From the NCBI RefSeq assembly GCF_018609725.1, contig NZ_JAHENT010000021.1, forward strand, positions 1 to 44,031: a stretch of DNA of 44,031 nucleotides, given 5' to 3'. A model generated the notes under the pieces. The model saw nothing but the letters and a program-made list of their open reading frames with translations. It was not told the DNA's origin and ran no database searches. Numbering within the stretch: position 1 is the first letter of the stretch; the number at the start of each line of letters is the position of its first letter. Below are positions 1 to 44,031 of this stretch, in pieces. This DNA comes from Methanohalobium sp. Its GTDB lineage: Archaea > Halobacteriota > Methanosarcinia > Methanosarcinales > Methanosarcinaceae. Position numbers and translations under genes: made by a program.

Positions 1-108
1 AAGTTCAGCAGCATCGTTTGTACCTGCTTCGATGTCTTCCATTATCCTGTCTTTGGAATGGTATTCTGTGGTAGAATCTCCCATTCTTATTCTGTATCCT
101 TTTGCCAT
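1..108 (-). CDS. mtbB: Dimethylamine methyltransferase MtbB, N-terminal fragment (cut by window edge)
   Basis: The first 36 codons of a minus-strand gene run off the left edge. The start ATG is at 106-108, 22 bases after the mtbC stop, with a strong GGGGGAT ribosome site in the gap. The peptide begins MAKGYRIRMGDST, which resembles the N-terminus of Methanosarcina MtbB (MATEYALRMGDG). MtbB moves a methyl group from dimethylamine to the corrinoid protein MtbC, and family members carry one in-frame UAG for pyrrolysine; that codon would lie outside this window. The position directly after mtbC supports the call. Only 36 residues are visible, so the identification rests on a short match plus context. 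Confidence 0.8.
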   Translation of the reverse strand, partial: MAKGYRIRMGDSTTEYHSKDRIMEDIEAGTNDAAEL

Positions 109-130
109 TGTTTACAATCCCCCTGTCAAT

Positions 131-784
131 TTATTTGGATGCACCGAGTTTTTCTTTGGTCTTGTTTACTGCTATGCTTGCGTTTTCTGCATAGATGTCG
201 GCACCTATCTTGTCTGCCCATGCCTGGGTTGCTGGTGCTCCACCGACCATAACAACGATATCGTCTCTCATACCGGATTCTTTGAGAAGCTCGATAATGT
301 CCTTCTGTCCCTGAAGTGTTGTGGTCATGAGTGCAGAGATTCCGACTACATCGGCGTTGTATTCTTTTATCTTGTCGATGAAATCCTGTGCAGGTACATC
401 CCTTCCGATGTCATAGACTTCAAATCCGGATGCCTGCAGCATTGTGGACACGATGGATTTACCGATGTCGTGTACATCTCCTTCTACTGTACCATTGATA
501 ACTACACCAAGTGGTTTGCCTCTGGATTCCTGAGGCATGTCCTCTTCGAGTGTTTTGACGGCATCTGTCATGGCTTCGGCTGCCATCATTACGTGCGGTA
601 AGAACAGTTTACCTCTCTCAAACCGCATTCCGACTTCGTTCATGCCGGCTGCAAGGCCGTTTTCTATGATGTCTGAAGCCTCGAGGTCGTCTCTGGCTTT
701 GTTTACCGCTTCCAGTACGTTATCCTTCTTGCAGGATATTATAGCATCTGATATTTCTTTTAACAGTTCTTCTCTCTCTGCCAT
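131..784 (-). CDS. mtbC: Dimethylamine-type corrinoid protein MtbC
   Basis: A 217-aa methylamine corrinoid protein of normal family length. The N-terminal part (about residues 1-90) is the helical B12-binding cap. The C-terminal Rossmann-like domain holds the cobalamin-binding DxHxxG motif (GDVHDIGKSIV, about residues 102-112), whose histidine is the lower axial cobalt ligand. It accepts a methyl group from MtbB and passes it to the MtbA methylcobamide:CoM methyltransferase. The call MtbC rather than MttC/MtmC comes from mtbB lying immediately downstream. It is clearly paralogous to MttC at 2576-3229. The start has an AAGGAGA ribosome site, and a TATA-like box upstream suggests its own promoter besides read-through from mttB. 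Confidence 0.88.
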   Translation of the reverse strand: MAEREELLKEISDAIISCKKDNVLEAVNKARDDLEASDIIENGLAAGMNEVGMRFERGKLFLPHVMMAAEAMTDAVKTLEEDMPQESRGKPLGVVINGTVEGDVHDIGKSIVSTMLQASGFEVYDIGRDVPAQDFIDKIKEYNADVVGISALMTTTLQGQKDIIELLKESGMRDDIVVMVGGAPATQAWADKIGADIYAENASIAVNKTKEKLGASK

Positions 785-814
785 AAAAATCTCCTTTTTT
801 AAACTTTTTTGTAG

Positions 815-824
815 TATATATAAA
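815..824 (-). promoter_or_regulatory. TATA-like box upstream of mtbC
   Basis: On the minus strand this reads TTTATATATA, about 31-40 bases before the mtbC ATG. Archaeal transcription normally starts about 25 bases downstream of the box centre, here near 795, giving a very short leader around the AAGGAGA ribosome site. It would let mtbC-mtbB be expressed separately from mttBCP. This is inferred from sequence only. Confidence 0.5.
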
Positions 825-910
825 ATCGGGGTTAGTTAATAATAGGCATTGATTAAATCAACACCTTGTAAACATGAAATTATTTTTTTTATAAAAAGAT
901 ATGGGAAAGA

Positions 911-942
911 AGAGAATTTTGGTAATAATATCAAAATTCTCT
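911..942. terminator. Perfect 11-bp hairpin in the mtbC upstream gap
   Basis: Arms AGAGAATTTTG (911-921) and CAAAATTCTCT (932-942) are perfectly complementary around a 10-nt loop. The hairpin begins 16 bases after the stop of the 46-aa membrane gene on the minus strand, and a short T run follows about 14 bases later. It may end or stabilise the mttBCP transcript 3' end, or be a processing site. Its place between the transporter-side genes and the mtbC promoter fits a segment boundary. The rest of 785-957 holds only the mtbC promoter and ribosome site. Confidence 0.5.
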
Positions 943-957
943 ATACAGATTTTGATG

Positions 958-1098
958 TTAGAGGCGCTTCGCAAATACTCTTGCCTGCCAAAGTGCAATT
1001 GCAGCAAACAGTAAAATCACTAACATCCATGTATACTCTGGGAAGGGGAATACTCCATTTTCAAAGTTGCCTATTAATGTTTCCCATTGTGTTGCCAT
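958..1098 (-). CDS. Small single-span membrane protein, 46 aa, in the trimethylamine operon
   Basis: A short gene starting at an ATG (1096-1098) that directly abuts the TGA of the preceding 110-aa gene, with a GGAGAG ribosome site inside that gene's end, and stopping at TAA (958-960). The peptide has a polar N-terminus rich in aromatic residues (QWETLIGNFENGVFPFPEY), one hydrophobic segment at about residues 25-38 (MLVILLFAAIALW) and a basic tail (RVFAKRL), a typical in-to-out single-span layout. It is too short for default gene callers. By analogy with small accessory subunits of some sodium symporters (the MetS type beside MetP), it may accompany the MttP permease; that is inference. I do not recognise a named family. 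Confidence 0.7.
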   Translation of the reverse strand: MATQWETLIGNFENGVFPFPEYTWMLVILLFAAIALWQARVFAKRL

Positions 1099-1431
1099 TC
1101 AAATCTCTCCTGCTTCTCTTTTCTTTTTAAGTCCTATATCAGGTCCGAGACAGGCATCCTGTGCTCTTGCTTTTCCATAGTCTGTTATGACGTATTTGTG
1201 TAGCAATGCACCTTTTAACCAAACGCCTTCATCATCGACTTTTTGCTCTATATCCTGAAGGAAGCCGAAAGCTGCAAGTTCAATAAGGTCGAAGTTGAGA
1301 GTCTCCTTCATGAATTTGTTGTTTTCAGCTCCGTATTCTTTAGCGACCTGATTTACAAGATCATTATTCCAGTGTGGCTCTTCATCAGTACATAGTTCGA
1401 GGAGCCTGAATTTGAAAGGTCTTTTAGCCAT
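1099..1431 (-). CDS. Small winged-helix-like protein in the trimethylamine operon
   Basis: A 110-aa protein of unknown function that begins 13 bases after the mttP stop with a GAGGTG ribosome site. The residues suggest a winged-helix fold: three helical stretches (about 18-32, 37-50, 51-65), then a likely beta wing around residues 70-85 ending in YVITDYGKARAQDA, the Y-x-L/I-T-x-x-G pattern common at the end of MarR/PadR-like wings. This suggests a DNA-binding or protein-binding regulator of methylamine genes, but no family is recognised. The tight linkage between the permease and the 46-aa membrane gene makes a role in trimethylamine uptake or its control plausible. Confidence 0.7.
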   Translation of the reverse strand: MAKRPFKFRLLELCTDEEPHWNNDLVNQVAKEYGAENNKFMKETLNFDLIELAAFGFLQDIEQKVDDEGVWLKGALLHKYVITDYGKARAQDACLGPDIGLKKKREAGEI

Positions 1432-1444
1432 TTGTATCCACCTC

Positions 1445-2494
1445 TTAACCTCTTAATGTTTCTATTTCCAAAGACTCTTCTGTAAACATTATGAATGCAC
1501 CTGCAATACACAGGAGACCACCCACAAACACTGTCCATGCTGGTGTAGATCCAAGGAACAGGAACAGGAATATAATCGACATCAAACCGTACAAGTTTGC
1601 AACTCCCTGTCCACGTCCTACACCAATTAATGGGAAAGACTTGTACCATGAAACATAACAGAAACCGAATGTGATTCCCGCAAATACCATTACCAACAAC
1701 GGAATTGGCTGGAATACCTGTATTGCATACTCATACATTGGGAAACCTGCTATTGCAAGTGCCGGGATAATGATTATCCACCAGAGTAGAAGCTCGAATA
1801 CAAACCTTGCTGTAAGACCGGTATCAGATTCTGAAACTTCAAGTCCTACACCAGCAATTGCACCTTCAAGACCCCATCCAAGGGCTGCCATGGCACCTCC
1901 AAGATATCCAAGCCAAGCAACTCCTTCTGCACTCTGAATATCATTGATAAGACCACCACCAAAGATTGTGACACCACCGGCGATAATCACCAGAATACCC
2001 ACTGCTGCGCGTTTGGTGATTTTCTCACCATACCAGAGGTTAGCTGTGATGGAACCAACTCCTGGGTACAATAGACCGGCTACTGCTGCGAATGCTCCTC
2101 CAATAAATGCCATTGCCATAAATGAACCAAAGATTGCAATCGGACCTCCACAGACAGATCCTATAAGGAACCATTTGGAACAAGGTTTAAATTCTCTTAA
2201 AGTCCTACCAAGCTCTGGTAACCTGAGAAGTGTTCCGTTCCATACCATAAGGGCAATTATAACTGTTAAAGCGTTAAACGCTGTAACCAACGCTGCGACA
2301 ATAACTAAAGGACCATCACCAGATATCATACCTGATACTTCTTCCAGCATTCCGGTAAATGGCTCGATAGTCCAGACAACAGTTCCCGGGATATACCATA
2401 ATCCCCAGAGTACTGCACAGAAGAGGGCCCACATATACCCACTTCTAATTCTGTTTTCATGTTCCTTTATCCTCATTTGCTCTGTATCTACCAT
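1445..2494 (-). CDS. mttP: Trimethylamine permease MttP
   Basis: A 349-aa polytopic membrane protein with about ten hydrophobic spans, from ALFCAVLWGLWYIPGTVVW near the N-terminus to FVGGLLCIAGAFIMF near the C-terminus. Its place directly after mttBC matches the mttP gene of Methanosarcina trimethylamine clusters, taken to import trimethylamine. I chose the ATG at 2494 rather than an upstream one at 2527 because a GGAGGAG ribosome site sits 5 bases before it, and because the upstream 11 residues are not hydrophobic or conserved-looking. A hairpin lies between mttC and this gene. Substrate specificity is inferred from context. Confidence 0.85.
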   Translation of the reverse strand: MVDTEQMRIKEHENRIRSGYMWALFCAVLWGLWYIPGTVVWTIEPFTGMLEEVSGMISGDGPLVIVAALVTAFNALTVIIALMVWNGTLLRLPELGRTLREFKPCSKWFLIGSVCGGPIAIFGSFMAMAFIGGAFAAVAGLLYPGVGSITANLWYGEKITKRAAVGILVIIAGGVTIFGGGLINDIQSAEGVAWLGYLGGAMAALGWGLEGAIAGVGLEVSESDTGLTARFVFELLLWWIIIIPALAIAGFPMYEYAIQVFQPIPLLVMVFAGITFGFCYVSWYKSFPLIGVGRGQGVANLYGLMSIIFLFLFLGSTPAWTVFVGGLLCIAGAFIMFTEESLEIETLRG

Positions 2495-2540
2495 ATTACT
2501 CCTCCATGATATTCCATGTAATAACAAACATAATTAAAAT

Positions 2541-2563
2541 CAGGTGTGCAAATCGCACACCTG
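2541..2563. promoter_or_regulatory. Hairpin between mttC and mttP
   Basis: Arms CAGGTGTGC (2541-2549) and GCACACCTG (2555-2563) pair perfectly over 9 bp around a 5-nt loop. On the minus strand it starts 12 bases after the mttC stop and ends 46 bases before the mttP start. It is GC-rich in an AT-rich gap and is not followed by a clear T run. A mRNA-stabilising or attenuating hairpin would help keep the abundant soluble MttB/MttC above the permease. Confidence 0.6.
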
Positions 2564-2575
2564 TAAATCATTTAT

Positions 2576-3229
2576 TTATTTCACCGCTTCTTTTGCTTTC
2601 TTTACAGCATCTGCTGCATTTTCAGCATAGATGTCTGCACCAATTTCATCAGCCCATTTCTGACTGACTGGTGCACCACCAATCATGGTTTTCACATTAT
2701 CGCGGATGCCTGCTTCCTTGAGCTGTTCTTCAAGGGTGAGCTGTTCGGTCATTGTTGGTGTCATCAGTGCTGATGATGCAACAATGTCAGCATCTACTTC
2801 TTTTGCTTTGTTTACATAGGTTTCAATTGCAACATCTCTTCCGAGATCATATAATTCGAAACCTGCAATTTTGAGCATTGTTGCTACAATATCTTTACCT
2901 ATAGTGTGGATGTCACCTGCAATTGTTCCGATGACAACTCCACCATGTTTCTCTTCAGCACCGCCTCTCTGTTCTTCAAGAACAGGTGTTATAATATCAA
3001 CTGCTGCAGACATTGCTTCAGAAGCTGCAATTACATGTGGAAGGAACAATGATCCTTCTTCGAATTGGTCTCCTACTTCAGTCATTGCAGCAGTAAAACC
3101 ATCTTCGATGAGTTTTACAAGGTCTACATTGGAATCTACTCCTTCCTGTGCTACTTCTCTGGCAGCATCCTCGTCAAACTCTTTGATGGCATTCTTTGCT
3201 TTTGGTATTAATTCCTCTAAACTCGCCAT
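2576..3229 (-). CDS. mttC: Trimethylamine corrinoid protein MttC
   Basis: A 217-aa corrinoid protein, the methyl acceptor for MttB, that hands the methyl group to a methylcobamide:CoM methyltransferase. The helical cap covers about residues 1-90. The cobalamin-binding motif is GDIHTIGKDIV at about residues 105-115, with the axial histidine. The conserved (S/G)ALM and GGAP stretches of the B12 domain are at about 154 and 185. The gene follows mttB after a 30-base gap with an AAGGAGAG ribosome site, the usual mttB-mttC order. It is a paralogue of the mtbC product at 131-784, with the same length and layout but a diverged surface. Confidence 0.92.
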   Translation of the reverse strand: MASLEELIPKAKNAIKEFDEDAAREVAQEGVDSNVDLVKLIEDGFTAAMTEVGDQFEEGSLFLPHVIAASEAMSAAVDIITPVLEEQRGGAEEKHGGVVIGTIAGDIHTIGKDIVATMLKIAGFELYDLGRDVAIETYVNKAKEVDADIVASSALMTPTMTEQLTLEEQLKEAGIRDNVKTMIGGAPVSQKWADEIGADIYAENAADAVKKAKEAVK

Positions 3230-3259
3230 AAATTCACTCTCCTTTTTTATAAATTATAA

Positions 3260-4747
3260 TTACTGACCCATTACTTCTTTGTCAGCTCTGTCCATGACAG
3301 CTTTCATATCCTTCTGGATATCGGAATCGATTGGCTCTACTTCATAGTTCTTCAGGATATCTTCGACTTTTTCATGTGCAACATCGATGATGTCCTTGGA
3401 ACCATCTTTCTCCCAGTCACCAAACATTCTTCTGTCAACAAACATTGGGTCGGATGGCAGCTCGATCTTCTGTCTGGTATCTTTCAATGCGAGGAAGTTG
3501 TTACCGATTCCAACTTTACGGATATTGTCGATATTCATTGTCTCATCGGTGACTTCGATACCTTCCATTGCCTTCTTGGTCATTGATATCATGTCGTTAT
3601 CGAATAACAACTGTTCAAGTGAGAAGGTCATACCAAGTTCAAGCATACCTGAGCCATACAGGGTGTTTGCACCTGAGAGTGCTGGGAGAAGTGTTGTCAT
3701 TGTCTTCTCGTGACCTGCCTGGCCATCAGGTACCTTGGAGTCTGCCTATGAGCCTGCTACATAGGATGGGAGACCATAGTAATGACCGAGTTTTCCTACA
3801 GCTCCACTAATAAGTCCGAGTTCTGGTGAACCGACAGGTGCTGTTCCTCTCTTCAGGTCAAAGGTTGTGGTAGAACTACCGTACCATACTCTGGCTCCTG
3901 GCTGGGTGATCTGGGCAAGTACAATTCCTGAAAGTACCTCAGCATTGTGGGTCACAAGGGTTCCAGCAAGGTCAACTGGTGAAGAACCGCCAGCCATTGC
4001 CATACTGAGCACGTTGAGTGGTATTCCGTAGCGTGCTCCTTTCATGATGACCTGACATGCGTTGTCACCAAGCTCTAATGGACTGGTTGGACACAGAAGT
4101 GCAGAGAATAGTGGTTTGTTGCGTGCTTCTTCTTCATCTCCACCGTAGAACGCTTTGCAGATGTCGAAGTAGTATTCCATTGAATCTCCGACTGGGTCAA
4201 TGTGCTGGAAGTGCTTTGCTGTGTTTACAAGTGGTGTGTAGGTCTCATGAACATCCTGTGCTCCTTTTATTGCCCAGTCCCTTGCGGATACTGGCAGTGA
4301 GAAGTAGTCGATGTTTTCTGCCCAGTCACATACCTTTGCACAGTCTGCAATATCCTGTTCCACTGAATCTTCGGTTTTGAATTTACCGTGTCCTTCATAA
4401 CGGCACATTTTGATACCGGTACCAAAGCAGGTCCAGTGTACCTGTCCTTTATGGGACTGTTTGAATGTGTTTTCTTTGGTTCTACCGTAGAGATTGAAGC
4501 TTGATGGTGCGAGCTGTAGTGCTCTGTTTACCAGATATTCTGGTATTTTTACAACATGTGTGTTCTCGTCTACATCACAGCCATTCTCTTTGAATAACTG
4601 TCTTGCTTCAGGATCTTCTACTCGAATTCCTGGATCCTGGAACAGTTCCATGGTTGCACGGTGGATTTCACCGAGCTCTCCTTCACTGAAAAGTTCCAGA
4701 TTTACTCCGTTTAATTTATCCTGTCCTGGATAGAAGTGTTTTCCCAT
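3260..4747 (-). CDS. mttB: Trimethylamine methyltransferase MttB, with in-frame UAG (pyrrolysine)
   Basis: A 495-codon gene formed by two open segments joined in frame across a TAG at 3746-3748. The TAG is codon 334, the same position as pyrrolysine 334 in Methanosarcina MttB, and the total length matches the family. Translation resumes in frame ([15 protein letters not shown]) straight into the conserved second half. MttB transfers a methyl group from trimethylamine to MttC; the pyrrolysine sits in the TIM-barrel active site. The start ATG has a GGAGTG ribosome site. A weak ACCTG/CAGGT inverted repeat (3713-3717, 3727-3731) follows the amber codon by about 14 bases. Treating the two halves as separate genes would be an error. 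No pyl genes are in the window. Confidence 0.96.
3746..3748 (-). other. In-frame UAG read as pyrrolysine in mttB
   Basis: This is the only TAG lying inside a recognised reading frame in the window. The sequence before (GLPSYVAGS) and after (ADSKVPDGQ) is continuous with MttB proteins, so the codon is translated, not a stop or a mutation. Pyrrolysine insertion needs PylT and PylS encoded elsewhere. Confidence 0.95.
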
Positions 4748-4902
4748 TGTATCACTCCTTTATTTTTTGTTGTAGATAGTAGACCTTGGCCTACTTTATA
4801 GTGGAATGAAGCCGTGATAGAGCCTATTCCACTTGCAGAGGTTGTACCGACATGGGGTGCACTGGCACTATAAAAACTCCTCAAATAAATATTGACTAAT
4901 TT

Positions 4903-4948
4903 GTTTACACCCTTTTGTTCAAAAATGTACATATTAACAGGTGTAAAC
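4903..4948. repeat. Spaced 9-bp inverted repeat upstream of mttB
   Basis: GTTTACACC (4903-4911) and GGTGTAAAC (4940-4948) are perfect inverted copies separated by 28 bases. They lie about 155-200 bases before the mttB ATG. They could be paired operator half-sites on the DNA or a long-loop stem in the leader RNA; the sequence does not decide between these. Confidence 0.5.
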
Positions 4949-5246
4949 CATTTATCCATGCCAGATACCCCCAATTGACTGGATAACTGTTTACGGAAAC
5001 TACGGCTGCAATGATTTTGCAGTTCTGGGAGTATTATATTTTTCGTCGTATTTTTACTATATGACACTAATTTATTAATAATACCTCTTAATCCGGTCCC
5101 TATCTAGGAGGGGGATAGTTTGGTTTTATTCCATACAGTTTCGCTCACTCCCATATTGCAAGGTTTTGCAGCAACCGAATATTCCTCAGATAACTTATTG
5201 TAGCCCGTATGTACAACCTCCGTAATTTTCAACAGTCCTTGGTGAA

Positions 5247-5277
5247 TTATAAATACATTGTATTTTGCTTCACCTCC
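5247..5277 (-). promoter_or_regulatory. Perfect Shine-Dalgarno with three-codon upstream reading frame in the mttB leader
   Basis: On the minus strand AGGAGGTGA, a near-complete match to the 16S 3' end, is followed 10 bases later by ATG TAT TTA TAA, a frame of only three codons (ATG at 5258-5256). A GTG inside the site would give an eight-residue frame ending at the same stop. No longer gene follows. It could be a standby ribosome site or a leader peptide affecting mttB expression. This is an inference from sequence alone. Confidence 0.35.
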
Positions 5278-5365
5278 TGTTAATTACGTAAGATGGGTTT
5301 TTATTACAAAAATATAAATTTATCGGATTTATTTCAGGATGAATAATTAACATTTATACAATTGC

Positions 5366-5402
5366 TTGCTATAAAATAGGTTTTAACCTGCTAATATAGC
5401 AA
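5366..5402. promoter_or_regulatory. Nested palindrome between ramA and mttB
   Basis: Outer arms TTGCTAT (5366-5372) and ATAGCAA (5396-5402) enclose inner arms AGGTT (5378-5382) and AACCT (5385-5389). Both pairs are perfect. It lies about 140-175 bases after the ramA stop and upstream of the likely mttB promoter, without a T run on either side. This makes an operator at least as likely as a terminator. Confidence 0.5.
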
Positions 5403-5540
5403 ATAAGTGTCGACATTCAAAAACAAACCAATATATTTAAATATCAGATTTTAAAATGGATTGTTTTAATAAACATGTATAAATAAAAATATTAGATAAA
5501 TTTATATACTAGTTCTATACCCAAATTTTTTAAAATAATA

Positions 5541-7166
5541 TCACTGTTTTTTAATCTCTACATCTTCATATTTAATTGCATTCACTGGACAAATACCTAC
5601 ACAACGTCTGCAACTTGTACCGAGACACCTTTGAGCATTATAATTTGCTATCAAGCCTTCATCTGTATCAAGAATAGTTATCGCATCTTCAGGACATTCC
5701 TCTTCACATTTATGGCAAAATATACATCCATCAGTGATTTCTTCCAGTGTTATTCCTACATTACCAATTGCTTCTAATCCTTCTTCACCCACATTTGCAA
5801 TATCTTTTTCTGCCCTTTTTTCTATAACAGGGTTCTTGACCATTTCAGGTAATTTGGGCAGATTATAAAAACCTAGCATTTCATTATAGGTTTCTATAGG
5901 CATTCCCTGTGTCCAGTACGACAATTCAAATATATAGAAATTTTTGAATGTTTCACTGGTTGCCATCATCATATGGTCAGCTGTTATTGTATGTGCAAAT
6001 TCTGTAATTTCATCGAGTTTGTTATCATCAAAAACAAGGTCTCTTGCAAGTGATATAGATGTATTACCAAATTGAACAATTCTTTTTCCAAAGTTGGGAC
6101 AGGTACCCAATCTTCTTGCTTTTTCAGAATCAACGTAAGTACCTGAAGCCCCTGACATGTAGATATTTTCTAAATCTTCATATTTTAGACCTGATTCAAC
6201 AATCAAAGTAAGATGTGCAGCCCTTATAGCACCTATAGCTTTCCCTGCCTCTTCTATATCATTATTGTTCAATACAAGGTCATCACCAAGTATAATTTTA
6301 CCATTAGGTAATTGTGGAAGTTTTTCAATTAAACCAGTATCAAGGGCTACTGAAAGTACTGATATCATTCCAGTTCCAGTTATTCCTATGGTTTTAACGC
6401 CTGACTCTTCAACTACTTTACCTGTAACAGGTTCTATAAGGTCACCTTTCTTTTCGGACATATTGTCATCAAGAACAGTGAGTCTCCAGTATTCACCTTC
6501 AGGGTTTACGTCCGTTATCGCCCCTGGGCTTGCAAGCATACCGCAACCAATTCCCTGACCCTCTATAGCAGGACCTGCTGCAGCGCTTCCAGTAACAATT
6601 TTATCGCCTACCTTAAGTGCCATCTCCGCATTTGTACCATAATCGGTTACAAGAGAAGGTTCAGTTTGACTCAAAAACTCGGTTTTAAGCATCATTGCAA
6701 GTGCATCAGCTCCTATTTCATGTTTAATCGCTGGAGGAACAATAACATTGCAATTTGGCATATCCAGAATATCTCCAAAAATATAATTAGCAGAGACAAC
6801 TCTTGAATCTCTTTTTACATGCTCTACCCCCAACCTTGCCTGTTTATTTCTTCCCGCATAGGCAAGGTCACGGATTTCTATATTCTGGAAAAGAGATAAT
6901 TGTATAGGGTTACCACATATAGCTATTTTTTTGACTTCTGAAAGATTAACATTAAAAGCACTGATGATTCTTTTTACTGCATTAAGAATTATGCCATTTG
7001 CTATATCTTCACCAAGTTCAATAGCAAAATCAAGGTGGTCTATGACATTGCCACCAGGCAACGGATGGCCCATTGTAATTACTGTTTTTATTGTTTCTTC
7101 CCTATCAAGGTCTATGAGCTGTGCCCTATAACCGCTCGTCCCAAGGTCCAATGCGATTCCATACAT
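5541..7166 (-). CDS. ramA: Methylamine corrinoid activation protein RamA
   Basis: A 541-aa iron-sulfur protein of the RamA family, which uses ATP to reduce inactive Co(II) corrinoid of MtmC, MtbC and MttC to active Co(I). The N-terminus has an ASKHA-type start (YGIALDLGTSGYRAQLIDL), the middle is the RACo-like domain with the GTNAEMAL and GSAAAGPAIEGQG stretches, and the C-terminus carries two four-cysteine motifs, CIFCHKCEEECP and CLGTSCRRCVGICP, for two [4Fe-4S] clusters. I chose the ATG at 7166 over one six codons upstream because GGAGAT lies 7 bases before it. It is upstream of, and on the same strand as, the mtt/mtb genes it serves. Confidence 0.95.
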   Translation of the reverse strand: MYGIALDLGTSGYRAQLIDLDREETIKTVITMGHPLPGGNVIDHLDFAIELGEDIANGIILNAVKRIISAFNVNLSEVKKIAICGNPIQLSLFQNIEIRDLAYAGRNKQARLGVEHVKRDSRVVSANYIFGDILDMPNCNVIVPPAIKHEIGADALAMMLKTEFLSQTEPSLVTDYGTNAEMALKVGDKIVTGSAAAGPAIEGQGIGCGMLASPGAITDVNPEGEYWRLTVLDDNMSEKKGDLIEPVTGKVVEESGVKTIGITGTGMISVLSVALDTGLIEKLPQLPNGKIILGDDLVLNNNDIEEAGKAIGAIRAAHLTLIVESGLKYEDLENIYMSGASGTYVDSEKARRLGTCPNFGKRIVQFGNTSISLARDLVFDDNKLDEITEFAHTITADHMMMATSETFKNFYIFELSYWTQGMPIETYNEMLGFYNLPKLPEMVKNPVIEKRAEKDIANVGEEGLEAIGNVGITLEEITDGCIFCHKCEEECPEDAITILDTDEGLIANYNAQRCLGTSCRRCVGICPVNAIKYEDVEIKKQ

Positions 7167-7260
7167 ATTTATATCTCCAATCATGGTACAATGCTAAATT
7201 ATTTGAATTACATTTAATACACGTTTCGTTTATTATTTGCCTTTAATAAAAACCTCAAAG

Positions 7261-7302
7261 AATATATAAATAAATTGTGTATGGTTTTTTACCTACCATA
7301 CA
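7261..7302 (-). promoter_or_regulatory. ramA promoter with adjacent 8-bp inverted repeat
   Basis: A TATA-like run (TTTATTTATATATT on the minus strand, 7261-7274) sits about 95-110 bases before the ramA start. Just upstream of it, TGTATGGT (7278-7285) and ACCATACA (7295-7302) form a perfect inverted repeat with a 9-base spacer. Placement at the BRE/upstream edge suits a regulator site. It could instead be the terminator hairpin of the 191-aa gene, although no T run follows. Confidence 0.45.
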
Positions 7303-7344
7303 AAACCAATCCACGGGGTTTATTAATAACAATTAAAAGAGGCT

Positions 7345-7920
7345 TTAGTTGACATTAAAGCCCAACAAAAATGTCCCCATACCTGATTCACATACTGCTT
7401 CTATTCTATCCTTGAGATATTCATCTGTTGGAGGCGATGGTGAACCCAGGACTACATCACTGATTTCAGAAACCTCTTCAACAGTTGGACATTCTTTGGG
7501 AGGCATTACTACTACAAGAGGTTTAGAAGTACCTGTCAGAGATGATATTGATGACTTATCATAGATCACAATATTTCCTATTACAAGAGCATCTCCTGTT
7601 TCTTCATATTCTTTAAGTTTCTCAGTATCATCCATGTCTTCACCAATTTTTTCACCCTCTTTCATAAGTATCACTTGAGGGCTACAAGGCCATTCAAACT
7701 CCTCGTTTGTGATAAACACCATCACAACATCACGATTGATAACCTCTTTTACACCCTGATTGTCACCTTTTCCAAGTCCCATCAGAGTCATATCTTCTGC
7801 CTTTTTCTCTTGTTCTTTAATATACTCAAGGTCATCAGCATTAAGGGTAAATACACCACAAACACCCTTCATCTCCATTACTTTATTTTTAACTTTCTCA
7901 ATTACTTCTTCATTTTCCAT
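7345..7920 (-). CDS. Conserved-looking protein of unknown function upstream of ramA
   Basis: A 191-aa soluble, acidic protein with no recognised family. It starts at an ATG with GAGGAT ribosome site, and a TATA-like stretch lies about 25-40 bases further up. Visible features are an acidic, lysine-rich N-terminal helix region, a short cysteine near residue 21 (GVCGVF) and another in EWPCSP, a hydrophobic beta strand (PLVVVMPPKECP, about residues 133-144), then SDVVLGSPSPPTDEYLKDRIEAVCESG near the C-terminus. It reads as an alpha/beta domain with possible redox cysteines. Being upstream of ramA on the same strand suggests, without proving, a link to methylamine metabolism. Confidence 0.7.
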   Translation of the reverse strand: MENEEVIEKVKNKVMEMKGVCGVFTLNADDLEYIKEQEKKAEDMTLMGLGKGDNQGVKEVINRDVVMVFITNEEFEWPCSPQVILMKEGEKIGEDMDDTEKLKEYEETGDALVIGNIVIYDKSSISSLTGTSKPLVVVMPPKECPTVEEVSEISDVVLGSPSPPTDEYLKDRIEAVCESGMGTFLLGFNVN

Positions 7921-8071
7921 ATTAATCCTCTATTAGTAGTTAAATAAAATAAATATAAACAATTGTTCTACAAGTTTAAATTAAATGGCTTTGTTTACTT
8001 AACAATATCGGATAATTTAACCCGGATAAAAGCTTTATTAAAAAATAACATTCTAATATATAGGAGATAAA

Positions 8072-8392
8072 ATGACAAAACTAACTGTACATTCAAATGT
8101 CTGTGATTACATTCACAAAATACATAGTGAACAAAAAGGAAAGAATGTTTTAATCAATATAGATACATCCTGTAAAAAAGTGAAAAACCTTTCAGGCATA
8201 GAAGTTCCAAAAATGGAAATATTTAATATCAAAGATAATTTTGTCATGCAAAAATCACAGGAATCAGGATGCTGCGCTACCTGTATTGTCCCTTCAGGTA
8301 TTATCCATGCCTGCTGGATTGAATCAGGATTCATGGCAGAATCAATGGCCAAAGATGCACGCAATATTTGTATAGAATTTGATGAAGAATAA
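8072..8392 (+). CDS. Small cysteine-rich protein, DUF6951-like
   Basis: A 106-aa protein with a GGAGAT ribosome site 5 bases before its ATG. It has the layout I associate with the archaeal DUF6951 family: an N-terminal beta strand (LTVHSNVCDYIHKI), a middle 'nIDTSCKKVKNL' segment, then a cysteine cluster followed by a proline (CCATCIVPSGIIHACW, about residues 67-82). Conserved cysteines at about 11, 34, 67, 68, 71 and 81 suggest metal or cluster binding. The function is unknown. It is transcribed divergently from the 191-aa gene and converges on the RPA operon, with a gap of only two bases to the next stop codon. Confidence 0.6.
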   Translation: MTKLTVHSNVCDYIHKIHSEQKGKNVLINIDTSCKKVKNLSGIEVPKMEIFNIKDNFVMQKSQESGCCATCIVPSGIIHACWIESGFMAESMAKDARNICIEFDEE

Positions 8393-8394
8393 TA

Positions 8395-9261
8395 TCAGGA
8401 TACAATCTTTATTATCCCAATTTTTGGCTCATAGCATTTACCATTTGACAGCATAGAACTGACCGCATCCTCTACTGTCTGTTCAGAAACACCTTTCTCC
8501 TGTGCAAGGTCTATCAATTCTCCATAATCCACACCTTTTCCTTCATCAAGATCTTTCATAATTTCTATCAAAAATTCTTCTATGTCGGGTTCATCTGATG
8601 ATGTTTCAAAAGATTCAACATCTATTGATTCAAGACAATCCTTAATCGCTGTCTTTAATTCTTCAATATAATCCTCACCAGTATGATAATATCCAAGTGA
8701 TAGAGTGATACCTTCTGCAAAATCAAAAGGTACATTGTTTTGTACCAGATAATCATACAGGTCTGAACCTTTTAATTCCGTAGAAATAGCCTTTGAATAT
8801 GTATCGATCCTATCCAATGTTAGTTCAGCAGTATCTACAAGCCACTGGTCGCGAATATATGATTCAACTACATTGATTTCTTCTGGTCGTATTGAAACAT
8901 AAACATTTCCATCTTCTGGGATATATGCTCTGGCTTTGCCTACAAGTGCTACATAGGCAGGGATTTCAACCGTTGACAAAAAAATTGACGCTTCCGGCTG
9001 ATATTGACCTGCATATACTACAAATGCCCCTGTTGGATCTACTATCCGAGCCCTCCAGATATTATTATCTGTTCCTATATTATCAACTTCTGTAACAACA
9101 CCAACCACAAATACTCTATTTACTTTTGTACCAATCGGAGTAATGAGAAAATTGGGTGTGTAAATACTGTTATTATCAACCTGCTTCCCTGGATCTATAT
9201 TAAGCGTTGAATCATTGAATTCTTTTGCAAATATCCTTTGAGCAACTTCACGCTCAACCAT
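8395..9261 (-). CDS. RPA-associated OB-fold protein (COG3390 type)
   Basis: A 288-aa protein encoded directly after RPA with an 8-base overlap, so translation is likely coupled. Residues about 45-125 form an OB-fold-like domain (NRVFVVGVVTEV, WRARIVDPTGAFVVYAG, PAYVALVGKARAY), and a C-terminal helical region (about 200-288) resembles a winged helix. In euryarchaea such RPA-associated proteins partner RPA in single-stranded DNA binding during replication and repair. The start ATG has an AAGGTGTG ribosome site inside the RPA gene. The family match is from memory of the domain layout and operon position. Confidence 0.8.
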   Translation of the reverse strand: MVEREVAQRIFAKEFNDSTLNIDPGKQVDNNSIYTPNFLITPIGTKVNRVFVVGVVTEVDNIGTDNNIWRARIVDPTGAFVVYAGQYQPEASIFLSTVEIPAYVALVGKARAYIPEDGNVYVSIRPEEINVVESYIRDQWLVDTAELTLDRIDTYSKAISTELKGSDLYDYLVQNNVPFDFAEGITLSLGYYHTGEDYIEELKTAIKDCLESIDVESFETSSDEPDIEEFLIEIMKDLDEGKGVDYGELIDLAQEKGVSEQTVEDAVSSMLSNGKCYEPKIGIIKIVS

Positions 9262-10561
9262 AGTTCACACCTTCCAGACGTTTTAAGAGGTTGTGCACAC
9301 GGTCATCCAGTGAACCGTCTGGAACCCATACAGATTTGGCAACAAGTGTTGGACCAAAATCTGTGTTTGATGAATTTCCACATACACCCAGATATTTACC
9401 TATTAATCTACGACGCATGTCTTCATATACTGCATCCTGAGACAGTGTATTTTGGATTATATCTTCAGCTTCATACATACTGCTACCGTATACTATTTCT
9501 GAAAGTTCTCTATTAAGAATTACTGTTATTGCACTGGTACCATCATCCAGTATTGCTTTAATACGCATATCGTGATAACCTTCCACAGTTCCATGTGCAC
9601 GGCATTTGTTTTTGAAAATTACACGGTTACAGGTTGGACAGCGTGTGATTATTCCCGAACCAGACCTTAATGAAATAATATTACCTTCTATAGATACTTC
9701 AAACATACCGTCTTTGTTTAAAATATTTTTAATAGGTACAGGTTTTGATGTGTCAGAAGCTGTTTCATAAGTAAACGGCAGGTTTTCTGTTGAGTCTACA
9801 ATTTCCAAAGATGTTGATTCATTAATATTTATAGAGGGCACCCCTTTGAATGTCTGCACAAAAGCCCCTTCAAATTGTATAACTTTTCCAATATCCACAC
9901 CCTCCAGAGGTGTCCATGATGTGAAAGGTAGTTTTCCGGTTTCGTCCGCAAGTACACCTTCTAAAACGGTCGTTTTTCTGTTTTTAACATTTACTTCTCT
10001 GTGGTAAAGCTCTACAACAATAGCTATTGAATTAACATAAATATCAGAAAAAGATATATCAAACAATTTCTTTTTGTTTTGTCTGGTTATTTCATCTACA
10101 GATGGTAATGATTCATCAGATAGGTAAGTTATTTCTGAGCGGTTACCAATGTTGAGTTGGACACGATTTTGCCATTTACGCGTATATGCATTTTTAATTT
10201 TTAAAGCATCACCTATGTTAAGTGACATGTCTTCCCACAATGTAAAATAACATGCACCTGTAGAATCAGCAATAATTCCTGATGAGATGGGTACATTTTC
10301 ACCTTTTACATTAACAGTCTTGTTCTGGATGTCTATAATGCGGCCGTTGATTTCCAATCCCTTGGAATTAGCCTTCAAATTTCCGATATTTTTTGGATAC
10401 AATACATTGGATTTATATTTTCTAAGAATAGTACGTTTTGCCTCTTCAACTGGCACCCGGTAACTCAACAGTTTTTCTAATTCGTTTTTTATAAGATTTT
10501 CATCTACATTCTCAAGCGCCCTTGTTAATTCGTCTAAATGAGGCGCTAAATTGTTATCCAT
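9254..10561 (-). CDS. rpa: Replication protein A, single-stranded DNA-binding protein
   Basis: A 435-aa RPA with several OB folds in series: about residues 65-135 (GRIIDIQNKTVNVKG, GACYFTLWED), 175-250 (VELYHREVNVKNRKT, LADETGKLPFTSW) and 275-380. It ends with a zinc finger, CPTCNRVIFKNKCRAHG, at about residues 310-326 inside the last OB domain. This is the methanosarcinal multi-OB plus zinc-finger arrangement. It coats single-stranded DNA in replication, repair and recombination. The start has an AAGGTGA ribosome site. A perfect palindrome covers the predicted transcription start, so expression may be repressed by a specific regulator. The downstream RPA-associated gene overlaps its end. Confidence 0.92.
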   Translation of the reverse strand: MDNNLAPHLDELTRALENVDENLIKNELEKLLSYRVPVEEAKRTILRKYKSNVLYPKNIGNLKANSKGLEINGRIIDIQNKTVNVKGENVPISSGIIADSTGACYFTLWEDMSLNIGDALKIKNAYTRKWQNRVQLNIGNRSEITYLSDESLPSVDEITRQNKKKLFDISFSDIYVNSIAIVVELYHREVNVKNRKTTVLEGVLADETGKLPFTSWTPLEGVDIGKVIQFEGAFVQTFKGVPSININESTSLEIVDSTENLPFTYETASDTSKPVPIKNILNKDGMFEVSIEGNIISLRSGSGIITRCPTCNRVIFKNKCRAHGTVEGYHDMRIKAILDDGTSAITVILNRELSEIVYGSSMYEAEDIIQNTLSQDAVYEDMRRRLIGKYLGVCGNSSNTDFGPTLVAKSVWVPDGSLDDRVHNLLKRLEGVNYG

Positions 10562-10600
10562 GAAACGTCACCTTTATTAAACCATGACCCGATATTAATC

Positions 10601-10618
10601 TACAGTATATCTACTGTA
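10601..10618. promoter_or_regulatory. Palindromic operator candidate at the rpa promoter
   Basis: TACAGTA (10601-10607) and TACTGTA (10612-10618) are a perfect inverted repeat with a 4-base spacer. On the minus strand a TATA-like TTTATAAATA lies just upstream (about 10630-10640), which would place transcription start within the palindrome. This geometry suits a repressor operator, perhaps for DNA-damage control of rpa. Confidence 0.5.
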
Positions 10619-10776
10619 CCTACATTTTTATTTATAAATCTGGATTTTACATTAATTTAATGTTATCTGTTATCTTTATACAATAAAGGCAATAAAAAAT
10701 TATATATATCTATTCCTTGATTTTAGAGATAAAAATGATTGAATATCTATTCAAAGACTATCTGGAGGTGAAACTT

Positions 10777-10983
10777 TTGACAATTCTACCACTTGCTCCT
10801 GTAGAACGCGTAATAAGAAGTGCAGGAGCAGAAAGAGTCAGTGAATCAGCAGGAAATGCCCTTACAGAGATACTGGAAGAATATGGACAGGATATCTCCA
10901 AAGAAGCGGTAAAATTGGCAGAACATGCTGGCAGAAAAACTGTAAAAGAAGAAGATATAAAATTAGCAAAAGAAATGTTGTAA
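10777..10983 (+). CDS. Archaeal histone
   Basis: A 68-aa single histone fold ([22 protein letters not shown]... to the end [12 protein letters not shown]), matching HMf-type archaeal histones in length and in the [10 protein letters not shown] and [12 protein letters not shown] motifs that form the dimer and the DNA-contacting loops. I place the start at TTG (10777), 5 bases after a perfect GGAGGTGA ribosome site (10764-10771). The in-frame ATGs upstream would add 7 to 20 residues that no archaeal histone has at this end. It wraps DNA as a homo- or heterodimer. A T-rich run directly after the stop (about 10992-11004) may end transcription. Confidence 0.93.
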
Positions 10984-11002
10984 ATACAGCATTTCTATTT
11001 TT

Positions 11003-11269
11003 TTAAGCTTCTGCAGATTCCAATTTTTTAACTGAAAGTACACCTATAGGACAATGTTTTGGGCAGGTTCCGCACACAATACAGGTTTCTTCATTTATTA
11101 ATGCCTTGCCGTTAACAACCCTGATGGCAAGATTTTCATCATCCGGGTCAAATTCATCCTTTTTCTCAAGCTTAGCATTTATAGGACACACTGAAAAACA
11201 GATGCCACAACCTATACAGTGACTTTCTTCTATTTCCAGAATTTTATTACTCTTTTTCCCTTTTGCCAT
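11003..11269 (-). CDS. Two-[4Fe-4S] ferredoxin
   Basis: An 88-aa ferredoxin with two classic cluster motifs, CIGCGICFSVCP at about residues 17-28 and CIVCGTCPKHCP at about 60-71, separated by an acidic insert (EKKDEFDPDDENL). It is a soluble low-potential electron carrier; the insert and lysine-rich N-terminus (MAKGKKSNK) are its main peculiarities. I used the ATG at 11269 because GAGGTAA precedes it; a more distal in-frame start would add 14 hydrophobic residues. It converges on the histone gene with a 19-base gap. A partner cannot be named from context, although Rnf lies about 2 kb away. Confidence 0.88.
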   Translation of the reverse strand: MAKGKKSNKILEIEESHCIGCGICFSVCPINAKLEKKDEFDPDDENLAIRVVNGKALINEETCIVCGTCPKHCPIGVLSVKKLESAEA

Positions 11270-11350
11270 ATTTATTACCTCGGTTATTATGATATATAGT
11301 AGTGTTGCCACGTCTTATATACATTACCAGATATGAACGTTTCGAATCAT

Positions 11351-11857
11351 TCAGTTAACAATACCTACTACACCTATACCTGAAAGAATCAGTGATGTTA
11401 CAATTATCCCTGAAATCAAAACTCCTGATAATATAGCCAGCAACGCATGCCTGAATTTTATACCAAAAACAAATGAAGCAATGCATCCCGTCCATGCACC
11501 TGTAACAGGTAATGGTATTGAAACAAACATTACCAGTGCAAGAGTTCCATATTTTTCAAATTTTTCTGAATGACGCTTATGCGTTCTTTCAAACAGCCAT
11601 GTGAAAAAATAGTCCCATAACCTGAACCTTCGCAAACTATTGGACACCGGACCCAAAAACAGCAATATGGGAACTACTGGAAGCATGTTACCAAGTACTG
11701 CCATTAAATATGCCAGTACAGGATTCATTTCATATATTACCAGTGCCACTGGTATCGAACCCCTGAGCTCTGAAAAAGGAAGTGCACTCAAAAAAAATGT
11801 CGACATCCAGGGCGGCATTACATTAAAAGCTTCGACCAGAAATTCTCTGAATACCAT
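11351..11857 (-). CDS. Small multidrug export family membrane protein (COG2426 type)
   Basis: A 168-aa membrane protein with four to five hydrophobic spans. The stretch LPFSELRGSIPVAL near residue 27 and SIPLPVTGAWTG near residue 112 are the two re-entrant-like motifs I associate with the putative small multi-drug exporter family PF06695. The ATG at 11857 comes one base after the rfcS stop; the only in-frame upstream start is a TTG inside rfcS. There is no good ribosome site, so translation is probably coupled to rfcS. The actual substrate is unknown, and the family name is historical, not evidence of drug export. Confidence 0.8.
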   Translation of the reverse strand: MVFREFLVEAFNVMPPWMSTFFLSALPFSELRGSIPVALVIYEMNPVLAYLMAVLGNMLPVVPILLFLGPVSNSLRRFRLWDYFFTWLFERTHKRHSEKFEKYGTLALVMFVSIPLPVTGAWTGCIASFVFGIKFRHALLAILSGVLISGIIVTSLILSGIGVVGIVN

Positions 11858-11858
11858 A

Positions 11859-12815
11859 TTATTCGTACTGGGATAATGTAAAGTGGGCAAGCAGTGCCTC
11901 TAACTGTATACGTTCATTAGCTCCTTCAGTGAGCCTGAAATCCGTTTCGCCTATTTTATCGACAAGTTCCACCATCAACTTTTCAGGAATATCCAGATTA
12001 AATATCGCCCGATAAATCTGGCCTACTACATCTTCTCCTGAAAGTCCCTGTTCTGACATGAGTTTTTCCATTGTTTTACGAGCCACTTTGAAATTCCCAT
12101 CAAGTGCTTTTTGTACCAATTCCTCAATTTCTTCAGGATGAGCAGTTGCAGTTATCTTATAAATTGTATCCTTATCAATAACATCATCTATAAGGGCTGA
12201 CGCCTGTAGAGCATTTATTGCTTTTCTCATGTCACCCTGAGATACATATTTGATGGCTTCAACCCCATCTTCTGAAATCTGTAGCCCTTCCTGTTCTGCT
12301 ATATATCGAACCCTCTTTTCCACCGCCTCATAAGATAATGAGCGGAATCTGTAAACTGCACATCTGGATTGTATGGGTTCAATTATTTTTGATGAATAAT
12401 TACATGACAAAATAAAACGGCAATTGTTTGTATAACGCTCCATCGTTCTCCTGAGGGCTGATTGTGCATCAGGTGTTAGTGCATCAGCTTCATCGAGAAA
12501 AATGATTTTAAAATCCGCCCCTCCTATAGGAGATGTTTTTGAGAAATCTTTTATTTTTGTCCGCACTACATCAATCCCACGCTCATCAGAAGCGTTAAGT
12601 TCTGTAAAATTCTGATGCCATACATCTCCGAATAATTCTTTGGCTATTGCCACCGCAGCAGCAGTTTTTCCGACACCCGGTGGTCCTGAAAACAACAGAT
12701 GCGGAAGATTATTTGCACTTATATATGACTTTAACCGTTTTATAGCCTCACCCTGACCGACGATGTCATCAAGCTTGAACGGCCTGTATTTTTCTATCCA
12801 GATTTCTTCTTTTAT
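11859..12815 (-). CDS. rfcS: Replication factor C small subunit, start codon non-standard
   Basis: A clamp-loader AAA+ subunit of about 318 aa that loads PCNA with RfcL. Conserved pieces in order are the N-terminal IWIEKYRP box, Walker A GPPGVGKT (about residue 44), Walker B FLDEAD (about 107), the SRC arginine-finger motif QSRC (about 149), and the C-terminal collar ending FRLTEGANERIQLEALLAHF. No ATG, GTG or TTG exists in frame between a TAG at 12837-12839 and the TTG at 12695, which lies after the conserved N-terminus. A GGAGGG ribosome site (12822-12827) precedes GTT (12818) and ATA (12815). I give 12815 as the probable start, with 12818 close behind. The frame continues upstream through TAG to a GTG at 12857. 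Confidence 0.9.
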   Translation of the reverse strand: MKEEIWIEKYRPFKLDDIVGQGEAIKRLKSYISANNLPHLLFSGPPGVGKTAAAVAIAKELFGDVWHQNFTELNASDERGIDVVRTKIKDFSKTSPIGGADFKIIFLDEADALTPDAQSALRRTMERYTNNCRFILSCNYSSKIIEPIQSRCAVYRFRSLSYEAVEKRVRYIAEQEGLQISEDGVEAIKYVSQGDMRKAINALQASALIDDVIDKDTIYKITATAHPEEIEELVQKALDGNFKVARKTMEKLMSEQGLSGEDVVGQIYRAIFNLDIPEKLMVELVDKIGETDFRLTEGANERIQLEALLAHFTLSQYE

Positions 12816-12872
12816 AACAAACCCTCCACAACATAACTAAAAAATATGGTAGGTCACAATACTGATTCTATT

Positions 12873-13205
12873 TTATTTGTAGATGTAATTATAAGCTATA
12901 TTTCCAACATAGGGCAATCTGAATTTCAAACCACGATATGCCTGAATTGCCAGTATAAGCATAAGGAAAAGTGCCATGAAACCTACAAAATCCGCAAGTA
13001 ACCATCCTACAAAAGGCAACCATCCTATTAAAAACACTAACAAAGATAGTGGGAGAAATGTCAAAAATGATTGAAGTGCATGAAAACGTACAAACTTATT
13101 GTTGTTTTCAATAAGCAAAAAAAGAACTCCTGTTAACCAGAAACCCGGATAACATAAAAGTCCTACAATGTTTTCATTTAATTTTATAGCAGTCCTGTAT
13201 GTCAT
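12873..13205 (-). CDS. Small membrane protein, DUF4870/Tic20-like
   Basis: A 110-aa protein with three to four membrane spans. The N-terminal NIVGLLCYPGFWLTGVLFLLIE, the NKFVRFHALQSF motif (about residues 36-47) and the C-terminal GLKFRLPYVG match DUF4870-type proteins (COG3296). The start has GAGGGTAGG before ATG. It follows rnfB by 39 bases. The eight-gene rnf operon of Methanosarcina acetivorans also ends in a small membrane protein gene, so this may be its counterpart and part of the Rnf transcript; that equivalence is inferred from position, not from a sequence comparison. Confidence 0.75.
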   Translation of the reverse strand: MTYRTAIKLNENIVGLLCYPGFWLTGVLFLLIENNNKFVRFHALQSFLTFLPLSLLVFLIGWLPFVGWLLADFVGFMALFLMLILAIQAYRGLKFRLPYVGNIAYNYIYK

Positions 13206-13244
13206 TATTATCCTACCCTCTTAATTTTATGATTAAAGAAAAAA

Positions 13245-14117
13245 TTAACCTGCATCTGCTTCTGCTGTTTCTGAAGAGTCGGCACTCTGTTTTGTGCTTT
13301 TTTTGGTTTTTTCTCCAGTTTCTTTCATTTCAATTGTACCCTGAGGACATTTTTCAACACATATTCCACAGGCAGTACATTTCTCCTGATCGATTTCAGC
13401 AAGGAAATTATTTACCTTTATGGCATCTTCAGGACAATTCTTTTCACATATTTTGCATCCGATACACCCAGTTGTACAAACTGCTTTTACAGCTTTTGGT
13501 TTATCATGTGAACGGCAGCGTACATGTACTTTTTCGGATTCCTTACCGAAGACCAATATATCATTGGGACAAGACTCGATACAAAGACCGCAACTTGTAC
13601 ACAGGTTTTTGTTAATATGAGGGAGCCGGTCTTCACCAATTGTTATTGCACCGAAAGGACAGGCTCTTACACAGGTTCCTCTACCCATACACCCATAACT
13701 GCAACCTTTTTCACCTTCTGAAAGCATCATTACCGCATTACAGTCCTGGACGCCTACATAATCGAACCTGTTTACACAGTTCACACCACCTTTACATCTA
13801 ACAACTGGATACTGTTTTTCACCCTGGGAAACCTCCTTTCCAAGTATACCACCTATTTGCTGTGCTAGTTCAAATCCACCTACGGGACAACCATCGATGG
13901 GTGCATCTTCACTGACAACTGCTTCAGCAAATGTACTGCATCCTGCATACCCACAGGCACCACAGTTTGCTCCTGGTAGCGCTTCAAGCACTTCCTCTAC
14001 TAGTGGGTCTGTCTCAACATGAAATATTCTTGAAGCCGCAATTAGCATTATACCAATTGCAAAACCAAGTCCTCCAAGGACTGCAACTGATTGAATTATG
14101 ACATTAATGAAGTCCAT
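13245..14117 (-). CDS. rnfB: Rnf complex subunit RnfB, multi-ferredoxin type
   Basis: A 290-aa electron-entry subunit. An N-terminal membrane span (about residues 8-26) is followed by the RnfB signature GANCGACGYAGCSTFAEA, then a long ferredoxin region with CMGRGTCVRACP, CTSCGLCIESCP, CIGCKICEKNCP and CTACGICVEKCP. This is more cluster motifs than bacterial RnfB usually has, as in Methanosarcina. It passes electrons from reduced ferredoxin into the sodium-pumping complex. The C-terminal 30 residues are a lysine, serine and threonine-rich tail. The start has GAGGTGA. A TATA-like run in the 80-base gap after rnfA suggests an extra internal promoter. Confidence 0.94.
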   Translation of the reverse strand: MDFINVIIQSVAVLGGLGFAIGIMLIAASRIFHVETDPLVEEVLEALPGANCGACGYAGCSTFAEAVVSEDAPIDGCPVGGFELAQQIGGILGKEVSQGEKQYPVVRCKGGVNCVNRFDYVGVQDCNAVMMLSEGEKGCSYGCMGRGTCVRACPFGAITIGEDRLPHINKNLCTSCGLCIESCPNDILVFGKESEKVHVRCRSHDKPKAVKAVCTTGCIGCKICEKNCPEDAIKVNNFLAEIDQEKCTACGICVEKCPQGTIEMKETGEKTKKSTKQSADSSETAEADAG

Positions 14118-14168
14118 TTATAAGTTCACCTCTATAGGCACGGTAAGATAACAGATTATAATATTAAC

Positions 14169-14181
14169 TATGAAATATATA
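14169..14181 (-). promoter_or_regulatory. Possible internal promoter for rnfB
   Basis: The 80-base gap between rnfA and rnfB is the largest in the operon and carries GATATATATATTT on the minus strand. A start about 25 bases downstream would leave roughly a 30-base leader with the GAGGTGA ribosome site. All other rnf genes overlap or nearly touch. Confidence 0.4.
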
Positions 14182-14197
14182 TATCATACGATAGAAT

Positions 14198-14791
14198 TTA
14201 ACCACCCAAAGGAATTACCTCAAAGTAGTTTACAAATGCCATTGATAACAAGGTAGCAAAGAAAAATGCATGTGGAACTCCCTTAACAGACGAGTGAACA
14301 TGCACAAAGCTTGAACGCTCCCTTAAACCTGCCATTATAAGCAATACAATTGTAAATCCGATTCCTGCTGCCAACCCAAATGTTACACTCTGTGCAAAAT
14401 CATAACCAGCTCTGATATTTAAAAGAACTGAACCAAGTACTGCACAATTAGTTGTAATTAAAGGCAAATATATTCCAAGAGACCTGTAAATAGCAGGTGA
14501 CATTTTTCTTAATACAAACTCTACAAGCTGTACAAGGGAAGCTATCACAACAATGAAGCTAATAATTCTTAAAAACTGCAATCCCATTGGATCAAGCAAG
14601 AATGTATAGATAAGGTATGTAGCCACAGATGCCATTGTTACTACAAAAATAACCGCCAATGACATCCCTGCAGAACTCTTGGTATCTTTAGTAACACCGA
14701 TAAATGGGCATAATCCAAGGAACTGTATCAGGATGAGATTCTGTACAAAAACACCCTGCATCAACACAGATAATATTGATTCTTCTGCCAA
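14198..14791 (-). CDS. rnfA: Rnf complex subunit RnfA
   Basis: A 197-aa membrane subunit with six hydrophobic spans, of the RnfA/RnfE family, which together form the ion channel and an intramembrane [2Fe-2S] site. Key residues visible are the half-site cysteine in QFLGLCPFIGVT (about residue 28) and a second in PLITTNCAVLGSV (about 117), as the family requires. The start is TTG at 14791: GAGGTGA lies inside the end of rnfE (ERGE-stop), 2 bases separate the rnfE stop from the start, and the first residues MAEESILSVL match the family start. Translational coupling to rnfE is likely. Confidence 0.93.
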   Translation of the reverse strand: MAEESILSVLMQGVFVQNLILIQFLGLCPFIGVTKDTKSSAGMSLAVIFVVTMASVATYLIYTFLLDPMGLQFLRIISFIVVIASLVQLVEFVLRKMSPAIYRSLGIYLPLITTNCAVLGSVLLNIRAGYDFAQSVTFGLAAGIGFTIVLLIMAGLRERSSFVHVHSSVKGVPHAFFFATLLSMAFVNYFEVIPLGG

Positions 14792-14793
14792 TT

Positions 14794-15405
14794 TTATTCA
14801 CCTCTTTCAAGTTTCTTGGCTTTATAATGATTTACAAACATCATCAAAACACCTATTGTTAGAAATGCACCTGGTGGAAATATCATATAATCTACCGGGT
14901 CAATTGGAACACTTATTAATTGATAGCCAAATGTAACAATTTCACCTGTTCCAAGCAGTTCTCTGATAGACCCCATGACACCAAGTGCAACAAGGAAACC
15001 TGCTGATATACCCAATGCATCAATAAACGAGTACAAAGTATTATTTCTGCTTGCATAAGCTTCAGCTCTTCCCATGATTACACAATTAACCACAATAAGT
15101 GAAAGGAATACTCCAAGTGCAGCAAACATAGATGGGAAATACGCTTCCATTACCATACTGATAATTGTCACAAAAGTTGCAATGGTCATAATAAATATAG
15201 GAATTCTTACAACAGCAGGAATCTGTTTTCTAAAAGTTGATATTAGTACATTCGAGCATATCAAAACAAAAGCAGTTGCTGCCGACATACCTATAGCGTT
15301 TTCCAGTGTTGTTGTTACTGCTAATGTGGGGCATAAACCAAGCACAAGCCCAAATATAGGGTTGTCTCTGGTTATTCCCCGTAAAAATTCATCCCAAACA
15401 CCCAT
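14794..15405 (-). CDS. rnfE: Rnf complex subunit RnfE
   Basis: A 203-aa membrane subunit with six spans, related to RnfA in mirror topology. The cysteine-bearing half-sites are GLVLGLCPTLAVT (about residues 19-31) and SLIVVNCVIMGRAEA (about 102-116), together holding the shared intramembrane cluster with RnfA. The DNPIFGLVLGLCPTLAV start is typical. The ATG has GGTGA 5 bases before it. It is 18 bases after rnfG. In the complex it contributes to the sodium pathway coupled to ferredoxin oxidation. Confidence 0.93.
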   Translation of the reverse strand: MGVWDEFLRGITRDNPIFGLVLGLCPTLAVTTTLENAIGMSAATAFVLICSNVLISTFRKQIPAVVRIPIFIMTIATFVTIISMVMEAYFPSMFAALGVFLSLIVVNCVIMGRAEAYASRNNTLYSFIDALGISAGFLVALGVMGSIRELLGTGEIVTFGYQLISVPIDPVDYMIFPPGAFLTIGVLMMFVNHYKAKKLERGE

Positions 15406-15423
15406 AGTATCACCATATTGTTA

Positions 15424-15981
15424 TTAATTTATTTCTTGTTCGATTTGCTCTATTTTATTATTTAAACCAGTAACTACCGCACTTGAGGATACTGTCGCTC
15501 CTGATATAGCATCTACATTACCACTGTTTTGTGACAACGCAAGACCGTCCAAAGGCAAATTATTAAACTGGTTTTTAAACTCTGCATTTGTTATTTTGGA
15601 ACCTTTACCAGGTGTTTCAGCTTGCCTGAGAACTTCCATCCCATACATTTTTTCAAGGTTTGTACCAACAGCCGCTGCCATTTTTATATCATCATCATAT
15701 CCGGCTTGCTCCGTCACAAACCCATATCCTATAAGATTTCCATCCGAATCATATGCTTGATAGTAAAGAACTTCTTCTTCATTTTCACCTGAATAAACTG
15801 GTTCGAATTCTTCAGCCTCTGGCATAAGCTGTGAAAGAGTCTCCTGGGTTTGTCTTTGTTCGGCAATCCTTAATTGTTCTTGAGTGGGTACATAAGTAGC
15901 TCCCAGCACCGCTGAAGCCACTGCAGAAATCAATACCAGTTTGGCTATGATTACAATGATTTCCTTATTGAGTCCTTTCAT
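15424..15981 (-). CDS. rnfG: Rnf complex subunit RnfG, flavinylated
   Basis: A 185-aa protein with one N-terminal membrane span (about residues 8-28) and an extracytoplasmic FMN-binding domain. The motif DAISGATVSSS (about 157-167) contains the flavinylation SGAT, with threonine 163 the expected site of phosphoester-linked FMN, attached by ApbE. The gene for ApbE lies about 4.4 kb away and is divergent from the operon. The start overlaps the end of rnfD by 17 bases, with GGTG before the ATG. The subunit relays electrons within Rnf, in Methanosarcina towards the cytochrome MmcA and methanophenazine. Confidence 0.93.
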   Translation of the reverse strand: MKGLNKEIIVIIAKLVLISAVASAVLGATYVPTQEQLRIAEQRQTQETLSQLMPEAEEFEPVYSGENEEEVLYYQAYDSDGNLIGYGFVTEQAGYDDDIKMAAAVGTNLEKMYGMEVLRQAETPGKGSKITNAEFKNQFNNLPLDGLALSQNSGNVDAISGATVSSSAVVTGLNNKIEQIEQEIN

Positions 15982-16900
15982 CTTTTAACACCTTTGTATA
16001 ATAAACATTACCCAACTTATCTGACAGTTTGTTAATTTTTAATCTGAAAAATGAATCTACACCAAAGGGTTTAGGATAGGTATTATTTTCTATAAACGCA
16101 GAAAAAGCGTTTGCCAATAATAACCCATAGAATGTTCCTGCTACATAATCCGAAAAGAATCCGTAGATAAATACAAGAACACCTGCTATAAAACCATAAA
16201 TTATCCTACCGTGTTTGGTAATTGGTGATGTTGCAGTATCAGTAATAAGGAAAAATCCACCAAGTACCAATGCTCCTGTGAAAGCATAGGGTAAATGACC
16301 GGCCAGATAAGCCAAAGCAAATATTGTCACAAAAAAGCTTAATGGAACTCTCCACTCTATATATTTTCTCATAACAAGATAAATTCCAGGAATTAATATC
16401 AATAGAGGAGATACACCTATTGGATAACCTGCTCCTGTTTCTAGTATCAAATCGGAAAGTACACCTAATTGAGGTACTGAAATCGGTGTCATATAAGACG
16501 AATAAGCAAGGCTCAGAAATACCCAGGCTACAAGTACTGGATTAAAAGAGTAAGACCCGATACCTCCGAATATGTGTTTACCAAAACCTACAGCAAAAGC
16601 TGCTCCAAGCATCGGCAACCACCATGGTGCCCCTGAAGGAATAACCAACGCTGTTATCATCCCAATAAAAACCACATCTCCATCGCTTACAGTAATCTTC
16701 TGGTCAAGGACTCTTAGAATTACAACCTCTATTGCTACTGCTGCTAATATACCTGCTATTAGATGGCTCAACACAGACAATCCAAAAAAGTATATGGAAA
16801 CAATAACAAGAGGTATAAGTGCAAATATTTTGTACCAGATGAGGTTTTGTACACCAAATGATGTTTTTTTATGTGGGGGCGGTGATACTGTAAATGGCAT
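15965..16900 (-). CDS. rnfD: Rnf complex subunit RnfD
   Basis: A 311-aa membrane subunit with about nine to ten spans. The conserved stretch TALVIPSGAPWWLPMLGAAFAV and GGIGSYSFNPVL occur in the first half. LITDTATSPIT (about residues 219-229) is the covalent FMN site region, the archaeal version of the bacterial SGAT-type site. I chose the ATG at 16900, which follows the rnfC stop by 2 bases and has GGAGGAGG in front; an upstream in-frame ATG inside rnfC would add nine residues. RnfD carries part of the ion path and a covalent flavin. Confidence 0.93.
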   Translation of the reverse strand: MPFTVSPPPHKKTSFGVQNLIWYKIFALIPLVIVSIYFFGLSVLSHLIAGILAAVAIEVVILRVLDQKITVSDGDVVFIGMITALVIPSGAPWWLPMLGAAFAVGFGKHIFGGIGSYSFNPVLVAWVFLSLAYSSYMTPISVPQLGVLSDLILETGAGYPIGVSPLLILIPGIYLVMRKYIEWRVPLSFFVTIFALAYLAGHLPYAFTGALVLGGFFLITDTATSPITKHGRIIYGFIAGVLVFIYGFFSDYVAGTFYGLLLANAFSAFIENNTYPKPFGVDSFFRLKINKLSDKLGNVYYTKVLKDERTQ

Positions 16901-16902
16901 GT

Positions 16903-18264
16903 TTATCGACCTCCTCCACATGAACATCCAAGTGTAACATTGGATGATTCTTCTTTTGGCTGATAATCTTCATAGGATCTCCTTATAGCTTCCTTTGCAT
17001 ATTGGTTCAGTTGTAAAAGGTGCCTTTTTGATGGACAAATGGCTGCGCATCGTCCACATTCTATACAATTCATAACATGCATTTCACGGCATTCATCAAA
17101 ACGACCCTGATCTGCCAGTATAGCCAATCTGCTTGGCACAAGCTCCATGGGACAGATATCCACACACTTTGTGCAGTGAATACATGGATACGTATCATAT
17201 ACTGGAAGTTCATCTTCGGTCTGTATTGTTATACCTGTAGTAGTTTTTATTACAGGTACCTTGTCTGTATACTGGGCAGTACCAGTCATTGTACCATTTG
17301 CTATTAGTTTAACCGAGTTTTCTCTATATCCACCAAGATGCTCTATAACATCTTTAAACAAAGTACCAACTTTTACTAACACCTTTTGTGGATTGGCATT
17401 ACCAACGCCCGAAACTGAGATAACTGTTTCAAAAGAAGGTTTACCCTCATATATTGCATCATATAGAGCTTTTGCCGATTTTACACTGCAGATTGCAATT
17501 CCTGCATCATTAGGATGTTTATCAGGTGAAAGTTTGCATCCTGTTGCAAAATAAGTAAAAAGGTTTTGTGTATTCTTTCCGTATATCCTGTCCTGTGAAA
17601 CTACTACCCTGTCTGAATCCATGTCCTCCAAATAATAATCAATTGTTCTTTTTCCAACAAGAGGACCTACATGTACAGGGTTTCCATCAACAGTTGTCCT
17701 TTCAAAAGCATCGATAGATTCTTCATCATCATTAGAAAGTACAATAGCTCCTTTTGATGCTCCTGACGCTTGCATTAAAAGTTTCAACATCTCAAGTAAT
17801 TGTTCTGGTGAATTAGAAACTGATTTGAAATGACCATACATCCACTCCGAACATGTGGCATTTATGATTACTGTGTGTATCTCATTATTTTCCGGTTGCA
17901 GAATAGAATGTATCGGTTCACCAGTATAATCCACCACTCCTGCATCTTTAATACGGGATATTAATTGCGATTGAGTAGGGTTTTCAAGAGGTGAATAATT
18001 AATTGATTCCTCACTGTCATTGGGTTTTATAATTATACTTTTGATTTTGGAACCATCTGGATGGTGTGAATCCTGTATAGCTGTTACTTCACCACATACA
18101 CTGGAATGTACAGGAACATTACTATATGATTTCGCCTCTCCTATTTTCTGACCTGTAATTACAGTATCTCCAACGTCTACTAATGGTTCACAGATTTCAC
18201 CTGCATGCTGTTTTAATGGGATAACCATTTTTTCTGGTAATATGTTTAATGTTTCAATTTCCAA
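16903..18264 (-). CDS. rnfC: Rnf complex subunit RnfC
   Basis: A 453-aa peripheral subunit. The N-terminal RnfC barrel sandwich domain (IPLKQHAGEICEPLVDVGDTV, about residues 15-35) is followed by the SLBB-like middle and a C-terminal ferredoxin pair, CIHCTKCVDICP and CIECGRCAAICP (about 362-415). The unusual end CSCGGGR holds two more cysteines. The glycine-rich flavin/NADH site seen in NADH-linked RnfC is not evident, in line with ferredoxin being the donor in methanogens. I place the start at TTG 18264, nine bases after GGAG; a GTG at 18273 overlaps that ribosome site. The mmcA stop lies 12 bases upstream. Confidence 0.93.
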   Translation of the reverse strand: MEIETLNILPEKMVIPLKQHAGEICEPLVDVGDTVITGQKIGEAKSYSNVPVHSSVCGEVTAIQDSHHPDGSKIKSIIIKPNDSEESINYSPLENPTQSQLISRIKDAGVVDYTGEPIHSILQPENNEIHTVIINATCSEWMYGHFKSVSNSPEQLLEMLKLLMQASGASKGAIVLSNDDEESIDAFERTTVDGNPVHVGPLVGKRTIDYYLEDMDSDRVVVSQDRIYGKNTQNLFTYFATGCKLSPDKHPNDAGIAICSVKSAKALYDAIYEGKPSFETVISVSGVGNANPQKVLVKVGTLFKDVIEHLGGYRENSVKLIANGTMTGTAQYTDKVPVIKTTTGITIQTEDELPVYDTYPCIHCTKCVDICPMELVPSRLAILADQGRFDECREMHVMNCIECGRCAAICPSKRHLLQLNQYAKEAIRRSYEDYQPKEESSNVTLGCSCGGGR

Positions 18265-18276
18265 TATAACCACTCC

Positions 18277-19836
18277 TTAAAAGGCTGGGTCTTGTTCCAC
18301 TTCATCAGGTCTTTCACCTGGAACGGTCACACTGATATTTATATCCGAGAAGTTGGTTGGTGGGTCGGTCTTTGCAGGATCTTCATCATATCCAAGTGCT
18401 GCCCAATCCATTGCAGGTTTTTTATCATGGCAGGTTGTACAGTCTCTGCTTTGGTTGAAATGTATATTATGCAGTGCGTTTGTTCTGGAAACCCCATGAC
18501 AGTCATCACATTCAAGAGGTTCAGATAATCCTACATCAGAACTGGCTATATTATGGTTTATTGGATAGTACAGGTCTACATGTCTTAACACCGCATTTGG
18601 ATAATCAGGACCTTCTCCATCACTGCTGAAAGAACGCATTTCTTTTTGAGTAACATTTCCATCACCATTGGAGTCTGCTTGCCTAACATGAGACGGGGAT
18701 ATAGGATCGCCTACCTTTGTACTGTTATTGGGGTTTGCTGCAACTTCCTCATTAGTTCCTGCATCCCACCAGACTCCTGTGACTACATTATAAGTACTCA
18801 GTTCTGCATTTTCATCATCCTTATCTGCTACATGTGGGAGCTTATCTGTACTCTGTAATGATTGATTAGTTGTCCACTCAAAGGTAGGTTTGAAATTTGC
18901 TTCCCTAATTGTATCTCCCCGGGTTCCGTTTTTCCACGTGAATTCTTTAAGAGGTGCTCCTCCTGACGATTCACCACCCGGCATTTCAGTTACATGGCAT
19001 GACTTGCAATCGAGGAATTCAAGATGAGCGTCAACTGTTCCACCGTGAGATATCCCTTCATGGCATCCTGATGATTGACAACTCTGTACTTCCGCGCCTA
19101 CTTCCTGTGCAGCTGGCATGGTACTGCTACCTATCTGATGTTCTATGGTTTCATGACACTCCATACAGCTTTCTTCTGCATGAACATCGCACTCTGAATA
19201 ATCTTCATCCGCCCAGTTAACACCGGTTTTTACAACCTGATCCGAATGACAGTGTTCCTCACACGAATTCCGTTGTGGAGGTCCATTTATCGGGTCGTGA
19301 ATCTCTGTAACGATTGGTAGAGGTGTCAAAATATCGAGCATATAACTGCCAACGTAATGAGGTTCCTGACGTAGCTCGTGTTTTGCTTCTTCCCAAGCCG
19401 CTTCATTGGCTTTTTCAAAATTACCGTTTCTAATCATTTCAGCCCTTTCATCAAAATTGTATTCACCTGTCTGATCATGGCAAACCATACAATCAAGGTC
19501 TACCCCATACTCTTTAAGGGGACCTCCACCTGGGTGCTGGGGTCCAAATTCTTTTACCCATGCTTCTTTGCCTTGTTCAGATAGGTGGAAATTATCCCGT
19601 GGATTCCATTTATCCGTATCTGTCTGCACATGGTAAGATTGTTCTGCATCATTTGCCAGAGGGTTTAAATCGGCATTGTAATGGCAACCTCCACATACAC
19701 TTTCTGACCATCTACCATCAATCATGTAATGTTTATCAAGTACATCACTGCCACTGTATCCTACATAAGCGTAAATACCCGATATAAAAAACATAAACAA
19801 CGTTATTCCCAGAATAATTGCTTTCAGTTTTTTCAT
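18277..19836 (-). CDS. mmcA: Multiheme cytochrome c MmcA, Rnf-associated
   Basis: A 519-aa exported cytochrome. The signal peptide is about residues 1-25 (KKLKAIILGITLFMFFISGIYA). I count six CxxCH sites (CGGCH, CMVCH, CMECH, CKSCH, CDDCH, CTTCH), one Cx3CH (CEEHCH) and one Cx4CH (CQSSGCH), so up to eight hemes; the M. acetivorans homologue is described as heptaheme. An EF-hand-like loop DSNGDGNVTQKE lies at about 390-401. MmcA takes electrons from Rnf to methanophenazine or extracellular acceptors. The ATG at 19836 has GGTG 6 bases before it; a GTG three codons earlier overlaps that site. It sits directly before rnfC, as in Methanosarcina. Confidence 0.92.
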   Translation of the reverse strand: MKKLKAIILGITLFMFFISGIYAYVGYSGSDVLDKHYMIDGRWSESVCGGCHYNADLNPLANDAEQSYHVQTDTDKWNPRDNFHLSEQGKEAWVKEFGPQHPGGGPLKEYGVDLDCMVCHDQTGEYNFDERAEMIRNGNFEKANEAAWEEAKHELRQEPHYVGSYMLDILTPLPIVTEIHDPINGPPQRNSCEEHCHSDQVVKTGVNWADEDYSECDVHAEESCMECHETIEHQIGSSTMPAAQEVGAEVQSCQSSGCHEGISHGGTVDAHLEFLDCKSCHVTEMPGGESSGGAPLKEFTWKNGTRGDTIREANFKPTFEWTTNQSLQSTDKLPHVADKDDENAELSTYNVVTGVWWDAGTNEEVAANPNNSTKVGDPISPSHVRQADSNGDGNVTQKEMRSFSSDGEGPDYPNAVLRHVDLYYPINHNIASSDVGLSEPLECDDCHGVSRTNALHNIHFNQSRDCTTCHDKKPAMDWAALGYDEDPAKTDPPTNFSDINISVTVPGERPDEVEQDPAF

Positions 19837-19847
19837 AAAAAACACCG

Positions 19848-20255
19848 TTATTTTTTACCTGCAGCATCTTCTAATTCTCTTAAAACAATTCCGATGACAT
19901 TTCTAAGACGCTGTTCATTTAAAATACTTCCATCATCTGCTACGTATTTCGCTAACTCAAATTTTTTAGGAATCTCATAGGTGTTAAGGTCAAAAATCTT
20001 ATCCAGGATGTTTCTCTTTGCAAATCGACCTAAAAAATTAACACTTAGACGAGTACCCAATACCTGAGCTTTTAATTCTATTTTTTCAAGATTAGAATCA
20101 GATTTTACATAAATAATAAGGTCGTATTGCGAACCTATATGTTTTTCAATCCCTCTCCATCCATATTCTTCCATTATTTGATGAATAGCTACAATTAAAT
20201 GCTTGTGTTTATCAGAACCTTTCGGAGAAACAGTTCCCGGGTTTATACCGCTCAT
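19848..20255 (-). CDS. Protein of unknown function heading the mmcA-rnf operon
   Basis: A 135-aa soluble basic protein whose stop lies 11 bases before the mmcA start, so it is very likely the first gene of the rnf transcript. Features: an HKHLIVAIHQIMEEYGWRGIEKHIGSQYDLIIYVKSD region (about 17-54) that looks alpha/beta, similar in feel to a nuclease-like or restriction-like core (YDLIIY...IELKAQ), a central basic patch (RFAKRN), and a C-terminal helix ending EDAAGKK. I do not recognise a family. Rnf operons of other methanogens are usually described as beginning at the cytochrome gene. It may be an operon hitchhiker or a regulator. Confidence 0.65.
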   Translation of the reverse strand: MSGINPGTVSPKGSDKHKHLIVAIHQIMEEYGWRGIEKHIGSQYDLIIYVKSDSNLEKIELKAQVLGTRLSVNFLGRFAKRNILDKIFDLNTYEIPKKFELAKYVADDGSILNEQRLRNVIGIVLRELEDAAGKK

Positions 20256-20365
20256 AATTATACATCCGTAACACGGTTATAACAAATATAATTCTTTAAA
20301 GGTAAATCATCCATACTTATAATTTTCGAGTTAAATTTAATATTAAACAATCCTCCTAACCAATC
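20256..20365. promoter_or_regulatory. Divergent promoter region, rnf operon and apbE
   Basis: This 110-base gap separates two head-to-head genes that act on the same complex. For the minus strand, AAATTATAAG (about 20316-20325) is a TATA candidate with a leader of roughly 35-45 bases. For the plus strand, TTTAATATTA (about 20335-20344) lies about 25 bases before the apbE ATG, and no Shine-Dalgarno precedes that ATG, so apbE is probably leaderless. Co-control of flavinylation and Rnf is a reasonable inference. Confidence 0.5.
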
Positions 20366-21391
20366 ATGAACTATAAAATTGTCGCAGTTTTTCTATTAAT
20401 ACTTACTGTATCTATTGTTTCAATTTCCCTCTCAACCAATAATAACCAGACAGTTGTTGAAAATAATGATACATTACAATCGTTCCAAGAATCCAGAAAT
20501 TTAATGGATACTACAGTTACAATCCATCTAAAGGATAATAATAAAACTCACGCAAAAAAAGTTATTGATGAAGCTTTCAGCGAAATAAATTCTGTTGACA
20601 AAATGATGAGTTCGTATAAAAACGATAGCCAACTCAGTAAATTAAATAATAATGGATTTGTTAAAAACGCCAGCCCTGACTTTTTGCACGTAATTAAAAA
20701 ATCCAAGCAATATTACAACGTAAGCAACGGTGCTTTTGATATTACAGTAAAACCCATACTTAATCTTTGGGAGAAAAAATTCGCCCCCGGAGGACCCCAA
20801 AAACCCCCATCTGAAAAAGAAATAAACAAAAACCTAATACTTGTTAATAATTCAAACATTACCATTGAAAACAGCAACATATCCATCAAAAAGGATATGG
20901 GTATTGCTCTTGGAGGAGTTGCTAAAGGGTTTGCTGTTGATGAAGCCATTAAATCCCTAAAAAATAATGGTATAGAAAACGGTTTTGTAAACGCTGGTGG
21001 GGATGGTAAGTACATAGGCTATAAAAATGAAAATAAACCATGGAAAGTTGGATTAAGAAATCCAAACAAAACAGGTGACGCAATTACAGTAATGAACATA
21101 AATAATATGGCTGTTGCTACAAGTGGGAATTATGAACGCTATTATAATAAATCCGCATCGGTTTCCCACATATCAGACCCAAGAACTGGTTACCCTTCAA
21201 GCAAAATAATAAGTTCCACTGTTATTGCAGAGACAGCAATGGATGCTGATGCCTATTCAACTGCAGTTTTTGTTCTGGGAGAAGATAAAGGACTTGAAAT
21301 GATTGAACAACTGGACAACGTAGAGTGTCTTATAATCACATCCAACAGAAATATAATAAGGTCCAGTGGTTTTGATAAATATGAAGAGTAA
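20366..21391 (+). CDS. apbE: FAD:protein FMN transferase ApbE
   Basis: A 341-aa extracytoplasmic flavin transferase that cuts FAD and links FMN to threonine in RnfG and RnfD. Signal or anchor segment at residues 4-25 (YKIVAVFLLILTVSIVSISLS). ApbE motifs in order: LMDTTVTIHL (about 46), MSSYKNDSQLSKLN (about 80), GAFDITVKPILNLW (about 121), the FAD-binding IALGGVAKGFAVDEA (about 181), NAGGDGKYIGY (about 208), MAVATSGNYERYY (about 248), HISDPRTGYPS (about 268) and the magnesium-site AETAMDADAYSTAVFVLG (about 284). Its position divergent from the rnf operon explains its role. No ribosome site precedes the ATG. Confidence 0.93.
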   Translation: MNYKIVAVFLLILTVSIVSISLSTNNNQTVVENNDTLQSFQESRNLMDTTVTIHLKDNNKTHAKKVIDEAFSEINSVDKMMSSYKNDSQLSKLNNNGFVKNASPDFLHVIKKSKQYYNVSNGAFDITVKPILNLWEKKFAPGGPQKPPSEKEINKNLILVNNSNITIENSNISIKKDMGIALGGVAKGFAVDEAIKSLKNNGIENGFVNAGGDGKYIGYKNENKPWKVGLRNPNKTGDAITVMNINNMAVATSGNYERYYNKSASVSHISDPRTGYPSSKIISSTVIAETAMDADAYSTAVFVLGEDKGLEMIEQLDNVECLIITSNRNIIRSSGFDKYEE

Positions 21392-21420
21392 AATAAATTG
21401 TGGATTTATATTTCCACTTA

Positions 21421-21966
21421 TTATTTTAGTTTAACTTCATGAAGGGTTTCATAGACAGGACCCTGAGGGGTTAACGTACTCTTTTTAAGTTTCACAGTAT
21501 CCACCCACATAGTACCTATCTCTATACCCTCTAATTCTTCAAGTGTTTTTAAAAATAAATCCTTGTCATTTTTGGATAAGTGTTTAACTCTTGCTATTGT
21601 GGCATGTGCTGAAAATTTTTTATTATCTTCCTTGAAATTAAAATCTTTCAAAACAGAGTTTACATTATCATGCAGTGTTTTAAAGTCCCCTTCAGCCCCA
21701 AGCCATACCACTTTGGGATATTTGGGTTTTGGGAATACTCCTATATTTGCAATTGTAGCATTAAATGGTTCGCAATTGATATTATCCAGTGATTTTGCTA
21801 TTTCCTGAATCTGGTTATCCTCAACATCACCAAGGAATTTTAAAGTTATATGCACAAGTTCTGGTTTTATCAGTTTCACTTTAAAATCCCTAAATCTGGA
21901 TTGTACTTCAGCAATTTTTTCGTGATATTCTTCAGGAAGGTCTACAGATATGAAAGCTCTAACCAT
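21421..21966 (-). CDS. thpR: RNA 2',3'-cyclic phosphodiesterase (2'-5' RNA ligase family)
   Basis: A 181-aa 2H phosphoesterase of normal length with both catalytic motifs, HITLKFLG (about residues 40-47) and HATIAR (about 125-130). It starts MVRAFISVDLPEEY, the canonical N-terminus. Archaeal members hydrolyse 2',3'-cyclic phosphates on RNA and were first seen as 2'-5' ligases; a part in tRNA splicing products is possible. The ATG has GGTGA. It is convergent with apbE and divergent from dacZ. Confidence 0.93.
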   Translation of the reverse strand: MVRAFISVDLPEEYHEKIAEVQSRFRDFKVKLIKPELVHITLKFLGDVEDNQIQEIAKSLDNINCEPFNATIANIGVFPKPKYPKVVWLGAEGDFKTLHDNVNSVLKDFNFKEDNKKFSAHATIARVKHLSKNDKDLFLKTLEELEGIEIGTMWVDTVKLKKSTLTPQGPVYETLHEVKLK

Positions 21967-22101
21967 ATAATTTCACCAGTAAATAGATACAATTTCCTAT
22001 TACATATTATTATGACTATACCTAAGTTTTTATAAATTATGGATTTCATTATACCAAATAGAGAATGGATTAACCAATAACGGAGAATCACGGGCGATTA
22101 A

Positions 22102-22986
22102 ATGGTGATTAAAAAAACTATTGTAAAAACGGCTCTCGACCTTGCAGAAAAACTTGAGGCAGAAGCAATAATTGTATCGGGAGACATCGAAATTAAAGAC
22201 CTTACTACAAGCCTACCTGTATATTTTGCTCATCGAAGACCGAAAAGCATAATTGATTATCTGGTATCGACCAGTTCAGAACAACAGGAACGCGGTAAAG
22301 AAATTGCCGACAAAATTACACAAGAAGTAGCTGGTAATACAAAAAATGTGGAAAATGTTGCCGCTATAGAACATCTTCTGGGAGAACTGAAAAGGGGTGT
22401 TGTTGTAGGTATTGTTGAGACACGGGACTCAAGCTCGATAATCGTCCATGATTTGAGTGAAAGCCCGCTAATAAAGGCAATGAGGGAATGCGAAGAAAGA
22501 GTCTCACCTGAAGTGATGCGTGCTGTACTTACAATAGCCTTTGATATTGCGGCTACCGGTAGAGAAGGGAGTCAAATCGGAACTGCATTTATCATCGGTG
22601 ATGTAGATGAAGTCAAGTCAAGGTCGCACCAGATGATATTAAACCCTTATGCAGGACATTCTAAACCAAACCGGGACATTTTGAACAAGCAAAACTGGGA
22701 ATCCATAAAAGAATTCTCCCAGCTTGACGGTGTTTTTGTGGTTTCTGAAGAAGGTATTATAGAAGCAGCCGGCAAATATCTGGATGTTGATGCAAAAGAC
22801 CTTGTAATAAACAAAGGACTTGGAGGGAGACATGTATCTGCAGCCGCTATTACAAGAGACACTGTCGCTATTGCAATCACTGTATCCGAATCCGGAGGAA
22901 TTGTCCGTGTATATAAAGACGGAAAGGAAACTCTGTGTATAGAATCCACAAAAAGAGCTTTTAAACAGATGCTTCCTGAACAATAA
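22102..22986 (+). CDS. dacZ: Archaeal diadenylate cyclase (c-di-AMP synthase) DacZ
   Basis: A 294-aa two-domain protein. The N-terminal part (about 1-120) is a pyruvate-kinase-C-like domain that may bind an effector. The C-terminal DisA_N/DAC domain (about 130-285) makes c-di-AMP from two ATP. Catalytic motifs are EGSQIGTAFIIGD (155-167), LDGVFVVSEEG (208-218, where bacterial enzymes have DGA) and GLGGRHVSAAAITRDT (239-254, the RHxxA motif), then TVSESGG (260-266). It starts at an ATG with only a distant GGAG. c-di-AMP in archaea affects osmotic homeostasis, which would matter for a salt-loving methanogen. Confidence 0.93.
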   Translation: MVIKKTIVKTALDLAEKLEAEAIIVSGDIEIKDLTTSLPVYFAHRRPKSIIDYLVSTSSEQQERGKEIADKITQEVAGNTKNVENVAAIEHLLGELKRGVVVGIVETRDSSSIIVHDLSESPLIKAMRECEERVSPEVMRAVLTIAFDIAATGREGSQIGTAFIIGDVDEVKSRSHQMILNPYAGHSKPNRDILNKQNWESIKEFSQLDGVFVVSEEGIIEAAGKYLDVDAKDLVINKGLGGRHVSAAAITRDTVAIAITVSESGGIVRVYKDGKETLCIESTKRAFKQMLPEQ

Positions 22987-23056
22987 TTTCTTAAAAAATA
23001 TATTTGGTTATTAAAATATACCGCAACTTTAGTTGATACATTCTTATAACGCTTAA

Positions 23057-23067
23057 CTATATAAACC
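23057..23067 (+). promoter_or_regulatory. Promoter of the first iron-sulfur flavoprotein gene
   Basis: CTATATAAACC lies about 40 bases before the ATG. A start about 25 bases on, near 23088, leaves roughly a 15-base leader that includes AAGGAG (23089-23094). The rest of the 117-base gap after dacZ shows nothing but AT-rich sequence. Confidence 0.6.
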
Positions 23068-23103
23068 TAACCAAACCAAACATCACTTAAGGAGTAGATA
23101 ATA

Positions 23104-23757
23104 ATGAAAGTTCTCGGTGTCTCAGGTTCACCTATCGATGATGGTAATACAGACAGGGCTTTAAAGACTGTCCTGGATACCACAGGGATGGATACTGAAT
23201 TTGTAAAATTGAAAAATTATGACATCGAACCCTGTAGAGCATGTCTTAAGTGTGTAAATACAAACGTTTGTGTAATCAATGATGACGGTAATACCTTAGC
23301 ACAAAAAGCAAAGGATGCAGATGCACTGGTTGTTGCAGGATATACACCCTATTCATCACTTGATGCCCGCACAAAATCATTTATCGAGCGGCTTTATCCT
23401 CTGCACCATAAATATGGTTTTATGCAGAATAAACCGGGTGGTGCTGTCATAACCTGTGCAATTCCTAAAACATATGAAATGTTGCCTGATTCCTGTAGCA
23501 ATGGAGAAAATGCTGTTATGTATCATATGATGGGAGAAGGTATGAATTTTGTAGGTTCTTCAAAAGTACTTGGTAATGTTCCATGCTTTAGTTGTGGATA
23601 TGAAAGTGAATGCGATACAAGCGGGCTAAAAATGATATACGGGCAAGATGCAACACTTGAATCCGTAGGAGTTAATAATTTTGAAGAACAATCAGAAGCC
23701 ATTGAAAATGCAAAAAATCTGGGAATTAAAATCGCAGAAACCTTAAATTCAGAGTAA
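23104..23757 (+). CDS. Iron-sulfur flavoprotein of the Isf/NADPH-dependent FMN reductase family, copy 1
   Basis: A 217-aa flavodoxin-like protein. The FMN phosphate loop is GVSGSPIDDGNTD (5-17). The compact cluster motif CRACLKCVNTNVC (C44, C47, C50, C56) is the C-x2-C-x2-C-x5-C pattern of methanogen iron-sulfur flavoproteins, which bind one [4Fe-4S] and one FMN and are linked to electron transfer and oxygen or peroxide defence. It differs from classic Isf by a second cysteine set near the C-terminus (CFSCGYESEC, about 159-168). An AAGGAG site and its own TATA box precede it. A close paralogue follows after 75 bases. Confidence 0.85.
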   Translation: MKVLGVSGSPIDDGNTDRALKTVLDTTGMDTEFVKLKNYDIEPCRACLKCVNTNVCVINDDGNTLAQKAKDADALVVAGYTPYSSLDARTKSFIERLYPLHHKYGFMQNKPGGAVITCAIPKTYEMLPDSCSNGENAVMYHMMGEGMNFVGSSKVLGNVPCFSCGYESECDTSGLKMIYGQDATLESVGVNNFEEQSEAIENAKNLGIKIAETLNSE

Positions 23758-23832
23758 TCTACAACATATAATTTTGGGAGTGGTTTTTAATATCATGCTT
23801 CCAATAATTGAATTAACAGGAGTGAATCAGAA

Positions 23833-24489
23833 ATGAAAGTACTGGGAGTGTCGGGGTCACCGATTGAAAATGGTAATGCAGATAGAGCTCTTCAAACAGC
23901 ACTTGAAGCAACAGGTATGGAAACTGAATTTGTAAGATTGAGAAATTATAGCATCGAACCCTGTATTGCATGTCTAAAATGTGTAAACACCAATGTTTGC
24001 ATATTCGAAGACGGAGGCAATGTACTGGCGGAAAAAGCCAAAAATGCTGATGCTTTGATTGTTGCCGGATATACACCCTACTCTACACTGGATTCCCGCT
24101 CAAAAGCGTTTATAGAAAGATTATATCCCCTCAGGCACAAATACGGGTTCATGCAGGGCAAACCCGGTGGAGCAGTTATTACATGTGCAGTGCCCGGGTC
24201 ATGCGAAATGTTGCCTCCTGCATGTGATAACGGTGTCAATGCTGTTATGTATTATATGATGGAAGAGGGTATGAATTTTGTAGGGTCTGCCACAGTGTTG
24301 GGGAATCTTCCATGTATAAAATGTGGTTACGGCGATGAATGTGACCTCACCGGTATAAAAATGATGTATGGTACTGAGGCTACTGTGGAATCAGTAGGGG
24401 TTAACAGTTTTGAAGACCAGCCCGAAGCAGTTGAGGCCGCCAAAACACTGGGTAAAAATATCGCTGAAGCATTAAAATCAAACGAATAA
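23833..24489 (+). CDS. Iron-sulfur flavoprotein of the Isf family, copy 2
   Basis: A 218-aa tandem paralogue of the preceding gene, alignable from end to end without visible gaps except at the C-terminus. It keeps the FMN loop (GVSGSPIENGNAD), the four-cysteine motif CIACLKCVNTNVC (44-56) and the distal CIKCGYGDEC. It has an AGGAGTGA ribosome site; a TATA-like ACATATAATT at about 23763-23772 could give separate transcription. Divergence is spread along the protein, so the duplication is not recent. Both copies retain all cysteines, which argues that both are active. Confidence 0.85.
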   Translation: MKVLGVSGSPIENGNADRALQTALEATGMETEFVRLRNYSIEPCIACLKCVNTNVCIFEDGGNVLAEKAKNADALIVAGYTPYSTLDSRSKAFIERLYPLRHKYGFMQGKPGGAVITCAVPGSCEMLPPACDNGVNAVMYYMMEEGMNFVGSATVLGNLPCIKCGYGDECDLTGIKMMYGTEATVESVGVNSFEDQPEAVEAAKTLGKNIAEALKSNE

Positions 24490-24502
24490 TTCTGTTTGGG
24501 AT

Positions 24503-25549
24503 TTATACCTTAAATCTAAGTAGTGCCGCTATTCCACCCAGAGAATCCAGTTTCTTACCGGGCTCAAATTCGGTACTGAAAACAACTACTTTCCCCTGTG
24601 CCTGTTCCACAGATTGTAAAAGGGTATCTATATCAATTTCTTCTTTTTCTCTTTCCTGCCTCAGCATTTCATCTGTTATTAAAAGCGTTTCTACCGCGCC
24701 AAAATAGATAGCATTTTCCACTTCTTCAATTCCGTATTCTGCTTTGCCATCTGTAGCCATTTCCTTTAAAAGTTCATCCATTAAAGAAGATTCCCTGGCT
24801 ATCCGGGATTGTTCCATAATCCTATCTACTGCGCCTCTTTTCAGAACTTCCTGATATCCGCTCATACCAATAGATGAAGTATCCTCTATAACCGCACTTG
24901 ATGCTATCTCGGGTTCTTTATTTTTGAAAAAATCCATGAAATCTTCCTTGGTAAAACCTGGTCCAGCCACAACAATAGCTTCAGAACCAGGAGCTGCATG
25001 TTTTAACTGGTCCAGGATGTTTTCAAAAAAGACTTCTCTTAATGTACCCTCACCTTTACCCGATGACTGGGTGATATGAGAATATTGTTCAATTCCATAA
25101 TGACGTACTAACCCTATGTCCGCATCTCCTTCCTCAATCGCAACAATAACAACTTTCGGTTTCTTGGATGCCGCTTCTGCTTCATCGATTCTTTCAAGCT
25201 GGTCTTTTTTCCAAGTTTTAATTATGGAAACATCTGTCCCGTCCTCGATATTGAGAGTATGGTAATATCCCTGATCCATCCCCTGTTCAATCAAACCATT
25301 TATCCTTAAACGGTTGGAAAATTTGTGAAATTCAAGTGAATCCACTCTTATACCAAGTCTTGTGGTTTTTTTCTCGGATTTTTCAGGTCGAAGTTTATCA
25401 GTATCAGAATCTGCCTTTCTTTTGGTTAGTGCAAATATAAAGTCTCCTTTTTCAATTATATACTTCAGATGCCACAGGTCGTCCAATGTTTCTGGTATTA
25501 GCGAGATTTCACCTTCCCTGCCTTTTAAGTTACGTTTTGTCACCCTCAT
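24503..25549 (-). CDS. pelA: Pelota (Dom34) ribosome rescue factor
   Basis: A 348-aa archaeal Pelota of usual length. Domain 1, the Sm-like N-terminal domain, is residues 1-130 (MRVTKRNLKGREGEISLIPET). Domain 2 follows to about 260 (KVVIVAIEEGDADIGLVRHYG), with no GGQ motif as in release factors. Domain 3, about 265-348, is the eRF1-like C-terminal domain (VETLLITDEMLR). It enters stalled ribosomes with an EF1-alpha-like GTPase and splits them with ABCE1. rqcH lies immediately upstream on the same strand (22 bases), joining rescue and tailing of stalled chains. Confidence 0.94.
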   Translation of the reverse strand: MRVTKRNLKGREGEISLIPETLDDLWHLKYIIEKGDFIFALTKRKADSDTDKLRPEKSEKKTTRLGIRVDSLEFHKFSNRLRINGLIEQGMDQGYYHTLNIEDGTDVSIIKTWKKDQLERIDEAEAASKKPKVVIVAIEEGDADIGLVRHYGIEQYSHITQSSGKGEGTLREVFFENILDQLKHAAPGSEAIVVAGPGFTKEDFMDFFKNKEPEIASSAVIEDTSSIGMSGYQEVLKRGAVDRIMEQSRIARESSLMDELLKEMATDGKAEYGIEEVENAIYFGAVETLLITDEMLRQEREKEEIDIDTLLQSVEQAQGKVVVFSTEFEPGKKLDSLGGIAALLRFKV

Positions 25550-25571
25550 ATATACAGTTCTCTCCGTTTAA

Positions 25572-27584
25572 TTAAAAGTCCTTTCTATCCTTGATGTCGG
25601 ATTCTCCGGGTGGAAGCATATTAGATATCTGGTCAGGTGAGGCTATGTTTTTTACAAAATGAACGTCTTTTAACTGCTCCATATATAGTTTGTATATTTT
25701 CTTTGCCAAATCACTCTGGCTATACTTCCCAGGCATTAATTCGATTATGTATTTTCCATTCTTTTTCACTGCATCTAATGGTCCACCTATAACCCTTGTT
25801 TCATTTTCAAGTTCAAGTCCTATCGCCACACTCACGGGAACGTTTTTAAAGTAATTACGAGCGCCTCTGATTATAAATGACCCTTTTTTCAGAAATTCTC
25901 CGGATTCTGGAGTTTTTGAAACCTGATTGGGATACACCCAGTAACAATCACCACTGAACTGTCCCGATTTCCAGATGCTTGAATATGACACAACAAATTG
26001 TGCCACCTCATACATAGTCTGCTCAGGAACATTATAACGTTTTGATTTGACAATCGCCAGTGGCGCTCCTGGAACCTGTGTATGGAGCACAATATCCTGC
26101 TTTTCCATGTATTTTTTAAATATCTCTTCATTGGTATCCGCGTCTCTCCCACCAACAACGAGAAATCCATCGGATGATATAAACCATCTAAAGCGTGTAT
26201 ACCAGTGTTTTTTACGTATTACTTTACGTTTTCTTGTCTGTTGCTGAGGTTTATCCCTGTTTTCCATAATTCGTTTTGTTTCTTCTATTGCACGGAGAGC
26301 CCCTTCACGCTTTTTCATAACCCGTTTGGCCTTTTCATAATATGTCTGTGCATTCTGTGGAACTGAATAACGGATATCAAGAGTTGTTTTTGTACCGTCA
26401 AGGTCCATTACAATTGTTCCTGATTTGGGGTCTATACTCTGGATTAATTTTGCAGAAGGGATATTATCCGCTTCTCTAAGTTTGGATTTTATATCATCCC
26501 ATGAATACCCACTTTTACGGGCATTGGTCAAAACAGTGAGCACTTCTTCAACAAGCGGGTAATGTGCATATATTGCTTCTGCTATCGAATTGTATTTGTT
26601 GACTTCTTTTTCAAATTTTTCAATAGCTGCCTGCTGCTGCTGAAGCCGTCTCTGATATATATCCACTTTTTCTTTTTTGGCAGATTCCTGGATTTTTCTT
26701 TCAGCTTCTACAACCTCTTTTCCGAAGAATTCGTCCAGAGCCTTGTTGAACGAATCAAAATATTCTTTTTCATAATTCTTGTATTGTTCAAGCTCAAAAG
26801 GAAGCACATCAACATGTTCTGATTGATTATTTGTTTTCTGTTTTATTATACAGGGGTTAAGTTCACCGGTAACAATCGGGGTAAATACATCTTTTAAAGA
26901 ATCAGTAAGTTTGGATATTTCATCTAAAGTAACATCATCTACTGGTTTATTTTTATCTACCCCAGCCCTTGCACATACCTCTTCTGCAAGCAGTCCTCCA
27001 AGATTGAAACTGGTTGCTATTGTGCGTACTACATCATCTTCACTGGAAGAAAACGCCTGTTCAAGGTCATCTTTTTCTGCCTCAAGTGGGCTAATCTGGG
27101 ATTCAGGGTATTCATATATCTCACCGCCCTGAATTTTACGACCTCTGAATGTTCTGGGCTTCATAGGGAGAATGATTTTGCGTTCATTGTTAAGAAGAAT
27201 AACATTACCCTGTGAGAAGAATTCAGCAATCAGTATCGTATCGACATCTCCCTTTGAGATACCTATCTCCACAATCCTGTCAAAATCGTATTGCCTGATA
27301 AAAGTGATTCGACCGCCCATTATATGTTTTCTAAGAAGCATGGGGAATGGACCCGGCATTTTAGGATTAGAGCGGAGGTGCTTGCTTAAATGTATCCGTT
27401 TTCCTGACTCGATAACCAGATTATCCCTGCCAAAACGGGGTATATAAATGTTTATTCTGACTTCATCAGGTGTTGGCTGGTATATCTTGTTGATTTTTGA
27501 ATCAACTATAGAATTAGAACCTTCTGATAATTCTGATATAAGGGCGGATATATCAGCACTTGACATCTCTTGTTTCTTTTTCAT
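25572..27584 (-). CDS. rqcH: Ribosome quality control protein RqcH (NFACT/NEMF family)
   Basis: A 670-aa archaeal NFACT protein. The NFACT-N domain (1-220: SSADISALISELSEG, SKINKIYQPTPDEVRINIYIP) and a helix-hairpin-helix region are followed by a coiled-coil middle (about 285-450, rich in K/E/Q: KIQESAKKEKVDIYQRRLQQQQ) and an NFACT-R domain (about 470-570: HWYTRFRWFISSDGFLVVGGRDADTNE). It binds split 50S-peptidyl-tRNA complexes and directs C-terminal tailing of stalled chains. It forms an operon with pelA. No clear ribosome site precedes the ATG at 27584; a CCTTATAG box about 30 bases upstream suggests a leaderless transcript. ATG 27566 is an alternative start. Confidence 0.93.
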   Translation of the reverse strand: MKKKQEMSSADISALISELSEGSNSIVDSKINKIYQPTPDEVRINIYIPRFGRDNLVIESGKRIHLSKHLRSNPKMPGPFPMLLRKHIMGGRITFIRQYDFDRIVEIGISKGDVDTILIAEFFSQGNVILLNNERKIILPMKPRTFRGRKIQGGEIYEYPESQISPLEAEKDDLEQAFSSSEDDVVRTIATSFNLGGLLAEEVCARAGVDKNKPVDDVTLDEISKLTDSLKDVFTPIVTGELNPCIIKQKTNNQSEHVDVLPFELEQYKNYEKEYFDSFNKALDEFFGKEVVEAERKIQESAKKEKVDIYQRRLQQQQAAIEKFEKEVNKYNSIAEAIYAHYPLVEEVLTVLTNARKSGYSWDDIKSKLREADNIPSAKLIQSIDPKSGTIVMDLDGTKTTLDIRYSVPQNAQTYYEKAKRVMKKREGALRAIEETKRIMENRDKPQQQTRKRKVIRKKHWYTRFRWFISSDGFLVVGGRDADTNEEIFKKYMEKQDIVLHTQVPGAPLAIVKSKRYNVPEQTMYEVAQFVVSYSSIWKSGQFSGDCYWVYPNQVSKTPESGEFLKKGSFIIRGARNYFKNVPVSVAIGLELENETRVIGGPLDAVKKNGKYIIELMPGKYSQSDLAKKIYKLYMEQLKDVHFVKNIASPDQISNMLPPGESDIKDRKDF

Positions 27585-27727
27585 AGTCGACAGAAAATGT
27601 CAGATTCTACTATAAGGTTTATCCTTAAAAATAGGGCAAAAATAAAGTATAAAATAAAATCCATAATAATAAGTATAGAATACAATCTGTACTCCCTTAT
27701 CAACAAGACAGGACAAAAACCAACAAC

Positions 27728-28903
27728 ATGAACGATAAAACACTGCGTTTTCTAAAAAAAAGGTTTCAGGATTATTATCAGGATGCACATATACATTTAC
27801 CTCCTGAATATACATCCCGTGAATGGGGATTCATCCTCTTTGATGATATGCCAAAAACTGTGATGCGCCGCCACATGGCTTTCGGATCATCAGGTGAACT
27901 ACAGGACTATTTTTCATGGACAGTTCCAGCACACGCTTATTATTCTGTAGCGTATTATGAATACCCCAATGCATCCAATATGAAAGATAAGAACTGGTTA
28001 CAATCGGATTTAATATTTGACCTTGATGCAGACCACCTCCCCCATGTACCCGATTCATATCCCGAAATGCTGGAGAATGTAAAACAGGAAGCTTTGAAAC
28101 TTTACGATTTTCTATCTGATGATTTTGGGTTTGGAGAAGATGATATAAACATCGTATTTTCAGGCGGTAGAGGTTATCACTTTCATATATCTCATCCATC
28201 TGTAAGGTCGCTGGGCAGTGCTGAAAGACGTGAAATCGTAGATTATATCAGTGGCAGGGGTCTTGATATAAGCCAGATAATAGGGAAAAGTTATGTTAGC
28301 GGTGATTCAGGGAGACGCGATGCAAGTATGTTTGTATTTCCTTCGGAAAACGATGGAGGATGGGGAGCAAAAATTAACCGCTATATCATATCCTACATTT
28401 CAAACATAGTTAACAGTAACAAACCTATTAAAAAACTGACAGATTTTAGCGGTGTTGGCAAAACAACCGCTGAAAAACTAGTCAACATTTTCAATGATGA
28501 AAAACAACTTTCATTGTTGAAAAAAGGCAAAATCGATATGGTATCAAATACTTCAAAAAATTTATTTGAACACTTGGGAAAACAGGCTGTTGATAATTTA
28601 ATTGCCAATGTAGATGAACCGGTTACTGCTGATGTAAAACGTCTTATAAGAGTTCCGGGTTCACTTCATGGTGGTTCAGGTTTAAGGGTGACAACCCTTT
28701 CAGCTTCAGAACTGGAAGACTTCAAACCTCTCGAAAATGCTGTCGTTTTCAAAGATAATCCAATTACAGTAAATGTAACCCAGCCTTCTATTATAGAAAT
28801 GAAAGGTAATAAATACCATGTGGATGAGGGTGTACAGGATTTGCCCGAATATGCAGCAATCTATTTAATGTGCAGAGGGGGTGCTGAATACGGATCGAAC
28901 TGA
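27728..28903 (+). CDS. priS: DNA primase small (catalytic) subunit PriS
   Basis: A 391-aa archaeo-eukaryotic primase subunit. The catalytic aspartates are in DLIFDLDADH (94-103), and the nucleotide-binding SGGRGYHFH is at 145-153. A later RVPGSLHGGSGLRV (about 313-326) belongs to the same core. It makes RNA or mixed primers together with PriL, encoded elsewhere. The stop overlaps gins51 by 23 bases, a frequent archaeal pairing. There is no ribosome site before the ATG, so a leaderless mRNA is likely; the 143-base gap to rqcH holds the two divergent promoters and nothing else recognisable. Confidence 0.94.
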   Translation: MNDKTLRFLKKRFQDYYQDAHIHLPPEYTSREWGFILFDDMPKTVMRRHMAFGSSGELQDYFSWTVPAHAYYSVAYYEYPNASNMKDKNWLQSDLIFDLDADHLPHVPDSYPEMLENVKQEALKLYDFLSDDFGFGEDDINIVFSGGRGYHFHISHPSVRSLGSAERREIVDYISGRGLDISQIIGKSYVSGDSGRRDASMFVFPSENDGGWGAKINRYIISYISNIVNSNKPIKKLTDFSGVGKTTAEKLVNIFNDEKQLSLLKKGKIDMVSNTSKNLFEHLGKQAVDNLIANVDEPVTADVKRLIRVPGSLHGGSGLRVTTLSASELEDFKPLENAVVFKDNPITVNVTQPSIIEMKGNKYHVDEGVQDLPEYAAIYLMCRGGAEYGSN

Positions 28904-29618
28904 ACTCAAGAATAAACTAAGGGAAGAACGAAACCCTTCTATTAACAAAATCCCGCCTGATTTTTACAAAAGGGTCCAGGACTACATAATAGAACTGGAA
29001 AACGAAATTAAAAACATAAACAACCCCCGTTCTGTAGAATCCAAAATGCTTGAAGATGAACTGGAAAGTGCCATCATTGATGTAGAAAATATATTCATCT
29101 ACAGAATCAAAAAAATTACCTCATATGCTAAATCCCATGCTTTTTCCAAAAATCCATCAAAAAACGACCTTGACAAACTTCTGTCTGAAGAAAGAAAGGT
29201 GTACGATTCCATACTTTCTGCCATCCATACATCCCATAAGGAGCTAATTGAACCCATAATAAATCCTGAAGTAAGGGATAAAAGTAGCAGTCAAACTGAA
29301 AATACAGATGCAGAACCAGAGCAGCCGATAGAAGAAGTTAAAAATCCACAGGAAACCACTGCCGCTCCATCAAACAGTGATACCGAAAAATCCGAAAAAA
29401 GTGAAATAGATAAAAACGAATCTAAAACCAGTTCCAATAGCAAAAATGATATAAATGAAGAGTACGTTGTTGTCCGAGCATTGAAAGATATACCTACATT
29501 CAAAGCTGTAGACAGTCGTAATTATAAACTAAATTCCGAAGATGTTGTTGTTTTACCAGCTCCCAATGCCAACGGACTTGTTAAGCGAAACGCAGCACAA
29601 CTCATTAAAATCAATTAA
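28881..29618 (+). CDS. GINS complex subunit (Gins51/GINS15 type)
   Basis: A 245-aa subunit of the replicative CMG-like helicase. The helical A domain is about residues 10-130 (IPPDFYKRVQDYIIELENEI), and the small B domain lies at the C-terminus (about 195-245: EYVVVRALKDIPTFKAVDSRNYKLNSEDVV), the A-B order of Gins51. Between them is an unusually acidic, low-complexity linker rich in S/E/N/K (about 135-190). The start is a GTG at 28881 directly after GAGGGG and inside priS; no better in-frame start exists before the conserved region. Translation is likely coupled to priS. Confidence 0.88.
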   Translation: MLNTDRTELKNKLREERNPSINKIPPDFYKRVQDYIIELENEIKNINNPRSVESKMLEDELESAIIDVENIFIYRIKKITSYAKSHAFSKNPSKNDLDKLLSEERKVYDSILSAIHTSHKELIEPIINPEVRDKSSSQTENTDAEPEQPIEEVKNPQETTAAPSNSDTEKSEKSEIDKNESKTSSNSKNDINEEYVVVRALKDIPTFKAVDSRNYKLNSEDVVVLPAPNANGLVKRNAAQLIKIN

Positions 29619-29648
29619 AATTTATCGAAGTAATAAAAGGTGTTTATC

Positions 29649-29927
29649 ATGAAATTTCCAAAAAAGATGAGGACACATTGCCCTTTCTGTAAAATGCATA
29701 CAGAACATAAAATCGAAAAGGCGAAAAAAGGTAAAGAATCATCAATGACCCACATCACAAGACAGAAAAAACGCAGATCAGGTATTGGTAACGATGGAAA
29801 GTTCTCAAAGGTACCTGGTGGAGATAAACCTACAAAAAAGGTGAGAATTAAATACAGCTGTACCAAATGTGGGAAATCACATCAGAGACCAGGTTTTAGA
29901 ACCAAACGATTTGAATTCAAAGAATAA
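29649..29927 (+). CDS. rpl44e: Ribosomal protein L44e
   Basis: A 92-aa large-subunit protein of normal length. The start [20 protein letters not shown] and the distal [12 protein letters not shown] supply the four zinc cysteines, and the basic loop [18 protein letters not shown] is the usual rRNA-binding extension. I use the ATG at 29649, with AAGGTG six bases earlier; a GTG at 29640 overlaps that site. It pairs with rps27e, as in most archaea. Confidence 0.95.
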
Positions 29928-29948
29928 TCAAAACACAGAGGGACGAAT

Positions 29949-30134
29949 ATGAATAGTACTAACTGGCCAAAAAGCCGATTCTTGCGTGTAAAATGCAACG
30001 ACTGTGAAAATGAACAGATAATATTTGGTAGTGCAAGCAGAGAAATTACCTGTACTATGTGCGGTAGAACTCTTGCCGAACCGACCGGTGGTAAATCAAC
30101 CATCAAAACACACATCATAGAAGTTCTTGAATAA
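29949..30134 (+). CDS. rps27e: Ribosomal protein S27e
   Basis: A 61-aa small-subunit protein with the four-cysteine zinc ribbon CNDC (about residues 16-19) and CTMC (35-38), and the conserved end [15 protein letters not shown]. It begins 21 bases after rpl44e with GAGGGA before ATG. Gene order rpl44e-rps27e-aif2a is a standard archaeal translation cluster. Confidence 0.95.
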
Positions 30135-30166
30135 AAAGTAAATAAAAAGAGAACTAATAGTGGTAT

Positions 30167-30982
30167 ATGATGGACAAAAATAATAACGAATGGCCAAATG
30201 TAGGCGATTTTGTAGTATGCACCGTGAAAAATGTGACTGATTTTGGTGCATACGTCACCCTTGATGAGTATGGAGATAAAGAGGGCTTTATCCATATTTC
30301 TGAAATCAAAGCCGGCTGGGTAAAATACGTCCGTGATTATGTACGTGAAGGACAGAAAATTGTCTGTAAGGTTTTGAAAGTAGACCCTAACAGACGGCAT
30401 ATAGACCTTTCATTAAAAGATGTCAATGAGCATCAAAAACGTGAAAAAATCCAGCAGTGGAAAAACGAACAGAAAGCATCCAAATGGTTACAGTTTGTTG
30501 CAGAAGAAACAGGTACAGATGAAAAAACACTGAGTAACCTGAAATCTATATTTACTGACGAATTTGGAAGCCCCTATGCGGCATTTGAAGAAGCCGCGAT
30601 GTATGGGGAGGATGCTTTTGAAAACATAAAAATTGACAAATCACTGGAAGAAAAAATAACCAAAATCGCCCAGGATAATATAAAAATACCGTATGTAGAA
30701 ATTGCTGGATATGTAGACCTTACAAGCAACGCACCAGACGGTATAGAAAATATTAAAAAAGCCCTCAAAGATGCTGACAGTACAAAGGAAAACTACAGCA
30801 GCAATGTAAAAATTGATATCAGTTATACCGGTGCCCCCAGATATCGTATCAAAGTCAATGCCCCGGATTATAAAACCGCAGAAAATGCACTGAAAAATGC
30901 TGCTGAAACTGCTACAAACACCATCAGAGATTTGGGTGGAAAAGGTGAATTCTACAGACACATTGAAGCAACCAGTGCATAA
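30167..30982 (+). CDS. Translation initiation factor aIF2 alpha subunit
   Basis: A 271-aa protein that, with aIF2 beta and gamma, brings initiator tRNA to the small subunit. The N-terminal S1 RNA-binding domain spans about residues 10-86 (GDFVVCTVKNVTDFGAYVTL, EGFIHISEI, HIDLSLKDV), a helical domain follows to about 170, and the C-terminal alpha/beta domain (about 175-265) binds gamma. The gene starts ATGATG with GTGG upstream; the second ATG is possible. It sits between rps27e and nop10, the usual archaeal order. Confidence 0.95.
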   Translation: MMDKNNNEWPNVGDFVVCTVKNVTDFGAYVTLDEYGDKEGFIHISEIKAGWVKYVRDYVREGQKIVCKVLKVDPNRRHIDLSLKDVNEHQKREKIQQWKNEQKASKWLQFVAEETGTDEKTLSNLKSIFTDEFGSPYAAFEEAAMYGEDAFENIKIDKSLEEKITKIAQDNIKIPYVEIAGYVDLTSNAPDGIENIKKALKDADSTKENYSSNVKIDISYTGAPRYRIKVNAPDYKTAENALKNAAETATNTIRDLGGKGEFYRHIEATSA

Positions 30983-31010
30983 TTTTTTTTATTAATTTTT
31001 ATTGATTGCA

Positions 31011-31178
31011 ATGGGATATAAAATACGCAAATGCAAACAATGCAGTAGGTATACACTGGAAGAATCCTGTCCATATTGTGGTGATAAAACAGTTAACCCG
31101 TGTCCAGCTCGTTTTTCTCCTGCTGACAGATATGGAAAATACCGAAGACAAAATAAGCAAACCGAGGACACAGTATGA
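31011..31178 (+). CDS. nop10: H/ACA RNP protein Nop10
   Basis: A 55-aa protein missed by length-limited gene calling. The N-terminal zinc ribbon MGYKIRKCKQCSRYTLEE then CPYCG has cysteines at 8, 11, 20 and 23. The conserved NPCPARFSPADRYGKYRR follows, the segment that contacts Cbf5. Nop10 is a core part of H/ACA guide RNPs that make pseudouridine in rRNA and tRNA. The stop overlaps the start of the PAC2 gene as ATGA, and the gene follows aif2a by 28 bases. Position and motif make the call firm. Confidence 0.96.
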   Translation: MGYKIRKCKQCSRYTLEESCPYCGDKTVNPCPARFSPADRYGKYRRQNKQTEDTV

Positions 31179-31945
31179 AGGAAACAGAAATAATCCGCTT
31201 AAAAGATGACGTCCAGTTGAACAATCCCATAATGTTTGTAGGACTTCCTGGAGTAGGTCATGTTGGAAAACTTGTAGTGGAACACCTGATAGAAAATCTG
31301 GAAGGTGAGAAAGTTATAGAAATATATTCTCCATACTTCCCGCCACAAGTACTGGTAAACAATGACAATACTATAAAGCTTGTAAACAATGAAATCTATG
31401 CCTGTAATATCAATGGTCAGGATATACTGATATTAGCCGGAGACCATCAGAGTTCAACAAATGAAGGGCATTATGAACTTGGCAGCCTTTATCTCGACCT
31501 TGCCGAAGAATTCGGTGTATCAAAAATATATACCCTGGGCGGATTTCCTACAGGTGAATTCAACCACAATGAAGGCGTAATTGGCGCTGTAAACAATATC
31601 AATCTTGTAGAAGAACTTGAAGGCTACGGGGTAGAATTCAGAGAAAATGAACCCGGTAATGGTATTGTTGGTGCATCAGGCTTAATTCTTGGCCTTTGTG
31701 ATTTCAGAAATATTGATGCTGCCTGTCTTATGGGATTAACATCAGGATACATAGTAGACCCAAAAAGTGCACAATCCATACTGCGTGTAATTGACAGGAT
31801 ACTGGATATCGAAATCGATGAGGAAGAACTGGAAAAAAGAGCCAAAGAAATGGAAAAAGTTGTCGAGAAAATTAAGACAATGAAAGAACAACAGGATTCA
31901 GGAAACCTACCACAAAAGGATGAAGATATAAACTACATCATCTGA
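31175..31945 (+). CDS. PAC2 family (proteasome assembly chaperone-like) protein
   Basis: A 256-aa protein of the PAC2/PF09754 family: NPIMFVGLPGVGHVGKLVVEHLIE (17-40), SPYFPPQVLV, ILILAGDHQSS (about 90) and IYTLGGFPTGEF (about 122). These match archaeal homologues of eukaryotic proteasome assembly chaperone 2, although activity in archaea is not settled. The C-terminus is a charged coiled coil (about 210-245: EEELEKRAKEMEKVVEKIK). It overlaps nop10 by four bases, so translation is coupled. It is followed by endoQ after 13 bases. Confidence 0.9.
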   Translation: MKETEIIRLKDDVQLNNPIMFVGLPGVGHVGKLVVEHLIENLEGEKVIEIYSPYFPPQVLVNNDNTIKLVNNEIYACNINGQDILILAGDHQSSTNEGHYELGSLYLDLAEEFGVSKIYTLGGFPTGEFNHNEGVIGAVNNINLVEELEGYGVEFRENEPGNGIVGASGLILGLCDFRNIDAACLMGLTSGYIVDPKSAQSILRVIDRILDIEIDEEELEKRAKEMEKVVEKIKTMKEQQDSGNLPQKDEDINYII

Positions 31946-31958
31946 AAGGAGCTTTTTT

Positions 31959-33200
31959 ATGCAAATCAATGCCGACCTCCACCTACATTCTAAGTATTCA
32001 ATGGCTACTTCTCAAAAAATGAATTTACCGACAATGGCAGAGGAGGCAGGCAAGAAAGGGATCGACCTTGTTGGTACAGGTGACTGCACTCATCCCAAAT
32101 GGCTGCAGGAGATTAAAAAAGCCTCATTAGATGATGAAAACATCCAGATTAACGATACCCATTTTTCGCTTACAACCGAAATCGAGGATAAAAATCGAGT
32201 TCACCATGTATTGATTCTTCCATCAATATCAAAGGCTGAAGAACTTGCCGAAATCATCGGCAAACATGGTGACATTGAATCAGACGGAAGACCTTCCGTC
32301 AGAATGGATGGATGTGATATCGCTGAAGCCGCAAGAGATACAGGTGCATTAATCGGCCCATCTCATGCATTCACTCCATGGACTGCCATCTATGCTGCTC
32401 ATGATTCACTTGAAGACTGTTATGGTGACATGACCGATTACATATCCTTTGTGGAATTAGGGTTAAGCGCGGATAGTGATTATGCAGACAGAATTAAGGA
32501 ACTGCACCGACTAACCTTTCTTACCAATTCTGATGCTCATTCCCCTTGGTCGAACAAGCTTGCCAGAGAATTTACACGGTTTGAAGTAACCGATATCAGT
32601 TTTGAAGGAATCGAGAAAGCCATATTAAGAAAAGAAGGCTATAATGCCACACTTAATGTTGGTTTCTTCCCACAAGAAGGTAAATACAACGAATCCGCCT
32701 GTGTAAGCTCCAAATGTTTGAATCACTATAATTACGAGAAAGCAAGTTCATTAAACTGGAAGTGTCCATGCGGTGGCAGAATTAAAAAAGGTGTATATGA
32801 CAGGGTAAATGAGCTTGCCAATTTTGATAATCCCCAACATCCAGACTACAGGCCGGAATACATCCACCTTATACCGCTTGCAGAAATCATTATGAAAGCA
32901 CTGGGACACTCCAGCATCAATACAAAAGGCGTGGCAAGAGCCTGGAATACACTGATTAAAGAATTTGGTAGTGAAATAGCAGTCCTTGTGGATGCAGAAC
33001 TTGAAGCTCTTGACGTGGATGAAAGAATAATCGATGCCATTGTTGCATTCAGGAAGGGGGATGTAATACTTCACCCAGGTGGTGGAGGGCAATACGGATG
33101 GATTGAACTGCCAGAAAAAACGGTTAACAAATCACAATCCAGATCTGTTTCAGAAAATAAATCCAGTCCAAATGGTCAGAGTTCACTTCTGGATTATTAA
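31959..33200 (+). CDS. endoQ: Endonuclease Q, DNA repair
   Basis: A 413-aa PHP-family nuclease that cuts DNA 5' of deaminated bases (hypoxanthine, uracil, xanthine). The PHP metal site begins INADLHLHSKYS (3-14), followed by LVGTGDCTHPKW (about 36-47), GPSHAFTPW (about 132-140) and LTNSDAHSPW (about 187-196). A zinc finger (CVSSKCLNHY...WKCPCGGR, about 248-272) and a C-terminal helical region follow, as in EndoQ proteins. The start has AAGGAG. The final 30 residues are serine and asparagine rich. It ends the information-processing operon that begins at priS. Confidence 0.9.
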   Translation: MQINADLHLHSKYSMATSQKMNLPTMAEEAGKKGIDLVGTGDCTHPKWLQEIKKASLDDENIQINDTHFSLTTEIEDKNRVHHVLILPSISKAEELAEIIGKHGDIESDGRPSVRMDGCDIAEAARDTGALIGPSHAFTPWTAIYAAHDSLEDCYGDMTDYISFVELGLSADSDYADRIKELHRLTFLTNSDAHSPWSNKLAREFTRFEVTDISFEGIEKAILRKEGYNATLNVGFFPQEGKYNESACVSSKCLNHYNYEKASSLNWKCPCGGRIKKGVYDRVNELANFDNPQHPDYRPEYIHLIPLAEIIMKALGHSSINTKGVARAWNTLIKEFGSEIAVLVDAELEALDVDERIIDAIVAFRKGDVILHPGGGGQYGWIELPEKTVNKSQSRSVSENKSSPNGQSSLLDY

Positions 33201-33217
33201 TTCTCGATACTTATATA

Positions 33218-33268
33218 ATGGATAAAAACGTTGTAAACCAGTTACTTGAAAATGAACAAATTCAATAA
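33218..33268 (+). other. Short open frame before the tRNA, uncertain
   Basis: An ATG-to-TAA frame of 16 codons (MDKNVVNQLLENEQIQ) lies just before the tRNA gene. Its ATG is inside TTATATAATGG, which is also the best TATA candidate for the tRNA. It has no ribosome site. It may be chance or the head of a displaced gene. Confidence 0.15.
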
Positions 33269-33272
33269 CTAT

Positions 33273-33396
33273 GCCGGGGTGGCAGAGCGGACAAATCCAA
33301 CGGTGTAACTATATATCTGCCGTGGAGTCTATACGCGGCAGGCTCGAGACCTGTTGTCCCTTTTGGGACTCCTGGGTTCGAATCCCAGCCCCGGCG
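33273..33396 (+). tRNA. tRNA-Ser(CGA) with an apparent 38-nt intron in the D arm
   Basis: The acceptor stem GCCGGGG (33273-33279) pairs with CCCCGGC (33389-33395), with discriminator G. The anticodon arm GCAGG-CTCGAGA-CCTGT (33338-33354) gives anticodon CGA. A GTCCC/GGGAC variable arm and T arm CTGGG-TTCGAAT-CCCAG are complete, as expected for class II serine tRNA. The D arm (starting GCAGAGCGGACAA) is interrupted. A bulge-helix-bulge-like fold (GGAC 33289-33292 with GTCT 33327-33330, bulges AAA 33293-33295 and ATA 33331-33333, inner stem TCCA/TGGA then CGG/CCG) predicts removal of about 33295-33332 and a mature 86-nt tRNA. A T-rich run follows the gene. Confidence 0.88.
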
Positions 33397-33487
33397 TTTA
33401 TTTAATTTTTAAACAAATAAAAAGTTAGTCGTATTCATCGCTTTCTTGGAGTCTGGTTAGTAAATATTCTTTATTAAACCCGAATTA
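33397..33487. other. Gap between tRNA and the radical SAM gene
   Basis: T-rich tract TTTATTTAATTTTT at 33397-33410 is a likely tRNA terminator. On the minus strand the frame of the radical SAM gene continues past two TAA codons as FGFNKEYLLTRLQESDEYD to another TAA at 33425-33427. No other feature is seen. Confidence 0.4.
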
Positions 33488-35758
33488 TTATTTTTTACCT
33501 TCTATCCTGATGCTTATAACTTTATCAATAAGGCTTTTTACATTACCATAACTTAAATTAAAATCATCCATCACCTTTTTTTGTTCCTGCTCAGGAATAA
33601 TTGCATCTATAACATCAATAGGAATTTTTGATTCGTCTATCAAACTTACTTTACTAAATCCAGTATTCATTATTATATCCAGATAATGTCTTTTTAGTAT
33701 TGCACCCGAGATACAACCCACATAAGCCTGAACAGAATCCTTTATCTTTTCAGGTATTTCCTGTAAAAGAACAATATCTGACACTATGAATTTTCCTTCT
33801 GGTTTCAACACCCGGTAAATCTCATCAAACACCTTTCCTTTTTCAGGTGAAAGATTGATTACACAATTGGATAATACAACATCAACACTATTGTCATTTA
33901 CTGGTAAATTCTCAATCTCACCCTGCCTGAACTCTACATTAGAATACCCTCTTTTTCGGGAGTTTTCCTTTGCCTTTTCAAGCATTTCAGGTGTCATATC
34001 CACACCTATTATCCAACCATTTTCACCAACTTTATCCGATGCCAGAAAACAATCAAAACCCGCTCCACAACCAAGGTCAAGAACTGTATCCCCTTTGTTT
34101 AAAGATGCCAGTGCAACAGGATTACCACAACCCAGACCGAGGTTAGAACTTTCAGGTACTTTACATATATCCTTCTCTGTATAACCTAAAAGTTTGCTGA
34201 CATCATCAGGTGTCTTTTTGCTACTGTAAATTGTACCGTATAACTCGCCCTTTTTTGCAATTCTGGAATAATTATATTTTACAATCTCTTTTATGCCGTT
34301 GTCACCCTTTCTGGGTATAGTCTTGATATCACATTGTTTGTGTAAACTCTTTCTGTAGAGTATGTTATATACACAAAACGGTATCATCCGTCCATCTGGG
34401 AGAATTTGTGTTACACAGCATTTTTTCGCTCTTTTTAAATCAAAATTATACTCATCCATAAATGCATGTACCGATACCAGTGTGATGTTATCAACCATAT
34501 TCGCTGAATCAGGTATTGATTTTTGACACAATGTACACAGAGATTTTACCGAATTTTCAGACCCCAATAACGAGGACATTGACAGGAGCGAGTCTATAGC
34601 GTTTATACATTTTTCCAGTTGTGATGTGAATTCAAGGTCAGGCAGTGCACGATTTAAGATATATTTTTCATAACTGGATTTATCAAACATCCGGGTAAGT
34701 ACAATATGATTACCCGTAATTTTATCATTATAAATATAGGAACATACTGAACAGGTCGGATAGGGACAGGGTATATTGAGAAAATCCTTTTTATTTAACA
34801 ATCCACCTGATTGTTTCTCTATTTTTTCAAGTATATCCGGAATTGTCAGGTGTTTATCCAGGAGTTTGTTCCTGCCTGTAAAAGTCGCGGGCTGAAAATT
34901 GACCATTTTTATATTATCATCGTCAAAAGCCGTTTCCAGTATAGCTCCTATTTCATCATCATTTACTCCTTCTATAATAGTAGGAACAAGTGCAACATTC
35001 ATACCCAGTTTTCTGCAATTTTCAAGTGCATCCATTTTGATATTAAAAAGTGGTCGCCCTCTAAGACTTACGTATGTCTCATCCGATAGACCATCAAACT
35101 GTAGGTAAATAACAGGGTTTCCTATACCATTCATACAGCTGTTACGGATTGTTCGGGATATTTTTTCAGCAAAATCTCTATCAGCAAGTTTAATACCATT
35201 TGTATTCAAAACAGGGTAAGTAATTCCCTTTTCGCCGGCATATTTTAAAATATCAAAGATATCAGGATGAAGGGTCGGCTCGCCCCCACTTATCTGTAAT
35301 ACTTCTGGATTCCCCTCACATTTTACATAAAGGTCAATCATTTCTTTAATCTTTGAAAGCGGTAAAGTATAAGTATCGCTGGAATCCGCAAAACATACAG
35401 GGCAATGAAGGTTGCACATATCTGTTATTTCAATAATTCCCACACAGGTATGCTGTCGATGTTCTTCACATAAACCACAATCATTGGGACAACCCTCTGA
35501 AACTGAACTTTGATGATGTAGAGGTTTAGAGCCTAATTTGTTGTATCTGGTCGCGTTGATGTAGTCTTTAGCATCTGAATAAATCAAAACATTGAAAGAA
35601 CCATGTAAAGGACAGGTTTTACGTAAATAAACTCTGCCATTAAAAAAAATTATGTTACAATCTATTAATTCCAGACAGATGGGACATACTGACTTTGAGT
35701 TTTCTATGGTTTCGTTATTTTCAAATATACCTTTTAGATTTAGTCTGTCCTCCCCCAT
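33488..35758 (-). CDS. Fusion of a Tes-like radical SAM enzyme with an ArsM arsenite methyltransferase
   Basis: A 756-aa two-part enzyme. Residues about 1-480 are a radical SAM protein of the COG1964/tetraether-synthase-like type: N-terminal CPIC...CPLHG, a GCPNDCGLC motif (about 89-97), the SAM-cluster motif CNLHCPVC (C115, C119, C122), QISGGEPTLHPD (155-166), and the late FMDEYNFDLKRAKKCC...DGRMIPFCVYN stretch (about 434-465). Residues about 497-756 are a complete ArsM-like methyltransferase with SAM motif VLDLGCGAGFDC (559-570) and all three As(III) cysteines, C544 (LGLGCGNP), C632 (SNCVINLS) and C682 (VGCISGA). ATG 35758 follows GGTGG by 5 bases. It likely makes an organoarsenical; the product is unknown. 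Confidence 0.85.
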   Translation of the reverse strand: MGEDRLNLKGIFENNETIENSKSVCPICLELIDCNIIFFNGRVYLRKTCPLHGSFNVLIYSDAKDYINATRYNKLGSKPLHHQSSVSEGCPNDCGLCEEHRQHTCVGIIEITDMCNLHCPVCFADSSDTYTLPLSKIKEMIDLYVKCEGNPEVLQISGGEPTLHPDIFDILKYAGEKGITYPVLNTNGIKLADRDFAEKISRTIRNSCMNGIGNPVIYLQFDGLSDETYVSLRGRPLFNIKMDALENCRKLGMNVALVPTIIEGVNDDEIGAILETAFDDDNIKMVNFQPATFTGRNKLLDKHLTIPDILEKIEKQSGGLLNKKDFLNIPCPYPTCSVCSYIYNDKITGNHIVLTRMFDKSSYEKYILNRALPDLEFTSQLEKCINAIDSLLSMSSLLGSENSVKSLCTLCQKSIPDSANMVDNITLVSVHAFMDEYNFDLKRAKKCCVTQILPDGRMIPFCVYNILYRKSLHKQCDIKTIPRKGDNGIKEIVKYNYSRIAKKGELYGTIYSSKKTPDDVSKLLGYTEKDICKVPESSNLGLGCGNPVALASLNKGDTVLDLGCGAGFDCFLASDKVGENGWIIGVDMTPEMLEKAKENSRKRGYSNVEFRQGEIENLPVNDNSVDVVLSNCVINLSPEKGKVFDEIYRVLKPEGKFIVSDIVLLQEIPEKIKDSVQAYVGCISGAILKRHYLDIIMNTGFSKVSLIDESKIPIDVIDAIIPEQEQKKVMDDFNLSYGNVKSLIDKVISIRIEGKK

Positions 35759-35877
35759 TAATACCACCAGAAATACCTTTGGATAAGGTAAATACTGTAT
35801 CTATTAATTAATATATCAAACTGCTTGTTATCCAAATATTAAAAAACAAACTTTTAAACATGATTAAGAGGAATACC

Positions 35878-36756
35878 ATGGAGAGGTACAGGAACATTAT
35901 CCCCGAGTTTAAAAGGTTTAAAAAGTTAATCCATTCTCCACAACCCTATGATATAAGAATCAATACAATCAAAGCTACTGTTCCTGAAATTAAAAGTTTA
36001 TTAACACAAAATGGATTCAGTTTTGAACAGAGAGATTGGAACAATGAATTTTTAAAAGTTGGTTTTGAACCGGGAAAAAGCATCCTGCACTGGCTTGGTA
36101 AGTACCATGTTCAGGAGTCTGTATCCGGTATTCCTCCTTTGGCTCTAAACCCCAGACCCTATGATAGAGTACTTGATATGTGTGCTGCCCCTGGAAGTAA
36201 AACTTCTCAAATGTCAGCCCTTATGGACAATACAGGAGAAATACTGGCAAATGACATATCTAAAAACAGAATCCGTAGTCTGCTTTCCAATGTATCGCGT
36301 CTTGGATGTGTAAATGTACAGGTTTTTGAAAGAGACGGAAGAAATATTCCGGAAAAATCAAAATTTGACAGAGTTCTTTTAGATGCCCCATGTTCAGCCG
36401 AAGGAAACGCAAGAAAAAATAATGACCTTTTAAATGGTGCTGACACTGAAACAATTACAAGAATTTCTGAATTACAGACAAGTTTACTCAAAAAAGCATT
36501 CAGATTATGTAAAACAGGAGGCACTATTGTCTACTCTACCTGTACATTTGCACCCGAAGAAAATGAAATAGTGGTATCCAAGCTTTTAAAACATGGGAAA
36601 CTGGAAAAACCAGATTTAAATTTACCACATTCTCTGGGAATCACCGAGTGGAACGATACAAAACTTGGAAAAGAACTGGAAAATTGTATCAGAGTTTATC
36701 CCCACCAACTGGATTCTGGAGGGATTTTTGTTGCTAAATTTAAAAAAACGGCTTGA
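35878..36756 (+). CDS. RNA cytosine-C5 methyltransferase, NOP2/Sun (RsmB/F) family
   Basis: A 292-aa SAM-dependent RNA m5C methyltransferase. The SAM-binding motif is DRVLDMCAAPGSKTSQM (about 94-110). Both catalytic cysteines are present, in LLDAPCSAEG (about 165-174) and YSTCTFAPEENE (about 213-224). The N-terminal half has the family RRM-like region with RINTIKA. The substrate could be tRNA or rRNA. The ATG at 35878 is preceded by GAGG; an ATG six codons earlier lacks a site. The adjacent overlapping gene carries the PUA-like domain that other members have fused at the C-terminus. Confidence 0.9.
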   Translation: MERYRNIIPEFKRFKKLIHSPQPYDIRINTIKATVPEIKSLLTQNGFSFEQRDWNNEFLKVGFEPGKSILHWLGKYHVQESVSGIPPLALNPRPYDRVLDMCAAPGSKTSQMSALMDNTGEILANDISKNRIRSLLSNVSRLGCVNVQVFERDGRNIPEKSKFDRVLLDAPCSAEGNARKNNDLLNGADTETITRISELQTSLLKKAFRLCKTGGTIVYSTCTFAPEENEIVVSKLLKHGKLEKPDLNLPHSLGITEWNDTKLGKELENCIRVYPHQLDSGGIFVAKFKKTA

Positions 36757-37198
36757 GATTTATTTCTCAGGAAGGTTCGGAGTGGACAGCGATTTCTGGA
36801 AAAATTACAATGTGTACCTGTTAGGAAACAGTATCTGGTTAACTTCGTACAATCTTGAACCAAAGTATAAAAACATCTCATGCGGGCTACGGGCTTTAAG
36901 AATAAAGGATTCAGAACTTAAAGGTTTGAAACCCACGACCTACATACTACAATATCTTGATAATCATATCAAAACTAATATTGTAGATGTGGGCAAAGAC
37001 GATTTAAAAAAACTTTTTAATGGAGAATATCTGGAAAACAATAGTTTGGATAATGGTTATGTAGCTCTTAGATATAAAGGTTACATCATCGGATGTGGAA
37101 TGAAAAATTCATCAGGTGTTAAAAACCAGATACCGAAAAAAAGAGCCAAACAACTTGAAAAAATAATAGATAAAAATTACCAGACTGAAGACCGGTAA
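36731..37198 (+). CDS. PUA-like RNA-binding partner of the m5C methyltransferase
   Basis: A 155-aa protein with the features of the RsmF-type methyltransferase PUA domain: LEIYFSGRFGVDSDFWKNY at the start and DNGYVALRYKGYIIGCGMKN, NQIPKKRAKQLE near the end (about 115-150). I place the start at TTG 36731 (or 36728), 4 to 7 bases after GGAGGG in the last codons of the methyltransferase gene; the two overlap by 26 bases in different frames. A fused enzyme has apparently been split, or never joined. The 3' end overlaps the convergent gene at 37177 by 22 bases. Confidence 0.78.
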   Translation: MLNLKKRLEIYFSGRFGVDSDFWKNYNVYLLGNSIWLTSYNLEPKYKNISCGLRALRIKDSELKGLKPTTYILQYLDNHIKTNIVDVGKDDLKKLFNGEYLENNSLDNGYVALRYKGYIIGCGMKNSSGVKNQIPKKRAKQLEKIIDKNYQTEDR

Positions 37199-38181
37199 TC
37201 AAATTCGAATTCATCTACTTTTTCTGGCGACAACCCTATATTATCAAACATGTTTTTAAAAACCTGTATATATTCTTCTTCAGGTATTTGTTCTCCTGCA
37301 TCCAGTTCTATTTCTAAATTCACTCCACCCATTTTATCAATCTGGATGTTATATTCAGCCCCTCCAACAAGATTGATAATTTTCATGTTTGGTACCACAT
37401 AATCAATAGAACTTGATTTGTTTCCATCAGTGTAAAATGTCTGTGTTGTCCAACCACCACCATGGGTAGGAGAAAATGTGATATTGCTACTTTTGTTTTG
37501 ATAAGATTTATAGACAGAATTAATATCAGGAGTTTTCTGGATTGTAATACCTACAGAAGTTTTGTTAACGTTTCTAATTTTATCCTTTAACTGGTTCAGA
37601 TAATCTTGTGATTGGTTTTTATCAATATCAAATAGTAACATAAAACGGTCTATAATCCATTCATCATCAGGAAGATTTTCTTTTTTAAATGAGGAAAAAT
37701 GTGGGTCAGTTTGGGATCCATTAAAAAATGTTACCTTTGTCCCACTCTCATCTCTGGGAAATCTCAATTCAAAAAATGTATCCTGTGTATAATAGCCATT
37801 AATAGCTACTACCCAATAATCCTTTCCAAATTGCTGTTCCAGTTCAGATAAAGGTGAATACAATCCATTTGCGTTTTCAATTTCACTATTTACAAAATAT
37901 GGACCATTTACAGTATATCTTGACTCTCGGGCATTGTTGATAACTTTATCATAATCCACTTCATCCAGATTTAGTCCATCCGTTGAATAATAAGCTTGGT
38001 CTGAAGATATCAGCACATATGCAAACGAACCAAAAACTCCTGCAATTAAAACCACTATAATCAATAGGCTTAATATCGACTTTTTCAGAGTTGAAAGATT
38101 ACTGTTTTTCCAGAGCCATATCATCAATACCACTAAAACAATACCTGCAACCAAAGCTATTAAACCAAAAATTCCTACCAT
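37177..38181 (-). CDS. Membrane-anchored extracytoplasmic protein of unknown function
   Basis: A 334-aa protein, last gene of the ABC exporter operon. Two N-terminal spans (about 3-23 and 36-58) are followed by a 270-residue outside domain with many N-x-S/T sequons (NGSQ, NKSS, NKTS). It has a YWVVAINGYYTQDTFFELRFPRD strand (about 122-144) and an acidic C-terminal region (EQIPEEEYIQVFKNMFD). I do not recognise the family. The start has GAGGTA. It follows the second permease by 19 bases and so is probably cotranscribed, perhaps as a substrate-binding or surface partner. Its end overlaps the PUA gene from the other strand. Confidence 0.7.
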   Translation of the reverse strand: MVGIFGLIALVAGIVLVVLMIWLWKNSNLSTLKKSILSLLIIVVLIAGVFGSFAYVLISSDQAYYSTDGLNLDEVDYDKVINNARESRYTVNGPYFVNSEIENANGLYSPLSELEQQFGKDYWVVAINGYYTQDTFFELRFPRDESGTKVTFFNGSQTDPHFSSFKKENLPDDEWIIDRFMLLFDIDKNQSQDYLNQLKDKIRNVNKTSVGITIQKTPDINSVYKSYQNKSSNITFSPTHGGGWTTQTFYTDGNKSSSIDYVVPNMKIINLVGGAEYNIQIDKMGGVNLEIELDAGEQIPEEEYIQVFKNMFDNIGLSPEKVDEFEFDYRSSVW

Positions 38182-38200
38182 GATTTTTTACCTCTATCAA

Positions 38201-39415
38201 TTATTCATATCTTAAGGCTTCAACAGGGTCCATTTTGGCAGCTTTGCTTGCAGGATATACACCAGCTATCACTCCTACTAAAACAGCAACACCAAAACCT
38301 ATTATTATCAATTCAACAGGGAATACATTCGGCAAATCGAGAAACGTATTTGCACCATATGCACCCAATAAACCCATAATTGTACCTATAATACCTCCAA
38401 AAAGTCCTATAACCACAGATTCTACAATAAACAATATCAAAACATCATAATAGGTGTATCCTACCGCCTTCATCAGCCCGATTTCACGGGTACGCTCGGT
38501 TACCGTTACAAGCATGATGTTCATAATTCCAATAGACCCAACAACAAGCGATATCAGTGCCACAGAAATAAGTAAAGCACTTAGACCCGCTGATATCTGA
38601 CCTACCTGATCAAGTATCTCTGCCTGATTGAAAATCGTATAGGGTTTAACATCTTCGTTATCAAGCTGTCGTTCAGGAACACCGAGACTTCTTGCCAGAC
38701 GCTTATCTACATCATCAGAAATCTCTCTTATATTTTCCAGACTAGATGCTGTAAGAGCGAATCCTCCATAATCTTCTCTATTTAGCATATCCTGCATAGT
38801 AGATATAGGTATAAAGATACGTTCCTCTGGATTTGGACCTCCCCCTACAAAAGATGGGTCTCTATCTTCGGTTATCCCTTTGACCCTGAAAGTTTCAGTT
38901 CTTTCAGTACCATCATTTCTTCTGAATGTTATATCAATTGAATTCCTGTTGGATATGTCCCTGTCAAACTTGCCATTTGCAATTTCATAGCCAAGAACCG
39001 CAACATATCTATCGTTATCGCTTAAAAAATTTCCTGATTCCAGATTGATGTTACCTACTCGTTCATAACCTTCTGTAGTTCCAAACATCTCAATACTTCG
39101 CTCACTGGAACCGTATTCAACTGTTGCTGGCTTTTGAATGACAGGTGATGCTCCAACTATTCCAGGTGTATTTCTTAACAAATCAAATTGATTGTCAGAA
39201 AAAACATTAACATCATTACTGAAGATAACAATGAAATTATCTCCTGAAGCACCTATCTCATCTTCAAAAAACTGGCTAAAACTTGCTCCCAGTGAAACAT
39301 TAGCAATAACTGCTGCAACTCCTATTACGATCCCCAGTGTTGTCAGCATTGACCTTAGTTTAGAACTGCTTATGCTTCCAACTGCAATCTTGAAAGCCAT
39401 TCCTATATTTAAAAT
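38201..39415 (-). CDS. ABC transporter permease, MacB/FtsX type, second copy; likely ATT start
   Basis: About 404 aa. The layout is MacB-like: N-terminal span (about 20-40), a large outside MacB periplasmic core domain (about 45-260), then three spans with VTERTREIGLMKAVGYTYYDV in the coupling loop and a C-terminal PASKAAKMDPVEALRYE. Aligned with its paralogue (39486-40700), translation should begin at ATT 39415, which matches the paralogue ATG (MLNPLEAFRIAIG against ILNIGMAFKIAVG). GGGGGAT lies 5 bases before that ATT; the first ATG (39400) is 20 bases away from it. A start at 39400 would give 399 aa. It pairs with the ATPase at 41973. Confidence 0.9.
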   Translation of the reverse strand: MLNIGMAFKIAVGSISSSKLRSMLTTLGIVIGVAAVIANVSLGASFSQFFEDEIGASGDNFIVIFSNDVNVFSDNQFDLLRNTPGIVGASPVIQKPATVEYGSSERSIEMFGTTEGYERVGNINLESGNFLSDNDRYVAVLGYEIANGKFDRDISNRNSIDITFRRNDGTERTETFRVKGITEDRDPSFVGGGPNPEERIFIPISTMQDMLNREDYGGFALTASSLENIREISDDVDKRLARSLGVPERQLDNEDVKPYTIFNQAEILDQVGQISAGLSALLISVALISLVVGSIGIMNIMLVTVTERTREIGLMKAVGYTYYDVLILFIVESVVIGLFGGIIGTIMGLLGAYGANTFLDLPNVFPVELIIIGFGVAVLVGVIAGVYPASKAAKMDPVEALRYE

Positions 39416-39485
39416 ATTATATCCCCCTTAACTTAATCATAATTAAATTATAGACTAATATTCCAAACATCTAATTACTCCCGAT

Positions 39486-40700
39486 TCATTCAAATTTTAT
39501 AGCTACAACCGAATCCATCTTTGCTGCTTTGCTTGCTGGATAAACTCCCGCAATCAATCCTACAAGGACAGCGATACTAAAACCTGCGATTATCAATTCA
39601 ACAGGGAAAACATTCGGCAGATTCAATAGATTATTAACAGCTAATGCTCCTGAAACCCCGAAAACTGTTCCCAGAATACCTCCCAGTATACCAACAATTA
39701 TGGATTCTACTATGAACAACATCAAAACATCATAGTAGGTGAATCCTATTGATTTCATCAGCCCGATTTCACGGGTACGCTCGGTTACCGTTACAAGCAT
39801 TATGTTCATGATGCCAATTGATCCTACTATCAATGATATCAGAGCAACCGACACAAGAAGAGCACTCAAAGCTCCGGATAACTGTCCCACCTGATCCAGT
39901 ATTTCCAGCTGGTCAAAGATTGTGTAGGGTTTAACATCTTCATTATCTATATCTCTTGTAGATACACCTAGGCTGCGGGCAAGGCGTTCATCTATACTTT
40001 CCGATACTTTACGCACTTCTTCAAGACTGACAGCCTGTACAAAAAAACCACCATAGTAATCTCTGCCAAGCATTTCATTCATGGTGGATATAGGGATGAA
40101 TATACGCTCGTCCGGTTCAATACTGGACTGTACAAAGGTGGTTTCAGGACTTTTTATTATGCCCTTCACTTTGAAAGTACGGGTTATTTCTGTACCGTCA
40201 TTCTTTCGAAGTGTAATATCAATTGAATTCTTATTAGCCAGCCTGCGATCAAATTTATCATTTGATACACTTTCCCCGATTACAGCTGTATATTTATCCT
40301 TATCAGATAGGAAATTTCCCACTGCCATATCGAAGTTAGCCACTTCCTCATAATCTCTGGTAACCCCCTGAACGTTCACCTGTCTGGTACTGGACAAATA
40401 TTGTACCTTCCCCGATTGCTGAACAACAGGTGATACACCTACAACACCCTGAGCATTTTTTATGGTTTCCAGTTCCTTATCATGGAATATATTAACATCC
40501 TGACTATAGACTCCAATGAAATTATTACCTACTGCACCTACCTCATCGTCAAAATACTGACCGAAACTTGCACCCAGTGATACATTGGCTATTACAGCAG
40601 CCACTCCTATTATTATTCCAAGCGTTGTAAGTGAAGACCTTAATTTAGAACTGTTAATACTTCCAATTGCAATTCGAAACGCTTCCAGAGGATTCAACAT
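39486..40700 (-). CDS. ABC transporter permease, MacB/FtsX type, first copy
   Basis: A 404-aa permease with one N-terminal span, a MacB periplasmic core-like outside domain (about 50-265), and three C-terminal spans. The coupling-loop motif is VTERTREIGLMKSIGFTYYDV (about 305-325), and the end is VYPASKAAKMDSVVAIKFE. It is a clear tandem paralogue of the next gene, with near-identical stretches at the spans and coupling loop and divergence in the outside domain. Two different permeases and one ATPase suggest a heterodimer. The start ATG has AAGGTAAGGA in front. It follows the COG1361 gene by 24 bases. Confidence 0.92.
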   Translation of the reverse strand: MLNPLEAFRIAIGSINSSKLRSSLTTLGIIIGVAAVIANVSLGASFGQYFDDEVGAVGNNFIGVYSQDVNIFHDKELETIKNAQGVVGVSPVVQQSGKVQYLSSTRQVNVQGVTRDYEEVANFDMAVGNFLSDKDKYTAVIGESVSNDKFDRRLANKNSIDITLRKNDGTEITRTFKVKGIIKSPETTFVQSSIEPDERIFIPISTMNEMLGRDYYGGFFVQAVSLEEVRKVSESIDERLARSLGVSTRDIDNEDVKPYTIFDQLEILDQVGQLSGALSALLVSVALISLIVGSIGIMNIMLVTVTERTREIGLMKSIGFTYYDVLMLFIVESIIVGILGGILGTVFGVSGALAVNNLLNLPNVFPVELIIAGFSIAVLVGLIAGVYPASKAAKMDSVVAIKFE

Positions 40701-40724
40701 GATCCTTACCTTTTACCCCTTAGT

Positions 40725-41960
40725 TTACTGGTTTTTATTTTTCCTTCTTCTGTAAATCACAAAGGCTACTGCACCGGCTATAATTACCAATACCCCACCT
40801 ATCGCTGCAATATTACCTGACTGTTCATCATTGGTTACCAGTTTGAGTTCCCTGGTAGCAACCACATTTTCATGTTCGTTCATTCCGTTTCGGTAATTTG
40901 CTGTAATCATTAATTCCCGTGTACCTGTAATATTATCAGATATAACACTGGTATCTACCTCAATGGTGAACAATTCATCTGGGTTCATGGTACCAATGAA
41001 ATATGGTGAAGGCGAAAACTCTACTCCCTCAGCCTGCAGTTCAACGTTTACTGAAGACAGGGCATTTGGACGTATATTAGCTACATCGAACTCAAGCGTA
41101 CCTTCCCCATTTTCAATCCTTAACTGTTCAGAAGGAATTACCTTTACACTGGATGATTCAATCGTAACAGGTATTCTCCAGTTATTGTTGTAGGCATGAG
41201 TACTTCCCCGCATAGAAAGATCAAGATAGCATGTTCCTACTTCTGCATTTTCATCCACATTTATATTATAACTGATTTCCATGGAATCTCCCGGACCAAG
41301 TAAACCCCCTCCTTGATAGGATTCTGATTCTACATCTATCCTGTCGCAACCTTGGAGTGTAGCTCTCTGAATTCGAACGTTATTTTCAAATATCTCATCG
41401 CCTATCTTTACTGTTCTCTGTGAAGCTGCATTTTTCAAAGTAAAACTTATTGTACCTTTATCACCGGGCATCATAACTTCAGGCTCAGTCTGGACATTTT
41501 CAAGCTGGACAATACCGATATTATCATAAGTATCAGTACCTATAGATATATCAAATTCCTGTTCTATCCATGACTCGCTTTCTCCACGATAACGAATTGT
41601 TATCTCACTTGTGCTAGGTTTTGCATTTTCATCAACATACAACCGATATTTATGTTCCACCGAACTGTCAGGGTTAACAACCCCAAATTTTTTCACAGAA
41701 TTTTTAGGAGTGTCAAGTGAAAGAGGATATTCAGGAACAATTTCTATAGAAACATCTTCTACTTTACCCGAACCCACATTATCAACTTTTACCCAAACAT
41801 CAACATATTCACCTATTTGAGCTGGCGAAGGATTGTATTTTGAAATACTAACATCTAACCAGTTAGGCTGGAATGCCGATACTGAAGCTGTTGACATTGA
41901 GAAAAGGGACGTTAAAACAATTAACGAGATGAACAAACTAACATATTTTCTTAAATTCAT
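40725..41960 (-). CDS. Exported COG1361/S-layer-like protein with CARDB-type repeats
   Basis: A 411-aa surface protein: signal peptide (about 1-30), two to three immunoglobulin-like CARDB/NEW3-type domains (WLDVSISKYNPSPAQIGEYV near 34, NVQTEPEVMMPGDKGTISFTLKNA near 160, IENGEGTLEFDVANIRPNALSSVNVELQAEG near 275), then a C-terminal membrane span (about 383-403, IAAIGGVLVIIAGAVAFVIY) and a basic RRRKNKNQ tail. Such proteins often lie beside MacB-like ABC genes in methanogens. It sits between the ATPase and the permeases and probably acts outside the membrane with the transporter. Its start has AAGGTG 7 bases upstream. Confidence 0.85.
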   Translation of the reverse strand: MNLRKYVSLFISLIVLTSLFSMSTASVSAFQPNWLDVSISKYNPSPAQIGEYVDVWVKVDNVGSGKVEDVSIEIVPEYPLSLDTPKNSVKKFGVVNPDSSVEHKYRLYVDENAKPSTSEITIRYRGESESWIEQEFDISIGTDTYDNIGIVQLENVQTEPEVMMPGDKGTISFTLKNAASQRTVKIGDEIFENNVRIQRATLQGCDRIDVESESYQGGGLLGPGDSMEISYNINVDENAEVGTCYLDLSMRGSTHAYNNNWRIPVTIESSSVKVIPSEQLRIENGEGTLEFDVANIRPNALSSVNVELQAEGVEFSPSPYFIGTMNPDELFTIEVDTSVISDNITGTRELMITANYRNGMNEHENVVATRELKLVTNDEQSGNIAAIGGVLVIIAGAVAFVIYRRRKNKNQ

Positions 41961-41972
41961 ACCATAACACCT

Positions 41973-42689
41973 TTAACCTTCTATTATACCATCTTTTAAG
42001 TGTACAACTCTGCCTGCATATTCAGATACATCAGGCTCATGAGTAATCATAACAATAGTTCGACCCTTGTCGTTAAGGTCGGTTAAAATCTTCATTATCT
42101 CATCGCTTGTTTGTGAATCCAGATTTCCTGTTGGTTCATCTGCCAATATTAGCGAAGGGTCGTTTATCAGTGCACGGGCTACCGCCACCCTCTGGGATTG
42201 TCCTCCAGATAGCTTATTGGGTTTGTAGTGCATACGTTCTTCCAGCCTTACCATTTTAAGTAAATCTCTGGCTCTTTTATCAAAGTCCATGTCTCCCTTG
42301 CTATTAGCATAAGTTGGAAGTTTTACATTTTCCAGTGCTGTTAAACGTGGCACCAGATTGTAGGACTGGAACACAAAACCTATAACCATACCTCTGACCC
42401 TTGCAAGTTCATCATCCGGCATCTTGCTGATATCTCTACCTTCAACAAAAAGCGTGCCACAGGTTGGTCTATCAAGGCATCCTATTATATTCATAAGTGT
42501 ACTCTTTCCAGAACCTGATGGACCCATTATGGCTACAAATTCACCCTCTTTAACATCGAGATTGATGTTTTTAAGAATCTGTAATTCCATATCCCCCACT
42601 CGGTAGCTTTTACAGATATTGTTAAGTGTGATTATAGATTTGTCTCTAACATCAATTTCCAACGCATTGGTATTTTGTACTTCATTCAT
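41973..42689 (-). CDS. ABC transporter ATP-binding protein, LolD/MacB type
   Basis: A 238-aa ATPase with Walker A GPSGSGKST (about 55-63), Q-loop GFVFQSYNLVPRLT (about 103), signature LSGGQSQRVAVARAL (about 159-173), Walker B LILADEPTGNLDS and H-loop MITHEPDV. The LSGGQ context and SYNLVPRLTALENV are typical of the LolD/MacB group. It powers the permeases encoded downstream. The ATG overlaps the stop of the broken regulator gene as ATGA, showing that the regulator was once first in the operon. Confidence 0.94.
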   Translation of the reverse strand: MNEVQNTNALEIDVRDKSIITLNNICKSYRVGDMELQILKNINLDVKEGEFVAIMGPSGSGKSTLMNIIGCLDRPTCGTLFVEGRDISKMPDDELARVRGMVIGFVFQSYNLVPRLTALENVKLPTYANSKGDMDFDKRARDLLKMVRLEERMHYKPNKLSGGQSQRVAVARALINDPSLILADEPTGNLDSQTSDEIMKILTDLNDKGRTIVMITHEPDVSEYAGRVVHLKDGIIEG

Positions 42690-43090
42690 ATTAAATTCCT
42701 GCCCCCAAATCGGATAAATGACTGGAGTTTTTTTATCTCCTCTATCTTTTTGACCATATCTTCAAGAATATCATCAATTTTTAGGAGATCGTTGTAATAC
42801 CCCCTCATAATCGTTATCTTTTGTTTCTGGGATTCATTAAGATTTTCACTATTGTAATGTTCAATTATGGACGGAATTTCGGATTTTGCTTTTTTTTCAT
42901 TAGTTCGTACATTGGATATTTGTTCTATAACAACATCAAGAATCTCTTTACTTCCATAAAGATAGACTTTTTTGTTCCCGGTTTTTTACTGCGTACTACA
43001 TATCCAGATGTTTCCAGAAACCTTATTTTATAAATGAAGCGTAAAACCCCGATGTATTTAGTATCACATCAAATTGTAGATTTTAATGCG
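42686..43090 (-). pseudogene. Broken transcriptional regulator (GbsR/MarR-like) upstream of the ABC operon
   Basis: Two reading frames together make the C-terminal part of a winged-helix regulator. The first (about 43087-42977) reads DTKYIGVLRFIYKIRFLETSGYVVRSKKPGTKK, the recognition-helix and wing region; the second (42976-42686) continues VYLYGSKEILDVVIEQISNV to a coiled-coil end and a TGA. They meet at a run of six A (42967-42972 region) where one more A would restore frame. The upstream frame has no start and hits TGA near 43089; the N-terminal part is missing where the tnpB element begins. The stop overlaps the ATPase start. A sequencing error could explain the frameshift but not the missing N-terminus. 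Confidence 0.75.
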
Positions 43091-43091
43091 A

Positions 43092-43114
43092 GTTCCATTT
43101 CTTTGAAATGAAAC
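43092..43114. repeat. Hairpin at the probable left end of the IS element
   Basis: GTTCCATTTC (43092-43101) and GAAATGAAAC (43105-43114) pair over ten positions with one mismatch around a 3-base loop. Subterminal hairpins of this sort mark IS200/IS605 ends. It lies about 70 bases before tnpB and just past the point where the regulator homology stops, which supports an insertion boundary close to 43090. No target duplication is expected for this family. Confidence 0.55.
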
Positions 43115-43181
43115 ACGGGTATGTAAGCGTCTAACACATAACGTAACATTTAAATGGTTTAATTATAAAAAATATAATAAA

Positions 43182-44031
43182 ATGTATTTCACCCAGAAAA
43201 ACCATATCAAAGCGGATAAGCAGAAATATGAAGTCCTGAAAAGGATTACTAAATTGTCTAAAAACCTGTACAATTTCACGCTGTACACCACAAGGCAATA
43301 CTATTTTGAAAATAGAAAGTACCTGAAAAATGAATCCGCTTACCATCTGGTAAAAGACAATGAGAATTACAAAATGCTGCCATCACAGGTTGCACAGCAG
43401 ACCATGAAGGTAGTGGATAGGAATATGAAATCGTTTTTCAGGATTCTGGGTGAGAGAAAAAAGGGTAACTACAATCGACCTGTTAAAATGCCTGAATACC
43501 TGGCCAAAGACGGTAAGTTTGTATGTATATTTCCAAAAGATATGTTCAAAATCGATGATGATAATATCAGGCTGTCTATGGGCAGGGATTTCTACAAAAA
43601 TTATGGTGTTAAATATCTGTATTTCAAGTTACCTGAAAATATAATAGGTAAACACATAAAAGAAGTACGGATAATCCCGAAGTATAACGGACAGTGGTTT
43701 GAGATAGAATACGTTTACAGAGATAATGGAGAAAAAGTCGATGTAGACTACAATAAACATCTATCTATTGATTTAGGGGTAAACAATTTCGCAACCTGTG
43801 TGGATACCAATGGGACTGCCTTCATCATAAAAGGCAGGGGTTTAAAGTCTTATAACCGCTGGTGGAACAAAGTCAAAAGCAGGTTGCAATCTGTATATGA
43901 TAAACAGGGTATAAAATCAGGTCAGAAACTGAAATGGTTGTTTGAGAAAAGGAAGAACAAACTCAACGATTTCATGAATCAGAGTGTTAATTATATCATA
44001 AAACACTGTATAGATAATAACATCGGCAACA
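43182..44031 (+). mobile_element. tnpB: IS200/IS605-type element: TnpB (RNA-guided nuclease family), partial
   Basis: An open frame of 283 codons with no stop before the window edge. It starts MYFTQKNHIKADKQKYEVLKR and has the TnpB N-terminal helical/WED region, then HLSIDLGVNNFATCVDTNG (about 195-213), the first RuvC motif with its catalytic aspartate (about 199). The rest of RuvC and the zinc ribbon lie outside the window. TnpB is the omega-RNA-guided nuclease ancestor of Cas12. No ribosome site precedes the ATG. No tnpA is seen upstream, so it is probably an IS1341-like tnpB-only element. The omega RNA would be at the unseen right end. Confidence 0.85.

Follow-up and report, generated by a model that had tools for sequence, protein, structure and literature searches.

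The window, by which we mean the whole stretch of 44,031 nucleotides analysed here, is contig C21 of a source genome of 2.09 Mb in 161 contigs; another genome of the same genus has a chromosome of 2,242,317 bp. In the window lies a tRNA-Ser(CGA) gene with an insert in its D arm. The sequence-only reading had given the gene these coordinates, had counted 38 extra bases in the D arm and had described the remaining arms as undamaged, all of which was confirmed from the sequence: the class II variable arm, anticodon arm, T arm and acceptor are intact. The gene, the parts into which we divide it and the element upstream are listed below, with BHB standing for bulge–helix–bulge.

33212–33219, + strand: TATA-box-like element TTATATAA, ~54 bases 5' of the tRNA, named for its resemblance to the consensus only
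33273–33396, + strand: tRNA-Ser(CGA) gene with the D-arm insert, read from the sequence
33273–33294, + strand: 5' exon, acceptor 5' strand and positions 8–21 (TGGCAGAGCGGACAA), from the sequence and a gap-free alignment to intronless orthologues
33289–33292, + strand: 5' strand of the predicted BHB central helix, GGAC, pairing with 33327–33330 in 36 of 36 aligned homologues and in a wider set
33293–33295, + strand: 5' bulge AAA, with the cut predicted after base 2; TAA, CAA, AAA or AAT in relatives
33295–33332, + strand: predicted intron of 38 nt between tRNA positions 21 and 22 (ATCCAACGGTGTAACTATATATCTGCCGTGGAGTCTAT), missing from the orthologues of families f4 and f5 and of the outgroup classes
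33296–33326, + strand: inner hairpin of the intron, TCCA(A)CGG ... CCGTGGA, from pair probabilities and compensatory changes
33327–33330, + strand: 3' strand of the central helix, GTCT (elsewhere GTCC or GTTC), from the homologue alignment
33331–33333, + strand: 3' bulge ATA, with the cut predicted after base 2; ATA or AAA in 93 of 96 distinct introns
33333–33396, + strand: 3' exon, containing the remainder of the D stem, the anticodon arm (CGA), the variable arm, the T arm, the acceptor 3' strand and the discriminator G

A sequence resembling the TATA-like element, CTCGATACxTATATAA, was read upstream of the Methanolobus homologues. Just 5' of the tRNA gene, at 31959–33200 on the + strand, a protein of 413 aa is encoded that gave no Pfam match; its C-terminus, QSSLLDY, is like a PCNA-interacting motif. 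Elsewhere in the window Rfam detected PYLIS_3 (99 bits; 3649–3748, − strand), the pyrrolysine insertion sequence of mttB, and a tRNA-Pyl is present in the source genome (L073).

Predicted spliced product and bulge–helix–bulge motif

When the insert was removed, the resulting 86-nt RNA was called as tRNA-Ser(cga) by ARAGORN. The unspliced gene received no ARAGORN call with introns disallowed and was misread as tRNA-Asn with introns allowed; the Ser(CGA) gene was reported neither by ARAGORN at default settings nor by Rfam at the gathering threshold. The intronless Ser(TGA) of the same genome could be aligned with the spliced Ser(CGA) across 86 columns without a gap; 23 of the 27 bases at positions 1–27 were identical. 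Two families of the order, f4 and f5, have intronless Ser(CGA) orthologues (GCCGGGGTGGCAGAGCGGACTAACGCGGCAGGCTCGAGACC or close variants), and intronless orthologues (GGACTAACGCG) from f4, f5 and the outgroup families f12 and f22 aligned gap-free with the spliced window tRNA. The four compared in this way were identical to it at 72–79 of 86 positions, and at 25–26 of the first 27. Since the intronless orthologues match the spliced form, the junction 33294/33333 is supported. A cut at 33295/33334 would give an identical product, and the bulge rule picks 33294/33333. The proposal that cutting inside the bulges yields a normal 86-nt class II tRNA thus agrees with both the ARAGORN call and the best orthologue (79/86).

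No other intact Ser(CGA) gene was found when the source genome and the closed genome of the sister species (G001) were searched. In the closed genomes of relatives, a covariance model built from the intron-bearing gene gave no further match at E ≤ 1e-10 besides that gene. Intronless orthologues score near 1e-14 with this model, inside the cut-off, and therefore no intact copy is hidden in these genomes.

The window sequence places a 4-bp central helix (GGAC/GTCT) between 3-nt bulges, AAA and ATA, on opposite strands. Shuffling the insert with the exon GGAC held fixed produced the central helix in exact register together with four inner pairs in 0.05% of cases. Each of the 36 distinct homologues aligned, all of a single family, has a paired central helix, in which one pair alternates between G.U and G-C; the inner pairs show two-sided compensatory changes. 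A wider set comprised 96 distinct introns from 198 loci, certain loci being the same genome covered twice. The search pattern for this set demanded GTYY, so that its central-helix count is partly built in and the independent support comes from the inner helix: the three inner pairs adjoining the bulge form in 95 of the 96 introns, against 5% of shuffles, with a loop that is free to vary and an intron length of 17–47 nt. The fold suggested by the sequence-only reading (central helix, bulges and inner stem) was therefore borne out by the exact sequence, by conservation among relatives and by the shuffles, and the inserts of the relatives, examined in both sets, also fold as a BHB.

Folding by itself is not proof of the motif. 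Without constraints, the minimum-energy structure (−55.4 kcal/mol) is a different one from the BHB fold (−48.6 kcal/mol). With the cloverleaf stems enforced, six of the seven inner pairs of the window had probabilities of 0.93–0.94 and the seventh 0.47, and the central helix reached only ~0.4–0.5, because G17 can pair with C23 instead; the competing helix, G15-C16-G17/C23-G24-C25, stands at about even odds. Local minima of 98 distinct sequences were divided 46 versus 46 between the two states, with six others. The decisive evidence for the BHB, beyond the chance calculation, is conservation among relatives.

The outer helix had been called weak, with a C–C mismatch beside one bulge. In register it is indeed irregular, with C16 opposite C23, but it is not simply weak, as better pairings exist. 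Taking the 3' bulge to be 4 nt long allows G15-C25 and C16-G24 (plus G17-C23) to pair, giving 2–3 bp; alternatively the mature D stem, with pairs 10–25 and 11–24, can take this role, and the possibilities compete in folding. As modelled, the outer helix would be either the D stem itself or 2–3 bp with a 4-nt bulge, and not the regular helix of the strict motif.

Distribution and probable history of the intron

The covariance model was searched across the family, the order and the phylum. Full-length matches were obtained in 64 of the 111 family genomes, covering 8 of 14 genera, and a copy at a contig edge (L212) represents a ninth genus (g2). Two other families of the order, f2 and f3, gave further matches, as did f7, and also f8 and f32 in other classes of the phylum; Methanothrix also has the D-arm intron at the same site. 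When 84,980 species genomes were scanned for the pattern, 97 matches were obtained, and the titles of their records include Methanohalophilus, Methanolobus, Methanococcoides, Methanosalsum, Methanomethylovorans, Methanothrix, ANME-2 (HR1), ANME-3, Argoarchaeum, GoM-Arc1 and a few other Euryarchaeota. The expectation that such an intron would be unusual in a methanogen does not hold for this lineage, given its presence in so many genomes of the family and in other families. Comparison with the tRNA-Ser(CGA) of close relatives showed the same-site intron to be common to many of them, and the intronless orthologues to correspond to the spliced sequence.

Families f4 and f5 lie inside the order and lack the intron. 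The Ser(CGA) of Methanosarcina-like genomes (g5, g13) is 84 nt long, intronless and different in sequence; it was detected with the covariance model, whereas a DNA search of these genomes with the full precursor mostly matched the T arms of other tRNAs. The D arm of the Methanosarcina-like Ser(CGA) (L121–L128, L180, L181) resembles that of Ser(GGA), and its sequence suggests that another serine tRNA replaced the original one via an anticodon change. In the outgroup genus g52 (family f18; L343, L344), the intron of Ser(CGA) lies at the canonical position 37/38, and the D arm has none.

Other inserts were seen in the same gene. Methanothrix-type genomes (L185–L204, L207, L211, L216 and others) have an extra T-loop insert of 30–44 nt between positions 59 and 60. 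In its 37 distinct sequences TTCA (once TTCG) stands opposite TGAA or GGAA, in a BHB-like arrangement with AAN and AAT bulges and with the T stem as the outer helix, and the first two inner pairs form in 37/37. The fen/SPRUCE archaeal genomes of f8 (L233, L262, L299, L352) have a D-arm intron of 17 nt and, at the same loci, an apparent extra insert in the variable arm (TTGATGC...GCATCGC). Two ANME-2 genomes (L277 and L297; L161, L160) have a palindromic element of ~65 nt (TCGAAAATCG...CCTCAG) in Ser(CGA), one copy in the T arm and one in the anticodon arm, which is probably a small mobile repeat.

Judged from these sequences, the intron is widespread in the class and was probably ancestral to it. 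The history would most simply be one of class ancestry and vertical inheritance, with later exact losses (f4, f5) and gene replacement (Methanosarcina). We consider it unlikely, if worth keeping in mind, that a spliced intron was instead gained independently at the same site in several lineages. Archaeal introns can copy to other tRNA genes, as in Thermoproteales (PMC4090602), and independent gains would fit the occurrence in f8 and f32 outside the class and the absence from f4 and f5 inside the order. However, the position and the tRNA are the same, the inner helix has the same TCC/GGA start in most families, and the gaps are simply explained by losses and one replacement.

Splicing endonuclease and proposed processing of the transcript

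The source genome has one PF01974 gene, encoding ~354 aa with two PF01974 domains. The same single two-domain gene was found in 23 further genomes across the class (24/24 including its own), and none of the 24 genomes examined has a gene for a second endonuclease subunit. The protein aligned over almost its whole length with the enzyme of Archaeoglobus fulgidus (1R0V/2GJW; E 2e-35), a likeness at the sequence level only that includes the two-domain single gene and the catalytic-region motifs. Kept with respect to the A. fulgidus enzyme are FRVY, PHSEY (PHSEYLV) and KRM (KKRM). We take FRVY, PHSEYLV and KKRM to hold the catalytic Tyr, His and Lys of the second domain. The subunit type, which had been named as a point to check, is by sequence α'2, this being the sole PF01974 gene in the source genome and the 23 others. 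Reviews describe α'2 enzymes as poor at processing relaxed motifs (PMC6379350, PMC4033280). The A. fulgidus enzyme is able to cleave a full-length pre-tRNA at a relaxed 37/38 site (PMC6379350).

We propose that in the transcript of the single Ser(CGA) gene the exon GGAC would pair with the intron GTCT and the intron hairpin would close, forming the BHB. The α'2 enzyme would then cut inside each bulge (33294/33295 and 33332/33333), after which an RNA ligase would join the exons into the 86-nt tRNA. The archaeal RNA ligase for this step is RtcB.

Taken together, our results support a D-arm BHB intron as by far the best reading, because the spliced form corresponds to the intronless orthologues, the BHB is conserved throughout the class while its loop varies, and neither the source genome nor the closed genome of the sister species has a second gene. 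The points counted against it are the different minimum-energy fold, the modest probability of the central helix with the cloverleaf stems enforced, the irregular outer helix and the poor handling of relaxed motifs that reviews ascribe to α'2 enzymes. The intron is almost certainly spliced, and we infer transcription, cleavage at the predicted bonds, ligation and function of the tRNA. We are highly confident of the reading as a whole, namely that the sole Ser(CGA) gene carries an archaeal protein-spliced intron at 21/22 that would be processed by an α'2 enzyme and probably goes back to the ancestor of the class.

That the insert is never spliced out and stays in a working tRNA as an enlarged D arm seems very improbable to us. 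The exon stems outside the D arm are intact, and the unspliced RNA does have a stable alternative fold, but the retained insert would pair with G18 and G19 and so abolish the normal D loop. The spliced sequence, moreover, occurs in the intronless orthologues, the bulges and central helix are conserved while the loop and the length vary, and a splicing endonuclease with conserved catalytic-region motifs is encoded. We give hardly any credence to a pseudogene or silent copy, with UCG codons read by another tRNA: Ser(TGA) exists and could in principle read UCG by wobble, but the exons of Ser(CGA) are almost invariant across relatives, its stems show compensatory changes, the closed genomes of relatives hold no other Ser(CGA), and a TATA-like element lies upstream. 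A recent mobile-element insertion into the tRNA gene is scarcely conceivable, for although small palindromic elements interrupt Ser(CGA) elsewhere in the two ANME-2 genomes, the D-arm insert occupies one site across many genera, is single copy in its own genome and has ends that always pair with the exon GGAC.

Relation to known archaeal introns and significance

BHB tRNA introns at non-canonical positions have been described in Crenarchaeota, Nanoarchaeota, Korarchaeota and Thaumarchaeota and, according to a 2011 paper (PMC3218864), in three thermophilic euryarchaeal methanogens, and the D-arm positions listed for archaeal introns include 20/21 and 22/23 (PMC4090602). Reviews tie non-canonical introns to crenarchaeal-type (αβ)2 or ε2 enzymes, and describe Euryarchaeota with one canonical intron per gene. 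One model of tRNAscan-SE 2.0 was trained on euryarchaeal as well as crenarchaeal non-canonical introns (PMC8450103). The present intron is like the non-canonical ones in being a short insert in the D arm, with two 3-nt bulges and a 4-bp helix, whose removal restores the mature tRNA. It differs from them in occurring in Euryarchaeota of many habitats with an α'2 endonuclease, and at one site in one tRNA with class-wide inheritance rather than spread over many tRNAs. With the canonical 37/38 introns it shares the splicing motif and presumably the enzyme, and it differs from these in its position, 21/22, and in its irregular outer helix. The introns of some sequenced species are probably, we assume, already listed by GtRNAdb/tRNAscan-SE 2.0. 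The kind of intron is already known; on the sequences compared here, its euryarchaeal spread appears wider and its age greater than the reviews imply.

With introns allowed, ARAGORN misnamed homologues (L095–L114) as Phe, Glu, Gly, Leu or Arg. The D-arm intron therefore leads a simple gene finder to miss or misname this serine tRNA, and serine-tRNA annotation of the group may be wrong where ARAGORN alone was used.

A D-arm intron in genomes with only an α'2 enzyme is a clean natural test of the specificity of that enzyme, and cultivable species are available in Methanococcoides, Methanohalophilus, Methanolobus and Methanothrix. As the intron is common to methanogens, ANME and ethane-oxidising archaea, it offers a long record of gain and loss, in which exact losses and the second intron, in the T loop, have their place. 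We suggest tentatively, as a possibility that is still open to real doubt, that processing introns which lack a regular outer helix is routine for the α'2 enzymes of the class, in the D arm generally and in Methanothrix in the T loop as well. The accepted rule that α'2-bearing Euryarchaeota contain strict-motif introns at 37/38 only would then fail for the class as a whole, and the intron would be a very old, vertically inherited element whose gain and losses can be traced.

Follow-up and report, generated by a model that had tools for sequence, protein, structure and literature searches.

A radical SAM–ArsM fusion gene in Methanohalobium sp. and the conserved gene pair related to it

The window, a stretch of 44,031 nucleotides from contig NZ_JAHENT010000021.1 of the halophilic methanogen Methanohalobium sp., contains one gene in which a radical SAM protein runs directly into an arsenic methyltransferase, which raises the question of what these two enzymes would do together and whether their union reflects a shared chemistry or an accident of one genome. 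The favoured answer, to which a probability of roughly 0.45 is given, is that the two halves form a module that builds or remodels a methylated organoarsenical, and that the fusion is the single-chain form of a conserved two-gene module.

Structure of the fusion gene and identity of its halves

The first-pass annotation had described a single gene joining a Tes-like radical SAM half, with a CNLHCPVC cluster motif, N-terminal cysteines (CPIC, TCPLHG) and a late PFCVYN stretch, to an arsenite methyltransferase (ArsM) half, and the profile and PDB matches of both halves agree with this description; all of these motifs are found in the reading frame, and the end coordinate then given (35758) is the ATG from which 756 residues are read. 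The residue numbers used here follow this ATG, and the features of the gene are collected in Table 1. Both halves align over their full length to separate relatives and the join lies in frame, and a frameshift artefact as the origin of the reading frame is ruled out, since the frame is open and both halves are conserved. The AlphaFold model of the fusion protein (29 alignment rows) exhibits mostly well-predicted halves, with poor prediction of the linker and of the stretch before C105, and Foldseek searches with this model returned GDGT-MAS (7tom, 7tol) first and ArsM structures next.

Table 1. Coordinates of the fusion gene and of its sequence features within the window.
Feature	Position	Strand	Residues and remarks
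Whole fusion gene	33488..35758	-	756 aa from ATG; open frame, no internal stops
Alternative GTG start of fusion gene	35767	-	would give 759 aa
Radical SAM half, TrsS/Tes-like but neither	34325..35707	-	18-478
N-terminal zinc-ribbon-like cysteines CPIC + TCPLHG	35600..35686	-	25-53; PF23545
GCPNDCGLC...QHTC	35444..35494	-	89-105; three Cys common to Tes; also C105, missing from nearly all Tes
CX3CX2C radical SAM cluster motif CNLHCPVC	35393..35416	-	115-122
IPCPYPTCSVC	34742..34774	-	329-339; C331 invariant in the radical SAM family of the fusion, Thr/Ser in Tes
LCTLC ... KKCC ... IPFCVYN	34364..34540	-	407-465; C408 and C448 missing from nearly all Tes
Short linker	34298..34345	-	472-487; upstream gene of separate pairs ends near here in relatives
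ArsM half	33491..34312	-	483-756; profile and structure matches
GLGCGNP, first arsenic-binding Cys	34118..34138	-	C544 (CmArsM C72 equivalent); alignment to ArsM
SNCVIN, second arsenic-binding Cys	33854..33871	-	C632 (C174 equivalent); alignment to ArsM
GCISGA, third arsenic-binding Cys	33701..33718	-	C682 (C224 equivalent); alignment to ArsM
Site of lost N-terminal CC motif	34226..34231	-	I510-Y511; alignment with other ArsMs and diverged partners

The protein belongs to the radical SAM superfamily, as PF04055 matches it at 68.8 bits (cutoff 29.5) and the CX3CX2C motif is present. Judged by its sequence, the N-terminal half is placed in an unnamed family between TrsS and Tes and is a member of neither, scoring 341.1 bits against the Tes model NF045702 (cutoff 450) and 348.8 bits against the TrsS model NF045646 (cutoff 490), while the radical SAM proteins of the paired relatives tested scored about 330–380 bits on TrsS and 280–380 bits on Tes. 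Assignment to TrsS was rejected on the cutoff; for placement in the tree, no TrsS sequence above the cutoff was found in the genomes searched. Assignment to Tes was rejected on four grounds: the cutoff; the 66-row tree, in which the ten Tes rows form their own 100/100 clade without the fused half; the cysteine pattern, in which all 43 family members compared have C105, C331, C408 and C448 and nearly all of the ten Tes lack them, with mostly Ile, Thr/Ser, Leu/Val and Gly, respectively, at these positions; and a separate true Tes elsewhere in the window genome (the C149 protein, 746.7 bits on the Tes model). Ten further cysteines are common to the family and Tes, and the fused half retains all 62 columns that are invariant in 43 relatives. 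The best Foldseek match of this half is 7tom (GDGT-MAS), with a TM of 0.75 over the target, and neither the ArsS (TIGR04167) nor the ArsL model stands among the best 25 of 131 NCBIfam matches of the fusion protein.

The identity proposed at first thus holds in that the half is related to Tes and fails in that it is not Tes, so that Tes-like lipid chemistry cannot simply carry over. A lipid substrate had been proposed with it, the Tes-like half activating a lipid carbon and the ArsM half helping to build an arsenolipid, and this proposal is not borne out. GDGT-MAS is the best PDB match by structure as well as by sequence, and arsenolipids occur in algae and cyanobacteria (PMC5552862; PMC12159101 and its reference list), but the four grounds given above, the many bacterial members of the family and the lack of any lipid gene as a consistent neighbour of the pair make an arsenolipid product improbable.

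The C-terminal half scored 317.4 bits on PRK11873 (cutoff 263), which places it in ArsM and not in another methyltransferase family, and it matches solved ArsM structures with E-values down to 1e-31 (CrArsM 5evj, E 7.6e-32). By the published definition of ArsM, a SAM-binding domain with at least three of Cys 44/72/174/224 (PMC5552862), it counts as an ArsM, having the equivalents of Cys 72, 174 and 224; the complete ArsM with three arsenic-binding cysteines claimed at the outset is therefore in place. The SAM motif is kept, and 46 of 48 invariant columns are retained. One of the two changed columns is the second cysteine of the N-terminal CC motif, which is kept in all 35 other ArsMs and in all 32 diverged partner methyltransferases and is lost only in the fusion. 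In CmArsM and AS3MT, the first methylation of arsenite depends on the Cys44 position, which we take to be that of the CC motif, and on the Cys72 position, and the methylation of methylarsenite depends on them to a lesser degree. Because of this loss, an already-organic arsenical is the more likely substrate of the fused ArsM half than free arsenite; reduced use of arsenite stays a prediction, as one known ArsM requires just two cysteines (cited in PMC8649762).

The lost CC motif, which may lower activity on inorganic arsenite, would also suit a radical SAM half that breaks carbon–arsenic bonds, the protein then being a demethylation or remodelling enzyme of a methylotrophic methanogen, and methanogens of this kind take part in dimethylarsenate demethylation (PMC10579292). 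The presence of the module in Chloroflexota, Asgard archaea and mycobacteria as well speaks against such a role, as does the futile cycle that a demethylase and a methyltransferase would run unless separately regulated, and a cleaving enzyme is accordingly judged very unlikely.

The conserved gene pair, its exchanged partner and the fusion

The functional link that had been proposed between the two halves gains from the relatives, in which the same radical SAM family adjoins an ArsM-like methyltransferase in several phyla, a recurrence by which the join is no accident of one genome. Among family members of at least 485 bits (n = 49), an ArsM-like or DVU_1556-like methyltransferase lies directly downstream in 44, often with start/stop overlap, as against a thiol-rich methyltransferase directly downstream of 0 of 10 Tes genes, and the pairing label changes 3 times on the tree versus 16.0 times in shuffles. 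The five unpaired members (L104, L105, L109, L112 and L113) form one Chloroflexota clade with no adjacent methyltransferase; the diverged haloarchaeal relatives of the family have a methyltransferase partner in 4/4. The pair ranges over Halobacteriota, Asgard archaea, Chloroflexota and a Mycolicibacterium plasmid, and a conserved radical SAM–methyltransferase module is held to be well supported; a search of the available literature found no description of the fusion or of the gene pair.

Differential arrangements and partners were observed among the lineages. The two parts are separate neighbouring genes in seven Methanosarcinaceae (G003, G036, G064, G067, G068, G069 and G072), overlapping by a few bases or standing 7–52 nt apart; the partner is a true ArsM in this family and in Methanoperedenaceae, where a DUF547 gene sits between the radical SAM and ArsM genes. 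For Sifarchaeum, the family f10, other Asgard archaea, Chloroflexota and the Mycolicibacterium plasmid, the partner is best matched by DVU_1556, and in one case by PRK11873 below its cutoff; most partners outside Methanosarcinaceae and Methanoperedenaceae are not ArsM and have no equivalent of C72. The radical SAM family was seen in 38 of 350 Chloroflexota genomes, and the pair recurs at loci there (L085–L119 and L157, a set that includes Asgard archaea and the Mycolicibacterium plasmid) with generic annotation only. A plasmid cassette of haloarchaea (L159, L161, L162 and L163) contains the radical SAM gene and a DVU_1556-like methyltransferase, accompanied in most cases by DUF547 and a redoxin and in some by DUF3179 and a dihydrolipoyl-dehydrogenase-like flavoprotein; one such cassette is directly preceded by the gene of an ArsC-like small phosphatase that scores below the ArsC cutoffs.

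One radical SAM clade (100/100) contains proteins with a DVU_1556-like partner, in Sifarchaeum and f10, and proteins with a true ArsM, in Methanosarcinaceae and Methanoperedenaceae, and within it those of Methanoperedenaceae, Sifarchaeum and f10 form one clade (99/98); in the methyltransferase tree, the diverged partners lie across a 100/100 branch from true ArsM. As one radical SAM clade has two kinds of methyltransferase, the partner has, on these trees, been exchanged at least once. The tree also suggests a second, independent recruitment of ArsM, at a level that is not significant (p-AU 0.064), and constraining the fused ArsM with the ArsMs of operons gave a p-AU of 0.25. In our view, nothing else in the sequences speaks as strongly as this exchange for arsenic, or something that ArsM handles, as the substrate of the module.

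The physical fusion is far rarer than the pair. Of the 186 genomes of the order, one has the fused gene, and no second fusion was found in 112 family genomes, the 186 order genomes and the other genome sets searched, nor among the 7 loci from a scan of GTDB contigs with six short peptide patterns; the long Chloroflexota frames, of up to 822 aa, were rejected as fusions, being read-through of flanks. The concern raised at the outset, that the join might not be conserved in relatives, is consequently answered in two ways, as the gene pair is conserved and the fusion itself is not. At the same locus of the congener G001, the only further genome searched from this genus, an in-frame remnant (L049 5392-5940, - strand) joins residues about 2-39 to 638-759, with about 600 codons deleted and the flanking genes syntenic, so that the locus and its gene order gain independent support and the gene is seen to be dispensable in G001. 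The two genes of G072 (L056) share one frame and are separated by 7 nt, so that the loss of one stop codon would fuse them.

A fusion without functional weight, arising by neutral loss of a stop codon, caught as a gene being lost or produced by an assembly join of adjacent genes, would account for its presence in one draft genome only, for the deletion in the congener and for the lost CC motif. The retention of every invariant radical SAM column argues against a decaying gene, the remnant comes from an independent genome with both ends in one frame at the same locus, and the arrangement in G072 reduces the step needed to a single stop loss; the conserved pairing, moreover, stands regardless of the fusion. 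We consider an accidental join unlikely.

Genomic context and the proposed chemistry

Among the neighbours of the fusion gene examined (about 29–43 kb), no ars genes were recognised, in line with the earlier statement that no ars operon lies nearby. An Acr3 arsenite exporter is encoded on another contig of the window genome (L054 2093-3166, - strand), with an ArsM fragment and an HxlR-type regulator nearby, and a stand-alone ArsM is likewise found on another contig, indicating that ordinary arsenic detoxification is provided elsewhere. A tRNA-Ser(CGA) gene at 33273-33396 (+) adjoins the 3' end of the fusion gene; it was missed by ARAGORN because of an apparent 38-nt insert (about 33297-33334) in the D arm and was called tRNA-Ser(cga) once the insert was left out. 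This insert, at least part of which is matched in the alignment with the congener G001, may be a non-canonical tRNA intron.

The context of the pair in other genomes provides a link to arsenic. DUF547 lies beside the pair in haloarchaeal loci and is present in L033, and these DUF547 neighbours are homologous to DUF547 proteins of arsenosugar loci: homologues occur near arsS and TIGR04283 in Hymenobacter, beside TIGR04282 in Roseomonas, and near arsS in Burkholderia glumae. No DUF547 was found in the window genome or in the Methanosarcinaceae checked that carry the pair, so the link to arsenosugars is indirect for the fusion. On plasmids of Burkholderia glumae and Roseomonas (L182 3472-5669 and L169 5710-7944), a distant TrsS/Tes-like radical SAM gene adjoins DUF547 in loci with arsS or TIGR04282. 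MerA/lipoamide-dehydrogenase-like flavoproteins, redoxins and DUF3179 also recur next to the pair.

These flavoproteins and redoxins, together with CcdA and a disulfide oxidoreductase at other loci, bear on whether the module might act on another soft element (selenium, tellurium, mercury or antimony) or on a thiol, either a cofactor or a peptide, ArsM having been recruited because it tolerates that substrate. Such thiol-redox genes would suit this alternative, as would the closest families that have names, the DVU_1556 methyltransferases and TrsS, among whose members are selenoproteins; against it stand the true ArsM with three arsenic ligands as the partner in two archaeal families and the tie of the DUF547 neighbours to annotated arsenosugar genes. 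A substrate other than arsenic is judged rather unlikely, and arsenic is taken as the probable, by no means assured, substrate of the module in this lineage.

For an organoarsenical module, a sequence of steps can be proposed in which the CX3CX2C cluster would cleave SAM to generate a radical, the auxiliary clusters and the family-specific cysteines would bind a trivalent arsenic substrate or react with it, the radical step would make or remodel a carbon–arsenic bond, and the ArsM domain would methylate thiol-bound As(III), the presumed product being a methylated organoarsenical, as in the ArsS–ArsM and ArsL–ArsM pathways. What the sequences establish is the gene structure, the families, the pairing, the exchange of partners and the pattern of cysteines, whereas arsenic as substrate of the entire module, the sequence of steps and the product are inferred. 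That the radical SAM half itself makes the carbon–arsenic bond, argued by analogy with these pathways, is conceivable at somewhat less than even odds. More tentatively, the module could represent a third, evolutionarily separate radical SAM route to carbon–arsenic bonds. This route would occur in several archaeal lineages as well as in Chloroflexota and some actinobacteria, and the substrate would be handed between two enzymes that are merged here. The pairing, the partner exchange, the intact columns, the family cysteines, the DUF547 context and the ArsS/ArsL precedent were counted for the organoarsenical reading; counted against it were the absence of DUF547 from the window genome and from the checked pair-carrying Methanosarcinaceae, the partners that are mostly not ArsM outside the two families, the absence of the ArsS and ArsL models from the best 25 NCBIfam matches, by which the radical SAM half probably lies outside both families, and the singleton nature of a fusion that comes from a draft genome and is mostly deleted in a congener.

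Comparison with known systems

TrsS itself pairs with a DVU_1556 methyltransferase. This system (NF045646 with NF045667) resembles the fusion in that TrsS lies on the same branch of the radical SAM superfamily and DVU_1556 is the best match of the relatives' partner methyltransferases in nearly all cases scanned, and it differs in that the fused half falls below the TrsS cutoff with no in-frame UGA and has an ArsM as its partner, in one chain. Tes/GDGT-MAS (NF045702, PDB 7TOL) shares the fold, the N-terminal zinc-ribbon-like domain and the cysteines of the radical SAM and auxiliary clusters, whereas the score, the separate clade, the four extra invariant cysteines and the real Tes of the same genome set the fused half apart. 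ArsM (PRK11873) corresponds to the whole C-terminal half, with its SAM motif and the three cysteine equivalents, but the fusion has lost the CC motif and is joined to a radical SAM protein. The arsenosugar enzyme ArsS and the arsinothricin enzyme ArsL are radical SAM enzymes that work with ArsM on carbon–arsenic bonds (PMC8552651, PMC12159101), and the combination of a radical SAM enzyme with an ArsM is the same here, although ArsS and ArsL probably represent radical SAM families distinct from that of the fused half, neither model being among the best 25 NCBIfam matches of the fusion protein.

The fusion is, on this comparison, made of ordinary parts in a combination for which the literature search returned no description. 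As a natural fusion, it is strong evidence that an arsenic methyltransferase is the working partner of this Tes/TrsS-like radical SAM family, and it offers a definite substrate hypothesis for a gene pair that is widespread; if this hypothesis is true, a third radical SAM family would join ArsS and ArsL in organoarsenical biosynthesis and archaea would enter that chemistry.
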